Assembly: GCF_000380185.1 (NCBI RefSeq)
Contig: NZ_KB904746.1
Coordinates: forward strand, 62,001 to 126,000
DNA: 64,000 nucleotides
Reading direction: 5' to 3'
From: Thiofilum flexile DSM 14609
GTDB taxonomy: Bacteria > Pseudomonadota > Gammaproteobacteria > Thiotrichales > Thiotrichaceae
A program made the translations under genes and the position numbers. Below the pieces are notes generated by a model. That model saw only the letters and a program-made list of their open reading frames with translations. It was not told where the DNA came from and did no database searches. Shown piece after piece: positions 1 to 64,000 of this stretch; positions within the stretch are counted from its first letter, which is position 1, and the number at the start of each line of letters is the position of its first letter.

Positions 1-300
1 ACCCTTAAAATCCTCAACACTATAAACTTCACTAAAGCCTTTGTTTAAAGATGGATAAGTACGGGGATTCTCGCGTAGGCGTTTATTTAAATCAGCAAGA
101 GGGTAATTGCTACTCAACCATTTAGTTTTTAAGGGTATTTTTCCAGATAAAGTATCTGCTAAATTCTCTTGAAAAAAATTATACGCAAATGTTTCACCTG
201 CCATTGCTGATAGCTCATTAGCAAAAACCAATTGAAAACCTACAGACTCCAAGCCTAAAGTTAGACCACCACAGCCAGCAAATAATTCAATATGATTCAT
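1..300 (-). CDS. C5-cytosine DNA methyltransferase (N-terminal part, runs off window)
   Basis: Type II modification enzyme that methylates cytosine in a specific DNA site; only about the first 100 residues lie in the window. The N-terminus shows family motif I, ELFAGCGGLTLGLESVGF at residues 5-22, the S-adenosylmethionine-binding loop, followed by an acidic FANE stretch where motif II is expected. The ATG at 300 is preferred over the in-frame ATG at 306 because an AGGA-like ribosome site sits at proper distance only from the former. It diverges from the restriction endonuclease gene that starts at 445, so the two form a restriction-modification pair. The catalytic PCQ motif IV and the target recognition domain lie beyond the window, so specificity cannot be read here. 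Confidence 0.9.
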   Translation of the reverse strand, partial: MNHIELFAGCGGLTLGLESVGFQLVFANELSAMAGETFAYNFFQENLADTLSGKIPLKTKWLSSNYPLADLNKRLRENPRTYPSLNKGFSEVYSVEDFKG

Positions 301-444
301 AGCCATCCTATCTCAAGTGAAGCAAAACTCTATTTTAGAATAAACTTATACTAAAGTCCAGGGCTTTTCTTAATTTACTTGATAAACCCATTCTACTCGC
401 TGTAGTCTTACTACTCTTAAAAACATCTCAAGCCCCTCTTCACT

Positions 445-1638
445 ATGATAAGCAAAGTAATCTTAGACAATTCTAGTAATGTTCTTAACAACCGCGCTAC
501 TCTAGTAGAGTTGGGCATTGATTTTGCTATTTTTTGGCCTACTAAAACAGGTTTAGATAAAAGTATTTTAGATGCAACCAATCCGGTAAGAGCACTTTTC
601 ACAGCCATGAAATTGCATGATTACTCTAATCAAGCTCAAGGACCAGAAGCAAAGTGTAAATATACAGCCATTTTTGTAGCTAGCCCTGAATTAATTATTA
701 CAGAAATGACAGCATATCGCCCACAAACTAAAAAAGGTGATCCACGCATGTGGTTCAAGTACTTAAAGGACTTTGCTAATGCAGGTGATGCTATTGCTAT
801 TACTATTTATGATAAAACTCCATATCTATTTAATTTAAGTCAGATAACTTTAAGTATACATCAAAATACTAATGATCATATTGGTCAAATATTAAAACGT
901 CTTGCTATTACTAATAATATTGCTCAAGATCTATTAAATAAATTACGTACTATCGCTAGAAGAGGAGCAATCACATCGCCTACTTCTGGAGATACGGCTA
1001 TCGGAATTGCTATTGAGCTAGCATTAGGTATACCTACCAATAGTAGTAAAAAACCTGATTATTTTGGCATTGAAATAAAATCCGCACGTAGCTCTAAAAG
1101 TAGTAATCGATCAAACCTTTTTGCTCAAGTACCAAACTGGCAAAAGAGCATTTTAAAATCAAGTCGAGAGATCTTAGAGAAATATGGCTATCAGCGTAAC
1201 AATGATCACAAGCTTTATTGCACCATACAGGCACTAAAACCTAATAGCCAAGGATTATACTTAACCCTAGCAGAAAATCAGGAAATTCTTTTTGAAAAGC
1301 ATATAGACGATGGTGATGTAGTACTTTGGGAGGCTGAAACTTTACGACAACGATTAGTTGAAAAGCATACTGAAACTTTTTGGATTGAGGCAGATTCATC
1401 CTTTGATAAACAAGGCCAAGAGCTGTTTTACTTAAAGTCCATCACTCATACTAAAGCTCCTTTGCAAAGTCAATTAATGCCATTGTTGGCTGAGGGTATT
1501 ATAACTGTTGATCATCTTATAAAACGTAAAGGCTCAAATGGACAAGTAAGTGAAAAAGGCCCTTTATTTAAGATAAACCCAGAACATTTAGCACTACTAT
1601 TTCCACAACCGGTTAAGTATGAGCTTATTACCCCCTAA
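445..1638 (+). CDS. Type II restriction endonuclease, MvaI/BcnI-like
   Basis: Probable restriction partner of the divergent cytosine methyltransferase. The 397-residue product has the signature SGDTAIGIAIE (181-191) and then PDYFGIEIKSAR (204-215), a PD-(D/E)xK nuclease core with D205, E210 and K212 as likely metal ligands and catalytic lysine. I recognise this block from the MvaI/BcnI family, enzymes that cut CCWGG/CCSGG-type sites as monomers. The protein is longer than the roughly 240-residue founding members, with about 170 extra N-terminal residues typical of a larger subgroup. Codon use is AT-rich compared with the metabolic genes nearby, consistent with transfer. Family call is by motif only; the cut site is unknown. 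Confidence 0.78.
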   Translation: MISKVILDNSSNVLNNRATLVELGIDFAIFWPTKTGLDKSILDATNPVRALFTAMKLHDYSNQAQGPEAKCKYTAIFVASPELIITEMTAYRPQTKKGDPRMWFKYLKDFANAGDAIAITIYDKTPYLFNLSQITLSIHQNTNDHIGQILKRLAITNNIAQDLLNKLRTIARRGAITSPTSGDTAIGIAIELALGIPTNSSKKPDYFGIEIKSARSSKSSNRSNLFAQVPNWQKSILKSSREILEKYGYQRNNDHKLYCTIQALKPNSQGLYLTLAENQEILFEKHIDDGDVVLWEAETLRQRLVEKHTETFWIEADSSFDKQGQELFYLKSITHTKAPLQSQLMPLLAEGIITVDHLIKRKGSNGQVSEKGPLFKINPEHLALLFPQPVKYELITP

Positions 1639-1899
1639 ACAAATAGGTAACTATTACTACCAGAATTTAAATTGGGTAAATAATGAGGGCTGGAAAAACG
1701 ACTCAATCTGTGATTCATAGTGTACTGCGATGAACCTCTACCACGGCAACAATGGCATCTTAGGTACATCGCGCATACGAAACAACATCACGCATTTTTC
1801 ATCTTGAGCAGCAGTGTTCAAGTGTCGAACATCTATATTTCAACGTATGGGTGCTCTGTAAGGTTTTTACAGAACATCCTGCTTTACGTAGGTTAGCTA

Positions 1900-3096
1900 C
1901 TACTGCAAACCAGCAAACATATCCGGGCCAAACACTTCATACTGAATACGTTCAGTCGGTATGCCATGTGCTTGTAACCATTGGCGTTGTGCTCTAATGA
2001 AGGCTAATGGTCCGCATAGGTAGTAAGTATTTTGACGTGATAAATCAAGCCCTGCTTTTTGCAAATCCATGAAACCTATGAATTCATTATTGGCTAAAGT
2101 CCCTTTCGCATTTTCATAGAAAAATACAGTTTTATAATCTGTCAGGTACTCATAGGCTCGCTGTACTTCATCATATAATGCTATATGTGAAGGCTCACGG
2201 GCGGCGTGAATGAAGCGTATCGGTAAACGAGAGCCTTGCTCGACTAGGCTATTTAAGATACTCACCATAGGGGTAATACCCACACCAGCACTCATCAGCA
2301 CCACACCCTCCGCTTGTGGGGATAGAACAAAATCACCATAGGGTTTACCTACTTTAACCTTGTCCCCCACCGCTAGTGTATGGAGCCAATTAGACACTAA
2401 TCCTGCAGGATGTGCGGGGGCAGATGTTTCACGTTTTACCGTAATGCGCCAATAAGGTTTAGCACTGGTATCGGACAAACTATACTGGCGAATTTGGCGA
2501 TAAGTATCCGTTTCTAGTGCAACACTGACATATTGCCCCGCTACAAAGCTCGGCAAACTCTCTCCAGAGGCTGGAATAAGATACAAGGATTTAATATCCG
2601 GTGTTTCTTGTATAATGTGCTCAATTTGTAGATTTTGCCAAAATGACTCATCTAGGCGGACTTGTTGTTGGGTATATAAACTGGCTTCACGCGCCACTAA
2701 TTCACAGGCTAATAGCCAGTAAGCTTCATCCCATGCCGCTAAGATTTCAGGGGTCGCCGCCTCACCTAATACCGACTTAATCGCAGCTAATAAATGCTTA
2801 CCTACGAGAGTATATTGGGCTGGTTTAATCCCTAGGCTTGCGTGTTTATGGGCAATGCGCGAGAGAATTGGCTCAAGCGCTGTGGGGTTTTGTATATTAG
2901 CTGCATAAGCATAGACCGCACTAGCGAGTGCCTGTTGTTGCTCTCCGCTAGCCTGATTGCTCATATTAAATAGATTGGTTAATTCCGGATGAGCGGCAAA
3001 TAAAGTGCTATAAAATTTACGGGTAATATCCGCACCATATTCTCTGACGACGCCCACGGTCGCTTGCACAATCGCTAGAGATTCTGCTGTGATCAT
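1900..3096 (-). CDS. hmp: Flavohemoprotein, nitric oxide dioxygenase
   Basis: Converts NO and O2 to nitrate using NAD(P)H in the cytoplasm. Residues 1-135 are a globin domain with B10 Tyr29 and proximal His85 (HKHASLGI). The rest is a ferredoxin-reductase-like module: FAD-binding RQYSLSD near residue 205 and the NAD(P)-binding GVGITPMVSIL stretch near 270, ending in the usual FGPDMFA-type tail. Length (398) matches E. coli Hmp (396). It lies 54 bases downstream of the Rrf2-type repressor gene on the same strand, so both are probably read from one promoter controlled by NO through that repressor. Confidence 0.97.
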   Translation of the reverse strand: MITAESLAIVQATVGVVREYGADITRKFYSTLFAAHPELTNLFNMSNQASGEQQQALASAVYAYAANIQNPTALEPILSRIAHKHASLGIKPAQYTLVGKHLLAAIKSVLGEAATPEILAAWDEAYWLLACELVAREASLYTQQQVRLDESFWQNLQIEHIIQETPDIKSLYLIPASGESLPSFVAGQYVSVALETDTYRQIRQYSLSDTSAKPYWRITVKRETSAPAHPAGLVSNWLHTLAVGDKVKVGKPYGDFVLSPQAEGVVLMSAGVGITPMVSILNSLVEQGSRLPIRFIHAAREPSHIALYDEVQRAYEYLTDYKTVFFYENAKGTLANNEFIGFMDLQKAGLDLSRQNTYYLCGPLAFIRAQRQWLQAHGIPTERIQYEVFGPDMFAGLQ

Positions 3097-3150
3097 AAAA
3101 TAAATCCTTTTTAGGTGATATTGGCTAACTGACGGTTTAGATAAGCCTTT

Positions 3151-3594
3151 TTAGTGAGTAGCCCATTGCTGATGTAATTGCTGCAGGATGGATTGTGTTG
3201 GGTCACGCACGATATCCGCTAAGGTGTACTGGTCTAAGTATTGATAAAATTGATTAAGGCTCTCAGCAAGAATCCGTTGTAAATGACAGCTTCCTGTTAA
3301 AACACAGGCGGCTTTATCGCACTCAATTAAGGGCGTATGCCCCTCCAACGCTCGAATCAGCCTGCCTAAGTGTAATTGATGAGCAGGTATGCCTAACCGT
3401 AACCCACCATTACGCCCCCGTGTACTCTCAACCCAATTCAGCTTCACTAACTGATTTACCACTTTAATTAAGTGATTATGTGAGAGCTGAAACTGCTCAG
3501 CGAGTTCGGCTATCGTGACTAATGACTCACGTTGATGCTGGGTTAGATACATCAAAACCCGTAACCCAATATCGGTAAACTGTGTTAATTGCAC
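3151..3594 (-). CDS. nsrR: Rrf2-family NO-sensing repressor NsrR
   Basis: Iron-sulfur transcriptional repressor that releases DNA when NO attacks its cluster. The 147-residue protein begins MQLTQFTDIGLRVLMYL, a winged helix-turn-helix like E. coli NsrR, and has three cysteines at 92, 97 and 103, almost the same positions as the cluster ligands in the E. coli protein (91, 96, 102). The Rrf2 relative IscR has a similar triad, but the hmp gene directly downstream and the operator-like palindrome upstream argue for NsrR. Probably autoregulated. Confidence 0.92.
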   Translation of the reverse strand: MQLTQFTDIGLRVLMYLTQHQRESLVTIAELAEQFQLSHNHLIKVVNQLVKLNWVESTRGRNGGLRLGIPAHQLHLGRLIRALEGHTPLIECDKAACVLTGSCHLQRILAESLNQFYQYLDQYTLADIVRDPTQSILQQLHQQWATH

Positions 3595-3641
3595 TAGCCT
3601 TACTCGCTAACTGATCAAGAGAGATCGGCATCATATAAATA

Positions 3642-3658
3642 TTGTATTTAAAATACAA
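3642..3658. promoter_or_regulatory. NsrR operator upstream of nsrR-hmp
   Basis: TTGTATTT-A-AAATACAA is a perfect 8-bp inverted repeat around one base, 48 bases before the nsrR start. It resembles the known NsrR site (two AAGATGYATTT-type half sites, 1-base centre). Its place between the divergent nsrR and metK genes fits autoregulation of nsrR-hmp; metK is too far away and has its own riboswitch. Confidence 0.75.
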
Positions 3659-3783
3659 CTTATAGGGTATTTACCTACCTTGCCTGTTTAAGATCCCATT
3701 CCTCCATATCGATAACCTCTGTACAAACCTAAATTTTTTAGTATCATTGCTACCCCATAAAGCCATTAGGCTGAGAGCACAGA

Positions 3784-3853
3784 TGTTGAGGAGCGTTGCA
3801 ACAGAACTTTTCTGCCAGGCTCAACAGACTGTCAACATAACAAAACGGCGCTC
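3784..3853 (+). ncRNA. SAH riboswitch in the metK leader
   Basis: S-adenosylhomocysteine-binding leader RNA. TGTTGAG at the 5' end pairs with CTCAACA (P1); the conserved core GAGGAGCGTTGCAAC follows; CAGAA/TTCTG forms the inner hairpin before the conserved GCCAGGCTC; GAGCGTTG pairs with the distal CGGCGCTC to close the pseudoknot. The same architecture with different, compensating stem sequences lies before ahcY. The distal strand ends 36 bases before the metK start, so ligand binding could free the ribosome site or antagonise a terminator. Known members mostly precede ahcY, metH or metF; a metK target is less usual. Confidence 0.85.
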
Positions 3854-3889
3854 AGTCATTAGTAATCAATTATCATAAAGGAGAACGTA

Positions 3890-5050
3890 ATGGCTGAGAC
3901 TCACCTGTTTACGTCTGAATCCGTATCTGAAGGCCATCCTGACAAAATGTGCGATCAAATTTCTGACGCCATTTTAGACGCTATTATCACTAAAGACCCT
4001 TATGCTCGTGTAGCCTGCGAAACCCTCGCTAAAACTGGCATGATCGTCTTAGCGGGCGAAATTACCACGACCGCTGATATTGACTACGAAGGTATTGTGC
4101 GTGGTGTGGTAAATGATATTGGCTATAACAATTCACGTATTGGTTTTGACGGCAATACTTGTGCGGTTATTAATGCCATTGGTAAGCAATCTCCTGATAT
4201 TGCGATGGGTGTAGACCGCGCTCGTAGTGAAGACCAAGGTGCAGGCGATCAAGGCCTGATGTTTGGTTATGCTAGTAATGAAACCGATGTATTAATGCCT
4301 GCTGCATTAACCTTTGCGCATCGCTTAGTGAAAAAACAAGCTGAATTACGTAAAAATGGCATTCTGCCATGGTTACGTCCTGATGCTAAATCACAAGTCA
4401 CCGTACGCTATGAAGACGGCAAAATCGTTGCCATTGATGCTGTTGTGCTTTCTACTCAACACGACCCTGAAATTAACCTCAGCAATTTACGTGATGCCGT
4501 ACGTGAGCAGATTATTGAGCCAGTGTTACCGGCAGAATGGTTACATAAAGGTACTCAGCTACACATTAATCCTACCGGCAACTTTGTAATCGGTGGCCCA
4601 GTAGGTGACTGCGGTCTGACCGGACGTAAAATCATCGTCGATAGCTACGGTGGTATGGCACGTCATGGTGGTGGCGCATTCTCTGGTAAAGATCCCTCTA
4701 AAGTGGATCGCTCAGCCGCTTATGCGGGTCGTTATGTAGCGAAAAACATTGTAGCGGCAGGCTTAGCAGACCGTTGCGAGATTCAAGTATCTTACGCGAT
4801 TGGTGTGGCTCAACCGACCTCTATTTCTGTTGAGACCTTTGGTACTAATAAAGTCGCCGAGTCTTTAATTGAAAAATTAGTGCGTGAGCATTTTGACCTA
4901 CGTCCTTATGGTATTACCAAAATGTTAGATCTATTACGTCCGATCTATCGTAATACCGCCAGTTACGGTCACTTTGGTCGTGAAGATTTAGATTTACCTT
5001 GGGAAAAAACCGATAAAGCTGACGCCTTACGCGCAGCCGCCGGTTTATAA
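3890..5050 (+). CDS. metK: S-adenosylmethionine synthetase
   Basis: Makes S-adenosylmethionine from methionine and ATP. The 386-residue protein has the family hallmarks: [12 protein letters not shown] near the N-terminus (ATP and metal binding), the [12 protein letters not shown] hexapeptide region near 120, and the [19 protein letters not shown] phosphate-binding loop near 260. A strong AAAGGAG ribosome site precedes the ATG. It heads the methyl-cycle cluster metK, ahcY, metF and has its own SAH riboswitch leader; a hairpin follows the stop codon, so ahcY is probably transcribed separately. Confidence 0.98.
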
Positions 5051-5060
5051 TTCCCTTTTA

Positions 5061-5089
5061 TTCACCTAGTCTATTATAGGCTAGGTGAA
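5061..5089 (+). terminator. Hairpin after metK
   Basis: TTCACCTAG and CTAGGTGAA form a perfect 9-bp stem around an 11-base loop, 10 bases after the metK stop. Only a short, mixed T run follows (ATTTCC), so termination may be leaky. It ends 8 bases before the ahcY riboswitch. Confidence 0.55.
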
Positions 5090-5097
5090 ATTTCCGT

Positions 5098-5186
5098 CTA
5101 AGGAGCGCTGCAACGGCTACCTCATCCTAATTTTAATAAGGGGTAGATCCGCCAGGCTTAGGCAACCGTAATGACTAACGGCGCTC
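5098..5186 (+). ncRNA. SAH riboswitch in the ahcY leader
   Basis: Second S-adenosylhomocysteine riboswitch. CTAAG pairs with CTTAG (P1), the core AGGAGCGCTGCAAC is intact, an inner stem with CTACC/GGTAG lies in a longer arm than in the metK copy, GCCAGGC is conserved, and GAGCGCTG pairs with CGGCGCTC near the 3' end. The distal strand ends 28 bases before ahcY. In studied members SAH binding raises expression of SAH-recycling genes. Confidence 0.93.
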
Positions 5187-5214
5187 ATTCAATTATCAAC
5201 TAAACGGAGATTGA

Positions 5215-6627
5215 ATGATGAGTTCGAGTCAATTCAATGATTATATTGTTGCTGACATAGGCCTTGCTGATTGGGGTCGTAAAGAAATTAAAATTGCCGA
5301 AACTGAAATGCCCGGTTTAATGGCGATTCGTGAAGAGTTTGCTAAAACTCAACCGCTCAAAGGTGCTCGTATTACCGGCTCCTTACACATGACCATTCAA
5401 ACAGCCGTGTTAATTGAGACCTTAAAAGCATTAGGCGCTGACGTTCGTTGGGCTTCTTGTAATATTTTCTCTACTCAAGATCATGCTGCTGCTGCGATTG
5501 CTGCTGCCGGGATTCCAGTCTTTGCTTATAAAGGCGAATCACTCGAAGAGTATTGGGATTACACCCACAAAATCTTTGACTGGTCAGGTGAACAAGCCAA
5601 TATGATTTTGGACGATGGTGGTGATGCTACCCTACTCCTACATTTAGGTGCACGTGCTGAGAAAGATATCAGTGTCGTTGCTAAACCGACCTCAGAAGAA
5701 GAAACCTTTTTATACGCTGCGATTCGTAAACGTTTAGCGACTGATCCTTCTTGGTATAGCACACGTTTAGCTCAAATCCGTGGTGTTACCGAAGAAACCA
5801 CCACAGGTGTACATCGTTTATACCAAATGCATGCACGCGGTGACTTACGCTTCCCAGCAATCAATGTGAATGACTCGGTCACTAAGTCTAAATTCGACAA
5901 TCTATATGGTTGCCGTGAGTCTTTAGTTGATGGGATTAAACGTGCGACTGACGTCATGATCGCGGGTAAAGTGGCTGTGGTTGCAGGCTATGGTGATGTG
6001 GGTAAAGGTTCTGCTCAAGCCCTACGTGCACTGTCTGCTCAAGTATGGGTGACTGAAATTGACCCGATTTGTGCGCTACAAGCCGCAATGGAAGGCTACC
6101 GCGTTGTCACTATGGACTATGCTGCTGATAAAGCAGATATTTTCGTAACGGCAACAGGTAATTACCATGTTATCACTCACGATCACATGGCTAAGATGAA
6201 AAACGAAGCGATCGTGTGCAATATCGGTCACTTTGATAATGAAATTGATGTTGCTAGCCTCGAAAAATATCAATGGGAAGAGATCAAACCACAAGTTGAT
6301 CACATTATTTTCCCAGACGGTAAACGCATTACCTTATTAGCGCAAGGCCGCTTAGTAAATCTAGGTTGTGCGACAGGTCATCCTTCTTATGTAATGTCCT
6401 CCTCTTTTGCCAATCAAACGATTGCACAAATTGAACTCTGGACTGAACGTGATTCGGGTAAATATCCTGTTGGTGTGTATACCTTACCTAAACACTTAGA
6501 TGAGAAAGTAGCTCGCTTACAATTGAAGAAATTAAACGCTCAATTGACCGAACTTACCGAACAACAAGCGGCCTATATTGATGTGCCAGTTAATGGCCCT
6601 TATAAAGCGGATCATTATCGCTACTAA
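5215..6627 (+). CDS. ahcY: S-adenosylhomocysteine hydrolase
   Basis: Cleaves S-adenosylhomocysteine to adenosine and homocysteine, relieving product inhibition of methyltransferases. The 470-residue length is that of the bacterial type. The NAD-binding loop [13 protein letters not shown] lies near residue 255, and the C-terminal KADHYRY is the conserved tail that reaches the NAD site of the partner subunit. Two consecutive ATG codons (5215, 5218) follow ACGGAG; either could start. metF follows 12 bases after the stop, so ahcY-metF is an operon under the SAH riboswitch. Confidence 0.98.
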
Positions 6628-6639
6628 TCAGGAGTTGCT

Positions 6640-7530
6640 ATGAGTACTCATGATCATACCCACGACCATGAACATGACGACCCTGGCCAGCGTGATGAAT
6701 TAGCGTTTAGCTTTGAGTTTTTCCCACCCAAAACCGAACAGGGTGTGGAAAAACTGCGTGAAGTGCGTGCCGCCTTAGCTCCGTTAAAACCGCGATTTTT
6801 CTCGGTGACTTATGGAGCGGGTGGTTCAACACAAGAGCGCACCCTAGAGACAGTGCTGGATATTCAGCGCTCCTCTGGGATTGAAGCAGCACCGCATTTA
6901 TCCTGTATTGGTTCGTCAGCCGACCAAGTTCGCCAGATTTTAAATCTGTACCGTGAGAGTGGTATTAAGCACATTGTCGCCCTGCGCGGTGATTTGCCTT
7001 CCGGTACGATGGATAGCGGCGAATTTCGTTATGCCAATGAATTAGTGGAGTTCATTCGTAAGGAAACCGGCGATCACTTCCATATTGAAGTGGCAGCCTA
7101 TCCTGAGATGCACCCACAAGCTCAGAACTTTGAGCGCGATGTGGCTAACTTTGTGCGTAAAGTGCAAGCAGGAGCCGATAGTGCGATTACGCAGTATTTC
7201 TTTAATGCTGATGCGTATTGGCATTTTGTCGATACTTGCTTAAAAGCAGGTGTTACCGTCCCCATCGTACCCGGTATTATGCCGATTACGAATTACACCC
7301 AACTGGCTCGTTTTTCGGATATGTGTGGAGCAGAAATTCCACGCTGGGTACGAAAACAATTAGAAGCCTATGGGGATGATACGGCATCGATTACGGCATT
7401 TGGTGAAGAGTTTATAACACTCCTGTGTGAAAACTTACTCGATACCGGCGCACCTGGTTTGCACTTTTACACTATGAATCGTGCTGAACCAACGGTCACT
7501 ATCTGGAATAATTTAGGCCTTTCCGCTTAA
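6640..7530 (+). CDS. metF: Methylenetetrahydrofolate reductase
   Basis: Reduces 5,10-methylene-THF to 5-methyl-THF for methionine synthesis, using FAD. The 296-residue TIM-barrel protein has FSFEFFPPKTEQG near residue 23, SVTYGAGGSTQ near 55 and HIVALRGD near 111, all family motifs. Unusual is the N-terminal tail MSTHDHTHDHEHDDPGQRDE, rich in His and Asp, which could bind metal ions but may be functionless. It is 12 bases from ahcY and probably shares its riboswitch control; a terminator follows. Confidence 0.97.
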   Translation: MSTHDHTHDHEHDDPGQRDELAFSFEFFPPKTEQGVEKLREVRAALAPLKPRFFSVTYGAGGSTQERTLETVLDIQRSSGIEAAPHLSCIGSSADQVRQILNLYRESGIKHIVALRGDLPSGTMDSGEFRYANELVEFIRKETGDHFHIEVAAYPEMHPQAQNFERDVANFVRKVQAGADSAITQYFFNADAYWHFVDTCLKAGVTVPIVPGIMPITNYTQLARFSDMCGAEIPRWVRKQLEAYGDDTASITAFGEEFITLLCENLLDTGAPGLHFYTMNRAEPTVTIWNNLGLSA

Positions 7531-7546
7531 GTTTTTCAGCTCTCAC

Positions 7547-7580
7547 AAGATACGGGTATTTTAATTTTACCCGTGTCTTT
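7547..7580 (+). terminator. Terminator after metF
   Basis: AAGATACGGGTA and TACCCGTGTCTT pair over 12 positions (one G-T) around a 9-base T-rich loop, followed by a short T run. It sits 17 bases after the metF stop and ends the methyl-cycle operon. Confidence 0.7.
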
Positions 7581-7801
7581 CCACAAACATGATATTTCCT
7601 TCAAGTTTATTGTTATTTTACAAATAACAGACTATAGATTTTATATCCCCATAATATGACCAATCATATCCAGTAAGATATAACACCCTCATATAAAATA
7701 TACAGGAACTCATGATTAAATAATTTTTTTCATAAATAACTACTAATAACGAAAAATTTTGCTATCATTTTCCAATAGAGTTACATAGAAAGAGATATGA
7801 T

Positions 7802-8452
7802 ATGGAAAATTTAAGAAAATCCTTGATCACCCATCTAGCAGTAGAACTAGGCTCTAACTTTTTGCTCAATTTAGAGCAAGATATCACAGCAAAATACAAA
7901 GCTGCTTCAGATTACAATAATGCTCATGTATCTAAAGAAATGCGCCCATATCTTGAGGGAAATATGCAGCATGCACACTTAGTAGATGTAGTAGTAAGCT
8001 GTGCCAACAATACCGGTCTTAATGGTTCACGAACTCCTACCGACCCCAAGGGGTTTTATTATGCTAGAATTATCTCAGATAGATTTGTCATAAGCTGCAT
8101 TAGAGATAAATCAACCAACTGGACACGTGCAAAACATAAGCAAGAGCTATCAAAACTTAATACTGTATTAGAACCAGTCATAGAAGATTTGTTTGAACCA
8201 TCGACAAGAAGCAATGGTGTAACCAAAATATTTACTGTTATTTTAGTAACAGCAAACCCTTTAGATCAAAGTCTACCTGATATTTACTTTGCAATTCCCT
8301 ACACTGATTTAAGTAATTTTCATATGAAAGCAAGCCTTAAGGAATTACAACTTGCATGTATTGAAAACTCTACCACCCAGCCTATATTAGACCCACTACC
8401 TTCCTTAAAGAAGCGTCTTGGGGATATCGAGGCTAAAAACTCTCAAAAATGA
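7802..8452 (+). CDS. Unknown protein paired with an XRE/ImmA peptidase
   Basis: I do not recognise this 216-residue protein. It has no signal peptide or membrane segment. It starts with a predicted helical stretch (MENLRKSLITHLAVELGSNF), and has a mixed middle with CANNTGLNGSRTPTDPKGFYY and the hydrophobic strand KIFTVILVTANPLD. The AT-rich composition differs from the metF side. The gene ends 10 bases before the XRE/ImmA start, so the two are co-transcribed. By analogy with ImmA-type pairs, it could be the substrate or effector that the downstream peptidase-regulator controls, for example a toxin or stress protein. That role is inference from position only. Confidence 0.75.
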   Translation: MENLRKSLITHLAVELGSNFLLNLEQDITAKYKAASDYNNAHVSKEMRPYLEGNMQHAHLVDVVVSCANNTGLNGSRTPTDPKGFYYARIISDRFVISCIRDKSTNWTRAKHKQELSKLNTVLEPVIEDLFEPSTRSNGVTKIFTVILVTANPLDQSLPDIYFAIPYTDLSNFHMKASLKELQLACIENSTTQPILDPLPSLKKRLGDIEAKNSQK

Positions 8453-8462
8453 AGGTGATATT

Positions 8463-9662
8463 ATGCGTACTGGTGTAACAGGCTTCAAAGGTCAACGCTT
8501 AGTACAAGCACGTACTGCACGTGGGTTAACCCAAACAGCTCTAAGTGCTATTAGTGGATGTTCTAAAGCGTCTATATCCAAATGGGAAAGAAATGAGCAA
8601 TTACCTGAAGCTCCTGCTTTAGAGAAAATTGCATCCTCTTTAGGTTTACCACCGGAGTGGTTTTTAAGCTCTTTTCCGAATTATGGTGAAAGCTCTTATT
8701 TCTTTAGGTCAAGTACAGCATTAACTAAAGATGCTCGTAATATAGCAAAGGTACGTCTAGAGTGGGCTTATGAGTTATCAACTATATTACAAGAATGGGT
8801 GGACTGGCCAGCAGTCAACATACCTACTTGTTTAACCAGAGATCAAGCTCTTACTATTGTAGATAGCGAGATAGAGCAGCTCGCACAAGACACTAGAAAA
8901 TATTGGGGTCTAGGATTAAATCCCATTGAAAATATTATCAAAGTAGTTGAAAGTGCTGGTATATTGGTAGTAAGAGAGTGCATAGGTCATAGCAAGATGG
9001 ATGGCGTTTCAAGATGGTTTGATCTTGAAAATAGACCCTATATTTTTATTGCGGCAGATAAAGCAAATGCAGTACGTAGTAGATTTGATATTGCTCATGA
9101 GTTAGCTCACATTATTATGCATAGGAATCTAAAATCCTCAGATACTACAAAACTATATAATGAACTTGAACGACAAGCTCATTTATTTGCTAGCGCATTT
9201 TTGATGCCTGCAGAAAATATTTCATTAGAACTCTCTCATCCAACTTTAGATACATTGATCATTCTCAAGCGTCGTTGGAAAACATCTGTTGCCTCTTTAA
9301 TTATGCGAGCAAAAAGTCTCAATCTTTTGAGTGAAGAATATTTAAGCCGACTATGGAAAAACTACAGCGCTAGAGGCTGGAAAACTAAGGAACCACTTGA
9401 TGATGACTTAACACCAGAACAACCACTACTTTTAAATCGTGCCATCAAACTACTATTAGAAGATGGGGGATTTAATAAAAAACAAATATTAAAAACATTA
9501 ACTCTAAATGCTACTGATGTCGAATCTTTGTGTAATCTACCAGATGGATTTTTTGATACTGAATATGGTGAGATTATACAGCTACCTATACTAAAGAATA
9601 AAATCAAACAAGAGATATCAGAAAATACAGAAGCTAATATATTAGCCTGGCCAAATAGATAG
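8463..9662 (+). CDS. XRE-type regulator fused to ImmA/IrrE metallopeptidase
   Basis: Probable DNA-binding protease of the COG2856 kind. Starting at the ATG at 8463 (GAAGGTGAT ribosome site) it is 399 residues. A lambda-repressor-like helix-turn-helix fills about 8-62 (GLTQTALSAISGCSKASISK). The zinc peptidase motif HELAH at 212-216 lies inside FDIAHELAHIIMH, followed by a conserved EROAHLFASAFLMP-like segment in which QAHLFASAFLMP is visible. Relatives cleave a repressor under stress (ImmA, IrrE) or act in phage-borne or toxin-antitoxin modules. The partner gene lies 10 bases upstream, and a terminator follows. An in-frame ATG at 8418 would overlap that gene and is less likely. Confidence 0.9.
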   Translation: MRTGVTGFKGQRLVQARTARGLTQTALSAISGCSKASISKWERNEQLPEAPALEKIASSLGLPPEWFLSSFPNYGESSYFFRSSTALTKDARNIAKVRLEWAYELSTILQEWVDWPAVNIPTCLTRDQALTIVDSEIEQLAQDTRKYWGLGLNPIENIIKVVESAGILVVRECIGHSKMDGVSRWFDLENRPYIFIAADKANAVRSRFDIAHELAHIIMHRNLKSSDTTKLYNELERQAHLFASAFLMPAENISLELSHPTLDTLIILKRRWKTSVASLIMRAKSLNLLSEEYLSRLWKNYSARGWKTKEPLDDDLTPEQPLLLNRAIKLLLEDGGFNKKQILKTLTLNATDVESLCNLPDGFFDTEYGEIIQLPILKNKIKQEISENTEANILAWPNR

Positions 9663-9725
9663 TTAATTTTTATTTTATTTACAACCAACTTGGCCTCACT
9701 AAATTTAGCATGATAATCAAAATTA

Positions 9726-9754
9726 ATCCCTCAAAATAATTAGAGGGATTTTTT
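9726..9754 (+). terminator. Terminator after the XRE/ImmA pair
   Basis: ATCCCTC and GAGGGAT form a 7-bp stem around a 10-base AT loop, directly followed by TTTTT. Standard intrinsic terminator, 64 bases past the stop. Confidence 0.8.
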
Positions 9755-9791
9755 CACAATTAAAACAATATAACTATTAAATTTCATTACT

Positions 9792-11141
9792 CTATACAAT
9801 GTCATTATTATTAATAAACTTCCTAAGCAATGAATAGTTATAAACACCTCTAAAATACTCATCAACTACCATTAGACCAAACATGAGTCCTACCGCTAGC
9901 AAAGTATTAAGAGAGTTTTGAGTCTGATAAATGATAAAAAAGCTCATTAGCCAGACGATATGGCACATAATAGAAACCATAGTAGATCTCCCAACATATT
10001 TTAATAATCTTAAAGCTGTAAGAGCAATTACATTTCTGACTCTAAAGAACTCTATCAAAGCCAAGCAAAGAAATACTATTATTAAGATATGCAGTGCCTG
10101 AGCATCACTATATAACTCCTTAAACGCTATACTTTGTATCAGTGTGAATATGGCTAGCATGATCAACAGACCTATACTAGAGAAAACTTTGCCCCAATTA
10201 ATCAAACTAGCGACGGTTAATTCAAATTTATCCAACTGCTTTGCATTCCAGCAAAAGGCTAATTCTCGATTAGCATAGCCCACCCATGCAGCACTTAATG
10301 CACCGACCATTTGAAACCAAGGAATCAGCATAGTACGTGTTACAAAGGCAGCTTGACTAATATGAGAAAGCACGGCGATAAACACATAGGTCATTACAGT
10401 ATAAGAACCTGCCTCTAATGAAGAGATAAATCCCGTCTTAATAATAATCCAATCGTTTTTCTTATCTTTTAATAAATCACGCCACTGTTTAAAACTGGTG
10501 GTTTTATTATTAACCATAATAGCAATCAAGCCAATAGGAACAATGACTTGACTAATAAAGGTAGATAAACCAATACCTAATAAATACCATTCATTGTTCT
10601 TGTTAAAAAACAATAAGTAGCATGCCACATTAAATATCACATTAAATACTACAATGATTAGGCTACTATAAAGATTGATACTAGCCATACGATAAATATT
10701 AAAAATCGCATTAATCCCTCGACGCAAGGCAACAAAAATAGCACCTAATAAAATAATGACGATGAAAACATAGTTTAAATGTTGATAGTTATTTTCTAGA
10801 TTTACCACCGTTAATAAATAAGGGACTAACAGCAATATAAAACTTACATAAGCTATACCTGTCAGAAAGGTTAAAAGCAAAGTCTTATTAACCCAATAAT
10901 GCTTCTGCTCTTCACTTAAATCTATATTCGTCAAATGGGCTGCTGTAATATTCGCAATAGTTTGGCTAGTGACAAAAACTATAATTAATAAACTATGGGT
11001 GATACCTAATACAGTCACAAACCTAGGCTCAACCAAAGCAATAAAAACAGTATCTAAAATCGCTAGAATAAATAAGACTGAAAACTCTAAATAATTAGGT
11101 ATATAAATACTTAGAAAGGTTTTATCTTTTATGAGCAACAT
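9792..11141 (-). CDS. Multi-spanning membrane protein, MATE/polysaccharide flippase-like
   Basis: Integral inner-membrane protein of 449 residues with about twelve hydrophobic segments spread over the whole length. The layout resembles the MATE/Wzx (MOP) exporter superfamily, but I see no diagnostic motif, so the substrate is open. The gene is clearly more AT-rich than its neighbours, often the case for surface-polysaccharide flippases and transferred genes. It is the downstream neighbour of the GST gene (gap of 14 bases, same strand), yet the two differ in base composition and probably have no functional link. Confidence 0.6.
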   Translation of the reverse strand: MLLIKDKTFLSIYIPNYLEFSVLFILAILDTVFIALVEPRFVTVLGITHSLLIIVFVTSQTIANITAAHLTNIDLSEEQKHYWVNKTLLLTFLTGIAYVSFILLLVPYLLTVVNLENNYQHLNYVFIVIILLGAIFVALRRGINAIFNIYRMASINLYSSLIIVVFNVIFNVACYLLFFNKNNEWYLLGIGLSTFISQVIVPIGLIAIMVNNKTTSFKQWRDLLKDKKNDWIIIKTGFISSLEAGSYTVMTYVFIAVLSHISQAAFVTRTMLIPWFQMVGALSAAWVGYANRELAFCWNAKQLDKFELTVASLINWGKVFSSIGLLIMLAIFTLIQSIAFKELYSDAQALHILIIVFLCLALIEFFRVRNVIALTALRLLKYVGRSTMVSIMCHIVWLMSFFIIYQTQNSLNTLLAVGLMFGLMVVDEYFRGVYNYSLLRKFINNNDIV

Positions 11142-11155
11142 AATTAAATAATAGT

Positions 11156-11797
11156 TTAACCAGAGGTTTTTACGGTAGCGGCTTGAGCTTCGCGTTCACG
11201 CGCTTTAGCCAGTGCGGGACGTGCTTGTGTACGCTGTTGATAGGCTTTGAGATTATCGTGCTCTAAATCCATTTTTAGGCCGCGTGTAGCCCAAGTCAGT
11301 ACATGGCTGAGTAAAATATCTGCTACGGTAAAAGACTCACCTAAAATAAAGGTTTTATCCCCCAACCCCTGCGCGAGTATTTTAAGCTGACGCTTGAACT
11401 CCCATTCTGCACTAGGAATCACCTCCGGGTGACGCTGCTCTGCGGGAAAAGCGAAACTATGCTTAGCGATTAGCCATAATGGCTGCTCTAGCTCGCTCAC
11501 AGCAAAAAAGCACCATTGCTCATGCACCGCTCGCTCTCTAGTACCATAGGCAGGCACTAGGCCAGAATGAGGCACTTTATCCCCAATATAAATACAAATA
11601 GCTGCTGATTCGGTTAAAACTAGATCACCATCAACCAATACAGGGACTTTTCCTGCCGGATTAAGTGTAATCAGTGGTGGTTTAAAACTCTCACCTGCCC
11701 TCATATCAATAGCAGTATAGTCATAAGCCAAACCCGCCTCTTCTAATACCCATACCGCTCGCGTCGAACGTGTCATCGGACAACCATATAAATGCAT
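11156..11797 (-). CDS. Glutathione S-transferase family protein
   Basis: Cytosolic glutathione-dependent transferase, 213 residues from the ATG at 11797. The N-terminal thioredoxin-like domain starts MHLYGCPMTRSTRAVWVLEE, with TLNPAGKVPVLVDG near residue 45 (cis-Pro) and TESAAICIYIGD near 65, the gamma-glutamyl binding ES pair. The C-terminal helical domain has FTVADILLSHVLTW, the usual hydrophobic-staple Asp. An upstream in-frame ATG at 11836 would add 13 residues not typical of the family. The substrate is unknown. Confidence 0.92.
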   Translation of the reverse strand: MHLYGCPMTRSTRAVWVLEEAGLAYDYTAIDMRAGESFKPPLITLNPAGKVPVLVDGDLVLTESAAICIYIGDKVPHSGLVPAYGTRERAVHEQWCFFAVSELEQPLWLIAKHSFAFPAEQRHPEVIPSAEWEFKRQLKILAQGLGDKTFILGESFTVADILLSHVLTWATRGLKMDLEHDNLKAYQQRTQARPALAKAREREAQAATVKTSG

Positions 11798-11951
11798 ATC
11801 AAAAATCCTGATGCTGTGCTTCAATAATAGTATCAAGGTTATGCCAGAAAATTTAAAGCCTTGCTATTTATCTAAATTACAGTGGATTCCAGCAAATTAG
11901 CTTTAAATACGATAAGCTAGAGATTAATCAATAACAAACGATAAGGAGCTC

Positions 11952-12848
11952 ATGATGTTAGAATTTGCTTTAGGTGTGTTATTTTTTGGTATTGTGTTGT
12001 TATTTATGTCCGTCAAGACCGTTCCGCAAGGTTATAGTTATACTATTGAACGCTTTGGACGTTATGTACGTACTTTACAACCGGGGTTAGGGATAATTCT
12101 TCCTATAGTGAATCGAGTTGGGCATAAAGTGAATATGATGGAACAAGTGCTTGATATCGAACCACAACAAATTATTACCGCCGACAATGCCAATGTCACT
12201 GTGGATGGCGTGATCTTTTATCAAATTTTTGACGCCGCCAAAGCCTCCTATGAAGTCACTCACCTACCCACCGCGATTATGAATTTAAGCATGACTAATT
12301 TGCGCTCGGTGTGTGGTGCCTTTGAATTAGATTCCCTGTTGAGTAAGCGAGATGAAATCGGCTCACGCCTGCTCGCTATTATTGACCAAGCCACCAATGC
12401 GTGGGGGGTGAAGGTGCTGCGGGTTGAGATTAAAGATATTCAGCCCCCCGAAGAACTCGTGCGTGCTATGAATCTGCAAATGACGGCTGAACGCCAAAAA
12501 CGTGCCCAAATCACCGAGGCACAAGGCAAAAAAGAAGCCCAAATCCTAGAAGCAGAAGGTGCTAAAACCGCCGCTGTCTTACTCGCCGAAGCCCGTGAAC
12601 GTGAAGCCCAAGCCGAAGCTAAAGCCACGCAAATGGTGTCGGAAGCGGTCGCTCAAGGTGATCCACAAGCCCTAAATTATTTTATTGCCCAGAAATATGT
12701 GGCCGCCTTAAGTAAATTTGCTGAATCTCCTAATCAAAAAACCGTCTTTATGCCCCTAGAAACCTCCGGTTTATTAGGCTCGATTGGCAGCATTAATGAA
12801 CTCTGGAAAGCAGCGCAAGATAACTTTAAGGTGCCAAGGGGACATTAA
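11952..12848 (+). CDS. qmcA: SPFH/Band-7 membrane protein (QmcA/paraslipin type)
   Basis: Membrane-anchored scaffold of the SPFH family, implicated in membrane microdomain organisation. It has one N-terminal membrane segment (LEFALGVLFFGIVLLFMSV), then the band-7 domain with SYTIERFGRYVRTLQPG and QIITADNANVTVDGVIFYQI. From about residue 175 to 235 there is a long Ala/Glu-rich coiled coil (EAQGKKEAQILEAEGAK). Length 298, usual for QmcA. A strong AAGGAG precedes the start. The nfeD-like gene begins on the base after its stop codon, the classic SPFH/NfeD partnership. Confidence 0.95.
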   Translation: MMLEFALGVLFFGIVLLFMSVKTVPQGYSYTIERFGRYVRTLQPGLGIILPIVNRVGHKVNMMEQVLDIEPQQIITADNANVTVDGVIFYQIFDAAKASYEVTHLPTAIMNLSMTNLRSVCGAFELDSLLSKRDEIGSRLLAIIDQATNAWGVKVLRVEIKDIQPPEELVRAMNLQMTAERQKRAQITEAQGKKEAQILEAEGAKTAAVLLAEAREREAQAEAKATQMVSEAVAQGDPQALNYFIAQKYVAALSKFAESPNQKTVFMPLETSGLLGSIGSINELWKAAQDNFKVPRGH

Positions 12849-13289
12849 ATGGAAATTGTTTATTGGTACTGGCTGACTTTAGGTGCGATTTTAATCGCCT
12901 TAGAGATCGTTATTCCGGGTGCTATTATTATGTGGTTTGGTTTTGGGGCAATTGTGACCGGATTAGTATTATTATTGATCCCCTCTTTTTCTCTCGCCGC
13001 CCAATTAATTTTATTTTCGCTATTATCTATTATTAGCTTATTAGTATGGCGAAAAACTCCCTGGTATAAAGTTGAAACAACCCCCTCTGATACTCCTGGC
13101 CTTAACAATCGTTTGAATATGCATGTGGGTAAGATTTATCCTTTAAACACTGCCATTATTAATGGACAGGGTACGATAGAGGTCGATGGTACTATTTGGC
13201 AGGCACAAGGAGCCGATTTGCCCGCTGGCACTCGTGTTAAGGTCGTGAGTTTGGATGGGACATTTTTTAATGTGGAAGCAGTCTCTTAG
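12849..13289 (+). CDS. NfeD-family membrane protein
   Basis: Partner of the upstream SPFH protein, 146 residues, no gap between the genes. Residues 1-70 hold three to four hydrophobic membrane segments (ALEIVIPGAIIMWFGFGAIV, then LLLIPSFSLAAQLILFSLL). The C-terminal part, from about residue 85, is the NfeDC OB-fold with GTIEVDGTIWQAQGADLPAG and VKVVSLDGTFFNVE. This is the short, protease-less NfeD type (YbbK in E. coli). Likely acts at the inner membrane with the SPFH oligomer. Confidence 0.94.
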   Translation: MEIVYWYWLTLGAILIALEIVIPGAIIMWFGFGAIVTGLVLLLIPSFSLAAQLILFSLLSIISLLVWRKTPWYKVETTPSDTPGLNNRLNMHVGKIYPLNTAIINGQGTIEVDGTIWQAQGADLPAGTRVKVVSLDGTFFNVEAVS

Positions 13290-13317
13290 ACCTAAACGCT
13301 AACACACCTCACCTAAC

Positions 13318-13396
13318 AAAAGTAATTGAGTATTTCTGAAGCAGCCTCGGTAGCAGGGATGCTACCTGATAGCAAAAGAAATACTGGATTACTTTT
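13318..13396. terminator. Long nested hairpin between convergent genes
   Basis: Outer arms: AAAAGTAAT (13318-13326) pairs with ATTACTTTT (13388-13396). After a 2x2 internal loop AGTATTTCT (13329-13337) pairs with AGAAATACT (13377-13385). Inside is a second hairpin, GGTAGCA-GGGA-TGCTACC (13349-13366). The right arm overlaps the stop codon of the ABC ATPase gene by two bases. Placed between nfeD (+) and the ATPase gene (-), it can terminate both. Its size and nested form are more than a terminator needs. Confidence 0.6.
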
Positions 13397-14168
13397 ACTC
13401 AATAACAGAAACCATAGACACACCTAACTGACCAAATCGACCTAAAAACTCGCGGGTGCGCTCTTCTTTGGGTGCCGAAAAAAACTGTTGCGTAGTATTA
13501 GTCTCGATGATCTTTCCTGCATCGATAAACACCACTTGATCAGCCACTTGGCGTGCGAACTCTAAATTATGGGTCACAATAATCATGGTGTTATGTTCGT
13601 GCGATAGGGATTGAATAACTTTCAATACCTCCAACTCCAGCTCTGGATCTAAGGCCGAGGTCGGTTCATCAAACAATAATACGCTAGGCTCCATGGCTAA
13701 GGCACGCGCAATAGCGACACGCTGTTTTTGTCCTCCCGATAATTGATGGGGGTATTTAGGGGCATGCTCTAGTAAACCTACTTTTGCTAATAAACTATGT
13801 GCTTGCTGAAGCGCTAACTGTTTATCCATCTTTTTAACAATAATAGGGCCTTCGGTAATATTTTGCTCCACAGTCATATGGGGAAATAGATTAAAACTCT
13901 GAAATACCATACCCGATTTACGGCGTAGATTTAATATGGTTTGTTTTGATAAGGGTTGCTTGGGGTCAAAATGATAAACCGTATCATCAAAACTAATCTG
14001 CCCTGAGGTAGGCATTTCTAATACATTTAAACAACGTAACAGTGTCGTTTTCCCTGATCCTGAAGGCCCTAAAATAGCGGTAGTTTTTCCTGTCGGAAAC
14101 TGTACCGAAATATTATCTAAAATAACTTTATCATTAAAACTTTTAACAAGCTGTTTAACATCAATCAT
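13395..14168 (-). CDS. Polar amino acid (cystine-type) ABC importer, ATPase
   Basis: Nucleotide-binding subunit of an amino acid importer, 257 residues. Walker A GPSGSGKTT near 34, Q-loop GMVFQSFNLFPHMTV near 86, signature LSGGQKQR near 143 and Walker B LLFDEPTSALDPE near 164 are all present. The family (GlnQ/HisP/TcyN) is clear from the NLFPHMTV stretch. It is the last gene of an SBP-permease-ATPase set on the minus strand, 9 bases from the permease gene. Specificity is read from the binding protein, which looks most like cystine binders. Confidence 0.94.
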   Translation of the reverse strand: MIDVKQLVKSFNDKVILDNISVQFPTGKTTAILGPSGSGKTTLLRCLNVLEMPTSGQISFDDTVYHFDPKQPLSKQTILNLRRKSGMVFQSFNLFPHMTVEQNITEGPIIVKKMDKQLALQQAHSLLAKVGLLEHAPKYPHQLSGGQKQRVAIARALAMEPSVLLFDEPTSALDPELELEVLKVIQSLSHEHNTMIIVTHNLEFARQVADQVVFIDAGKIIETNTTQQFFSAPKEERTREFLGRFGQLGVSMVSVIE

Positions 14169-14177
14169 TGTTTATCC

Positions 14178-14843
14178 TTAAGCATGGAAGCGATTAAAAT
14201 AGTTTTCTGTTTTACGCTGATAATAGGATAATACCGTACAAATCAATAAATAAATCAGCGCCGCTTCTATATATAACCATAATGGCTCATAGGTCGTAGC
14301 AGCCTCTTGCTGAGCACGCCGAAATAGTTCAACTACCGTTACAGTCGCTGCGAGAGAGGTGTCTTTTACCAAGCTAATAAAAGTACTAAACAAAGGAGGG
14401 GTTGAGACACGAGCGGCTTGAGGTAAAATAATCCGCCGCATGATTTGTGCATAGGTCATCCCAATGGTTTCCCCCGCTTCCCATTGCTCTTTAGGAATAG
14501 ACTCTATGGCCGAGCGAATAATCTCTGAACCATAAGCGCCCACGCTTAAAGAAAAGGCGATAATAGCTGCCACATAGGCATTGAGCGTGATCCCTAGCGA
14601 AGGTAAACCATAGAAAATAATAAATAACTGTACTAATAAAGGGGTGCCGCGAATAATCCAGACATAAAACTGCGCCCCGCGCTTAGCAAAAGGATTCGCA
14701 GAAAGACGAGCTAATGCGGTAAAAAAAGCTAATAATAACCCTAAAATAAAAGAGATAATCGCCAGAGGAATCGTTACTTCAATGGCGGCTAGTGCAAAGG
14801 GAATTAAAGCATTAGTAAGAATATCAACAAGACGGTCATCCAT
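14178..14843 (-). CDS. Polar amino acid ABC importer, permease
   Basis: Inner-membrane permease of 221 residues, HisM/TcyL type, with about five membrane spans. The cytoplasmic EAA loop that docks on the ATPase is visible as EQWEAGETIGMTYAQIMRRI near 140, and RGTPLLVQLFIIFYGLPSLG near 65 is characteristic of amino acid permeases. Only one permease gene is present, so the channel is presumably a homodimer. A terminator-like hairpin separates it from the binding-protein gene upstream. Confidence 0.94.
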   Translation of the reverse strand: MDDRLVDILTNALIPFALAAIEVTIPLAIISFILGLLLAFFTALARLSANPFAKRGAQFYVWIIRGTPLLVQLFIIFYGLPSLGITLNAYVAAIIAFSLSVGAYGSEIIRSAIESIPKEQWEAGETIGMTYAQIMRRIILPQAARVSTPPLFSTFISLVKDTSLAATVTVVELFRRAQQEAATTYEPLWLYIEAALIYLLICTVLSYYQRKTENYFNRFHA

Positions 14844-14862
14844 GTAAAATCCTTAGTAAAAT

Positions 14863-14888
14863 AAAAAAGCCTCTAAGCTTATAGAGGC
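14863..14888 (-). terminator. Attenuating terminator between binding protein and permease genes
   Basis: Read on the minus strand: GCCTCTA and TAGAGGC form a perfect 7-bp stem with a 6-base loop, followed by TTTTTT. It lies in the 66-base gap inside the operon, which would give more binding protein than membrane components, as is common for such importers. Confidence 0.75.
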
Positions 14889-14909
14889 TCTCAAAGTATA
14901 TTGATTAAC

Positions 14910-15710
14910 TTAAGGTTTAGACACATCTACACCAAAAAACTGCTCCGAGATTTTGGCATAAGTACCATCGGCTTTTATCTCATCTAACGCTTTATTAATG
15001 GCAGCCAGTAATGCTGGATTACCCTTTTTCACTAAAATGCCAGAGTCCGCAGCCTCAGTATCACTCGCTACGATTTTAACCGGAGCATCAGGTTTTTGCT
15101 TTTTAAAATCGAAGAAGGATAAGCGATCATTTAAAGTCACATCGGCACGTTTGGAGATTAACAAGTCAATGGCTTGAGCAAAACCATCTACAGATACCAA
15201 TTCAGCACCTAAGGCTACGGCTTTTTTACCAAAATTACTGGTTAACGTTTGGGCTGCTTTTTTATCTTTAATATCGGAGAGTTGTTTAATGCTATCATTA
15301 TCAGCATGGGTAATTAATACCATCGGTGCTGAAATATAAGGTTGGGAGAAGTCATATTTTTCTTGGCGCTCTGGCGTGATACCTACTTGATTGACCACCA
15401 CATCATAACGACCCGCATCGACACCTGCGATCAGACCATCCCAAGGTGCTTCAACAAACTCAACCGTTTCAATGCCTAAGCGCTTAAATACCTCACGGGC
15501 TAATTCAACATCAAACCCCGTTAATAGATTATCTTTTTTAGTATCATGGAAACTAAAAGGCGCATAGGTGCCCTCCGTACCCACACGCACTACCTTATTC
15601 GTTTTCAGTTGATCGTATAAATCACTAGCAGGAGCCTCAGCCGCTTGAGCAGTGGCAATACTACCTGCGAGGAATAAAGGTAAAAGTAAATAGCGAGCCA
15701 AGTAATTCAT
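14910..15710 (-). CDS. Periplasmic amino acid (cystine-like) binding protein
   Basis: Type II periplasmic binding protein, 266 residues, with a signal peptide ending after ATAQA (about residue 23). The ligand-pocket blocks EGTYAPFSFHD, TGFDVELAREVFKRLG, WDGLIAGVDAGRYDVVVNQV and TPERQEKYDFSQPY closely match the cystine binder FliY/TcyJ, and the NDRLSFFDF segment also fits it. Ligand is inferred from that resemblance, not proven. First gene of the importer operon; the following hairpin probably limits read-through into the permease gene. Confidence 0.92.
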   Translation of the reverse strand: MNYLARYLLLPLFLAGSIATAQAAEAPASDLYDQLKTNKVVRVGTEGTYAPFSFHDTKKDNLLTGFDVELAREVFKRLGIETVEFVEAPWDGLIAGVDAGRYDVVVNQVGITPERQEKYDFSQPYISAPMVLITHADNDSIKQLSDIKDKKAAQTLTSNFGKKAVALGAELVSVDGFAQAIDLLISKRADVTLNDRLSFFDFKKQKPDAPVKIVASDTEAADSGILVKKGNPALLAAINKALDEIKADGTYAKISEQFFGVDVSKP

Positions 15711-15883
15711 GTGATGTCCTTTGGTTTTATTAGCGGTGGGATAGCCACCCTATATGATTTATGCACTAAAACGCTTGCGGCGTCATTATCAAAATTTAGG
15801 ATAGCAAATGAAAACGATTAAAATAGGTTTCATTATCAGTATTTTAGATATAACTTGATTCAACTAGCTAAATTTATAGCAAT

Positions 15884-16021
15884 ATGGTGGAAATAGGTAA
15901 GGAGGACACTGGACAGACCAAAACACCCCCTACCTCCAAAGCTCCTTCCAATGCACAATTGATACAGTTACTGACTCAATTAATTCAGCAACTCTTGGCG
16001 CAATTTAAAACCATGAAATAG
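15884..16021 (+). CDS. Possible small protein with amphipathic Leu/Gln helix
   Basis: A 45-codon frame starting MVEIGKEDTGQTKTPPTSKA and ending in QLLTQLIQQLLAQFKTMK. The C-terminal half forms a clean amphipathic Leu/Gln helix. The layout of Thr/Pro-rich head and Leu/Gln helix recalls the start of the protein at 40516 (EFIQQLANLLLQLMPQVQA). No good ribosome site precedes the ATG; an AAGGAGG lies inside the frame. The coding status is therefore uncertain. Confidence 0.35.
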   Translation: MVEIGKEDTGQTKTPPTSKAPSNAQLIQLLTQLIQQLLAQFKTMK

Positions 16022-16063
16022 TGACCTGAGCCAGCTACATCGGCATTTCTAATTAAAACTATC

Positions 16064-16085
16064 TTGGCGGTTAGCCAGCCGCCAA
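16064..16085. terminator. GC-rich hairpin upstream of mltA
   Basis: TTGGCGG and CCGCCAA form a perfect 7-bp stem with an 8-base loop, 43 bases after the small ORF. No clean T run on the plus strand; on the minus strand GATAGTTTT follows. Role uncertain. Confidence 0.35.
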
Positions 16086-16234
16086 TGCATTGGCCTGTAT
16101 TGACGCTTACCGTTTATCGTTTTCCTAGTCATCTCATCGGTAATTAGGCCACTTGTCCGTACAGTAAGAGGAGATTCAGAACTAAAAACTACACTGAGGG
16201 CATTAATAACAATAATAAGCCGACCCTTAAACCC

Positions 16235-17407
16235 ATGAAGCGCCAGCCCATTTACAGTTTATTACTTTGCACTTACTTCATAAGCTTCAGTGCTCATAGC
16301 GCTCTTAAACAGGATTTTGCTCAGCTAGGCATTGAAAAAACCAGTGCTTATCAAGAGCAAATGCGGGGTTATAATGAATCACGTGGTTCGCTATTAACCG
16401 ATCCCATCCCTCCTGCGCCACGTGCTTCTACTTGTTCTTTAGCCGATACTATGCGCGAAACTCAACAGTGCTTAGCACGCTCGGCGGCTATTCAAGAGGC
16501 GCTACACGAACAGGCTAAATATTTAAATCGTTTGCCACGCCATAAATTCCCTAACTCTTCTTTGCAATTAAGTATGGGGGAATTAGACCAAACGATTAAA
16601 CGGTTACAATCGTGGAGTCGAGGTAATCCACAAAGTCTAGCGGATATGTTTTTTCTCCAAGAGCTTAACTTCGACCCTCAAGGGCGTGGAGCCAAATACA
16701 CAGGCTATATTACCCCTGCGTTAAATGTTAAACGTACCCCAGACCGACGCTTTAGGTTTCCGATTTATACCAAGCCTAAAAATGGTAAATTACCCACTCA
16801 TGCCGATATTAGCCGAGGTGCTTTAGCTGGTAAGGGTCTCGAAATTGCGTGGACGGATGATCCGATTGAACTCTATTTTGCCCAAATACAAGGGGCTGCC
16901 AATGCCGTTTTCCCTGATGGTAGTTTTGCGACCTTAAGCTATGCGGGTAATAATGGGCATCCCTATCGACAAGTAGCGGCTTATCTTAAGGCTAAGGGCT
17001 ATAAAACCTCTGGCTTAGGCAACAACTCCATCAAAGAATGGCTAAGGGCTAACCCCCATAGAATCGCTGAAGTATTACTCTCTAATCCACGCTTTGTCTT
17101 TTTTAACCTAAAGCAAGGTCGCCCTAAAACCTCTATTGGTGCATCAGTAATCCCCTGGCATACCGTCGCGGTAGATGATAAGCACATTCCACTCGGTTCG
17201 GTATTACTGGCGGAACTACCCATTCTTGACCACTTAGGGCGGGAGCGTGGTAGACAATGGCATCTATTATTCGCGCAAGATCGTGGCAGTAATATTCAAG
17301 GCCATGCCCGTATTGATCTATACCTAGGTGCCGGTCATAACGGTGACATCATTGCACAAGGCATTACCGGTTATCGTCGCACCTTTTTATTACGCCCCAA
17401 AACATAG
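16235..17407 (+). CDS. mltA: Membrane-bound lytic murein transglycosylase A
   Basis: Cleaves the MurNAc-GlcNAc bond of peptidoglycan with anhydro-muropeptide formation. The 390-residue protein has a signal peptide (MKRQPIYSLLLCTYFISFSA); a cysteine at about residue 12 precedes no clear lipobox, so outer-membrane anchoring is uncertain. The MltA domain spans about 130-290 (FTGYITP-like TGYITPALNVKR, then IYTKPKNGKLPTHADISRGA and IELYFAQIQGAA). The C-terminal 3D domain ends with QDRGSNIQGHARIDLYLGAG, which contains the catalytic Asp region. Confidence 0.94.
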   Translation: MKRQPIYSLLLCTYFISFSAHSALKQDFAQLGIEKTSAYQEQMRGYNESRGSLLTDPIPPAPRASTCSLADTMRETQQCLARSAAIQEALHEQAKYLNRLPRHKFPNSSLQLSMGELDQTIKRLQSWSRGNPQSLADMFFLQELNFDPQGRGAKYTGYITPALNVKRTPDRRFRFPIYTKPKNGKLPTHADISRGALAGKGLEIAWTDDPIELYFAQIQGAANAVFPDGSFATLSYAGNNGHPYRQVAAYLKAKGYKTSGLGNNSIKEWLRANPHRIAEVLLSNPRFVFFNLKQGRPKTSIGASVIPWHTVAVDDKHIPLGSVLLAELPILDHLGRERGRQWHLLFAQDRGSNIQGHARIDLYLGAGHNGDIIAQGITGYRRTFLLRPKT

Positions 17408-17488
17408 TTAAAACCTAATCCAGTTCAGATTAATGACTGGTTTGATACATTAAAATAATAAAAACCCCAAAAAAATAGGTCATCCATT

Positions 17489-17938
17489 ATGCTTAATATC
17501 ACTGACTGGACTATCATCGGCATCGCCTTAGCGGCTGCGACCATTGCCCTACTATTTTTACGTCCCCAAACTAATAGCCGTGATCTAAGTCGTTTGCGGG
17601 ATTTACGCCTCCAAGCCGAACAAGAACAACGCCAAAGTGCCGAGTGGATCAGCACTCTAAAACAAGCCGCTGAACAAGCGGATACTTGGAGCGAACAAGC
17701 TAAACGCCATACCCAAAATATCGAATTATATGAAGCTAAATGCCAAGCGCATTGTGAGGAATCTAAAGAGCTACTAGAGCAATTACGAACTCAAGTCAGC
17801 ACTATAGATCCCCTACACTCATCCTCTATGTCGAACCCACACCTAGATCAAGCACCTGCGAATCAAAGTGTGCAAGATGTAGCCGATGAAATCATTTATG
17901 GCGTGAAAGATGAGGTCATCCATAGCATTAAAAATTAA
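17489..17938 (+). CDS. Hypothetical membrane-anchored coiled-coil protein
   Basis: Unrecognised 149-residue protein. Residues 7-24 (WTIIGIALAAATIALLFL) are one membrane segment, followed by a Gln/Glu/Arg-rich coiled coil from about 33 to 105 and an acidic tail with a VADEIIYGVKDEVIHSIKN end. The topology suggests a single N-terminal anchor with a cytoplasmic coil, as in small division- or envelope-associated proteins. It lies 81 bases after mltA and converges on the Atm1-like exporter gene. Confidence 0.7.
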   Translation: MLNITDWTIIGIALAAATIALLFLRPQTNSRDLSRLRDLRLQAEQEQRQSAEWISTLKQAAEQADTWSEQAKRHTQNIELYEAKCQAHCEESKELLEQLRTQVSTIDPLHSSSMSNPHLDQAPANQSVQDVADEIIYGVKDEVIHSIKN

Positions 17939-17958
17939 CAACTCAGTTTCTCACCTTT

Positions 17959-19752
17959 TTAATGCTGTTCCTCGCGTTGTTGTAATTCCCAAAGGGCTGC
18001 GTAATGCCCTTTGAGTGCTAGCAGTGCTGGATGTGTCCCCTGTTCCACCACACGCCCCGCATCCAGCACCACAATCTGATCGGCATTCACAATAGTGGAT
18101 AGACGATGCGCAATAATCAGCGTGGTATGATCCCCCGCGACCTCCTCTAAGGTACGCTGAATCGCCCGTTCCGTTGTGCTATCAAGCGAAGAAGTGGCTT
18201 CATCAAAAATTAAAATCGGTGGCTGTTTTAAAATCGCCCGCGCAATAGCGACTCGCTGCTTCTCGCCCCCCGATAGTTTCAAACCGCGCTCACCCACCAC
18301 CGTATCCCAACCGTCCGGTAGCTTGGCAATAAATTCGGCTATATGTGCCATCCGTGCCGCTTGCTCTAGATCGGCCTGTGTCGCATCGGGTTTGCCGTAT
18401 TGCAAATTAAACCGCAGGGTTTCATTAAAGAGCACCGTATCCTGTGGCACAATCCCAATAGCACGGCGCAAACTTTCCTGTGTGACTGCGCGAATATCTT
18501 GTCCATCAATGAAAATAGCGCCCCCTGTCACATCATAAAAACGATAGAGGAGCCGTGCCAAAGTCGACTTACCCGCGCCACTCTGCCCCACCACTGCCAC
18601 AGTTTTTCCGGCGGGAATAGTGAGAGTTAGACCATGCAAAATTTGTCTATCCGCCTGATAGCCAAACTCCACCTGCTCAAAACGTATCTCGCCTTTTGCC
18701 ACTTTTAAAGCTGGGGCATGGGGTAAATCTTGAATCTCCGGCTGTTGATCGAGGAGGCGAAAGACGGTATCCATATCTGCCAAGGTGTATTTCAATGAGC
18801 GATAAATCATCCCTAAGGAGTTTAAGGGGATAAAAAGCTGCAACATAAAGGCATTGACCATGACTAGGCTACCCAGACTCATTTGCCCCTGTAATACATC
18901 ATTAGCCGCCACCCACATAATAATCGTCACCCCAACAGCTATAATCGCGGATTGCCCAAAGTTCAGCAGTGACATACTAGTCTGGCTTTTAACTGCATAG
19001 CCCTCCCATTCGTTTAAGGTTTTATCGTAGCGGGCTAGCTCTAGATGCTCATTATTAAAATACTTCACCGTTTCGTAATTGACGAGGCTATCGATAGCTT
19101 GATTATTGGCTTGGGAATCGAGGGTATTCATAGTGTGGCGATCATCCATGCGCCAATCGGCCATGCGTAGGGTAAACCACACATACACCGCTATGGTGCC
19201 AAAGGTAATCAGGGCAAAGATGGGGGGATACTCTTTGAGTAAGATAATCCCGACTAACAAAAACTCGACCATGATCGGGATAATGCTAAAGGTCATAAAA
19301 TTCATGAGCGAGCTAACCGAGCGCGTGCCCCGCTCTAAATCGCGACTAATCGCACCGATTTTACGCTCTAAGTGAAAACGTAGGGATTGTGTATGTAAAT
19401 GCTCTAATACCCGTAATGATAAGCGCCGCATCGCCCGATAACGCACCCGCGCAAACACCACATCGCGCAGCTCATTAAAGGCGGCACTTAATAAACGTAA
19501 TAAGCCATAGCCTAATAATAAAGCGATGGGTAATACCACCACCTGCTCTGGCTTATGCTCTAAAGCATCTACAATACCCTTGAGCATGACCGGAACCCCT
19601 ACGGTTGCCACTTTCGACAATACTAGGCAACTTAAGGCAAAAATCGCGCGACTACGAAAATCGAGTAAAAACGGTAGGACTGATTTTAAATTATCCCAAT
19701 CACGTCGATCCGTGTGGGGGCGTTGTGTACGTGATGAACCCATACCAATCAT
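17959..19752 (-). CDS. Atm1/ABCB7-type ABC exporter
   Basis: Fused membrane and ATPase half-transporter of 597 residues that acts as a homodimer. Residues about 30-325 hold six membrane spans; LVNYETVKYFNNEHLE near 225 is the hallmark of the Atm1/HMT1 group, whose members export glutathione-linked sulfur or metal compounds. The ATPase has Walker A GQSGAGKST near 384, signature LSGGEKQRVAIARA near 488 and FDEATSSLDS. Start may be the ATG at 19752 or at 19743. It diverges from rluB with a 60-base gap. Confidence 0.92.
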   Translation of the reverse strand: MIGMGSSRTQRPHTDRRDWDNLKSVLPFLLDFRSRAIFALSCLVLSKVATVGVPVMLKGIVDALEHKPEQVVVLPIALLLGYGLLRLLSAAFNELRDVVFARVRYRAMRRLSLRVLEHLHTQSLRFHLERKIGAISRDLERGTRSVSSLMNFMTFSIIPIMVEFLLVGIILLKEYPPIFALITFGTIAVYVWFTLRMADWRMDDRHTMNTLDSQANNQAIDSLVNYETVKYFNNEHLELARYDKTLNEWEGYAVKSQTSMSLLNFGQSAIIAVGVTIIMWVAANDVLQGQMSLGSLVMVNAFMLQLFIPLNSLGMIYRSLKYTLADMDTVFRLLDQQPEIQDLPHAPALKVAKGEIRFEQVEFGYQADRQILHGLTLTIPAGKTVAVVGQSGAGKSTLARLLYRFYDVTGGAIFIDGQDIRAVTQESLRRAIGIVPQDTVLFNETLRFNLQYGKPDATQADLEQAARMAHIAEFIAKLPDGWDTVVGERGLKLSGGEKQRVAIARAILKQPPILIFDEATSSLDSTTERAIQRTLEEVAGDHTTLIIAHRLSTIVNADQIVVLDAGRVVEQGTHPALLALKGHYAALWELQQREEQH

Positions 19753-19812
19753 TTATGAAAATCCTAATAGACAATGGCATAATACTACTTTTATTTTCCA
19801 GACCTTGCCCTG

Positions 19813-20739
19813 ATGAAAGAACGTATTCAAAAATTACTAGCCCATGCAGGCTATGGTTCACGCCGTGAAATTGAACGCTGGATTGAAGCGGGCGAGGTGA
19901 TGATTAATGGTAAACCCGCGACGTTAGGACAACTCATCGACGCTACCGAACAGATTAGTCTGAGGGGGCAGCGTATTCGTTTAGAAACACGTCTTGCAGC
20001 CACGCCAAAAGTGATTATGTATCACAAAAAAGCGGGGGAGATGTGTACCCGCTCCGACCCCGAAGGTCGCCCTACTGTGTTTCAAAGCCTGCCCCGCCTA
20101 CAACAAGGGCGCTGGGTGATGGTGGGGCGTCTAGATGTGAATACCGATGGATTGCTACTCTTTACCACCGATGGCGAGCTGGCTAATCGCCTAATGCACC
20201 CCTCCTCTGAGGTAGAGCGTGAATATGCCGTGCGTGTATTAGGTGAAGTCACTCCTGAGATGATTCAACAGCTCGAAACTGGGGTTGAATTAGAAGATGG
20301 TCAAGCCAAATTTGACTCGGTGAAAGAGGCGGGCGGCGAAGGGGCTAATCATTGGTATCATGTGATTTTGCGTGAAGGACGTAACCGTGAAGTGCGTCGC
20401 CTGTGGGAGGCGATAGACGTAACGGTAAGCCGTTTAATTCGGGTGCGTTATGGGGTGATTAGTTTGCCGCGTTATTTACGCCAAGGTCATGCTGAGGAGT
20501 TGGATGTTAAAGCTTTGCGTAAATTGTATGAGTCTGTGGGTTTAAAATTTGAAGACGGCACCTTAGATGCACATAAACCCGTGCGTCGTACTAGCCCAGA
20601 GCGCGGTTCTGCGGCACCAAAACGTTTTGAACGCGAGTCTGTCCGCGATACAGAAGGCCGACGCTCTTCTAGACGCCCTAGTGCGAATGCGCCCACATCA
20701 CGCACTTCAGCACCTAGACCGACAGGACGGCATCGGTAA
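19813..20739 (+). CDS. rluB: 23S rRNA pseudouridine synthase RluB
   Basis: Isomerises uridine 2605 in 23S rRNA (E. coli numbering). The N-terminal S4 domain is MKERIQKLLAHAGYGSRREI and onward; the synthase core has VGRLDVNTDGLLLFTTDGE, which holds the catalytic Asp. The sequence REGRNREVRRLWEAI is typical of RluB. The last 50 residues are a basic, Ser/Arg-rich disordered tail, common in this family. 308 residues. Confidence 0.95.
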   Translation: MKERIQKLLAHAGYGSRREIERWIEAGEVMINGKPATLGQLIDATEQISLRGQRIRLETRLAATPKVIMYHKKAGEMCTRSDPEGRPTVFQSLPRLQQGRWVMVGRLDVNTDGLLLFTTDGELANRLMHPSSEVEREYAVRVLGEVTPEMIQQLETGVELEDGQAKFDSVKEAGGEGANHWYHVILREGRNREVRRLWEAIDVTVSRLIRVRYGVISLPRYLRQGHAEELDVKALRKLYESVGLKFEDGTLDAHKPVRRTSPERGSAAPKRFERESVRDTEGRRSSRRPSANAPTSRTSAPRPTGRHR

Positions 20740-20888
20740 TCCCCCAAAAGGCTGGCTTTTGTAACCAGCCTTAGAAACCTAAATATTAAGCCCCAACACT
20801 AGTTGACTGTATATCTACCTATTGAACAATTTGACTTTGTGTAATACCACCTTTCTTTTGAGCATCAAGTAGAACCATTGATATTGAT

Positions 20889-20912
20889 ATATTTGGCAAA
20901 ATCACCAAATAT
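20889..20912. promoter_or_regulatory. Inverted repeat before the dual-OB operon
   Basis: ATATTTGG and CCAAATAT, perfect 8-bp arms with an 8-base spacer, about 100 bases before the first gene. It may be an operator. No regulator is encoded in the operon, so the binding factor is unknown. Confidence 0.35.
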
Positions 20913-21010
20913 CACTTCAATTTTACTGGGATTGGTCTTCTCCTATACTCTAGGGATAGTTCGCATCTAACTAATGATAAATATTAAAATTAATATGGTA
21001 AAGATAGCAA

Positions 21011-21622
21011 ATGAATCAATCGGAAATTGTTATACTGGCAAACTCAATTAAAAATGGGCAGCACTGTGTTGCTGGTAAGTGCTTCGGTACAAAAAGCTGG
21101 ATTCGACCTGTTTCTAATGAACAGGGAGCTGAGCTAAGTGATAATCAAGTCAAATATAAAAATATTCATGGCATATATACGGTAAAACCACTTCAAAGAA
21201 TCCGTATGGGGTTTTCTCGACATGTTCCACTATCTCATCAACCTGAAAATTTCTTAATTGATGGTAAATTATGGCAGCAAAATTACTCTATTGAAGCAGC
21301 AGAAATTAAAAACTATCTAGATACACCTATTGACTTATGGGGAACTGATAATAGAGTACAGTATGAAAAAATTTTCTTAGGGCTTTACAATATTAAGCAG
21401 TCACTTTACCTTGTACAAGTAGAAAATATAATGCTCTATTATAACAATAATAGAAGAAGGGCAAGCTTTTCTTATAATAATATTAGCTATGACTTTGCTG
21501 TCACTGACCCTAAGTTTGATGAACTATACTCAAATGATCAAAAACTTAAAAATATTCTTTGTATAAGTCTTGGAGGAGAGTATAAAGAATATTGTTACAA
21601 GCTTGTAGCTACAATTTTTTGA
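21011..21622 (+). CDS. Dual OB-domain protein
   Basis: Protein of 203 residues that I recognise as a dual OB-fold family member: EIVILANSIKNGQHCVAGK at the N-terminus, WIRPVSNEQGAELSDNQVKY (residues about 31-50) and SHQPENFLID (about 76-85) match the family pattern (LANS-K, CVAG, WIRPVS, QPENW). Such folds bind nucleic acid or nucleotides; the function of this family is not established. First of three AT-rich genes with gaps of 8 and -1 bases. I recall dual-OB genes next to DUF488 genes in other bacteria, but could not check. Confidence 0.78.
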   Translation: MNQSEIVILANSIKNGQHCVAGKCFGTKSWIRPVSNEQGAELSDNQVKYKNIHGIYTVKPLQRIRMGFSRHVPLSHQPENFLIDGKLWQQNYSIEAAEIKNYLDTPIDLWGTDNRVQYEKIFLGLYNIKQSLYLVQVENIMLYYNNNRRRASFSYNNISYDFAVTDPKFDELYSNDQKLKNILCISLGGEYKEYCYKLVATIF

Positions 21623-21630
21623 GGTTTATT

Positions 21631-22071
21631 ATGAAAATTTATACTATAGGATTTACCAAAAAAAATGCAGAAACATTTTTTGGTTTTCTAAAAAAATCAG
21701 AAGTCAAAACACTTATTGATGTTCGTCTGAATAATGTATCTCAATTAGCAGGCTTTGCTAAAAAAGATGATTTAAAATTTTTTTTAAAAGAAATTTGCAA
21801 AACAGACTATATTCATATTCCAGAATTAACACCAACCAAAAATATTTTAGATGCTTATAAAAATGGAGATATATCATGGGAAGCTTACGAAGATAAATTT
21901 TTAAATATTATGGCTCAAAGAAATATAGAGAAATCAATAAAATCAAGCTTATTGAATCACAGCTGCTTATTATGTAGTGAACACGAGCCTCATTTTTGCC
22001 ACAGGAGGCTTATTGTCGAATATCTAAATAAACACTCTGATTTTAACCTTGAAGTAAAGCATCTATATTAA
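21631..22071 (+). CDS. DUF488 family protein
   Basis: Protein of 146 residues starting MKIYTIGFTKKNAETFF, the standard DUF488 opening (Y-T-I-G-x-[ST]). LIDVRLNN near 31 is the second conserved block, and CSEHEPHFCHRRLIVEYL near 117 is the third, with C-x(8)-CHR. The function is unknown; the conserved Arg, Cys and His residues suggest a nucleotide or metal site. The ATG at 21631 is preferred over 21592, which would overlap the upstream gene. It overlaps the next gene by one base (TAATG), indicating coupled translation. Confidence 0.9.
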   Translation: MKIYTIGFTKKNAETFFGFLKKSEVKTLIDVRLNNVSQLAGFAKKDDLKFFLKEICKTDYIHIPELTPTKNILDAYKNGDISWEAYEDKFLNIMAQRNIEKSIKSSLLNHSCLLCSEHEPHFCHRRLIVEYLNKHSDFNLEVKHLY

Positions 22072-22667
22072 TGATTAAGCTATTGATTCTATATCCAAAT
22101 CTTTTTAATTGCTATTCAAAATTCTCAAGGAAAATAGAAAAGATAACCTCTGGATTAGATAACGTTACTTTGATATATCCATCTGATCCAAATGAATTTA
22201 TTAAAAAAATTTGTGATAACAACTCACATATTACATCATGCGAAAACTTAGTTAATTGGACGATTGATGATTTAACTCATGCAATCGTTTTTGATGATGG
22301 TAAAGAGTTTCCAAAAGAGACTGCTCTATTACAATCTAGCGGCAAACCAGTGAGGGTTATTAAAATTGCTATAACTAGAGTAATAAATATTAAGACTAAG
22401 AACTCAATAAAAAATTCTCTAAATTACGAGTATATAGGAAGGGGTTCATATTGGGGTAACCCTCATTCTATGTACGAGAAAGGTGATGAGCGAGATGAAG
22501 TTATACGAAAATATAAATATGACTTTGACTTTGATAAATTTCCAAATAAGAAGAAATCGGAAGTTTATAAACTTGCAGGTAAGCAACTGGGGTGTTTTTG
22601 CAAACCACAAACCTGTCATGGTGATATTTTGGCAGACTTCTTAAATGCCTGGGATGATGGCAAATAA
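22071..22667 (+). CDS. SLOG-like domain fused to DUF4326
   Basis: Protein of 198 residues. The C-terminal half is DUF4326: YIGRGSYWGNPHSMYEKGDE (about 124-143), then LGCFCKPQTCHGDILADFL (about 174-192) with the CxC-x(4)-CHGD signature. The N-terminal 110 residues look like an alpha/beta Rossmann-type domain (LTHAIVFDDGKEFPKETALL, then KPVRVIKIAI), as in SLOG proteins that bind nucleotides. This half is a weaker call. The CH signature resembles that of the DUF488 protein just upstream. No enzymatic role is known to me. Confidence 0.75.
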   Translation: MIKLLILYPNLFNCYSKFSRKIEKITSGLDNVTLIYPSDPNEFIKKICDNNSHITSCENLVNWTIDDLTHAIVFDDGKEFPKETALLQSSGKPVRVIKIAITRVINIKTKNSIKNSLNYEYIGRGSYWGNPHSMYEKGDERDEVIRKYKYDFDFDKFPNKKKSEVYKLAGKQLGCFCKPQTCHGDILADFLNAWDDGK

Positions 22668-22741
22668 ATATTGACCAACCCAAAGGACTTTAAAGATATT
22701 CTACTAATAAAATCCATAATAACATTATCATAGATTTCAAA

Positions 22742-22779
22742 TTAACATCTAGTTTATTTTGATATAAACTAGATGTTAA
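22742..22779. terminator. 16-bp perfect hairpin after the dual-OB operon
   Basis: TTAACATCTAGTTTAT and ATAAACTAGATGTTAA form 16 consecutive pairs around TTTGAT. It lies 75 bases after the operon and 34 bases before the convergent DUF4442 gene end. Very stable for AT-rich DNA but without a long T run; a bidirectional terminator is likely. Confidence 0.6.
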
Positions 22780-22812
22780 CATAATTTAGCAAAAAATATA
22801 AAATCAATGACA

Positions 22813-23316
22813 CTACCCAATCGCCAGCGGTTTATGATCTTTCAAATACCCCTTAGGTCGAATCGCTACGGTACAAAAAACTACCGTACATAAGCGATCA
22901 TGTGCATCATATAAGCCATATTCAAAGGTTGGAGTACTACGTTTATGCTCTAATAACTCATCCCGAATTTTGCGTTCTAATTCGGGAGGAAAATCAAAAC
23001 GCAACTCTAAATCCGTTAGCCCAGCACGGCGAAAATCAATTTCTAATTTACGCGTCCATACATCATAGTTCTTAAATACTTTAGCACAAGCCAGTGGCGC
23101 AATAGGATCAACGAGAGAAGCTTGAAAACCACCAAACATACCGCCTCCCATGTTTTTTGAAATCGCTGTGAGGGGGAGTTTAATACGAATATGTCGCCAC
23201 TCATTTTCCATAGCAACCACTTTAATACGCATCATCCACCAAGCGGGATACCATTCCAATAATTTGGAATCGGACAAGAAACTAAAACTTTTTTGGATAA
23301 ACTGAGCAATATTCAA
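22813..23316 (-). CDS. DUF4442 hotdog-fold thioesterase-like protein
   Basis: Protein of 167 residues of the DUF4442 family, a hotdog-fold group related to acyl-CoA thioesterases. WYPAWWMMRIKVV near 22, the helix-starting GGGMFGGFQASLVDPIAPLA near 56 and VWTRKLEIDFRRAG near 85 are the typical blocks. The substrate is unknown. It is the downstream neighbour of gmk, 6 bases away on the same strand. Confidence 0.85.
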   Translation of the reverse strand: MNIAQFIQKSFSFLSDSKLLEWYPAWWMMRIKVVAMENEWRHIRIKLPLTAISKNMGGGMFGGFQASLVDPIAPLACAKVFKNYDVWTRKLEIDFRRAGLTDLELRFDFPPELERKIRDELLEHKRSTPTFEYGLYDAHDRLCTVVFCTVAIRPKGYLKDHKPLAIG

Positions 23317-23322
23317 AACGGG

Positions 23323-23940
23323 CTACTCGCTAATTAATTGAGATAGTAAAGAGGCTTTATTTTGTTGTTGTAATTTCATTCTTAAGCGCTGGCAGCGGAA
23401 AATACTCATTAAATCTTGCAGTGCCTCATCAAAATCATCATTGATTACCAAATAATCATATTCATTATAATGAGATAACTCGCGTTGAGCATCGCGCATG
23501 CGGCGTGCAATGATTTCATCACTATCTTGGCGGCGATTGCGTAAACGCTCCTCTAATGCCCGTTGACTCGGCGGCAAAATAAAAACACTAATCACATCAT
23601 TAGTGCGTTGTCTGACCTGCTGCGCCCCTTGCCAATCAATTTCTAAAATCACATCGAAGCCAGATTTTAATTGCTCGTCTACGGTTTGACGCGAAGTGCC
23701 ATAATAGTTATCAAATACCTGAGCATATTCGAGGAAATTATCCTCCTCAATTTGACGTTGAAACTCGCCCATAGACACAAAATGATAATGCTTACCCTGC
23801 TCCTCGCCCGGACGGGGTTGGCGGGTGGTGAGCGAAACGGAGACGACTGCCTGAGGTAATTCGAGTCGTAAGGCATTGAGTAGGCTGGTTTTACCCCCAC
23901 CTGATGGTGCTGAAACAATATAAAGTTGTCCGGTCTTCAC
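23323..23940 (-). CDS. gmk: Guanylate kinase
   Basis: Phosphorylates GMP to GDP with ATP. 205 residues, Walker A SAPSGGGKTSLL at 10-21, then SVSLTTRQPRPGEEQGKHYHF near 34 (GMP-binding Ser/Arg/Tyr residues) and ILEIDWQGAQQVR near 96. All standard. The usual downstream partner rpoZ is absent; a DUF4442 gene takes its place. Confidence 0.97.
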   Translation of the reverse strand: MKTGQLYIVSAPSGGGKTSLLNALRLELPQAVVSVSLTTRQPRPGEEQGKHYHFVSMGEFQRQIEEDNFLEYAQVFDNYYGTSRQTVDEQLKSGFDVILEIDWQGAQQVRQRTNDVISVFILPPSQRALEERLRNRRQDSDEIIARRMRDAQRELSHYNEYDYLVINDDFDEALQDLMSIFRCQRLRMKLQQQNKASLLSQLISE

Positions 23941-24063
23941 GCTATACTCCTAAGATAACTACCCAATACTGATCGAAAAACTGGGGTCTATTAAATAAAT
24001 ATGCGATTATACGGCTAAGGCGCAATAGTTAAAATCTCAAGAAGCAATAGGAGCAGAGATACC

Positions 24064-24948
24064 ATGATCGAAGTGATACCAGTTCCAGCTTTTACTGATA
24101 ATTATATTTGGTTTATCACGGATAAAGATGAGTCTAGCAATACCCTCTCCGCTATCACTGCATTGACCATTATTCAACAATCGACTGAAAAAGAAGGCAA
24201 TTCTGAGCAAGCAATGGTCTCTATTTCCCATACCCGCCGCCCAGTAGCGATTGTTGATCCGGGGGATGCTGCAGTGGTATTCGCGGCCTTAGAGGAGCAT
24301 CAATTAGAGCCTATTGCTATCTTAATCACCCATAGACATCGTGACCATGTGGGGGGGATTGAGGAAATTTTACAACGCTATCCACATATTCCTGTCTATG
24401 GCCCCGAAACGGAAGAAATTCCACACCGCACCCATGCCTTAAATGAGAGGGATATGATATCGCTAGCTCCATTGCATTTAGAGCTTAAAGTCTTAGATGT
24501 GCGTGGGCATACGGCGGGACATATTGCCTATTATGGGGCTAATCGTTTGTTTTGTGGGGATACCATTTTTGCCAATGGCTGCGGGCGGGTATTCGATAGT
24601 ACCTTAGAAGAGTTATACCACTCTCTACAAAAAATCGCTCACCTACCCTCTGAAACACTCGTGTATTGTGCGCATGAATATACTGTGGACAATTTAGGTT
24701 TTGCGAAATGGGTAGAGCCGGATAATGAGGCTATTGATGCGCGTTTAGAAGCCTGTTGGGATTTAATTGATAATGGCAAGGGTACAGTGCCCTTTATTTT
24801 AGGCTATGAATTTAATACTAATCCCTTTTTACGCACTCATATTCCAGAGGTCATTAAAAAAGCCGAATCGGTAGCCGGGCGTGAATTAAAAACCCCCGAA
24901 GAGGTATTTGCCACCTTACGAATTTGGAAAGATACTGAGTATGATTAA
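24064..24948 (+). CDS. gloB: Hydroxyacylglutathione hydrolase (glyoxalase II) with insertion
   Basis: Hydrolyses S-D-lactoylglutathione, second step of methylglyoxal detoxification. Metallo-beta-lactamase fold with THRHRDH (metal site), the HTAGH motif near 157 and GCGRVFDSTLEELYHSL near 178; the C-terminal FNTNPFLR and KTPEEVFATLR are glyoxalase II hallmarks. At 294 residues it is about 40 longer than E. coli GloB. The excess is a Ser/Thr/Glu-rich insert at about residues 22-54, between the first strand and IVDPGD, a surface loop in the fold. Confidence 0.95.
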   Translation: MIEVIPVPAFTDNYIWFITDKDESSNTLSAITALTIIQQSTEKEGNSEQAMVSISHTRRPVAIVDPGDAAVVFAALEEHQLEPIAILITHRHRDHVGGIEEILQRYPHIPVYGPETEEIPHRTHALNERDMISLAPLHLELKVLDVRGHTAGHIAYYGANRLFCGDTIFANGCGRVFDSTLEELYHSLQKIAHLPSETLVYCAHEYTVDNLGFAKWVEPDNEAIDARLEACWDLIDNGKGTVPFILGYEFNTNPFLRTHIPEVIKKAESVAGRELKTPEEVFATLRIWKDTEYD

Positions 24949-24979
24949 TTCTGAATGCTAGCAGCTAAAGGATGCTATT

Positions 24980-25549
24980 ATGCCACTTGCCTATGATTTG
25001 CCCCCTATATCAGAGGATGACTATTTAGCGCGTGAGTTAGGTGCTAATGAGCGTCATGAGTATGTGGCTGGGCAAGTCTATTTAATGGCAGGCTCTAGTA
25101 AAAATCATAATCGTATTGCATTAAATATCGCTAGCTATTTTAATCAGCTTACGCGTGGCTCTAGTTGCCAAGTTTATGCCTCTGATATGAAAGTAAGGAT
25201 TAAAGAGCGTAATAGCTATTACTATCCTGATGTAGTCGTGAGTTGTGATAATAATGACAATAACGACTACTTTTTAGATTATCCGTGCTTAATCATAGAA
25301 GTAACTTCGGACTCGACTCTACGCAAAGACTACTTAGAAAAGTCCTTAGCCTATCAAAGTATTAGTTCGCTACAAACCTATATCATCGTGGCGCAAGATA
25401 AATATCAAGTCGATATTTTAAGGCGCAATGCTAAGGGGTATTGGGATTTAAGCCAAATGACAGGGTTAGAGCAAAGCATTGAATTACCTTGTCCCATTAG
25501 TCATTTAAGCTTACAAGAGATTTATCAGGATATATCATTCAATACATAA
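24980..25549 (+). CDS. Uma2-family (DUF820) putative endonuclease
   Basis: PD-(D/E)xK-fold protein of 189 residues in the Uma2 family, expanded in cyanobacteria and filamentous bacteria. It has ERHEYVAGQVYLMAGSSKNH near 24, YYYPDVVVSCDNND near 75 (catalytic Asp) and YPCLIIEVTSDSTLRKDY near 96, with the E-V-T-S signature. Cellular role unknown. It starts 31 bases after gloB and is followed by a terminator shared with gor. Confidence 0.93.
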   Translation: MPLAYDLPPISEDDYLARELGANERHEYVAGQVYLMAGSSKNHNRIALNIASYFNQLTRGSSCQVYASDMKVRIKERNSYYYPDVVVSCDNNDNNDYFLDYPCLIIEVTSDSTLRKDYLEKSLAYQSISSLQTYIIVAQDKYQVDILRRNAKGYWDLSQMTGLEQSIELPCPISHLSLQEIYQDISFNT

Positions 25550-25603
25550 GAAGAGCTTAATAATTATATTTTAAAGATTAAAATCTTACTCTACTCACAC
25601 AAT

Positions 25604-25628
25604 AAAAAGCCCCGATATGGGGCTTTTT
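25604..25628. terminator. Bidirectional terminator between Uma2 gene and gor
   Basis: AAAAAGCCCC-GATAT-GGGGCTTTTT: a perfect 10-bp stem with an A run on one side and a T run on the other, so it works for both convergent genes. Confidence 0.9.
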
Positions 25629-25646
25629 ATTTTCAGTGCGACAACA

Positions 25647-27005
25647 TTACTTCATTGTCACAAGCTCTTCGGCACTCACAGGATGAATCGCAATCGTATC
25701 ATCAAAGTCTTTCTTCGTAGCGCCCATTCTAATCGCTACGGCAAAACCTTGCATCATTTCATCCACACCTAAACCAATAGCATGACAGCCTACGATTTTT
25801 TCATCTTCACCGACCACGACTAACTTCATCGCAGTTTTAACTTTTTGCGTGGTGAAAGCATAATACATCGGTGTAAACTCAGTGCTATAAACCTTTACTG
25901 CATCACCATACTTTTCCCGTGCCGCTGCTTCAGATAAACCAATCGTGCCAATAGGTGGATGGGTAAACATCACGGTTGGAATTAAACTATAATCGACCTT
26001 ACGATCTTTCATCCCACCAAATAAACGCTCACCTAAACGCCGCCCGGCAGCAATAGCCACTGGCGTTAATTGTACGCCGCGCATATTGATAATATCACCG
26101 ATGGCATAAATACCTTTGACATTAGTTTCTTGGTATTCAGTAACATCTATTAAACCATTCGCTGCGGTTTTCACGCCTACTTTATCTAAAGCTAGCGTGT
26201 CTGTATTGGGTACTCGTCCAATTGCCCATACGACTTGATCTAAGCCTTCAAGTTTAGAGCCATCTTGATAATGAATCGTAATGGTAGCACCTACTTTTTC
26301 AAGGCTAGCAATTTTGCCATTATCATTAAAGATAATGCCATCGGACTCCATTTGCTTGCGTAAAGTGGTTTGCATGAGGCTATCAAAGCCAATTAATACC
26401 GGAAAGCCCTGATGCAGCATATGGGTTTCTGAGCCAAGCGCATTTAATACACCGGCTAGCTCTAGTGCAATATAGCCGCCCCCTACTACTGCGACCCTTT
26501 TAGGTTGTTCTTCTAATGCAAAAAAGCCATCGGAGGTAATACCTAGTTCAGCCCCCGGAATATCGTTGGGGAAAATCGGACGGCTACCCGTAGCAATAAC
26601 AATATGGTCAGCCGTATAGATTTCGCCATTCACATCTAATGTATGAGCATCGACAAATTTTGCCGCCCCCACAATCATTTCAATATTATTTTCAGCTAGA
26701 AAACTATTTTCATACCAATCAGTAATACCACCAATCAGATTTTCACGCTTCATCACCAGCTTAGTCCAATTAAAGCCCTCGGTTTTCACATCAAAACCAT
26801 AATCTTTAGCATGGTGCAAAGCATGAGCGAGGCTCGCTCCAAACCACATGACTTTTTTCGGTACACAGCCACGATTTACGCAAGTGCCACCGACATCACC
26901 GGATTCGATGACTGCACATTTAGCACCATATAATGCTGCTTTTTCTACGACCGATAAGCCACCACTACCTGCACCCATCGCGATTAAATCGAAATGCTTA
27001 CTCAT
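25647..27005 (-). CDS. gor: Glutathione reductase
   Basis: NADPH-dependent flavoprotein that regenerates reduced glutathione. 452 residues. FAD loop [20 protein letters not shown] (10-30), redox disulfide C42-VNRG-C47, NADPH-binding [17 protein letters not shown] near 174, and the C-terminal catalytic HPVSAEE. The [10 protein letters not shown] pattern and the HPVSAEE tail favour glutathione reductase over other disulfide reductases. It follows the hybrid peroxiredoxin gene, supplying its glutathione. Confidence 0.95.
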
Positions 27006-27027
27006 GCCTTACTCCTAAATTCTTATT

Positions 27028-27058
27028 AAAAGTACCCATCACAATGATGAGTACTTTT
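27028..27058 (-). terminator. Hairpin between prx-grx and gor
   Basis: On the minus strand AAAAGTACTCATCA pairs with TGATGGGTACTTTT over 14 positions (one T-G) around TTG, followed by a weak T run. Located 22 bases before the gor start, so it probably reduces gor expression relative to the peroxiredoxin gene. Confidence 0.65.
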
Positions 27059-27070
27059 TTATGCTGATGC

Positions 27071-27808
27071 TTAAGCGTTAGTGGCTAACCAAGCTTCTAA
27101 CTTATCAGATCCACCAATCAATTTTCCATTAACAAATACTTGTGGCACCGCATCCGCACCAGCGACAGCACGTAAAGTCACATTGCGGTAATCACGATTT
27201 AACACTAACTCATCAAACGCAATGCCTTTTTCTTTCAGCATACTTTTCGCTTTCGCACAGAATGGGCAGCCCGGACGGGTGAATACAGTGACATCCAATG
27301 GTTTTTTCGCATTAGGTGCAATGTAGTTCAGCATAGTATCTGCATCAGACACTTCAAACGGATCACCGTCTTTTTCTGGCTCGATGAACATTTTGGCGAC
27401 TACACCATCTTTCACCAGCATAGAATAACGCCATGAGCGTTTACCAAAACCAAGGTTATCTTTATCTACCAATAAGCCCATGCCTGCAGTGAAATCACCA
27501 TTACCGTCTGGAATGAAGGTAATTTTGTCGGCCTCTTGGGCGTCTTTCCACTCATTCATCACGAAGGTGTCATTCACAGACATACAGATAATGTCATCGA
27601 CACCATTGGCTTTCAGAGCATCAGCTAATTGGTTATAGCGTGGCACATGCGTAGAAGAACAGGTGGGGGTAAAAGCCCCTGGTAAGGAGAAGACTACAAC
27701 GGTTTTACCTTTGAATAATTCATCTGTGGTTACATCCACCCATTGTGAGTCCTTGCGAGTATGGAATGTAACATTGGGAACACGTTGACCTTCTTTATTA
27801 GGAAACAT
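27071..27808 (-). CDS. Hybrid peroxiredoxin-5/glutaredoxin
   Basis: Peroxide-reducing enzyme with built-in glutaredoxin, 245 residues. Residues 1-160 are the Prx5 domain with peroxidatic Cys50 in [15 protein letters not shown]. Residues about 170-245 are glutaredoxin with the CPFC site in [17 protein letters not shown]. Such fusions reduce hydroperoxides at the expense of glutathione, as known from Haemophilus and Chromatium. The gor gene 65 bases downstream closes the electron path NADPH, Gor, GSH, Grx, Prx. Confidence 0.96.
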
Positions 27809-28354
27809 GACTATAGATCCTTTATGAAATGAACAAAAAACTTAATTTTACTAATGAAGGGCTGCATTGTTGGACACTGCTAACCCTTGACTGAGCTAAC
27901 TATAAAACAAGCAGCTTTTAAATAAAAACAGAATGTCTGAATCAAAACGATCTATCAAATAGATGATAGCTCACACTCCCCTAGCAACAATTACTGACAC
28001 TCCTGCCTCATAGACTATTAACTTATAAATGAAAACTAGCCCTACCTTATTTATCTTTATGCTGTCTTTTAAGCTTACAAATAACATACTGCGCTACTCA
28101 CCTACTTTATTCTCCATTTTTAGTACATGCAGCACTTCATCGGTAATCTAAACTAGGTTATCTCTAGCTTGATTGTAGCTAACCGTCCTCATGCCCATAC
28201 TCGAATCCATGGAATACCTGGCAAGGATAGGCAAGTATCATTAACGAGCACGACTCACTTAACAAAAATCCGCTCAATGTCAACCCCCTTGTTGCTCTAA
28301 TACCCACCTAGTATTGCCATAGAAAAACTTAGTTTAAAATATAAGGTGATTGCT
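27809..28354. other. 546-base gene-free region
   Basis: Lies between the divergent prx-grx gene and the repeat-protein gene, so it should hold both promoters. I find no open frame with a ribosome site, no clear operator and no match to the promoter element of the paralogues near 49-52 kb. Confidence 0.5.
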
Positions 28355-29911
28355 ATGACTTTTGGACTCTTATCTGGATTATTCGGATCTAAAAATATCT
28401 CTATCGGTGGCAAAGGATCTGCTGACCTATCTGGTGGTTTGAATACTATTTTCCAGAAAAAAGGTAACTTTCTAACTTCTATGTTTCAAGGTTTAGCCCA
28501 GCCATTGTCCTCTTTGGCGTCTGGGTTAGTTGGAAACATTAGTATTGGTGGTCATGGTGGCGGCGGCGGTGGTCGCACTGATGGTCACACTGACTTTCAT
28601 TCTAACAATGTAGTATCTATTCAAGGCTGGAATCCTCCTAAATCAGCTACACAAGTAGGAACAGGCGCAAATGCTAATATTCAAGCGCCTAGACCAGCAC
28701 CCACTCCTGCTCCTACACCAGCACCAGTTCCAGCTCCAGCTACTATCCCTGCCGAAATCACTGGCATGATTAATAGCCTCATCGGTATGGGCATGAGCAC
28801 TACTGATATTCGTAACACCCTAATCAATGGTGGTTTAAGTGCTGCTGATGTCGATGCAGTGCTTGCTACAGTAGGTGGTACAAACACAACGACAACAGGC
28901 TCTACAACGGCTATTCCTGCCGAAGTTACCAATATGATCAATAGCCTAATCGGTATGGGCATGAGCACTACGGATATTCGTAACACCTTGATCAATGGTG
29001 GTTTAAGTGCGGCTGATGTCGATGCTGTCCTTGCTGCTGTAGGCGGCAACACGGTTAGTGCTACAGGTAATGCTACTGCTACCGCTATTCCTGCTGAAGT
29101 TACTAATATGATCAATAGCTTAATCGGTATGGGCATGAGCACTACTGATATTCGCAACACCTTGATCAATGGTGGTTTAAGTGCTGCTGATGTGGACGCT
29201 GTCCTTGCTGCTGTAGGCGGCGGCACGGTCTCTGCAACTGGTAATGCTACGGCTGCCGGCACTACTACCGCTATTCCTGCCGAAGTTACCAATATGCTCA
29301 ATAGCTTAATTGGTATGGGTATGAGTGCCTCTGATATCCGCACTACCCTGATCAATGGTGGTTTAAGTGCTGCTGATGTGGATGCAGTTCTTGCTGCTGT
29401 AGGGGGTAACACAGTTAGTGCTACAGGTAATGCTACTGCTGCCGGCACTAGTACAACAACTGCTGCTACCGCTATCCCTGCCGAAGTTACTAATATGATT
29501 AAGAGCTTAATCGGCATGGGCATGAGTGCCTCTGATATCCGCACTACCCTGATCAATGGTGGTTTAAGTGCCGCTGATGTGGATGCTGTCCTTGCTGCTG
29601 TAGGGGGTAACACCACTGCTGCTACACCTTCTACAGATACAATGTCAGTAGTAGCACCTACTACCACTGTAACAACTACAGACATTGCAACAGGCGTTAC
29701 TACAGACCCAGTACCAGTAACCACAACTACTGATAATACAGCGACTGATACGACTGCCACAGCTACTACAACAGCAGGTGGTACTGATGCACAATTAGTG
29801 AAAACTATCGCTCAAATGATGAGCGTGAGTGAAACTGAAGCACAAAGCCTATTAGGTGAGCTAAGAACCAGCAATCCTGGGCTGATCGATAGCTTAACTG
29901 CTATGATGTAA
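28355..29911 (+). CDS. Repeat protein with five 45-residue helical repeats
   Basis: Unrecognised protein of 518 residues from the ATG at 28355, which has TAAGGTGA at proper distance; a GTG three codons earlier is less likely. The first 90 residues are Gly/Ser-rich with PLSSLASGLVGNISIGG, resembling the IASGLLG block of the paralogues at 48648-51596, which also start MTF-L. A Pro/Ala stretch (PAPTPAPTPAPVPAPA) follows. Then five near-identical repeats, each with MINSLIGMGMSTTDI and INGGLSAADVDAVLAAVGG, are joined by Thr/Ala linkers. The last 100 residues are Thr-rich and end in a diverged helical unit. No signal peptide. A surface or matrix role is guesswork. Confidence 0.85.
   Translation: MTFGLLSGLFGSKNISIGGKGSADLSGGLNTIFQKKGNFLTSMFQGLAQPLSSLASGLVGNISIGGHGGGGGGRTDGHTDFHSNNVVSIQGWNPPKSATQVGTGANANIQAPRPAPTPAPTPAPVPAPATIPAEITGMINSLIGMGMSTTDIRNTLINGGLSAADVDAVLATVGGTNTTTTGSTTAIPAEVTNMINSLIGMGMSTTDIRNTLINGGLSAADVDAVLAAVGGNTVSATGNATATAIPAEVTNMINSLIGMGMSTTDIRNTLINGGLSAADVDAVLAAVGGGTVSATGNATAAGTTTAIPAEVTNMLNSLIGMGMSASDIRTTLINGGLSAADVDAVLAAVGGNTVSATGNATAAGTSTTTAATAIPAEVTNMIKSLIGMGMSASDIRTTLINGGLSAADVDAVLAAVGGNTTAATPSTDTMSVVAPTTTVTTTDIATGVTTDPVPVTTTTDNTATDTTATATTTAGGTDAQLVKTIAQMMSVSETEAQSLLGELRTSNPGLIDSLTAMM
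28745..29608 (+). repeat. Five in-frame 135-bp repeats
   Basis: Units begin at 28745, 28913, 29087, 29273 and 29474; each encodes 45 residues, with linkers of 11, 13, 17 and 22 codons. Units 1-3 carry STTDIRNTL and units 4-5 SASDIRTTL, so the array grew in at least two steps. Protein identity is higher than DNA identity at third positions, indicating selection on the protein. Confidence 0.9.
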
Positions 29912-29950
29912 CTCATGAGCTAGCCAGCTTTATCAAAAACTGATGCAGCG

Positions 29951-29987
29951 AACCCCACTAAGTGTAAGCTTAGTGGGGTTTTATTTT
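29951..29987 (+). terminator. Terminator after the repeat-protein gene
   Basis: AACCCCACTAAG and CTTAGTGGGGTT form a 12-bp perfect stem with a 6-base loop, followed by TTATTTT. Strong intrinsic terminator 40 bases after the stop. Confidence 0.9.
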
Positions 29988-30045
29988 CATTCTTTACTCC
30001 TGCATGCTAGCCTGCACCGTTTCACGAGATATAGAACATTCGTAC

Positions 30046-31212
30046 ATGATGCAAGCGATTCCCTTAGCCCTTTATATTCATATCCCTTGGTGTGTGCGTA
30101 AATGTCCTTATTGTGACTTTAACTCCCATGCAGCCCCGCAATCCCTCCCCGAATCCTTATATATTGATGCCCTATTAGCCGATTTAGCCCAAGAACTCCC
30201 TACTATCTGGGGGCGACGTTTAGAGAGTGTTTTTATTGGCGGCGGTACACCTAGTTTATTTTCTCCCGAAGCACTAGACAGACTCCTCTCAGGTATTCGA
30301 GCCTTACTACCTCTGCGCCCCTCATTAGAAATTACCTTAGAAGCTAATCCGGGGACTTTTGAGCAGGATAAATTTAAAGCTTACCGGGAGCTAGGTATCA
30401 ATCGCCTATCTATCGGGATTCAAAGCTTTCACCCCGAACACTTACAAGTACTAGGTCGGATTCATAATCGTAATGAAGCCCTCCGTGCTGCGGAGATTGC
30501 TCGGATTGCAGGCTTTGATAATTTTAACTTAGACCTCATGTTTGCCCTCCCAGAGCAAACGCTGGAGCAAGCACTGGCTGATTTGAATCAAGCCATTGAT
30601 TTACAACCCACTCATCTATCTTGGTATCAATTAACACTGGAGCCTAATACCTTATTTGCTAAATATCCGCCACATCTACCCGATGAGGATTTGAGTGCCG
30701 ATATACAACAAGCGGGACAAGCCTTACTCGCCTCTGCGGGGTTTAATCAATATGAGGTATCTGCCTATGCTCAAACTGGCAGGGAGTGCCGCCATAATCG
30801 TAATTATTGGGAATTTGGTGACTATATTGGCATTGGAGCCGGCGCACATGGCAAGATTTCGCACTATGAGACCGACGGACAACTAACCATTACCCGTTAT
30901 CAAAAAGCGCGGCAGCCTGACCTTTATATGCAAAGCACCCAAACAGCCTCCGCCCGTACTCAAGTGAGTATTTTAGCGCAGGAACACTTAGGCTTTGAGT
31001 TTATGCTAAATACCTTACGCTTGAAACAAGGATTTCGGCGCAGTCTATGGGAGGAGCGTACTGGCGTGAGCGATGCACTCATTCAGCCCCCATTGGCGCA
31101 AGCAGCAGAACAGGGTTTGATCCAATCAACGACTGACTGGATTAAACCCACCGAACTCGGTTGGCATTTTTTAAATAACGCCATGGAGCTATTCCTGCCT
31201 ATTAATGACTAA
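30046..31212 (+). CDS. hemW: Radical SAM heme chaperone HemW
   Basis: Heme-trafficking radical SAM protein, formerly annotated as HemN-like coproporphyrinogen oxidase. The 4Fe-4S motif CVRKCPYCDF follows IHIPWC near residue 20; VFIGGGTPSLF near 63 and RLSIGIQSFHPEHLQVLGR near 125 are typical. HemW lacks the extra Cys of HemN (CxxxCxxC only), which fits here. The start is probably one of two adjacent ATGs (30046, 30049); a longer frame from 30004 adds non-conserved residues. The stop overlaps the convergent ankyrin gene by four bases. Confidence 0.94.
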   Translation: MMQAIPLALYIHIPWCVRKCPYCDFNSHAAPQSLPESLYIDALLADLAQELPTIWGRRLESVFIGGGTPSLFSPEALDRLLSGIRALLPLRPSLEITLEANPGTFEQDKFKAYRELGINRLSIGIQSFHPEHLQVLGRIHNRNEALRAAEIARIAGFDNFNLDLMFALPEQTLEQALADLNQAIDLQPTHLSWYQLTLEPNTLFAKYPPHLPDEDLSADIQQAGQALLASAGFNQYEVSAYAQTGRECRHNRNYWEFGDYIGIGAGAHGKISHYETDGQLTITRYQKARQPDLYMQSTQTASARTQVSILAQEHLGFEFMLNTLRLKQGFRRSLWEERTGVSDALIQPPLAQAAEQGLIQSTTDWIKPTELGWHFLNNAMELFLPIND

Positions 31213-32336
31213 AAACCTAAGCGACCTAATAGAGTAGAGCGACTTTTTGATTTTTTCTTACTCTTACTCTTAGTGGACTTGGCTTTAGTTTTAGTAGGTT
31301 CTGCAGAAGCCACCTCTATCTTGGGTGTCTCTGGTAGTGCGCGTGCAGCGACCTGTGTTACACCTTGTAAGAGATTAACCGCATCACGATGTCTTAAATT
31401 TTTAGCCAGTCCTAATGCCGTAAAACCATCTGAATTATAGGTATTAGGATTAGCCCCGACACTCAATAGATAGTCTATTACATTGCTACTGCCAAAACGT
31501 GCTGCATGGTGTAAAGGTGTCCACCCTTTACTAGTACTTGTATTAATATCTAAACCAAGCCCCAGCAGATACTTAGTCATTGGTAAGCGATCTGCAGCCG
31601 CCGCAATATGTAAATAGGTCGCGCCGGAAGCATTGGTTTGCTTAAAATCCCCGCCCATATCGCTTAATAATTGTGCCAATTCTACCCAGCCCGATTTCAC
31701 CGCTAAATGCATCGGGGTCATACCAGAAGGGTCATCACGGTATTCAGGATCTGCCCCATTACTCAATAGCCATTTCACCTGCGCTAGATCGCCCTTACGA
31801 ATGGTTTCCATTAAGCGAGCACTGTAAACGGGATTCACACGCTTAGCCGCAGGGGCTGCTTCTGGGGCTACGCTGTCCTCTTTCTCAGTATAAGTATCTG
31901 GCTCTTGAGCCGTCGTAGTAGAGGCAATAGCTTTAGTTTTTTTACTTTTAGTCGTAGCAGTGGCTTTAGTGGCTCCAGCATTACTATTATCTATATACCC
32001 CTCATTCGCATAGCCGCCATCGGCATAACCATCGCTGCTATACCCGGCATTCGCATAGCCCTCATCGGCATAGCTCCCGCTCGTATAGGCGACATTGCTA
32101 TAGCCCTCATTAGCATACCCCTCACTCGCATAGCCGGCACTAGCCTCGCTAGTCACTGCTTCAGCAGGTATATCCCAAGCAGCAGGCTCGCTATTTGCCT
32201 GTACAGCATAGTCATAATCCGTATTAGCGGCATGGGTGGTGGTGGCAAAAAAGGCACTCGCCGATAAAACTAAATAAGCCAACGAGCGCTGTTTAAGCTG
32301 TTTAAAGGGTGAAAACTTCAAAATTGGTGAGTTCAT
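31209..32336 (-). CDS. Exported ankyrin-repeat protein with Tyr-rich N-terminal repeats
   Basis: Protein of 375 residues from the ATG at 32336, with a signal peptide ending near FFATTTHA. After it comes a low-complexity stretch built on a Gly-Tyr-Ala-x-Glu-like five-residue unit (GYANEGYSNVAYTSGSYADE and similar), about ten units long. A Lys/Thr-rich linker follows, then four ankyrin repeats: DPSGMTPMHLAVKSGWVELA, ASGATYLHIAAAADRLPMTK, KGWTPLHHAARFGSSNVIDY and DGFTALGLAKNLRHRDAVNL. The C-terminus is very basic (KSKKKSKSR). Probably periplasmic or outer-surface; partner unknown. Confidence 0.88.
   Translation of the reverse strand: MNSPILKFSPFKQLKQRSLAYLVLSASAFFATTTHAANTDYDYAVQANSEPAAWDIPAEAVTSEASAGYASEGYANEGYSNVAYTSGSYADEGYANAGYSSDGYADGGYANEGYIDNSNAGATKATATTKSKKTKAIASTTTAQEPDTYTEKEDSVAPEAAPAAKRVNPVYSARLMETIRKGDLAQVKWLLSNGADPEYRDDPSGMTPMHLAVKSGWVELAQLLSDMGGDFKQTNASGATYLHIAAAADRLPMTKYLLGLGLDINTSTSKGWTPLHHAARFGSSNVIDYLLSVGANPNTYNSDGFTALGLAKNLRHRDAVNLLQGVTQVAARALPETPKIEVASAEPTKTKAKSTKSKSKKKSKSRSTLLGRLGF
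31990..32150. repeat. 15-bp tandem repeat in the ankyrin protein gene
   Basis: Units like CATAGCCCTCATTAG/CATAGCCGGCA recur about every 15 bases, encoding G-Y-A-x-E/D on the minus strand. Imperfect units point to an older expansion. Confidence 0.7.
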
Positions 32337-32562
32337 GAGTGTTATACCTAATAATACAAACATCATCCTAGAGCTGTATTACGCATCAGTTTTTCAGAGG
32401 GTTCGTCCTAAGGTATACCCAAGCTAAGCTTTGACTATAAATTAGCTATATCTACAAATACAAATCCTCTCGATAAATGACTATTTTTAGCCATTGCGGT
32501 GACAAGACTTCATTTCGTAACACCTGCTACAATCAGCTACAATTATTACCATTACGCTTGAT

Positions 32563-33627
32563 ATGATTATTAATCGCTACCTTATCCAAGAAGTCGCGCA
32601 AAACTTTGCCGCCACACTCCTGATTCTTACTTTAATTATTGTGGGCAATACCTTTGTGCAGCTACTCTCTGCTGCAACCGCAGGCGAGTTACCGCTGGAT
32701 TTACTCAGTGGCTTATTATGGTATGGGTCGCTAAAAAATGTGATTCGTCTCATGCCAGTGGCACTTATTATTGGCATGATGCTAGCGTTTGGACGTTTGA
32801 CGGGTGACTCAGAGCTAATGGCGTTACGGGCAGCGGGCATGGCTCCGCGTCATTTCTATAAGGCTATTTACGGCCTAGTGTTACCGCTTACCTTAGTATT
32901 AGCCGTTTTAGTATTAATCGCCTCACCGCTGATTGAAAGCCAAAATGAAGAATTGCGCCGTGAAATCCAACAGCGCCCTGAAGCTGCGGGCATTCCAGCC
33001 GGTGAGTTTGTCACCTCTGGCAGCAGTGAACGCAATTACACCATTCTGGCGGAATCCCTAACCCAAGATAATACCGTAATGGAACGCTTTTTTGTGCGCC
33101 TACAAGATCGGGATACCGAAACGATTATCTGGGCACGCTCTGCCATTCTATTTGTCGATACCATTAATAAAGAGCGCTTTTTAGAAATCCGCGATGGTTA
33201 TCGTTATGAAAATGATCCTAATAAAGGCTCATCGGTCATCCATTTTAGCGAACATGGCATTCGTATTCCCCTACGCAGTTTTGCCTCTAGTAGCAGCATT
33301 CAGGCGACCCCGACACTGGAACTACTCGCCATTGGAGGGCCTGCGGCTCAGGCTGAAATACAATGGCGTATTTCCATTATCTTATCCGCCCCCCTGATGG
33401 CTTTTTTAGCCTTTCCCATGAGCTATACCCGCCCCCGGCAAGGGCGCTATGGCAAGGTAGTATGGATGATTTTAATTTATCTGGTGTATGCCAATGTATT
33501 GGTTACCATTCGCGGATTATTAGAGCGTGAGGCTATTCCAGCTGCTATAGGGATGTGGTGGGTTCATGGCCTAATCCTGATTTTAGGCTTCTGGCTCCTG
33601 AAACGCTTTTATGGGAGTCCGCGCTAA
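32563..33627 (+). CDS. lptF: LPS export permease LptF
   Basis: Inner-membrane subunit of the LptB2FG lipopolysaccharide extractor, 354 residues. It has three N-terminal and three C-terminal membrane spans around a periplasmic jellyroll domain (about 120-260). MIINRYLIQEVAQNFAATLL at the start and LMALRAAGMAPRHFYKAIYG near 86 (coupling helix) are family hallmarks. The stop codon overlaps the lptG start by one base (TAATG). Confidence 0.96.
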   Translation: MIINRYLIQEVAQNFAATLLILTLIIVGNTFVQLLSAATAGELPLDLLSGLLWYGSLKNVIRLMPVALIIGMMLAFGRLTGDSELMALRAAGMAPRHFYKAIYGLVLPLTLVLAVLVLIASPLIESQNEELRREIQQRPEAAGIPAGEFVTSGSSERNYTILAESLTQDNTVMERFFVRLQDRDTETIIWARSAILFVDTINKERFLEIRDGYRYENDPNKGSSVIHFSEHGIRIPLRSFASSSSIQATPTLELLAIGGPAAQAEIQWRISIILSAPLMAFLAFPMSYTRPRQGRYGKVVWMILIYLVYANVLVTIRGLLEREAIPAAIGMWWVHGLILILGFWLLKRFYGSPR

Positions 33628-34694
33628 TGAATCTCTTAGAGCGTTATATTTGGAAGAGCGTTGCCCTCAGTATTGTTGGAACGTGGTTTTTATTAACCTT
33701 ATTAGTCGCATTTTTTGCCTTCCTAGGCGAACTAGGCGATATCGATCCGAATACCAACTATGGCACGATACAGGCACTCATTTATATTGCCTATGGTATC
33801 CCTAAAACCTTATACGAATTTTTCCCTACCGCCACTTTAATTGGTACGTTATTAGGGCTAGGTAGCCTCAGTACCACTCATGAACTCACCGCAATGCGAG
33901 CGGCGGGTTTATCCATTGGGCAAATAGTGGGTATTACATTGCGCCTTGGTTTAGTGCTGGTGGTGATTACTATTATTTTAGGCGAGTGGATTACCCCTAA
34001 AGCCAATATCGCCGCTCAAACTTTTAAATCCGAGCAGTTACAACAAAAAGTCGCGGTGAATGCCAAAGGTATTTGGGTTAAACAAGGCGCACAGATGGTG
34101 AGAATTCAACAAGTGTGGTCAACAGACTTATTAGAAGGTGTCACCATCTACTCTATTGATTTAGCCAAAGGGCAACTCAGCCAAATTGAAACTATTGCCA
34201 AAGCCAGTTACCAACAAGGTGTCTGGCAATTTCAGGACATTCATACCCAACTGTTTAAAACCGATGCAGTGGAATATAGCCAAACGCCTGAGCGTCAAGT
34301 TAGTAATTTTATTAGCCCCGATACCCTCACCATTGCTACCCTACGCCCCCAACAATTAGCTGCCACCGAGTTAGCTGACTTCATTGCCCATCAACAAGCG
34401 AATGATCTTAATAGTGCGCCTTATGAGCTAGCGTACTGGACTCATTTCACCAATCCCTTTGCCACTTTAGTCATGATCTTACTCGCTGCCCCTTTAGTCT
34501 TTGGCTCGCAACGTAGCGCTGGTACCGGACAGCGAGTATTTATCGGCATTTTAATGGGACTGGGTTTTTACCTACTCAATCGTATTGCGGGGAATAGTAG
34601 CTTAGTCTATGGGCTACCTCCCCTCTTTGCAGCGGTAGCCCCTTTATTGGCATTTTTACTCCTAGGCTTATTGCTTTTGCGTCGGGTAAGGTGA
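33627..34694 (+). CDS. lptG: LPS export permease LptG
   Basis: Second permease of the LPS extractor, 355 residues from the ATG overlapping the lptF stop. Same topology, with LLERYIWKSVALSIVGTW at the start and THELTAMRAAGLSIGQIVGI near 80 as the coupling helix; the last span is rich in Leu. Its final 27 bases overlap the 3' end of the convergent large exported protein gene. Confidence 0.96.
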   Translation: MNLLERYIWKSVALSIVGTWFLLTLLVAFFAFLGELGDIDPNTNYGTIQALIYIAYGIPKTLYEFFPTATLIGTLLGLGSLSTTHELTAMRAAGLSIGQIVGITLRLGLVLVVITIILGEWITPKANIAAQTFKSEQLQQKVAVNAKGIWVKQGAQMVRIQQVWSTDLLEGVTIYSIDLAKGQLSQIETIAKASYQQGVWQFQDIHTQLFKTDAVEYSQTPERQVSNFISPDTLTIATLRPQQLAATELADFIAHQQANDLNSAPYELAYWTHFTNPFATLVMILLAAPLVFGSQRSAGTGQRVFIGILMGLGFYLLNRIAGNSSLVYGLPPLFAAVAPLLAFLLLGLLLLRRVR

Positions 34695-37676
34695 TAAAGG
34701 ACGCTGATCTAATAACATCCGTAATCCCGATGTAATGATATAATTCATATTCTTACCGGGATTATTCTGATGCGTCACAATCGCACTCATGAGGGTATTG
34801 GTGTCATTATCGGGCCCAGAGAATAAGGTAATACCATTCATATCATAATCGGCAATATTATACTGCGAGATTTTATAATTCAGGCTAGACGTCTTATTCT
34901 CCCCCATCCGTAGCACTTGCTCTAGAATAGTATTCATATCATTACCCGGCCCACTGACAATAATACGACCATCTTGATTACCATCACCAGCGGACAACAT
35001 ACTGCGATTATTTTGAATAATCTGTGTATGCGCCTCTCCACTCAGATTCAATGCCGTGTCGGTGAAGTCTAAAGAGCTGACCGTGCCAGATAACCATACC
35101 GCTGGTTTGGTCACAATCGCAGCATGATTACGATGCCGTACCACCACATAGTAATACCCCTCTGGCAGTGGCGCGATTCTTAAGGTCGTGCTCGCGGTGA
35201 TAGGATCAATCACATCTCCATTACGTAATACTAAAGCCGCACGATGCGAGACTAACGTTGCTTGCTCATCAGCTTTTCTAAACTCTAATAATACCCAGTC
35301 AACTGGCGCACTCGCATCAGTACGTTGTAATAAACTAGGGTCTAGGGCTTCTGTCCCTTCATACATACTATTGAGAATCGAACCATAGGGTTGCTTAAGT
35401 GGTATTAAGCCTAAGCGCCGTAAATCATCACGCATCAAATTAGTATTTGCATCATAAGCCCCTTGCAGCAGTACTCTAATCTGCATGGTAGCAGTGGGAA
35501 TATTCACGCGAATACTGACGGGTTGTGTCGCGGTAGCGCCCTGACGGTCGGTTACTACGGCGGTCATTTGATACAGATTATTCTTATCCGCATCTAAAGG
35601 CTGATAATAATCAGGGGCGGATTTAAAGGTAATAACCCCATTCGCATCAACCGTAAAAAGGGCTGCATCCGCACCCGTTAAGGTATAGGTCAAACCATTA
35701 TTCTCAGCATCCCGATCATCGCTCGCATATAAGTCCGTCAGAACACCCTTATAACCCGACATAAATTCCAGATCTGGGACAGCATTCATAACTGGAGCAC
35801 GATTGCAGGCATCAAGTTGCGTGCTCACACTCGCTCCGTAATTAGAGACAAGCTGATTCGTCACCATCTTTGAACTAGTCTGACAGGTTAAGGTGCTGTG
35901 ATAGCAAAACTGTGGCTTTTGATCACTGGTATACAATAAGGCAATTTTAGGCGGCACCCCATCACGCCAAGGAACAGTATCAACCGCCTCTCCTTGAGTC
36001 ACTAACTCCAGACGATCAATCGCGGCGGAAATAAATGAAATATCCATTTCACCACTAGTATTGACGGCTTCCGTATCCCCAATCAATACAGCGCCTGTTC
36101 TGGCATTGAGTACTTTGATTTTTAAGGAATTAAACTCCGCACCAGCGGCTAGATTAGCATCTAAGATTTTAATTTTATCCCAACGTGCCGCAGAGCCTGT
36201 GTCTGCACAACTAGCGGGACTGAGACTAACCTGCATAACGCCCGATATCCGTCTACAAGGACTAACGCCGGTTTCGATATCCCAAGACAATAAAGTGCCC
36301 TCATCCCCAAAGGAATACGCGCAACTACCCTCAGCCGCTAAACCATAGGGCAAACCTGACACCCCTTGTCCGATAACTCCATTACTAAAAGCGGCCCCGG
36401 TACAAGGTGCAGACGTTGCCCAATCCCAACAACCCAGACTGTTTTCAGGATACATTTGCGGAAAGAGCACGCGCGAACCGTAGTAAACCTCATTTTGGGC
36501 ATTAACCCCTGCCTGCACAGCATGCACCGCCGCGACTGGAACAGTGGTTGGCTGACTACCATTGAGATTATAACAAAGTGCATTTTGCTTATAGCCTGCG
36601 GCACACACCCCTGTTATCTGTCCACTAGCATTTAAACGTTTAAAAATACTGGTATAGCTGGCGGTGGTATTGAGCGGGTTTTGTACCCAATCGGAGCATT
36701 TACTAGCTGTATCCGCGTCAAAACAGGCTAGCTTTCCCTCGGTATTAGCGGCATAGATACGTGAGTTAATTACTAATAAATCATTACCGAATTCCCACCA
36801 GGTCTTAGAGTCGAGGGCATTCATACCCATAACGACCGGATTAAAACCTGCACAACGTTTTAAACCTAGCTGTGGATCATAGCAATCCATCATACCATTA
36901 CGAGTCCAGACATAGAGCTTATTATTTACCTCAACCGGCCCTACATAGCCCCCACCTTCGACTACAGGGCTGTTACCACAATTATTATTGGTTTCAGTAT
37001 CCCAGCAATAGATCTTTCCCACCTGTCCATAAGAGCTTCCCCCGGAATCATCACCAATATATAGCCGTAAGCCCTTACGCACTATCATAGGAGAGATACC
37101 ATTAGCCGCCCCTAAGTTTCTCGGATAGCTAGGGCAAGCGGCACGAGTATTGAGGTCATAACACCATAAAACAGCATTCGCCAAATGATGATGAACCCCC
37201 ATAATCTTGCCATTTGGCATTAATACCGGCGCAAAACCATCCCCACCGCCATCCATTTTGACACCACCCACTAAGGGCAAAGACAACAGACGCGCCTCAC
37301 CCTCACCATTGGGTAATACATAGGGATTAGTTAACTTAATGGTATTAATGCCTGCAATAGAGCCATCATAACCATAGCTTTGCCCTTTATCCGTGGAATA
37401 GGCAATAGACCATTCAGCAGGAATCTTTAAACTATTGGGAACTAAGGTATGCCCGCCCTCCATACTATCAATCAACACAACATTGCTAAGGATTTGTGTT
37501 GATTGATTTTGGTAATTTATAATCCACTGCATATCAGAAGTTGAACTATTCACCGAGATAAGCTGACCTTGTTTGATCAGTACATCTGAATTAGCCAGCG
37601 CTAATGGGGCATATCCCATGATGAAAAAAATAATAAAGACGCAATACCCTAAACCGCAACGCAACACACACAGCAT
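34668..37676 (-). CDS. Large exported protein with propeller-like, cadherin-like and dockerin-like parts
   Basis: Protein of 1002 residues with a signal peptide (GYCVFIIFFIMGYAPLALA). Residues about 30-120 resemble a DUF11-like beta domain (NYQNQSTQILSNVVLIDSM). From about 130 to 480 there are propeller-like repeats with Cys pairs, such as KIYCWDTETNNNCG and KLACFDADTASKCSDW. A cadherin-like domain spans about 620-730 (VPDLEFMSGYKG, LYASDDRDAENNGLTYTLTG). Near the end are two Ca-binding dockerin-like segments, GDGNQDGRIIVSGPGNDMNT and YDMNGITLFSGPDNDTNTLM. Likely outer surface or secreted; function unknown. Confidence 0.85.
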   Translation of the reverse strand: MLCVLRCGLGYCVFIIFFIMGYAPLALANSDVLIKQGQLISVNSSTSDMQWIINYQNQSTQILSNVVLIDSMEGGHTLVPNSLKIPAEWSIAYSTDKGQSYGYDGSIAGINTIKLTNPYVLPNGEGEARLLSLPLVGGVKMDGGGDGFAPVLMPNGKIMGVHHHLANAVLWCYDLNTRAACPSYPRNLGAANGISPMIVRKGLRLYIGDDSGGSSYGQVGKIYCWDTETNNNCGNSPVVEGGGYVGPVEVNNKLYVWTRNGMMDCYDPQLGLKRCAGFNPVVMGMNALDSKTWWEFGNDLLVINSRIYAANTEGKLACFDADTASKCSDWVQNPLNTTASYTSIFKRLNASGQITGVCAAGYKQNALCYNLNGSQPTTVPVAAVHAVQAGVNAQNEVYYGSRVLFPQMYPENSLGCWDWATSAPCTGAAFSNGVIGQGVSGLPYGLAAEGSCAYSFGDEGTLLSWDIETGVSPCRRISGVMQVSLSPASCADTGSAARWDKIKILDANLAAGAEFNSLKIKVLNARTGAVLIGDTEAVNTSGEMDISFISAAIDRLELVTQGEAVDTVPWRDGVPPKIALLYTSDQKPQFCYHSTLTCQTSSKMVTNQLVSNYGASVSTQLDACNRAPVMNAVPDLEFMSGYKGVLTDLYASDDRDAENNGLTYTLTGADAALFTVDANGVITFKSAPDYYQPLDADKNNLYQMTAVVTDRQGATATQPVSIRVNIPTATMQIRVLLQGAYDANTNLMRDDLRRLGLIPLKQPYGSILNSMYEGTEALDPSLLQRTDASAPVDWVLLEFRKADEQATLVSHRAALVLRNGDVIDPITASTTLRIAPLPEGYYYVVVRHRNHAAIVTKPAVWLSGTVSSLDFTDTALNLSGEAHTQIIQNNRSMLSAGDGNQDGRIIVSGPGNDMNTILEQVLRMGENKTSSLNYKISQYNIADYDMNGITLFSGPDNDTNTLMSAIVTHQNNPGKNMNYIITSGLRMLLDQRPLSPYPTQKQ

Positions 37677-37947
37677 AAGCAGCCCTACTCTTATAATTTT
37701 GTTATTAATCTAGGCTTTAGACGATTTTTCTATTATAGCTATTAGTTTAATTGATCACAAGGTGATTAATTACTAGCCTCTATCATCGGTATTGACTCAT
37801 AATTACAAGCGCTATGAGACTAGCTTGGACGGCGTAAAATCCCCTAGCGGTGTTAATTGCTTTGCGAAAAAGTTAAGGTATTAACCTCACTTTTCATAAG
37901 CCCAAAAGGTGACTAGATACTTTTTGTATCTAATCAACCCTATTCGC

Positions 37948-38607
37948 TTAAGCAGTATAAACCTGTGTACCCGTCTCACTCCCTAAAATCAATACATCCG
38001 CAGGACGATGAGCAAACAGCCCCACTGTGACTACACCGGGGATTTGATTAATTAAGGTTTCTAGCTCAAGCGGATTCAAAATCTCTAAGCCACTGACATC
38101 CAGAATCAGATTACCATTATCAGTCGTAAAGCCTGTACGTAATGCGGGTTGCCCACCCAACTTAACTAGCTGCCGCCCGACAAAAGAACGTGCCATCGGT
38201 ATCACTTCGACAGGGAGCGGAAATTTACCTAACACTGGAACTAATTTAGTGTAATCGGCAATACAAATAAACTTCTCACTCGCCCCCACCACGATCTTTT
38301 CGCGGGTTAAAGCCCCACCGCCGCCTTTGATTAAATGCAGGTGCTTAGTCGCCTCATCCGCTCCATCGACATAAATAGCCAACTGCCCTACATCGTTTAA
38401 ATCTAATACCGGGATATTATGCTTTTTCAAGCGTTCGGCTGTTGCTACAGAACTCGCCACTGCTCCATCAATTTTGCCCTTTACCCGCGCCAAAGCATCA
38501 ATAAAATGATTCGCAGTCGATCCAGTGCCCACGCCCACAATCATTTCAAAATCAATATAATCTAGCGCTGCCTCCGCCGCTGCTTTTTTCATGTCGTCTT
38601 GAGTCAT
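37948..38607 (-). CDS. rpiA: Ribose-5-phosphate isomerase A
   Basis: Interconverts ribose-5-phosphate and ribulose-5-phosphate in the pentose phosphate pathway. 219 residues from the ATG at 38607, where [15 protein letters not shown] matches the E. coli start; GGAGG precedes it. [16 protein letters not shown] near 24, [20 protein letters not shown] near 80 (catalytic Asp and Lys) and [11 protein letters not shown] near 115 are conserved. Diverges from ilvA. Confidence 0.97.
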
Positions 38608-38711
38608 CCTATCCTCCGTCATCTCGCTACAGTAAACAAAGCTCACGATCATATCAGTTCGACCTAGTTTGCCCTATACTACCGGGCTACTATAAATTAG
38701 CTATTTGTGCC

Positions 38712-40226
38712 ATGAATAAATCACTGTTAGAGCGCATCCTAAAAGCACGTGTCTATGATGTCGCCAAAAAAACCTCGCTAGATTATGCCCCTAATCTAAG
38801 CCAACGCTTAAATAATCAGGTCTATCTCAAACGTGAAGATAAGCAGCCGGTGTTTTCCTTTAAATTACGCGGTGCATTTAACAAAATTCACCAACTCACT
38901 CCCGAAGAACGCGCACGCGGGGTGGTAACTGCCTCGGCGGGTAATCACGCTCAGGGTGTGGCGTTCTCAGGAAACAAACTAGGCATTAAAACCACGATTG
39001 TTATGCCTAAAATTACGCCTGATATTAAGGTCAATAATGTGAAAGCCTTAGGCGGACATGCTATTTTACATGGTAATAATTTTGATGAAGCCTATGCATA
39101 TGCGCGTGAACTAGAGCGCTCTGAAGGTATGACCTTTGTTCATCCTTTTGATGACTTAGATGTGATTGCTGGGCAAGGCACGGTGGCTATAGAAATCCTC
39201 CATCAGCATCCTGAACCCATCGATGCCGTATTCATGGCAGTAGGCGGAGGGGGATTAGTGGCGGGTGTGGGCAATTATATTAAATACCTCTACCCTAACA
39301 CTAAGATTATCGCGGTAGAACATGAAGAAGCTCCTACCTTATATACTTCACTCCAAGCCGGTCAACGTACTCAACTCGATCAAGTAGGCACCTTTGCAGA
39401 TGGCGCTGCAGTTAAGTTAATTGGGGAACAAACCTTTGAACTCGCCCGTGATGTGGTTGATGAGGTCATATTGGTCAACACGGACGAAACCTGTGCGGCG
39501 ATTAAAGATATCTTTGAAGCTACACGTGCTGTGTTAGAGCCTGCGGGGGCTTTAGGAGTGGCGGGACTCAAAAAATATGTTGCCACTCATCACTGTAAAG
39601 ATCAGCAGTTAATCGCTATCTGTAGTGGTGCCAATATTAGCTTTGATCGTTTGCGCCATGTTGCCGAACGTGCCGAGCTGGGTGAAGGACGAGAAATACT
39701 TCTAGCTGTCACGATTCCAGAGCGTCCGGGGAGTTTTAGGCAATTTTGCGAGGCGATTGCTAATCGCGCGGTGACTGAGTTTAACTACCGTTATGCCGAT
39801 GCACGTCAGGCTCAAGTCTTTGCCGGTATTAAGATTTCTGGTGGTAAAACGGAGCGCCAAGAACTCATCACTAAGCTACAGGATCAATTTGGTCAAGTGA
39901 TTGACCTCACCGACAATGAAGTGGCCAAAGTTCATTTACGCTACATGGTCGGGGGACATGCTCAAGGCCTAGCAGACGAACATTTATATCGCTTTATGTT
40001 TCCAGAACGTCCGGGGGCTTTACTGCATTTTCTGACGAGTATGAGTGCGGGTTGGAATATTAGCCTATTTCATTATCGCAATCATGGCTCTGATTTTGGG
40101 CGCGTCTTAGTAGGGATTCAGGTGCCTAAACAAGATCAAGTGGAGTTTCAAGCCTTTTTAGCTAATTTAGGCTATGACTATTGGGATGAAACCAACAATC
40201 CCGCCTATCATGCTTTTTTAAGCTAA
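38712..40226 (+). CDS. ilvA: Threonine ammonia-lyase, biosynthetic
   Basis: Deaminates threonine to 2-oxobutanoate, committed step of isoleucine synthesis. PLP lysine K51 lies in VFSFKLRGAFNK, the phosphate loop is GGGGLVAGV near 177. Two ACT-like regulatory domains fill about 325-500 (IPERPGSFRQFCEAI, then FPERPGALLHFLTSM), the biosynthetic form inhibited by isoleucine. 504 residues. ilvD is elsewhere in the window (52384). Confidence 0.97.
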   Translation: MNKSLLERILKARVYDVAKKTSLDYAPNLSQRLNNQVYLKREDKQPVFSFKLRGAFNKIHQLTPEERARGVVTASAGNHAQGVAFSGNKLGIKTTIVMPKITPDIKVNNVKALGGHAILHGNNFDEAYAYARELERSEGMTFVHPFDDLDVIAGQGTVAIEILHQHPEPIDAVFMAVGGGGLVAGVGNYIKYLYPNTKIIAVEHEEAPTLYTSLQAGQRTQLDQVGTFADGAAVKLIGEQTFELARDVVDEVILVNTDETCAAIKDIFEATRAVLEPAGALGVAGLKKYVATHHCKDQQLIAICSGANISFDRLRHVAERAELGEGREILLAVTIPERPGSFRQFCEAIANRAVTEFNYRYADARQAQVFAGIKISGGKTERQELITKLQDQFGQVIDLTDNEVAKVHLRYMVGGHAQGLADEHLYRFMFPERPGALLHFLTSMSAGWNISLFHYRNHGSDFGRVLVGIQVPKQDQVEFQAFLANLGYDYWDETNNPAYHAFLS

Positions 40227-40515
40227 TATCATTCTGAACTAAAAGCCTTGGCACATGAGCTTGTATCATGTGTCGAGAGCCTACCAATTATCGACTGTTT
40301 AGAGCGTCTGTCCTTTCCCCCCCTACATATTGTCTCCAACTAGTTTAGTCTACTAGGCACACTTAGATTGAATAGCTTGTTGTTAACGTCAGAGTACCCG
40401 ACTACTAATCTAATACAGTACTACTTACAACATCATGAGCCGGTAGCCTACTTATCTAGCGTTTCTAGCTGCAATCTAATCAATCCTTTACTCAGTAAAA
40501 CTAAGGAGTAACCTT

Positions 40516-41079
40516 ATGTCTCAAATTGCTTCAACGACCAGTGTAGTCACCCCAGTCACTACGGCCACTACCGATACCACTCGCTCTGCTCCCGTATCGA
40601 GTGAATTTATTCAACAACTGGCTAATTTGTTATTACAACTCATGCCTCAAGTACAAGCTAATGTAGCCCGTGATCAAGTAAGCCAAATTGGTAACGATAC
40701 TCAAGCAGGTACTACTGCGACTATCGCAACACCTACAGCACCACTAAGAAGCATGTCTGCTTCTAATACCCCGTCAGAAGCGTTACCCGTGTCTACCGCT
40801 TCAGCAACCCCTAGTAATACAACAGATGCTGCGCTGCCTACGCCTGTTGCATTATTAGCTGATGCTAATGAAGTGACTGCACCTCGTGTTGCAGCAGCTC
40901 GTCCAGTTGCCGATGCGGATGCACCGCTTGTTGATGGTGAAGCGGAAGCCAGTACTGCTGCAACCACTAACCTCGTTAATCCAACTATCGTACAGCAAAA
41001 CACTACAGCAGAAACTGAAGCGGCTATTGCACAAAACACCGCTAACCCACTCGAAACTTTAGTAGCTAGAGCCGATTAA
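40516..41079 (+). CDS. Thr/Ala-rich low-complexity protein
   Basis: Unrecognised 187-residue protein, rich in Thr, Ala, Ser and Val. An amphipathic helix EFIQQLANLLLQLMPQVQAN at about 30-49 is the only structured-looking part; the rest is probably disordered. TAAGGAGTAACC gives a good ribosome site. No signal peptide or membrane segment. Its composition recalls the linkers of the 28355 protein, and its helix recalls the small ORF at 15884. The 289 bases before it hold only its promoter, which I cannot define. Confidence 0.75.
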   Translation: MSQIASTTSVVTPVTTATTDTTRSAPVSSEFIQQLANLLLQLMPQVQANVARDQVSQIGNDTQAGTTATIATPTAPLRSMSASNTPSEALPVSTASATPSNTTDAALPTPVALLADANEVTAPRVAAARPVADADAPLVDGEAEASTAATTNLVNPTIVQQNTTAETEAAIAQNTANPLETLVARAD

Positions 41080-41108
41080 GCCTAAGGGCTTTCCCTATAG
41101 GGGCGTGT

Positions 41109-41804
41109 CTAAAATTCGTCACGCTCCTCATCGCTCAATACTCGCCACTCTCCCACTGCTAATTCATTATCTAAGCCTAGCCCCCCTATCTGCTCACGAT
41201 GCAAAGTAATCACTTGATTACCCACCGCTGCAAGCATACGTTTCACCTGATGATACATCCCCTCATAAATCGTCAAACGTAGCTGCTGCTCAGATACTAA
41301 AATCACCTGTGCAGGACTAGTAGGATGTTTTTCACCGTGTAATTGAATGCCCTGCCTTAATTGTTCAAGCGCCTCATCATTACAGGCCGCTGCTAGGGTA
41401 ACTAAATAAGTTTTACCAATCTGTTTACGAGGTGAGGCAATACGATGTGACCAATCCCCATCACTGCTCAACAGCAATAAGCCTGTGGTGTCTTTATCCA
41501 AACGCCCCACGACATGCAAGGTATGTTTATGCGGATGTTGAATTAAATCCAATACAGTCCGCTGATGGGGATCGGTAGTTGCACTCACTACCCCCGCAGG
41601 TTTGTTCAGCATTAAATAAAGTGGTTGCGGTAAAGTAAGCAGAGTTTGCTCTAATTTAATTGGATCATGCGGTTTAATATGTTGGCTGGGATTTTTCAAT
41701 AGCTGCTCATGTAAGGTCAAAGCACCTTGTCGAATCAGACTTTGAGCGTGTGAGCGTGATATCCCCATAGCCTGACTGACAAATTGATCCAAACGCATAG
41801 CCAC
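41109..41804 (-). CDS. rsuA: 16S rRNA pseudouridine synthase, RsuA family
   Basis: Protein of 231 residues with an N-terminal S4 domain (MAMRLDQFVSQAMGISRSHA) and the synthase core VGRLDKDTTGLLLLSSDGDW, which holds the catalytic Asp. MYHQVKRMLAAVGNQVITLH is the RsuA type of motif (E. coli target is U516 of 16S rRNA). The paralogue rluB is at 19813. Confidence 0.92.
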   Translation of the reverse strand: MAMRLDQFVSQAMGISRSHAQSLIRQGALTLHEQLLKNPSQHIKPHDPIKLEQTLLTLPQPLYLMLNKPAGVVSATTDPHQRTVLDLIQHPHKHTLHVVGRLDKDTTGLLLLSSDGDWSHRIASPRKQIGKTYLVTLAAACNDEALEQLRQGIQLHGEKHPTSPAQVILVSEQQLRLTIYEGMYHQVKRMLAAVGNQVITLHREQIGGLGLDNELAVGEWRVLSDEERDEF

Positions 41805-41854
41805 CTCAACCTAAATAGAATGCACCACCATAATAAAAAGTTAGGACTAGAACA

Positions 41855-43120
41855 ATGCTCATTTCAGACTATCTCCGTATTTTAGCGACTCATGATGGTT
41901 CAGATTTATATCTAACGGTAGGTGCGCCTCCGGCTGCTAAATTCCAAGGTGCCTTAAAACTTATTGCTAAAAACACGCTGACTCCTGAGGATCTCAAAAA
42001 TATTGCCTATGAGGTTATGAATGAAGAGCAACGTAGTCAATTTGAGCACAAACCTGAGATGAATCTAGCCTTGCATGAGGAAGGCATAGGGCGCTTTCGG
42101 GTTAATATTTTTAAGCAACGCCACCATATTGCCATGGTGATTCGTTATATTCGCACCGACATTCCCTCTATAGCCACCTTGGGGCTGCCCCCGATTTTAA
42201 AAGATATTATTTGCGACAAACGCGGCTTAATCTTATTTGTCGGGGGTACAGGCTCCGGTAAATCCACCTCACTTGCAGCACTGATCGACCATCGTAATCA
42301 AACGACTAGTGGGCATATTATTACTATTGAAGATCCGATTGAGTTTGTGCATAGCCATAAGCGCTGCATCGTTAATCAGCGCGAAGTGGGGGTCGATACG
42401 GATAGTTATGAAGATGCTCTGAAAAATACCCTCCGCCAAGCGCCGGATGTGATTCTCATTGGCGAGATCCGAAGTCGAGAAACTATGGAACATGCCTTGG
42501 CTTTTGCTGAGACTGGACATCTATGTGTCTCCACACTACATGCTAATAACTCCAACCAAGCACTTGATCGTATTATTAACTTTTTCCCTGAAGAGCGCCG
42601 TCAGCAGCTTTTGATGGATTTATCACTGAATATTAAAGCCTTTGTTTCACAGCGCTTAGTGCCCTCAGCGAATGGTAAACGGGTCGCTGCGGTAGAAATT
42701 TTATTAGGCACCCCTATTGTGAAAGACCTAATTCTCAAAGGTGATATTCACTCGATCAAAGAGCAAATGGAAAAATCCGAAGAGTTAGGCATGCAAACCT
42801 TTGACTCGCACTTATTTAAACTATATAGCGCGGGCACTATTTCACTCGAAGAAGCGATTCGTAATGCGGACTCACCTAATAACTTAAAAGTTAAAATCAA
42901 TCTTGCTAATAGTGGTACCAATGCTAAACAAGAAACCATTATCCCTGAGGTAGTAGAACCCGCCGCCGAACCCGAAGCGAAAAAGCATAAGCCCATGATT
43001 GAAAATGGCATACTGAATCCGCTCAACCATCCGCTCTTTGAAAATATTACCTTAGAGCCGATGGATGATGATGAGGACGAACTAGAAATACTCGCCCTCA
43101 CCAAACCGAAACAGCCCTAG
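41855..43120 (+). CDS. pilU: Type IV pilus retraction ATPase PilU
   Basis: PilT-dependent retraction ATPase for twitching motility, 421 residues. N-terminal PAS-like domain, Walker A GGTGSGKST at 130-138, TIEDPIEFVH near 157 (Asp box), LIGEIRSRETMEHALAFAETGH near 202 (Walker B and His box). The KRCIVNQREVGVDTDSYEDAL stretch favours PilU over PilT. The tail after about residue 350 is longer than usual, acidic and Pro-rich. No pilT lies beside it in the window. Confidence 0.92.
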   Translation: MLISDYLRILATHDGSDLYLTVGAPPAAKFQGALKLIAKNTLTPEDLKNIAYEVMNEEQRSQFEHKPEMNLALHEEGIGRFRVNIFKQRHHIAMVIRYIRTDIPSIATLGLPPILKDIICDKRGLILFVGGTGSGKSTSLAALIDHRNQTTSGHIITIEDPIEFVHSHKRCIVNQREVGVDTDSYEDALKNTLRQAPDVILIGEIRSRETMEHALAFAETGHLCVSTLHANNSNQALDRIINFFPEERRQQLLMDLSLNIKAFVSQRLVPSANGKRVAAVEILLGTPIVKDLILKGDIHSIKEQMEKSEELGMQTFDSHLFKLYSAGTISLEEAIRNADSPNNLKVKINLANSGTNAKQETIIPEVVEPAAEPEAKKHKPMIENGILNPLNHPLFENITLEPMDDDEDELEILALTKPKQP

Positions 43121-43122
43121 AG

Positions 43123-44850
43123 CTACATCCGCTCTAAGACTTGAATACCTAGTAGGCTCAGCCCAGTACGGATGGTATCCGACCCCAATTGCGCCCAAAG
43201 TAAACGGCTTTGGCGCACAGCGGGGTTTACCCCTTCTTTTAAAATCGGGCAAGCTTCATAAAAACTCATAATATTACCCGCCAATTCATATAAATATTGG
43301 CATAAATAATTGGGTAAACCTTCGCGTCCGACATTTTCTAATACATCATTAAACTGCAAAATCCGCACCGCTAAGGCACGCTCAGCGGGTTCGGTAATGA
43401 GTAAAGTAGCATTTGCATCAATATGATCCGCCTTACGCAAAATACTGCGACTGCGGGCATAGGAATACTGCAAATAGGGGGCGGTATTCCCCTGCAGACT
43501 CAGCATAGTATCCCAATCAAATACATAATCAGAGAGACGATTCTTGGCTAAATCGGAGTATTTTACCGCACCGATTCCCACCGTTTTAGCGACTTGTTGC
43601 TGCTCCTCAGCACTTAAATCCATGCTTTTTTCTTTTACGATCACCAAAGCACGTTCTTCGGCTTCATCCAGTAGATCCGCTAATTTAATCGTATCACCAG
43701 AGCGGGTTTTAAACGGCTTACCATCACTTCCTAACATCGTTCCAAACGGCATATGCTCCAATGACATCTCAGGGCGAGCAAAGCCTGCTTGCCGCGCTAA
43801 AGCAAACATCTGTTGGAAATGCAGCGATTGACGCGCATCGACTAAATATAACACCCGATCAGCATGTAAGACCTCTGAGCGATACCAAATGGAGGCTAGA
43901 TCCGTCGTAGCATATAAATACCCACCATCCGCCTTTTGCACAATAATCGGCAATGGTTCGCCTTCTTTATTTTTAAAGCCTTCTAAAAATACCGTTTTCG
44001 CTCCATCGCTCTCACCTAATAAACCCCGCTCTGTTAAATACTCCACCACTTTCGGCAATTGGGGATTATAAGCACTCTCCGCCATGACATGCTCACGCTT
44101 TAACCCTACCCCTAGGCGCTCATACAACTCCTCACTATGACTCAACGAAATCTCGATAAATTGCTGCCATAGAGCCAAACATTCCGCATCGCCCGATTGC
44201 AGACGGACTACATAATTACGCGCTAGCTCATTAAATGCCGGTTCGCTATCAAAACGTACTTTAGCGGCACGATAGAAGTTCTCTAAATCTGCCAGCTCCA
44301 TCGATAACTCGGCACCAGAGCTTTGCAACTCCTTCATATGCGCGATCAGCATACCGAATTGCGTACCCCAATCCCCCACATGGTTTTGGCGGATGACCTC
44401 ATGCCCTAAGTACTCTAAAACACGCGCAATCGCATCGCCAATAATCGTGGAGCGCAAATGCCCCACATGCATTTCTTTGGCTAGATTAGGACTAGAGTAA
44501 TCAATAACAATTTTTTGCTTAGCTACAGTCGTGCTAGGCACTGTATTAGTTAATAGCGTCTGCGCTTGGCTCACTAAGTAATCATCTTTAAGATGAATAT
44601 TAATAAAACCAGGGCCTGCTACCTCTACTTTATCGGCATAGGGGCTTAAATCGACGGCCTCTAGCAAGCGGCTGGCTAGCTCGCGCGGATTGGTTTTTAA
44701 TTGTTTTGCGGCGGCCATGACCCCATTGGCTTGAAAGTCGCCAAACTCCACGCGTGTAGAGGGTTTAACTAAGGCGCTAATGGTAGCGGGTACACCTAAT
44801 TGGTGTAGACCTTGAGTAAGTTTTTCATCCAGTAACTGACGGATATTCAT
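43123..44850 (-). CDS. argS: Arginyl-tRNA synthetase
   Basis: Class I synthetase that charges tRNA-Arg, 575 residues. The N-terminal Add-1 domain is followed by the HIGH-like HVGHLRSTIIGDA near 127 after SSPNLAKEMH; DALR anticodon-binding domain at the end (LQGNTAPYLQYSYARSRSIL onward, finishing LLGIQVLERM). The expected length and blocks are complete. Its stop lies 2 bases from the end of the convergent pilU. Confidence 0.97.
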   Translation of the reverse strand: MNIRQLLDEKLTQGLHQLGVPATISALVKPSTRVEFGDFQANGVMAAAKQLKTNPRELASRLLEAVDLSPYADKVEVAGPGFINIHLKDDYLVSQAQTLLTNTVPSTTVAKQKIVIDYSSPNLAKEMHVGHLRSTIIGDAIARVLEYLGHEVIRQNHVGDWGTQFGMLIAHMKELQSSGAELSMELADLENFYRAAKVRFDSEPAFNELARNYVVRLQSGDAECLALWQQFIEISLSHSEELYERLGVGLKREHVMAESAYNPQLPKVVEYLTERGLLGESDGAKTVFLEGFKNKEGEPLPIIVQKADGGYLYATTDLASIWYRSEVLHADRVLYLVDARQSLHFQQMFALARQAGFARPEMSLEHMPFGTMLGSDGKPFKTRSGDTIKLADLLDEAEERALVIVKEKSMDLSAEEQQQVAKTVGIGAVKYSDLAKNRLSDYVFDWDTMLSLQGNTAPYLQYSYARSRSILRKADHIDANATLLITEPAERALAVRILQFNDVLENVGREGLPNYLCQYLYELAGNIMSFYEACPILKEGVNPAVRQSRLLWAQLGSDTIRTGLSLLGIQVLERM

Positions 44851-44919
44851 AATAGGAGGAGTCTTGCCAACTAAAAGGCAAGATTGTAAGCACGATCTGA
44901 CCTTAAATCCAAGTATTGC

Positions 44920-45450
44920 TTATTTGCTTAAACTAGCGGTGACAAAGGATAGGGTTTTATTATCGCCTTGAAGCTTGAGGCGCTTTTGCGTTACCTCATA
45001 AAAAGCCATCTTAGTGAGGTATTGCGACATTTCCATATCCGCTTGCATACGTTCAGCTTCACAGGCCATTTCCGTACTAGTACTTAAATCCGGCACTTTA
45101 AAGCTACCATCCGTCCCTAGTAACACTTCACCCCCTAAACGATTACAACCACCTGTTAAAGCTAGCTGATTTTTACCCAACATGAGGCGAATATGATTAG
45201 CCGGAATACCTGCTTTAAGACGGGCGGAGGGGAGCGCACTGCCCTCTTGTATTGTCACCAGCTTCCAAGGGGCTTTCGTTAAAGTCAGTAAGGCTGTCTC
45301 ACCGGCTAGGCTCGGCAAAGTGGTGGAGGTGGGGGTACTAGAGACAGAGCCGCAAGCTACCAAATAGAACGCGGCTAGATTTAATATGCCAACGTACTTT
45401 AGCGAGGAGAAGGTGAGCGGACTATTCACTTTGAACGACCTTTGTAGCAA
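44920..45450 (-). CDS. META-domain (HslJ-like) lipoprotein
   Basis: Protein of 176 residues with a lipobox-like LVAC at about 30-33 after a hydrophobic stretch (YVGILNLAAFY), so probably a lipoprotein. The META domain has GGCNRLGGEVLLGTDGSFKV near 101 and STEMACEAERMQADMEMSQYL near 125, the conserved CN and TxMAC pattern of HslJ-like proteins. Family members are linked to heat shock or envelope stress; precise role unknown. Confidence 0.88.
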   Translation of the reverse strand: MLQRSFKVNSPLTFSSLKYVGILNLAAFYLVACGSVSSTPTSTTLPSLAGETALLTLTKAPWKLVTIQEGSALPSARLKAGIPANHIRLMLGKNQLALTGGCNRLGGEVLLGTDGSFKVPDLSTSTEMACEAERMQADMEMSQYLTKMAFYEVTQKRLKLQGDNKTLSFVTASLSK

Positions 45451-45505
45451 AAAAATTTAATTTAGCTGGCCTACCCACCAACTTCAAGCACCATTATAAG
45501 AACGG

Positions 45506-45913
45506 CTACAAATGACCGAGCGGACGCTTGTTACCGGCTAAATCAATTGCTACATAAGTAAAATCGGCCTCAGTCACTTTAAAGGGCTGTCGTGATTCCG
45601 GCGAGCGCCAAATGGGAATCACCCACGTTTCTACATGTAGAGTGATGGAGGTGGTGCCAATACGTTTAATCTCACCATAACAGCACACCACATCGCCAAC
45701 TTTAACTGGTTTAATAAACTTCATTGCATCGACTGCAATGGTGGCTACCCGTCCCTGAGAAATATCTTTTGCTAGAATGCCACCAGCTAAATCCATTTGC
45801 GATAAAATCCAGCCGCCAAAAATATCCCCATTAGGATTGGTATCGGCAGGCATCGCAACAGTACGAAGTAGTAAGGATTCATTAGGTGGTAGAGAAGTGA
45901 ACTCGCTCATCAT
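45506..45913 (-). CDS. yciA: Acyl-CoA thioesterase YciA
   Basis: Hotdog-fold thioesterase of 135 residues that hydrolyses medium and long acyl-CoAs. LLRTVAMPADTNPNGDIFGGW near 16 contains the catalytic Asp/Gly region and QMDLAGGILAKD the active helix; VATIAVDAMKFIKPVKVGDVV is typical of YciA. Start is the first or second ATG of an ATG pair (45913, 45910). Confidence 0.92.
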   Translation of the reverse strand: MMSEFTSLPPNESLLLRTVAMPADTNPNGDIFGGWILSQMDLAGGILAKDISQGRVATIAVDAMKFIKPVKVGDVVCCYGEIKRIGTTSITLHVETWVIPIWRSPESRQPFKVTEADFTYVAIDLAGNKRPLGHL

Positions 45914-45940
45914 TTACGCCGCCTAGTACAAAATTAGAGT

Positions 45941-46663
45941 TTAGGGGGTTGCGGGCTTAAGATACAATCGAATTGTGGTATTAGGGGTACTCAATTTCTC
46001 AGTCACTTGATAATGCTGTAGAATTTGGCGGGTACTCTGGGTTAAAGGCGCATCTGGTGTATGTATTATTAGTATAGTGCCTTGCTTATCTAAATCTGAA
46101 ACCTCCGTAACAGTAAAATGAACCGCCCTCAAATCACGTATTAGCCCTACCTTTGTTGTTTTTATATCCTCCACTAATAGTGTTTTGAGCGGAATCTGAT
46201 CATTATTCTTATCATTAATGGGTTTAGGATTAGGTAAACCAACACTAGCATCACGGGTGACTTCTATCGTTACTGGCTCTGTTGACAGGGGCTGATGCTG
46301 CCACAGTAAACGCGCTCCTAATACCGCTATCAGTAGCATAGCTGCACTGGCTAACCACATGGGTTGCAGCACCGAACCCGAAAAGCCAAAACGCTCCCAC
46401 CAAGTAGGCTTAGGTGCTTGCGTGACGGGTACTGTAGTAGTTTGCTCTGGCGGGGTAATCGCTAAGCGTTGATAAAATTGCTCTAGTATAGGCTCAACAG
46501 CCTGATCGGTTAGGGTATTCGCCTCCTCACAAGCCGCTTGCCATAATAAATACTGTTGTAAGGCGGTTTGCTCATCCTGAGAGAGTTTTGGCTCACCCCC
46601 CTCAGCTTGTAACCATGCTTGAAAGGATAAACGCTCACTAGCGGCAGGTTGAGGTTCTAACAT
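45941..46663 (-). CDS. Probable anti-sigma factor, single membrane span
   Basis: Protein of 240 residues with one membrane segment at about 102-119 (MWLASAAMLLIAVLGARLL). The N-terminal cytoplasmic part, from LSFQAWLQAEGGEP on, would hold the sigma factor; it lacks the zinc HxxxCxxC motif. The C-terminal part is periplasmic with a beta-rich domain. Its ATG overlaps the sigma factor stop by seven bases, the usual gene order for ECF sigma/anti-sigma pairs. Function follows from topology and position. Confidence 0.7.
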   Translation of the reverse strand: MLEPQPAASERLSFQAWLQAEGGEPKLSQDEQTALQQYLLWQAACEEANTLTDQAVEPILEQFYQRLAITPPEQTTTVPVTQAPKPTWWERFGFSGSVLQPMWLASAAMLLIAVLGARLLWQHQPLSTEPVTIEVTRDASVGLPNPKPINDKNNDQIPLKTLLVEDIKTTKVGLIRDLRAVHFTVTEVSDLDKQGTILIIHTPDAPLTQSTRQILQHYQVTEKLSTPNTTIRLYLKPATP

Positions 46664-47250
46664 AATTCCTCCCGCAATTGCTGCATCAATTTACGCAACT
46701 CAGACAACCGATTGGTAACAGCAGCCTTAGTACGCCCTACCTGTGCGGCTAATTCTGCATAATCCAATTCTTGGGCTACCCCTTGTAATAAACGCATATC
46801 GCTCTCACCTGCCTTACCGCGCCGAATGTGCTCAAATACCACTTCTAAACAATGCTCAATACTCAGCAAGATTTCGGGGCTTAATGCCTCTTCATCGCTT
46901 AGCTCTGCCACTGCATCCTCATTACCTGTTTCGACGGATGGAGTAGTAGCTTTATAAGGCTCAACACCCTTTTTTTTGCGTTGGCGCAGGCAATCAATAC
47001 TGGCGTTATAGACAATAGTCCGTATCCATGCGGGGCAATGACCGTGCTGGGTATGGCCTGCCTGATAAAGCTTAATCAGCACCTCTTGGCTGACATCCTC
47101 AACCTCGGAATCAGTAAGCCGTACACTGTCATAATGAAACTGTTTAACAAGGGTTTTGACCAGTTTGGCTATTTGTACCGCACTGTAATGATCGCGAGCT
47201 AAAAACCCCTGTAACAAAGCACGGCAGTCCGCATTGGACGGCTTAATCAT
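46657..47250 (-). CDS. ECF-type RNA polymerase sigma factor
   Basis: Protein of 197 residues from the ATG at 47250. Region 2 has VEDVSQEVLIKLYQAGH near 57 and CPAWIRTIVYNASIDCLRQR near 80 (promoter melting and -10 recognition). Region 4 has LDYAELAAQVGRTKAAVTNR near 165 (helix-turn-helix for -35). An acidic linker separates them. It is the middle gene of caspase, sigma, anti-sigma, 24 bases after the caspase gene. Its likely targets include the elements at 49418, 50903 and 51801 (inference). Confidence 0.88.
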   Translation of the reverse strand: MIKPSNADCRALLQGFLARDHYSAVQIAKLVKTLVKQFHYDSVRLTDSEVEDVSQEVLIKLYQAGHTQHGHCPAWIRTIVYNASIDCLRQRKKKGVEPYKATTPSVETGNEDAVAELSDEEALSPEILLSIEHCLEVVFEHIRRGKAGESDMRLLQGVAQELDYAELAAQVGRTKAAVTNRLSELRKLMQQLREELC

Positions 47251-47274
47251 AACGGACACTCCCAAAAACAAATG

Positions 47275-48498
47275 CTAGCGACTGTAATTTCTGCGGACTA
47301 AATGAACCCCTAATTGTGGATGACTATAACAGGGAATATCATCGCCTAGTTTACTACACTGCTGCAAACGTTCTTTCTCTTCTTCTTGCCGATAAAAAGC
47401 CGCAATATAGGCAAATTCTTCCGGGGTTGGTAATTCATAAGAATGATCGGCTTGCATTAGGGTATACCAATTAGCATAAGCCTCACTATCATTTTTACTT
47501 AAACAGGATGCCATATAATTATCTGATAAATTCCAACGCAATGTCGCATTAAGCATAAATTGCTTATCTTGATACACCCAACACCCTCCATGTTTGTCTG
47601 AGTCCATCGTGCGTGGTTTGCTCATTAGCATCTCTCTAATATCAGCTTGATTAATAGCCGTACTGCTTAAAATCAATGGTGTGCTAATACATATATTATC
47701 TTTAATACATCCAGTAGGTAAAACCATAAACTCTTTAGCGGCAATAGTTTTACATCCTGCCAAACACACCGCACGACCTAATGAGTTATCTACCTCAGGT
47801 ATTTGTTTGCCCTTTGTTTTTAACTCTGTGAGTGTAGCGGCTTCACTGGCTAAAGTTGCAATATTTTCATGAGGAAACTCTTTTAGCAATTGCGTCATTT
47901 TTTCAGTAAACGGGTTGTTATCACTTACTTTACTGCCTTTGGCAGCAGAATAAATAAACAACCCTTTTCTACTTTTTAAGTTAATTCCAAAATAAGACGG
48001 TGAAACATAGTTATAATAATTAAGCGGGTTATCTCTACAAGCATCTAGCCACACAATTATTTTTGCTGTTGGATTAGCTTCAGCTATTTTTTCTAATCGA
48101 GTATTGATTAATAAGCTACTAGTCGGAGTACTTCCATCATACTGTGGACTATCAGTCGCTAGTAAATAGGCAGCATTATTATGCTGTAATGCATGTCCAG
48201 CATAATAAATATAAATTTCTGTAGCTGTTTTAGCTCGCCGCTCTAACTCGTCAAACCACTGATTAAGATAGTTAATATCAAGATCAAGTAAATGTCCGCT
48301 ATTAATTACATCAACACCATTAGACGTCAAGGTATCGAACATTAACTTCATATCTTTAGCTGCCTCTGGTAAGACAGTATGGAATTGATAGCTTTGATTC
48401 CCTATCACTAAAGCGATGCGCTCACCCGCTAGCGCATTAAGGGGTAATAGCAATACCCATAGCAACACCCACCAGAATTTTTTACGCTTCACACTCAT
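47275..48498 (-). CDS. Caspase-like peptidase with SUMF1-like C-terminus
   Basis: Clan CD peptidase of 407 residues from the ATG at 48498. Signal peptide VLLWVLLLPLNALA. The p20-like domain (about 26-260) starts ERIALVIGNQSYQF and has catalytic His102 (YYAGHA) and Cys154 (WLDACRDNPL), both present. After about residue 310 a short formylglycine-enzyme-like segment has SKNDSEAYANWYTLMQ, YELPTPEEFAYIAAFYRQ and the terminal GVHLVRRNYS, a truncated SUMF1/FGE domain. The signal peptide implies a periplasmic location. It heads the sigma/anti-sigma operon. Confidence 0.9.
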   Translation of the reverse strand: MSVKRKKFWWVLLWVLLLPLNALAGERIALVIGNQSYQFHTVLPEAAKDMKLMFDTLTSNGVDVINSGHLLDLDINYLNQWFDELERRAKTATEIYIYYAGHALQHNNAAYLLATDSPQYDGSTPTSSLLINTRLEKIAEANPTAKIIVWLDACRDNPLNYYNYVSPSYFGINLKSRKGLFIYSAAKGSKVSDNNPFTEKMTQLLKEFPHENIATLASEAATLTELKTKGKQIPEVDNSLGRAVCLAGCKTIAAKEFMVLPTGCIKDNICISTPLILSSTAINQADIREMLMSKPRTMDSDKHGGCWVYQDKQFMLNATLRWNLSDNYMASCLSKNDSEAYANWYTLMQADHSYELPTPEEFAYIAAFYRQEEEKERLQQCSKLGDDIPCYSHPQLGVHLVRRNYSR

Positions 48499-48647
48499 CA
48501 CCTCTTCTAGAACATACGAAGTCGCTGTCCAAGTCACAATCGCCTTGAAATTTTAGCAAGAATCGGGGGTGTAATGCGAGGAATGAATGAGGGGAAAAGC
48601 TAAGGGATTTAAGGTATTATTTAAACCCCTCAGGAATACTATGCTAT

Positions 48648-49217
48648 TTAACCTATGTTGGCATTAGCGCCCACATTAGGATTAACACCTACGTTGGGAT
48701 TAATATTGGGTAAGTTACCAGAAATATTGCCATTGCTTTGTCGACCGAAAGAATGAGAACTACCTCCACCAATAGGTGCAAACAGTGAGCCTATCCCGCC
48801 TATTAGTGAGCCTATCCCACCTATTAATGATCCCCATCCCCCCAGACCTGAAGAGCTAGAGTAACCACCCATCATAGGATAGCTAATCCCATAATTGGCA
48901 GGTTGGGCTGTATAATAATAGCCACCACCACTCATCGCAGGATAGCTAACCTGATAACTGGCAGGTTGAGTAGTATAATAGCTACCACCACTCATCCCAG
49001 GATAAGACGCGGAAGAACCAATGCTACCTAATAAACCTGAAGCAATATTGCTGATAGAAGAGCCTAAAGAACCTAGACCGCTCATACCACCTGAAAAGGG
49101 GCTATACCCACTATAAGAACTATAAGACCCTGTAGGTAAACAGTCTAAACCATTAAAGAAACCAGTACCGAATGTACTACCGCTACCGCCTATACCACTC
49201 ATTAAATTAAAAGTCAT
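48648..49217 (-). CDS. Gly/Ser/Tyr-rich protein, paralogue 1
   Basis: Unrecognised 189-residue protein. The N-terminus MTFNLMSGIGGSGSTFGTGF and the following CLPTGSYSSYSGYSPFSGG are nearly identical to paralogue 2, with the ISNIASGLLGSIGSS block shared by all three. Repeats of YPGMSGGSYYTTQPASYQVS type follow, then GGIGSLIGGIGSLFAPIGGG and an Asn/Gly tail (NPNVGVNPNVGANANIG). No classical signal peptide. CAGGAG precedes the ATG. Leader and promoter-like element as in the other two copies. A secreted or matrix protein is likely by composition, unproven. Confidence 0.8.
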   Translation of the reverse strand: MTFNLMSGIGGSGSTFGTGFFNGLDCLPTGSYSSYSGYSPFSGGMSGLGSLGSSISNIASGLLGSIGSSASYPGMSGGSYYTTQPASYQVSYPAMSGGGYYYTAQPANYGISYPMMGGYSSSSGLGGWGSLIGGIGSLIGGIGSLFAPIGGGSSHSFGRQSNGNISGNLPNINPNVGVNPNVGANANIG

Positions 49218-49417
49218 ATCATACTCCTGATGATGTTATGGTTATCCTTACTATTCCCTATGTGCGCTCACATTTTTTAGTTATGGAGTGTTTAAGCACT
49301 AACGGGTAATTGATCCAATTAATACCCATATAATTAAAAATATATTAACTAGATAGATAGATATACTAGTTAGATAAAATGCAAGATACGAGGCATTAGC
49401 CGACGAACCTAACAGTC

Positions 49418-49452
49418 ATTAGGATAAACGGAATAATCTTTCGGATGGTCAC
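49418..49452 (-). promoter_or_regulatory. ECF-type promoter element, paralogue 1
   Basis: Minus strand: GTGACC, 16 bases, CGTTTATCCTAAT. The block ATTAGGATAAACGGA (plus strand, 49418-49432) is identical before all three paralogues. About 200 bases upstream of the ATG, leaving a long leader. Confidence 0.6.
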
Positions 49453-49565
49453 AATTAAGATCCCCTACAACTTATAATGAAAAAAGGAGGCAAAATAAGG
49501 CCACTAGGATTACTCTCTAACATTAATTTGCAAACACACACCCATTCCATCGAGAATCTCAGCAA

Positions 49566-49600
49566 TGCCTCACTCGCTAGTGCACTAAGGGGTAATTTAA
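49566..49600 (-). pseudogene. Remnant of the caspase gene start
   Basis: GCAATGCCTCACTCGCTAGT and the next 15 bases match 48414-48448 inside the signal-peptide region of the caspase gene over about 35 bases with few mismatches and one gap. On the minus strand it still reads IPLSALASEALL beside LPLNALAGERIA of the true gene. A further match (GCCTTGAAATTTTAG at 49612, 48542 in the original) lies just downstream, after a deletion of some 90 bases. Scar of the tandem duplication. Confidence 0.75.
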
Positions 49601-49650
49601 ATATCCAAATGCCTTGAAATTTTAGTAAAAATAAGAATGATAAAGTGAGG

Positions 49651-49699
49651 AATAAAAAAGAAGGATTAAGGGATTTAAAGTATTTTATAAATCCCTTAA
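49651..49699 (-). terminator. Terminator of paralogue 2 unit
   Basis: TTAAGGGATTTA and TAAATCCCTTAA pair perfectly over 12 bases around a 10-base loop; on the minus strand TTCTTTTTT follows. The corresponding position after paralogue 1 (48602-48631) holds a degraded version with one mismatch. Confidence 0.7.
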
Positions 49700-49740
49700 A
49701 AAAACATATTATATGATACTCAATCTACTTATAGATTAAA

Positions 49741-49928
49741 TAATATTTATGAAACTACCTAAGATACCACCTAATCCTATTCGAGATATCGAAACTGCCA
49801 TCATCATCATAAATCTCTAATGAGTCAGTCAGACCCTATACCTTCGTCATAAATAGAGTGGGTTCTCTTCGGTGGCTAAAAGAAAGTTCACTGTCACTTG
49901 CAGAGAATCATTATTCACTAAAGTGTGT
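49741..49928 (-). pseudogene. Decayed C-terminus of paralogue 2
   Basis: Beyond the stop of paralogue 2 the minus strand still encodes, in two frames, SLEIYDDDGSFDIS and RIGLGGILGSFINII. These match VYVEEDDGLSGLF and GLFGGILGSFLNKI, the end of paralogue 3. Stops and frame changes separate them from the open frame. So paralogue 2 once had the acidic C-terminal domain and lost it by mutation. Confidence 0.75.
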
Positions 49929-50699
49929 TCAAGAATAACTCACGCTATCATTAGCCATATAATAATAATTACTACCACTCATCGCGGGATAACTAGCTTC
50001 ATAAGCGGTAGGCTGATAGCTAAGCTCGTAAGTGGCAGGCTGATAGCTAACCTCATAAGTGCTAGGTTGAGCGGTATAATTATCACTAGCACTCATCACA
50101 GGATAGCCAGCTTCACTAGCTTCATAAGCGGTCGGCTGATAGCTAAGCTCGTAAGTGGTAGGCTGATAGCTAACCTCATAAGTGGTAGGTTGAGCGGTAT
50201 AATTATCACTAGCACTCATCACAGGATAGCTAGCTTCATAAGCGGTAGGCTGATAGCTAAGCTCGTAAGTGGCAGGCTGATAGCTAATTTCGTAAGTAGT
50301 CGGCTGATAGCTAACCTCATAACCGGCAGGTTGAGCTGTATAATAGTCACTAGCACTCATCGTGGGATAACTAGCTTCATAAGCGGTTGGCTGATAACTA
50401 ACCTCGTAAGTGTTAGGCTGATAGCTAACCTCATAACCGGCAGGTTGAGCCGTATAATAATAGTTACTATTACTTGTCATGGGATAAGACAGGGTAGAAC
50501 CAATATTACCTAATAAGCCCGAAGCAATATTGCCTATAGAAAAGCCTAAAGAGCCTAGACCGCTCATACCACCTGAAAAAGGGCTATACCCACTATAAGA
50601 ACTATAAGACCCTGTAGGTAAACAGTCTAAACCATTAAAAAAACCAGTACCTAATGTACTACCACTACCGATTAGATTATTCATTAAATTAAAAGTCAT
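49929..50699 (-). CDS. Tyr-rich repeat protein, paralogue 2 (truncated)
   Basis: Protein of 256 residues. The first 75 residues match paralogue 1 (MTFNLMNNLIGSGSTLGTGF, CLPTGSYSSYSGYSPFSGG). From about 85 to 245 it is built of an 8-residue unit x-x-Y-E-V-S-Y-Q-P (TYEVSYQPTTYELSYQP), grouped in four larger blocks, each ending EASYPxMSASD and starting YTAQP. It has about 45 Tyr residues. The reading frame ends SVSYS, after which the old C-terminus is decayed, so the protein is shorter than its ancestor. Low-complexity Tyr/Gln/Pro sequence suggests assembly or adhesion. Confidence 0.78.
   Translation of the reverse strand: MTFNLMNNLIGSGSTLGTGFFNGLDCLPTGSYSSYSGYSPFSGGMSGLGSLGFSIGNIASGLLGNIGSTLSYPMTSNSNYYYTAQPAGYEVSYQPNTYEVSYQPTAYEASYPTMSASDYYTAQPAGYEVSYQPTTYEISYQPATYELSYQPTAYEASYPVMSASDNYTAQPTTYEVSYQPTTYELSYQPTAYEASEAGYPVMSASDNYTAQPSTYEVSYQPATYELSYQPTAYEASYPAMSGSNYYYMANDSVSYS
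49966..50480. repeat. 24-bp tandem repeats coding YEVSYQP-type units
   Basis: Plus-strand unit of the form GGCTGATAGCTAACCTCATA recurs about every 24 bases, in four larger blocks separated by TAGCACTCAT-containing spacers. Near identity between blocks indicates recent expansion by slippage or recombination; copy number may vary between strains. Confidence 0.88.
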
Positions 50700-50902
50700 A
50701 TCATACTCCTGATGATGTTATATCCTTACTACTCCCTATATGCTCTCGCATTTTTAGTTGATTATTTAGTTATCAAGTGTTTAAGCACTAACAGGTTATT
50801 AATCCAATTAATACCTTGGTTACAAATATATTAACTGGATAGATAGATACTAGGTAGATAAAAGGATAAACACGAGGTTATAGCTGATAAAACCCTATAT
50901 TT

Positions 50903-50937
50903 ATTAGGATAAACGGAGTAACCCTCCGGACAGTCAC
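50903..50937 (-). promoter_or_regulatory. ECF-type promoter element, paralogue 2
   Basis: Minus strand: GTGACT, 16 bases, CGTTTATCCTAAT. Same spacing and identical 15-base downstream block as in copies 1 and 3, 204 bases before the ATG. Confidence 0.6.
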
Positions 50938-50964
50938 AATTAAGATCCCCAGCGACTCACAAAG

Positions 50965-50995
50965 AAAAAAGGGGTTTAGTAATACTAAACCCCTT
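50965..50995 (-). terminator. Terminator of paralogue 3
   Basis: AAGGGGTTTAGT and ACTAAACCCCTT form a 12-bp stem with a 3-base loop; on the minus strand a TTTTTT run follows. 35 bases after the stop of paralogue 3 and just before the promoter of paralogue 2, insulating the two. Confidence 0.88.
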
Positions 50996-51029
50996 AGAGA
51001 AAAAATAATAAAATTTAGCCCATTATGGT

Positions 51030-51596
51030 TTAAATTTTGTTTAAGAAACTACCTAGAATACCACCGAATAACCCTGAAAGGCCGTCATCTTCTTCCACAT
51101 AGACACCATCTATGCCATCCGAGTAAACCCCATCCTCATCGCTAAATAGTAAGTCCAAACCGACTTTATCAAGCAACGATCCTGCAAGACTCTGTAAGCC
51201 ACCTTGTACTACGCCATCGACTATAGAATCGAATATTGAATCAGATTCTGAATCATCATTATGGTCGTCTACCACCTCATAACTCTCATCAGCAACATAA
51301 TAAAGTGGACTATCCTCGGCACTCACCTCATAAGCTATTGCTGGTTCAGTGGTATAATACTCACCCCCAGTCATCACAGGATAAGCCACAGATGAACCTA
51401 GACCAATGCTATTTAATAAGCCCGTAGCAATATTGCCCACAGGAGAGCTTAAAGTACCTAGATGACTCATACCACTTGAAAAAGGACTGTTTGTCCCGCT
51501 ATAAGCAACGGTAGGTAAATAGTCTGCACTATTTAAAAAACTAGTACCTGATGTATTACCCTTGCCTGCCAGACTGTTTATTAAACTAAAAGTCAT
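51030..51596 (-). CDS. Gly/Ser-rich N-terminus with acidic C-terminus, paralogue 3
   Basis: Protein of 188 residues. The N-terminus MTFSLINSLAGKGNTSGTSF and the NIATGLLNSIGLGSS block are diverged relatives of those in copies 1 and 2. The middle has a single short Tyr segment (EYYTTEPAIAYEVSAE). The C-terminal 100 residues are very acidic (DDHNDDSESDSIFD, SDEDGVYSDGIDGVYVEEDD) and end GLFGGILGSFLNKI. The Asp-rich stretch could bind calcium. It appears to retain the complete ancestral architecture. Same leader and promoter-like element as the others. Confidence 0.78.
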   Translation of the reverse strand: MTFSLINSLAGKGNTSGTSFLNSADYLPTVAYSGTNSPFSSGMSHLGTLSSPVGNIATGLLNSIGLGSSVAYPVMTGGEYYTTEPAIAYEVSAEDSPLYYVADESYEVVDDHNDDSESDSIFDSIVDGVVQGGLQSLAGSLLDKVGLDLLFSDEDGVYSDGIDGVYVEEDDGLSGLFGGILGSFLNKI

Positions 51597-51800
51597 ATCA
51601 TACTCCTGATGACATTGTGTGTATTCTCACCAATCCTTGTGTATTGCCCTATTCTTATTTATCGGCATTAACAAGTGATTACTCCAAATCACTCCAAGCC
51701 CTACGTTTGTTTGTAGTTACGAATGTATTAATTGGATCAATGGATATACTAGGCAGATAAAATGCCTAACACGAGGTACGAGATGACGAACCCAGCATTC

Positions 51801-51835
51801 ATTAGGATAAACGGAATAATTTGTCAGACGGTCAT
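51801..51835 (-). promoter_or_regulatory. ECF-type promoter element, paralogue 3
   Basis: Minus strand: ATGACC, 16 bases, CGTTTATCCTAAT. The 15-base downstream block is identical to copies 1 and 2 although the surrounding leader has diverged, which supports functional constraint. Confidence 0.6.
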
Positions 51836-51889
51836 AAGTACTCCCCTTTTATTCGTGTGAAAAAAGGGGAGCGGATGAGATGAATAGAT

Positions 51890-52387
51890 TTAGAGCATTA
51901 ATTCCCGTAATAGGGCAAATAACTCTCGACTACTTTTGGGGGGTTTAGCTTGGGCTAATTCTTTTTGGGCATTACGAATGAGTGTGCGGACACGTTGCGT
52001 ATCCACCTCTGGATAGGCATCAATCAACTCGCCTAACACTTCCTCATCGGCTAGCAGGCGATCACGCCAACGCTCAATCATATGTAGCTTAGCCACTTGA
52101 TTACGCGCACTACCCTCTAGGGCTTGTAGACGTGCCACAATCCCATCAGGATCTTCATCCTCGCGCATTAAACGCCCGATATATTGCCGCTGCCGCCGAA
52201 TAGCACCATTACTAGTCAGACGCTTAGCCTCAATCACGGCATCATAAATCTCTTCGGGTAGCTCCAATTGCTTGAGCTGAGCCTCGCTTAATTTGATTAA
52301 GCGTTCACCTGCGTGCTGCCAAGCCTCGACCTCGTTTTTACGCTTTTGACGGCTAAACTCATCGGGGGCTTCATCTATTTCATTCAC
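51890..52387 (-). CDS. yjgA: YjgA family ribosome-associated protein (DUF615)
   Basis: Protein of 165 residues matching the YjgA/DarP family, a factor bound to late 50S ribosomal assembly intermediates. Key block: [20 protein letters not shown] near 12, [17 protein letters not shown] near 78, then a charged helical C-terminus ending [10 protein letters not shown]. Its ATG overlaps the ilvD stop by four bases (ATGA), so it is translationally coupled to ilvD, an unusual partner (in E. coli it stands near pmbA). Confidence 0.93.
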
Positions 52388-54240
52388 GCTTTACGCTCCA
52401 ATTGGGTGACATCCCGTACTGCACCGTGAGAGGCTGAGGTTGTCATTGCGGCATACGCTTTTAAAGCGGCACTCACATAACGCTCACGATTAACAGGCTT
52501 CCACGCTTTGGCTCCTAATGAGTCCATCTCATCACGGCGAGCCGCTAATTCAGCAAAACTAACGCGCAATTCAATCTTACGATTAGGGATATCAATATCA
52601 ATCATATCCCCTTCTCGTACCAATCCAATGGCACCACCCTCTGCAGCTTCTGGCGAAACGTGACCAATCGATAGCCCCGATGTCCCCCCCGAAAAGCGTC
52701 CATCGGTAATCAAGGCGCAAGCCTTACCTAGACCTTTGGATTTTAAATAAGAAGTCGGATATAGCATCTCTTGCATACCCGGCCCACCGCGTGGCCCTTC
52801 ATAGCGAATCAATACCACATCACCGGCTTTAATTTTATCCCCCAAAATCGCCTCGACCGCGTCATCTTGGGATTCAAAAATCCGCGCGGGGCCTGAAAAT
52901 TTTAAAATACTAGCATCGACACCGGCGGTTTTAACCACACAACCTTCTTCAGCAATATTGCCAAATAACACCGCTAAACCACCATCTTGGGAGTAAGCAT
53001 GCTCTTTGCTACGAATACAGCCCTTAGCCCGATCATTATCTAAACTATCCCAACGCTTATTTTGGGAGAACGCTACTTGAGTTGGTACATTGCCGGGCGC
53101 TGCTTTATAAAATGTCGTCACAGCCTCAGAGGGGTTACGCATAATATCCCATTGATCTAAGGCATCGCCCATAGTAGGACTATGTACCGTTTTACACTCC
53201 CGATGAATCAATCCAGCGCGATCTAGCTCACCTAATAAGCCCATTACCCCACCGGCACGGTGTACGTCTTCCATATGATAGAGCTGAGTGGAAGGGGCTA
53301 CTTTACTTAAATTGGGGACTTTACGGCTCAGACGATCAATATCTGCTACGGTAAAATGCACCTCTCCTTCACGCGCAGCGGCTAATAAATGCAGTACGGT
53401 GTTGGTCGAACCACCCATGGCAATATCTAAGCACATGGCATTTTCAAAGGCTTCAAAGGTCGCAATCGAACGCGGTAAGGCGGATTCATCGCCTTGCTCA
53501 TAATAACGCTTGGCTAATTCAACCGCTAAACGTCCAGCACGTTTGAATAGCTCTTCACGATCCGCATGGGTCGCCAGTAACGAACCATTACCGGGCAAAC
53601 TCAAACCTAATGCCTCGGTTAAACAGTTCATGGAGTTTGCAGTAAACATCCCCGAACAAGAACCACAGGTAGGACAAGCCGAGCGTTCCATTTTATTAAC
53701 GTTTTCATCGCTTTCATTCGGATTAGCGGCTGAGACCATAGCATCCACTAGATCAAGCTTAACCATCTTACCTGAGATCAAAGCCTTGCCAGACTCCATC
53801 GGGCCGCCTGAAACAAACACTACAGGGATATTAAGGCGCATAGCGGCATTGAGCATGCCGGGGGTAATCTTGTCGCAGTTAGAAATACACACAATGGCAT
53901 CGGCACAATGCGCATTGACCATATACTCTACCGCATCAGAAATGACTTCGCGTGAGGGTAGGGAATACAACATACCGCTGTGTCCCATGGCAATCCCATC
54001 ATCCACGGCAATGGTATTAAACTCCTTAGCCACCCCACCGAAGGCTTCAATTTCACGCGCGACTAATTGGCCTAAGTCTTTTAAATGCACATGACCCGGC
54101 ACAAACTGGGTAAAAGAATTCGCAATCGCAATAATCGGTTTACTAAAATCTTCATCTTTCATGCCAGTGGCACGCCAGAGCGCACGAGCGCCAGCCATAT
54201 TGCGACCACCTGTTGAGGTGCGGGAACGGTAAACGGGCAT
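52384..54240 (-). CDS. ilvD: Dihydroxy-acid dehydratase
   Basis: Iron-sulfur enzyme of branched-chain amino acid synthesis that dehydrates dihydroxy acids to 2-oxo acids. 618 residues. Cluster cysteines are in [13 protein letters not shown] near 122 and [19 protein letters not shown] near 195; [19 protein letters not shown] near 520 is the C-terminal hallmark. Works with the ilvA product at 38712. Only the 4-base overlap links it to yjgA. Confidence 0.98.
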
Positions 54241-54335
54241 GGAAAACTCCTAAAACCAATCGGTACAAAACACTAAAAATAGTATTCTAACCCGCCCTAT
54301 GGTTATCGTCACATGCCTTTTTGTGCGTGGGTGTT

Positions 54336-54367
54336 TTGGCGCTGGGCTTGCAGACGCTCGTCATTCA
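54336..54367. repeat. Left direct repeat flanking a 1-kb insert
   Basis: TTGGCGCT, then six bases with mismatches, then AGACGCTCGTCATTCA; 28 of 32 positions equal the copy exactly 1000 bases to the right (55336-55367). On the minus strand it encodes LNDERLQAQRQ, part of a lost C-terminus that runs to a stop at 54309. Confidence 0.7.
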
Positions 54368-54480
54368 ATGGAATCCTCTATAAAAAAGATAGACCGCTTT
54401 TTTTGATGGCATAGACGGAGTCTGGACTAATATGTTATACAAGGATTCTGTCTAATAACCTGTTAGGTTTCGCCATACTC

Positions 54481-54801
54481 ATGACTCGCACCGAAGAGGT
54501 ACGCTTACTCACCGCTCTCATCAAACGGGCTGAGGACAGTCCAAGCGGATTACGTCGCGCACGCTTGCTTGCCTTCGCCAACTGGCTCTTGCTTGTCGCG
54601 GCAGGCATCGCCTTGCTTCAGATTGCTCCGTGTGGTGGCGCTGTCGTCTATATTGTGGCAGGTGTCGCTGTGGCGCTTGGATTCACAACAGGCTTTGTTT
54701 TTCTCTATCAACAATCATTCCAGCAATGGCCAGTGCTTGCTCCTTTCATCCGAACGGAAGAGGTCAGACGTCGACTCGAAGAGCTGACACGTGAAGGATA
54801 A
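54481..54801 (+). CDS. Unknown two-span membrane protein in the insert
   Basis: Protein of 106 residues, not recognised. Two hydrophobic segments at about 31-48 (FANWLLLVAAGIALLQIA) and 53-74 (GAVVYIVAGVAVALGFTTGF) lie between charged ends (MTRTEEVRLLTALIKRAEDS and EEVRRRLEELTREG). GC-rich codons (CGC, GTC, CTC, GCG) differ from all neighbours, showing foreign origin. No clear ribosome site. It lies inside the roughly 1-kb segment bounded by direct repeats. Confidence 0.6.
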   Translation: MTRTEEVRLLTALIKRAEDSPSGLRRARLLAFANWLLLVAAGIALLQIAPCGGAVVYIVAGVAVALGFTTGFVFLYQQSFQQWPVLAPFIRTEEVRRRLEELTREG

Positions 54802-54885
54802 AGTGCCAAGCCCATTCAACTGCGGCCGCACCGCTCAATTCAGATACTAGCGAATCAGCACACCAAATAAATAATAGGAGCCTTC

Positions 54886-55206
54886 CTGTCTGAAGAAATA
54901 AAGATTGCTCCTTTTAGCGAGATTCCGAACTCCAAAGGCGATCTCAACCTCGCGGTTGCTCAAGCACAGGAAATGACAGCCATTTTTGGTGCAATGGGGA
55001 TTGAAAAAGCCACTTTCAAATCTGGAGTTGCCTTTCACCGTGATGAGAAAAACGACACCACACTTGCAACAAAGGACGTAATTGTTCAACAACGCCAGCA
55101 CACCACAACTGTCACCTTCCGTAATGAGGGTAACAGTGAACGTCAAGCAATCGAAGAGCTAGCTGTACCTGTAACCGGATATACTGCCTATAAATTCTTA
55201 GCTTGA
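54886..55206 (+). CDS. Unknown small protein in the insert, possible CTG start
   Basis: Open frame of 106 codons if read from the CTG at 54886, which has TAGGAG five bases upstream; the first ATG is at 54973. The product (SEEIKIAPFSEIPNSKGDLN, later DEKNDTTLATKDVIVQQRQH) is soluble and unrecognised. Strong GAAGGAG follows its stop and leads into a short frame at 55219, so it may be the first gene of a cut operon. Foreign-looking composition. A start other than CTG cannot be excluded. Confidence 0.5.
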   Translation: MSEEIKIAPFSEIPNSKGDLNLAVAQAQEMTAIFGAMGIEKATFKSGVAFHRDEKNDTTLATKDVIVQQRQHTTTVTFRNEGNSERQAIEELAVPVTGYTAYKFLA

Positions 55207-55218
55207 AGGAGCAACGAC

Positions 55219-55320
55219 ATGGACACCCTAAATCCTGCATTAATGTCGGTTGACTACTTTTCATTTTGCACCTTTATCCATTCGTACAGTGTACTCACTT
55301 TTCAAGGTGTCCGCTGCTAA
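55219..55320 (+). pseudogene. 5' fragment of a third gene in the insert
   Basis: Starts ATG with AAGGAG 7 bases upstream, encodes MDTLNPALMSVDYFSF and then runs antisense through the end of the native membrane-protein gene to a stop at 55320. The strong ribosome site with a 33-codon product suggests a gene truncated at the insert's right junction. Confidence 0.5.
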
Positions 55321-55587
55321 TGAGCCAGATCGGTGTTGGCGCTCAGCGTGGAGACGCTCGTCATTCATGCGCATCAATTGTAGGGTTAGGTATAATTTGG
55401 CAGGTAAGGATAAAAACAAACCACCTGCAATCAACCCCGCCACTAACATAATCCCCGCTACACCTTGTTTAATGGGAATATCTGTAAAGAGGATTAGGCT
55501 CACCCCTACCGCAATCATGACTAAACCTATGCCAATCACGAGATACATTATGCGGATCAGTGTTTTGCTACTCACGGGTCGCACCAC
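55261..55587 (-). CDS. Small two-span membrane protein with replaced C-terminus
   Basis: Protein of 108 residues, unrecognised. Two membrane segments at about 13-32 (MYLVIGIGLVMIAVGVSLIL) and 40-62. After MNDERLHAERQ the tail HRSGSLAADTLKSEYTVRMD comes from near or inside the foreign segment. A second copy of the MNDERL block, continuing to a stop as NTHAQKGM, lies at 54309-54367. I infer that this was the original C-terminus and that the insert displaced it. Confidence 0.6.
   Translation of the reverse strand: MVRPVSSKTLIRIMYLVIGIGLVMIAVGVSLILFTDIPIKQGVAGIMLVAGLIAGGLFLSLPAKLYLTLQLMRMNDERLHAERQHRSGSLAADTLKSEYTVRMDKGAK
55336..55367. repeat. Right direct repeat flanking the 1-kb insert
   Basis: Copy of the 54336-54367 repeat with four mismatches, inside the membrane-protein gene (codons for MNDERLHAERQ). 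The direct orientation and gene interruption fit insertion at a short attachment-like site or a recombination between repeats. Confidence 0.7.
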
Positions 55588-55739
55588 CTGATATATTGAA
55601 ATAGGTTTAGTATGCGACTGAAGGGTTAGTGCGCATTGCGTCTCATCAAAGCTATAGTAAAAGTTTTACTGGGCACAGCTACTAGCTAAAATAATTCAAG
55701 TCCTACTTTTGATTATTTTTTGTATATAAAGAGTCGATT

Positions 55740-58700
55740 ATGGATGTCTGTCATGGCACATGGATACCCTCTCCTATCACCCCCCATGAGTTTGATAATA
55801 ATGGGCAACTAGTAGTATGGGTCGAAACAGCGACTCGCTCAAAGCGTAAAAAACAGCCTCATGAACACCCGTTTCATTTAGCCCAACCTGATGAACTAAG
55901 AGAGTGGTTTACGAGTGAGCTTACGGTATATAAAGATCTGCTGTTACCCAACGTAGCACCCGCCCTGCGCTTTTATGCCACCCTACCTAGCATTACAGAA
56001 GACAAACAAGCGTCTCCTTTACCTAGTATGGAAATGGCTCAGCTCACCGGACATTATCCCCCTGATGACTACCATTGGCAAAGCTGGACTATTCAAGGGC
56101 TTAGCATCGCACAGCCCTTATATTTTCTGCGTGAATTACAATTTGCTATGCACTTTCTACCGACTGGGATACGGTTTGGAGCGGATCTATTGTTTTGGAT
56201 TCAATACGCCCAACAATTGCGCAATGTAATACGGCAGCACCAATTCATCCCGATACTGCAATGTCCTCAAACTAATGCCCCCAAAAAAAGCAAAACGCCC
56301 CCAACTCATTTCAATTTTTATACTGGTTGGGCACCGGCTGAGGTGGGTATTTATGAACAAGGTTTAGTCGATTTCGCTAATGCCATGCCATTAGTATGCA
56401 CCACCTATGACACTCAGCCGCCTCAATCCCACCCGCCTGCATCTCTCCAAGGCTGGGAACCTATCACGCTGTTGCGTCATTTTTCCGAACAGCAAATCAA
56501 TCTGCTCGCCAAAAATACCCCCCTAACCCTAAAAGCCAGCAAGCAGCTTGCTGATACGTGGCTCTTCGATAACTTTGGCTCAACCCTGATACAGAGTGGC
56601 CTCAGTTTAGAGGAATGGCGACAGTGGCATGCTTGGCAACAAGCCTTACTGAGTAATAGCGCTCAAGGCCAAGACTTTATCCTCGGACTACGGCTACAAA
56701 CCTCAGATGAAACGAGTCGCGATAGCACTTGGTGGCTAAACTTTTTTGTCGAATCTAGCCAAGACCCCTCATTGAAAATTGATCTAGCCGATTGGTGGGC
56801 TTTGTCTAGTACTGAACAAAAACAATGGTATAAACACTTCGGACAACAATTTGAGCGCAAGCTCCTCGTCAGTATGGGGCATGCTGCGCGTATGTGTCCG
56901 GTTTTATGGCAGGCCTTAGAATCCTCAAAACCCGATGGCTTACCATTAAATCTTGAGGGGGCATATGAATTTCTTAAAAATGATGCCCTCCTCTTAGAAG
57001 CTACAGGTTTTAAAATTGTACTACCTAGCTGGTGGACACCCCAAGGCCGTAAACGCGCCCGTTTACGCATAAAAGCAAGTGGTAAAACGAAAGCAGCCGC
57101 CGATCAAAACAGTGCTAAGGGTTATTTTTCACTACCTGATCTCGTGCAATACCGTTATGAACTATCGATTGGTGATGAAACCGTCAGTAAGCAAGAATGG
57201 CAAAACCTAGTCAATGCTAAAACCCCTCTCGTCCAGTTTCGCGGCGAATGGATGGAGCTAGATCGAGAGCATATGGATGAGTTACTGCAACTCATGCGCC
57301 AACAAGAGCAAGGTGAGATTACCCCTATCTCCCTCCAAGACATGCTCAAGCAACGCGCCGAAGCCAATGAGCAAATGACTGAATTTGTATTCGACGAAGC
57401 CCTAAACGATATACTCACCCGCCTACAGCAACCGCGTGCCACCGATCTACTAGACAACCCACAAGGATTACAAGGACAGCTTAGACCCTATCAAAAGCAA
57501 GGACTATCATGGCTCGCTACCCAAGAAGCATTAGGGCTCAATCCTTGTCTAGCCGATGATATGGGCTTAGGTAAAACTATTCAGGTGATTGCCCTATTAC
57601 TACACGAACAGGCTCAGCGTAAACCCGAACAAAAATTAGCGCCTACTCTCTTGATTGCGCCGACTTCGGTCTTAAGTAACTGGCAAAAGGAATTACAAAA
57701 ATTTGCCCCATCATTGAGTAGCCTGATTCATCATGGCAGTAAACGCAGCACAGTAGCGGCCGACTTTAAGGCTAATGTCGCGGCACATCAGGTGATTATT
57801 ACCTCCTTTACCATTGCCCGCAAAGACAGTGAACTCCTCAAAAAGCAGCCTTGGCAACGCGTTATTATTGATGAGGCTCAAAACATTAAAAACCCTAAAT
57901 CCGCCCAAGCCAAGGCGATTTATAGCCTCAATGCCCCCCATCGTATCGCTATGACCGGCACACCTATAGAAAACCGCCTCATGGATATGTGGTCTTTATT
58001 TCACTTTTTAAATCCGGGATATTTAGGGGCGGCCACTCAGTTTAAACGGGCTTATGAAACCCCAATTCAACGCGAGGGCGATATTCAACGCTCCCAACAA
58101 TTACAACGCCTCGTGCAGCCTTTTATTTTACGGCGGCTTAAAACGGATAAATCCATTATTAGTGATCTACCCGATAAATTAGAACAAAACGTGTATTGTA
58201 ATCTCACCCAAGAACAAGCCACGCTCTACCAAGCTACGGTGGATGAGGTACAACGTAAACTAGAAGAAGTTGAAGGGATGCAGCGTCGGGGCTTAATCCT
58301 ATCTACACTGTTGCGCCTGAAACAAATCTGTAATCATCCCGCTCAATTCCTACAAGATGGGAGTGTTTTTAGTGCTGAGCGCTCGCATAAACTAGCACGG
58401 GTACAGGAGATGTTAGAGGAAGCATTAGAGGCGGGGGATAGTATGCTGCTATTTACTCAATTTACTGAAATAGGCAGCCAGCTCGAAAAAACCTTACGCG
58501 AAAAATACGCCTGCCCCATCTATTATCTGCACGGTGCGACCAGCCGCAAACAACGCGAGCAAATGATTGAAGCCTTCCAAGACCCCGATACCCCCGCCGG
58601 TATTTTTATCCTCTCGTTAAAAGCCGGTGGTGTCGGTATTACCCTCACCCGCGCTAATCATGTGTTTCATTTTGATCGCTGGTGGAACCCCGCAGTGGAA

Positions 58701-58928
58701 AATCAGGCTACTGATCGTGCCTATCGTATTGGGCAACAAAAAACGGTATTTGCTCACAAAATGGTAACGCTCGGCACGTTAGAGGAGCGCATTGATCAAA
58801 TGATTACTGATAAAAAAGCACTCGCCGATAGCATTGTAGGCACTGATGAAACCTGGCTGACTGAAATGGATAATGCTGCCTTTTATCAACTAATTCAGCT
58901 CAATCGCACCACGATTATGGAGGCTTAA
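55740..58928 (+). CDS. SNF2-family helicase/ATPase
   Basis: Large Swi2/Snf2-type DNA translocase of 1062 residues. The N-terminal 560 residues include an SNF2-associated domain (LRFYATLPSITEDKQ near 78, VQFRGEWMELDREHMDELLQ near 500). The motor domain begins LRPYQKQGLSWLATQEALGL near 581. It has Walker A DDMGLGKTIQVIALL near 605, DEAQNIKNPKSAQAKAI near 709, MTGTPIENRLMDMWSLFHFL near 738, and motif VI VENQATDRAYRIGQQKTVF near 990. The SWIM gene follows after 2 bases; bacterial SNF2/SWIM pairs are common but their task is not settled. Confidence 0.95.
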   Translation: MDVCHGTWIPSPITPHEFDNNGQLVVWVETATRSKRKKQPHEHPFHLAQPDELREWFTSELTVYKDLLLPNVAPALRFYATLPSITEDKQASPLPSMEMAQLTGHYPPDDYHWQSWTIQGLSIAQPLYFLRELQFAMHFLPTGIRFGADLLFWIQYAQQLRNVIRQHQFIPILQCPQTNAPKKSKTPPTHFNFYTGWAPAEVGIYEQGLVDFANAMPLVCTTYDTQPPQSHPPASLQGWEPITLLRHFSEQQINLLAKNTPLTLKASKQLADTWLFDNFGSTLIQSGLSLEEWRQWHAWQQALLSNSAQGQDFILGLRLQTSDETSRDSTWWLNFFVESSQDPSLKIDLADWWALSSTEQKQWYKHFGQQFERKLLVSMGHAARMCPVLWQALESSKPDGLPLNLEGAYEFLKNDALLLEATGFKIVLPSWWTPQGRKRARLRIKASGKTKAAADQNSAKGYFSLPDLVQYRYELSIGDETVSKQEWQNLVNAKTPLVQFRGEWMELDREHMDELLQLMRQQEQGEITPISLQDMLKQRAEANEQMTEFVFDEALNDILTRLQQPRATDLLDNPQGLQGQLRPYQKQGLSWLATQEALGLNPCLADDMGLGKTIQVIALLLHEQAQRKPEQKLAPTLLIAPTSVLSNWQKELQKFAPSLSSLIHHGSKRSTVAADFKANVAAHQVIITSFTIARKDSELLKKQPWQRVIIDEAQNIKNPKSAQAKAIYSLNAPHRIAMTGTPIENRLMDMWSLFHFLNPGYLGAATQFKRAYETPIQREGDIQRSQQLQRLVQPFILRRLKTDKSIISDLPDKLEQNVYCNLTQEQATLYQATVDEVQRKLEEVEGMQRRGLILSTLLRLKQICNHPAQFLQDGSVFSAERSHKLARVQEMLEEALEAGDSMLLFTQFTEIGSQLEKTLREKYACPIYYLHGATSRKQREQMIEAFQDPDTPAGIFILSLKAGGVGITLTRANHVFHFDRWWNPAVENQATDRAYRIGQQKTVFAHKMVTLGTLEERIDQMITDKKALADSIVGTDETWLTEMDNAAFYQLIQLNRTTIMEA

Positions 58929-58930
58929 CG

Positions 58931-59764
58931 ATGGCAAGCTTAACTCGAACTTGGTGGGGTGAGAAATTCCTCAATGTGCTCTCCATTAGTATGGATAGCG
59001 GGCGCTTAGCGCGGGGGCGTAGTTATGCCGGGCCCAATCGTTTATTAACCTTTACGATTGAGGGCACTAAGATCACTGCCACCGTGCGCGGTAATGTGAA
59101 CCCCTATTTCGGCGTTTACAAAGAGCCACAGTACAAAACCAGCGTACAACTCAAAACCTTCTCAGCCAAAGACTGGGAGCAGTTAGTAGCGTTGATTAGT
59201 GAGAATGCGGCGTGTTTGTCGCAATTATTATTAGGGGAAGTGCCGAATCATATTGAGGATATTTTTTCTCAAAAAGGGCTTGAGCTGTTACCTAAAAGGC
59301 GGGATGACCTGATTAGTGAATGCTCTTGTCCTGATTATGCCTCGCCTTGTAAGCATGTAGCGGGGGTCTATTATAAAATTGCCTCGCTCTTAGATCGTGA
59401 CCCGCTCTTAGTTTTCCAATTACGCGGCATGGATATAACCAAACTGCAAGAAAAGCTCGCTCAATCCCCTTTAGGACAGGCTCTACTCGATCAACGTGCC
59501 GATCAGCAACTCCCACTGATCTATCACACCCAGCGCTATACCGCCCCCCAAACCGTTTCATTAAATAATCCCAGTTTAAAAACCTTTTGGCACGGGCAAC
59601 AAGCACTACCACTAGTAAGCACCCAAACCCAAGCCGTCACTTCTGCGGTATTGTTGAAAAAGGCGGGAGATTATCCAGCTTTTTGGACCCGTAATAATTC
59701 ATTTATTAGCGCGATGGAGGAGGTCTATGACTTGATGATCAAAAAAAATAAAGGAGTGTTTTAA
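58931..59764 (+). CDS. SWIM zinc-finger protein
   Basis: Partner of the upstream SNF2 protein, 277 residues. The SWIM motif [12 protein letters not shown] at about 130-141 (CxC-x(6)-CxH) would bind zinc and DNA or protein. [20 protein letters not shown] and [20 protein letters not shown] at the start are typical for these SNF2-linked proteins. Same operon, 2-base gap. Stop overlaps that of the convergent mvaB by four bases. Confidence 0.92.
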
Positions 59765-60657
59765 GGCATTAAAGCCCTAGCGACCTTAGAAGCCGGTGAG
59801 CGACCTAAATAGTCTGCAATATACCGGCTAGCGAGGAGTAATTGGGTTAAATCCACACCTGTTTCAATACCCATACCATTGAGCATATAGAGCACATCTT
59901 CAGTCGCCACATTGCCACTCGCCCCCTTAGCATAGGGGCACCCCCCCAAACCAGCAATAGAGCTATCAATCACAGAGATACCGAGCTGCATCACTGCCAA
60001 TAGGTTGGCGAGACCCTGCCCATAGGTATCATGAAAGTGTGCGGCTAAATGTTCTATGGGAATCTGTTGGGTAACTGCATCAATCATACGTTGCGCTTTT
60101 AAAGGCGTACCTACCCCAATCGTGTCCCCTAGTGATATTTCATAGCAGCCCATGTGATACAAAGCACTAGCGACTTCTACCACTTTGCTAACCGCAATAT
60201 CCCCCTCATACGGACAGCCTAATACACACGATACATAGCCCCGCACTCTCACCTCATGGGCTTTAGCTTGCTCCATCACGACTTGAAAGCGCTCTAGACT
60301 CTCGCTAATGCTGCAATTAATATTTTTCTGGGTGAAGGTTTCTGAGGCAGCGGCAAAGATAGCGATATCTTTTACCCCCGCTGCCAGCGCTTCAGCCATA
60401 CCCTTAGCATTGGGTACCAACATGGGATAACTCACACCCTCATGCTTTGGGATGCTGGTATACACCTCGCTACTACCCGTCATTTGCGGCACCCATTTAG
60501 GTGAGACAAAACTCCCCACTTCTACCACGGATAATCCGGCCTCGACCAGCTTTTCAACTAGGGCTATTTTGATCTCAATCGGTACTAGGGTAGGTTCATT
60601 TTGCAAACCATCGCGTGCACCAACTTCGACGATTTTGACATAGATGGGTAAACTCAT
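59761..60657 (-). CDS. mvaB: Hydroxymethylglutaryl-CoA lyase
   Basis: Splits HMG-CoA into acetyl-CoA and acetoacetate, last step of leucine breakdown. 298 residues, TIM barrel. [20 protein letters not shown] near 11 (metal and catalytic Asp/Arg) and [20 protein letters not shown] near 234 (catalytic Cys) are diagnostic. It lies 4 bases downstream of the carboxylase alpha gene in the mccB-mccA-mvaB operon. Confidence 0.97.
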
Positions 60658-60661
60658 CGTC

Positions 60662-62653
60662 TTACTCCAAGCTCAATAAGGTATCACCCTCTTTGACCTG
60701 ATCACCGACTTGGAAATAAATGGCCTGCACGCTACCATCTTGTGGTGAGGTTATGGTGTGCTCCATTTTCATGGCAACCATGATCACTAATGCTGTCCCC
60801 GCTTTGACCGGATCACCCACTTTGACCAATAGCTCCAACACTACCCCCGGCATAGGAGCCGTTAACCCACCGCTCGGTATAGTGTGCTCATTGACTGCCT
60901 GTAGAGGATCATAGACATGCAACTGCCATACTCGCCCCTCCCAAAACACTAACCAAGCACTCTCCACAGGCACAATCCGAATACGATACGTTTTTTGCCC
61001 CAGTACGATTTGCCATTCATCACCCCCAATACACTCCCCGCGTAAAAGCTTTTCACCCGTAGCTAGCTGCACATAATAAGCCTCACTCCGTTTCACTCCC
61101 TGCATGGGGTAAAGTGCTTCACCGATTTGAAAGGTAAAGGTATCAATAGGTAATTGATTCACCCACCAAGCATCCGCTAGCGCCCAAGGGGAATGAGGGT
61201 CTAAGGTTTGGCTTTGTGTCTGTGATGATAGGGTTTGCCTATGAGCTAGCTCACGCACTACGGCTGCTGCCATGACTTCATCCGGTGGTGTACTAGGTGC
61301 AGGGAATAACTCTGCCCTATGCTGCTCAATAAAACCTGTATGGACGCTACCTGCCACAAAGTCTGGATTACGTGCAAGCTGGCCTAAAAACGCCAGATTA
61401 GTATTCAAGCCCCCCATATAGTAATGACTCAGTGCGGCTTGTAACCGTTGCAATGCCTGTGTGCGATCTGCCCCCCATACAATCAATTTAGCCAGCATAG
61501 GATCATAAAACAGACTGACCTCATCCCCCGCTCTGATACCCGTATCAATACGTACTGAGTGATTAGTGTCAGGGGTAATCAATACTTGTACGGTACCCGT
61601 TGAGGGTAAAAAATCGTGCTCCGGTGTTTCGGCATAAATACGCACTTCAAACGCATGACCGTTGATTTTTAATTGTTCTTGCGTCAAAGGGAGTGGCTCA
61701 CCATTAGCCACACGTAATTGCCACTCAACCAAATCTTGCCCTGAAATCATTTCAGTCACGGGATGCTCAACCTGTAAACGGGTATTCATCTCCATAAAGA
61801 AAAACTCACCGCTTTGATCCAGCAAAAACTCCACGGTTCCAGCCCCCACATAAGCAATAGCCTTAGCCGCATTAATAGCCGCTTGTCCCATCGCATGACG
61901 TAGTGCTGGTTTCATATGCGGTGCAGGTGCCTCCTCCATGACTTTTTGATGGCGACGTTGAATGGAGCAATCACGCTCAAATAGATGGACAACATTACCC
62001 TGCGTATCGGCAAATACTTGCAGCTCTATATGGCGCGGATTTACCAAATAACGCTCAATGAGTACGGCATCATTACCAAACGATGCTATCGCTTCACGTT
62101 TAGCAGCGGCTAATGCAGCATCAAACTCGTCCAATGATTGGACTATGCGCATACCCTTACCGCCCCCACCGGCACTGGCTTTAATCAATTGGGGGTAGCC
62201 AATGGCTTGTGATTGCTCACGTAATAGCTCTGGGGATTGATCAGCACCGTGATAGCCCGGCACAAGCGGAACCTGTGCGTTTGCCATTAAGCGCTTGGAC
62301 TCACTTTTTAACCCCATCGCAATAATCGCTGAGGTCGGAGGCCCGATGAATACCACACCGGCGGCTTGACACGCTTCAGCAAACTCGGCATTTTCAGACA
62401 AAAAACCATAGCCCGGATGTATAGCTTGCGCTCCTGTTATGTGAGCAATTTCTAAAATTTTATCCCCACGCAAATAGCTCTCAGTAGCTGCAGCTTCACC
62501 AATCCAATAGGCTTCATCGCAGACCTTAACGTGTTCAGCCCTAGCATCTGCTGTAGAGTAGACTGCAACGGTTTTTATCCCCAAGCGGCGAGCGGTGCGG
62601 GCAATACGACAGGCAATTTCACCACGATTAGCTATCAGGATTTTAGTAAACAT
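60662..62653 (-). CDS. mccA: Methylcrotonyl-CoA carboxylase, biotin-containing alpha subunit
   Basis: ATP-dependent biotin carboxylase and biotin carrier of leucine catabolism, 663 residues from the ATG at 62653 (GGAGATC upstream; the longer frame overlaps mccB). [20 protein letters not shown] at the start, ATP-grasp loop [14 protein letters not shown] near 158, [16 protein letters not shown] near 288. The biotinyl domain ends the protein with VAMKMEHTI, whose Lys carries biotin. Starts 10 bases after mccB. Confidence 0.95.
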
Positions 62654-62663
62654 GATGATCTCC

Positions 62664-64000
62664 TTACATCCTGAATACGCCAAAAGGCGTCTCTTCAATC
62701 GGGGCATTGAGGGCGGTAGATAAACCTAGTGCCAATACGCGACGGGTATCTTTGGGGTCAATAATCCCATCATCCCAGAGGCGAGCACTAGCATAATACG
62801 GGTGTCCTTGGTTTTCATATTGCTCACGTAGGGGGCGCTCAAATTCGGCTTGCTCTTCTGCACTCCAACTTTTACCTTGAGCCTCTAAGGTATCACTGCG
62901 TACTTGGCTCAATACTTTTGCGGCTTGCTCTCCACCCATGACTGAAATACGGGCATTCGGCCACATCCATAAAAATCGTGCCCCATAGGCTCGTCCACAC
63001 ATAGCATAGTTACCCGCTCCAAAACTCCCGCCAATAATCACGGTGAATTTAGGGACTTTGGCACAGGCTACTGCTGTCACCATTTTGGCACCGTCTTTAG
63101 CAATCCCACCCTGTTCGGCCTTCTTACCGACCATAAAACCGGTAATATTTTGTAAAAAAACCAGTGGGATTTTGCGCTGAGCGCACAGTTCGATGAAATG
63201 TGCTCCTTTGAGTGCTGACTCTGAAAACAAAATACCATTATTAGCTACTATCCCGACTGGATAGCCATGAATATGAGCAAAGCCACAGATCAGGGTACTA
63301 CCATAGAGTTTTTTAAATTCATCAAACTCACTACCATCCACTAGGCGTGCAATCACCTCACGACTATCAAAGGGCTTACGGGCATCGGTAGGAATAAGGC
63401 CATATAACTCTGCTGATGAGTACAAGGGATCACGCGGCGGCTTTAGCGCTATAGTAGGCTTTTTGACCCGATTCAGATGAGTGACCATCTCACGCACCAT
63501 AGAGAGTGCATGGGTATCATTTAAAGCATAATAATCAGCAACCCCTGAAATACGGGCATGGGTATCAGCACCCCCTAGCTCTTCGGCACTGACGACTTCC
63601 CCCGTTGCCGCGCGTACTAGCGGTGGGCCACCTAGAAAGATAGTCCCTTGCTCTTTGACAATAATGCTTTGATCACACATAGCAGGCACATAGGCACCTC
63701 CTGCCGTACAAGACCCCATCACGACCGCAATTTGTGGAATACCTAAAGCAGACATCGTGGCTTGATTATAAAAAATGCGCCCAAAGTGTTCTCGATCTGG
63801 AAAAACCTCATCTTGTAGGGGCAAAAAGGCCCCACCAGAATCGACCAAATAAATACAGGGTAAGTGATTTTCAAGGGCTATCGCTTGAGCACGTAAATGC
63901 TTTTTGACAGTCAAAGGGAAGTAAGTCCCACCTTTTACGGTGGCATCATTGGCTACCACCATACACTCTTGCCCACTTACACGGCCAATGCCGATAATAA
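62664..64000 (-). CDS. mccB: Methylcrotonyl-CoA carboxylase, carboxyltransferase beta subunit (5' part outside window)
   Basis: Transfers the carboxyl group from biotin to methylcrotonyl-CoA. The frame is open to the window edge ([18 protein letters not shown]), so the Met at 63962 is internal, and about 90 residues are missing. [20 protein letters not shown] and [19 protein letters not shown] are the acyl-CoA and oxyanion-hole blocks, [20 protein letters not shown] the biotin site, and GGEQAAKVL the C-terminal one. First gene seen of the leucine catabolic operon. Confidence 0.96.

Follow-up and report, generated by a model that had tools for sequence, protein, structure and literature searches.

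Three tandem genes on the minus strand of Thiofilum flexile DSM 14609, here called g1, g2 and g3, share a promoter-like element, and just downstream of g1 lie the genes of a caspase-domain protein, an ECF-type sigma factor and a candidate membrane anti-sigma factor (Table 1). The locus raises two questions: (i) does the sigma factor recognise the elements of its neighbours, and (ii) does the caspase take part in releasing it? The window analysed is a stretch of 64,000 nucleotides; searches also covered the whole 3.79-Mb genome and 63 genomes of the bacterial family (62 besides that of the window).

Table 1. Features of the locus, in window coordinates
Feature	Position	Strand	Remarks
Membrane anti-sigma candidate	45941..46663	-	overlaps sigma stop; helices at N-terminus, a single TM segment
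ECF-type sigma factor, 197 aa	46657..47250	-	Pfam region 2 above cut-off, region 4 weak
Caspase-domain protein, PF00656 2.5e-14	47275..48498	-	YYAGH and DAC intact
Extended -10 TGCTAAAAT	48550..48558	-	candidate housekeeping promoter of caspase operon
Hairpin of 13 bp between g1 and caspase, U-tract poor	48600..48633	-	missing from terminator predictions
g1, 189 aa, Gly 24% / Ser 20%, no family match	48648..49217	-	
g1 promoter-like element TGACC-N16-CGTTTATCCTAAT	49418..49451	-	exact match
Decayed copy, after g2, of g1-caspase spacer and 5' end of caspase	49561..49696	-	
g2, 256 aa, Tyr 16% / Ser 16%, YEVSYQP-type internal repeats, net charge -19	49929..50699	-	
g2 promoter-like element TGACT-N16-CGTTTATCCTAAT	50903..50936	-	exact match
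Strong terminator after g3, ahead of g2 element	50969..50995	-	
g3, 188 aa, acidic, net charge -25, most diverged paralogue	51030..51596	-	
g3 promoter-like element TGACC-N16-CGTTTATCCTAAT	51801..51834	-	exact match

A shared element upstream of three tandem genes

The original prediction placed a two-block element about 200 bases before the ATG of each of the three genes. Exact matches confirm this placement, with 200-205 nt between the 3' end of the element and the ATG in every case. The span is the same in all three copies, as had been claimed, and measures 34 bases for the full element TGACY-N16-CGTTTATCCTAAT, not 35. In its short form, TGACY-N16-CGTTTATCC, the exact pattern occupies 49451-49422, 50936-50907 and 51834-51805 of the minus strand. 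The -35 sequences are TGTGACC, TGTGACT and TATGACC, and the block of 15 identical bases was also found as predicted: the 15-mer ATTAGGATAAACGGA is invariant across the three elements. The proposal that the two blocks have the geometry of an ECF promoter is likewise supported.

The element is confined to the locus. No exact copy of it lies outside the g1-g3 upstream regions anywhere in the genome, in which about 0.06 exact matches are expected by chance (our own count of the specified bases), and TGAC-N17-CGTTTATCCTAAT has no further genomic site at up to two mismatches. A scan at three mismatches gave 15 sites where the control gave 11, and so provides no further regulon members. Across the 63 family genomes, the motif with one mismatch occurs at background level, about as often as the reversed control.

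That the element occurs three times is no proof by itself, because the upstream regions are homologous through tandem duplication: long repeats join the three units, and upstream identity is 81% for g1/g2, 69% for g1/g3 and 68% for g2/g3. The fair test of constraint is excess conservation over the flanks, not copy number. The invariant run TCCGTTTATCCTAAT extends over 15 columns, the next longest outside the ribosome-binding site over 8, and the sole run longer than the 15-mer comprises the ribosome-binding site and start codon. The 15-nt run has P = 0.0017 by column permutation, P = 0.019 under an autocorrelated null and P = 0.026 when only ungapped columns are counted, which is moderate evidence that the 15-mer is under constraint beyond the conservation of its flanks. 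The -35 part yields only a 4-base invariant run, TGAC, at fixed spacing. The motif is supported by three homologous copies from one genome only.

A diverged sigma factor and its partners

The ECF-type sigma gene and membrane anti-sigma gene described next door are present: the caspase, sigma and anti-sigma genes, tightly packed and on the same strand as g1, form one operon. The sigma factor is a small protein with regions 2 and 4 only, the ECF form. Region 2 scores 29.2 bits against PF04542 (cut-off 24), region 4 falls below its cut-off (PF08281, E 0.041) and TIGR02937 gives 34.8-35.3 bits, under the cut-off of 42.9; region 4 of the relatives is likewise sub-threshold, yet stronger than that of the window sigma. 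The nearest relatives all belong to the same bacterial family, and searches of genome contigs, plasmids and class-wide genomes with the sigma factor and the paralogues returned no relatives outside it. Judged by its sequence, the protein belongs, as a diverged member, to an ECF lineage that this analysis encountered in no other family. Its region 2 DNA-contact stretch reads YNASIDCLRQR, against RNEYIDHLRR in the relatives, and such divergence is what a different promoter specificity would need.

The sigma lineage is normally paired with a membrane protein bearing an FGE (sulfatase-modifying-factor) domain. Wherever the partner gene was read, the relatives' sigma gene is followed by one for a membrane FGE-sulfatase protein, and these partners match PF03781 at 1e-54 or better. 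Such operons (L105-L120, also on contig C30 of the same genome) resemble the window locus in their homologous sigma, 22-31% identical, and in a partner, encoded downstream, whose N-terminal segment is related and which has a single transmembrane segment. They differ from it in that the FGE domain is gone from the window partner and a reduced FGE-like module is found on the exported caspase, and in that the relatives' operons lack the element. The copy on contig C30 (L110, 7000-8919) is a paralogous sigma and membrane FGE-protein operon, also without the element.

The anti-sigma candidate has no Pfam or NCBIfam match, PF03781 included. A single transmembrane segment is read from its sequence near residues 102-122, and the C-terminal domain beyond it is probably outside the cytoplasm. 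The N-terminus bears a weak resemblance (hhalign probability 62) to that of the proteins paired with the related sigmas, and the HxxxCxxC of Class I zinc-binding anti-sigma factors is absent from the translated N-terminal region.

The exported caspase of the original prediction is also supported. Its sequence starts with a hydrophobic stretch that looks like a signal, and its intact His/Cys pair places it among caspase/metacaspase-like peptidases (PF00656). Residues 300-367, at its C-terminus, align to the FGE domain of the relatives' partners; an FGE remnant sits on the exported caspase, and the anti-sigma lacks the domain. The C-terminal region at 47275-47600 (minus strand) is a reduced FGE module, the domain that the relatives carry on the anti-sigma.

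Co-occurrence of motif and operon in related genomes, suggested as a check, did not materialise: searches of the 62 other family genomes and of wider collections found neither an orthologous caspase-sigma operon nor the g1-g3 paralogues, and no sister genome was found for the locus. The element is missing upstream of 15 of the 16 related sigma operons. In genome G012, CTGTGAC-N14-CGTTTATCC stands upstream of a related sigma gene (L112, 7501-7535, minus strand). This site is probably due to chance: the orthologues lack it, its 14-base spacer falls 3 bases short, and upstream of it there is an extended -10 of sigma-70 type, TGCTATACT.

What may read the element

No sigma-70-like site of at least 9/12 and no extended -10 was found upstream of g1-g3 on the same strand; the caspase operon has an extended -10. 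The operon in turn has no clear element, its best upstream site scoring 13/16 with a 14-base spacer. That site, at 48539 and fourth-best in the window, was treated as a probable chance match.

Adjacency, confinement of the motif to the locus, ECF geometry and the want of a good sigma-70-like promoter at g1-g3 all point to the neighbouring sigma factor; the ECF41-like gene order, the diverged region 2 stretch, the weak resemblance of the anti-sigma N-terminus to the relatives' partners and the joint duplication of paralogue and caspase start also count in its favour. Against it stand the related sigma operons, which lack the element with one off-spacing exception, the want of a clear element before the caspase operon, the presence of other ECF-sized sigma genes, the small number of homologous motif copies, and the failure to find a sister genome. 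On these sequence comparisons, the chances that the adjacent sigma recognises the TGACY-N16 elements of g1-g3 are about even. The elements could instead be real ECF-type promoters read by another sigma of the genome, with the adjacent operon a bystander. Candidates exist, since the genome holds at least four other ECF-sized sigma genes as well as the paralogous sigma with its FGE-type partner on contig C30; however, no element at up to two mismatches occurs elsewhere in the genome, and hence none near any other sigma-70-family gene, which makes this reading quite unlikely. It is also unlikely that the block serves a DNA-binding regulator as operator, or that it is one degenerate site resembling a DnaA box, the candidate TTATCCTAA being a 7/9 match to TTATCCACA, with transcription starting elsewhere. 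Invariance is indeed strongest over the 15-column run and weak over the -35 half, but the block has no dyad symmetry, no better promoter was found between block and start codons, and TGAC is kept at ECF spacing in three of three copies.

Two further readings were weighed. Functionless residual identity after tandem duplication is rather improbable: it would fit upstream regions that are 68-81% identical overall and P values that rise to 0.019-0.026 under conservative nulls, but it sits poorly with 15 invariant columns against 8 for the next run outside the ribosome-binding site, and with the ECF geometry of the block. The block might also act as leader RNA, in which UCCUAAUGA pairs with and masks the ribosome-binding site UCAUCAGGA. 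The RNAalifold consensus does contain this pairing, invariant on both sides; its covariation term, however, is positive (unfavourable), the single folds of g2 and g3 lack the pairing, the z-scores are only -1.2 to -2.0 and there is no Rfam match, so that this explanation is very improbable.

Comparison with known ECF systems

If the adjacent sigma does read the elements, the closest parallel is with ECF41, whose promoter is TGTCACA-N16-CGTC (PMC3426412), to be set against TGTGACC-N16-CGTT at g1. In about one third of ECF41 loci the target bears the motif and precedes the sigma gene, both pointing the same way, and the sigma gene itself usually has no motif (PMC3426412); the window locus shows this order. 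ECF41 targets are also essentially local (PMC3426412). Autoregulation is common among ECF sigma factors, though not universal (PMC8103513); the caspase operon has no clear element of its own, and read-through from g1 is possible. The EcfG promoter, GGAAC-N16-CGTT, has the same geometry as the g1-g3 element (PMC3892343). The differences from ECF41 are fourfold: the window sigma ends directly after region 4, without the large C-terminal regulatory extension; the locus has a membrane anti-sigma candidate; the -35 differs from TGTCACA at 2 of 7 bases; and ECF41 targets are carboxymuconolactone decarboxylases, oxidoreductases and epimerases, whereas those proposed here are orphan low-complexity proteins. 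The chances are about even that the locus works as a small, self-contained ECF regulon like those of ECF41. It would be a variant of the familiar ECF/anti-sigma arrangement with local targets, not a novel type of system.

For the caspase, a precedent is found in Type III-E CRISPR systems (CASP-sigma, Csx30, Csx29), in which a protease cleaves a sigma inhibitor (PMC10028731). Both loci bring together a caspase-like protease, an ECF-like sigma and a sigma inhibitor (PMC10028731). No CRISPR parts were seen at the window locus, Cas7-11 and the TPR-CHAT protease not being among its genes; its caspase is of the PF00656 type and appears exported, and its inhibitor candidate is a membrane protein. The resemblance is one of logic only. 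In the RpoE-RseA-DegS system, cited in PMC10028731, a membrane anti-sigma with an outer domain is likewise combined with a protease outside the cytoplasm, a likeness that holds if the model is right; the caspase would replace the DegS-type protease, and cleavage at the window locus is only proposed.

A possible regulatory circuit

In the resting cell, the sigma factor would be held by the co-encoded membrane anti-sigma, and an envelope signal would lead to its release. Among the local proteins, the one most likely to cut the anti-sigma in its outer part is the exported caspase of the same operon. Freed sigma would then direct RNA polymerase to the TGACY-N16-CGTTTA elements, turning on g1-g3. 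The hairpin between g1 and the caspase gene is a possible leaky terminator and, because its U-tract is poor, read-through from g1 into the caspase operon is possible. Transcription from the g1 element may leak past it into the caspase, sigma and anti-sigma genes, providing positive feedback on top of the basal housekeeping promoter of the operon.

The least supported step is that of the caspase, which may cleave the anti-sigma, with a likelihood lower than that of the sigma-element link; it draws on the caspase's place in the operon, on its export and on the precedents of a protease acting on a sigma inhibitor. The most elaborate version, in which the exported caspase with its reduced FGE-like sensor cleaves the outer anti-sigma domain and frees a sigma dedicated to g1-g3 as lineage-specific low-complexity proteins, the sensor having moved from anti-sigma to protease, is quite doubtful. 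At present the circuit is a well-formed hypothesis from one locus in one genome. If true, it would offer a compact case in which a caspase-family protease governs an envelope sigma factor in a non-CRISPR setting, an example of a sensor domain that has switched between anti-sigma and protease, and a first handle on three orphan proteins for which no relatives were found.

The paralogues and the history of the locus

The products of g1-g3 had been described as low-complexity surface proteins, a description that is tentative at best: Pfam and NCBIfam gave no family match, a signal peptide is not evident, and the structure model is uninformative. A surface location is only a guess, because an obvious signal peptide is lacking. 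The models of g1 (pLDDT 39.7) and of the anti-sigma candidate (pLDDT 46.6) are too poor for fold searches. Nested repeats in g2, at 49999-50517 (minus strand) with spacings of 27 nt and about 114-141 nt, encode the YEVSYQP-type units.

The spacer between g2 and g1 (49561-49775, minus strand) contains the decayed caspase 5' end together with a remnant like the C-terminus of g3. These decayed copies show that a single duplication took in both the paralogue and the start of the caspase gene, and that g2 lost its ancestral tail. At the other end of the locus, a strong hairpin (z -5.5) at 51840-51872, directly upstream of the g3 element, probably terminates transcription of the darP-like gene that comes before it.
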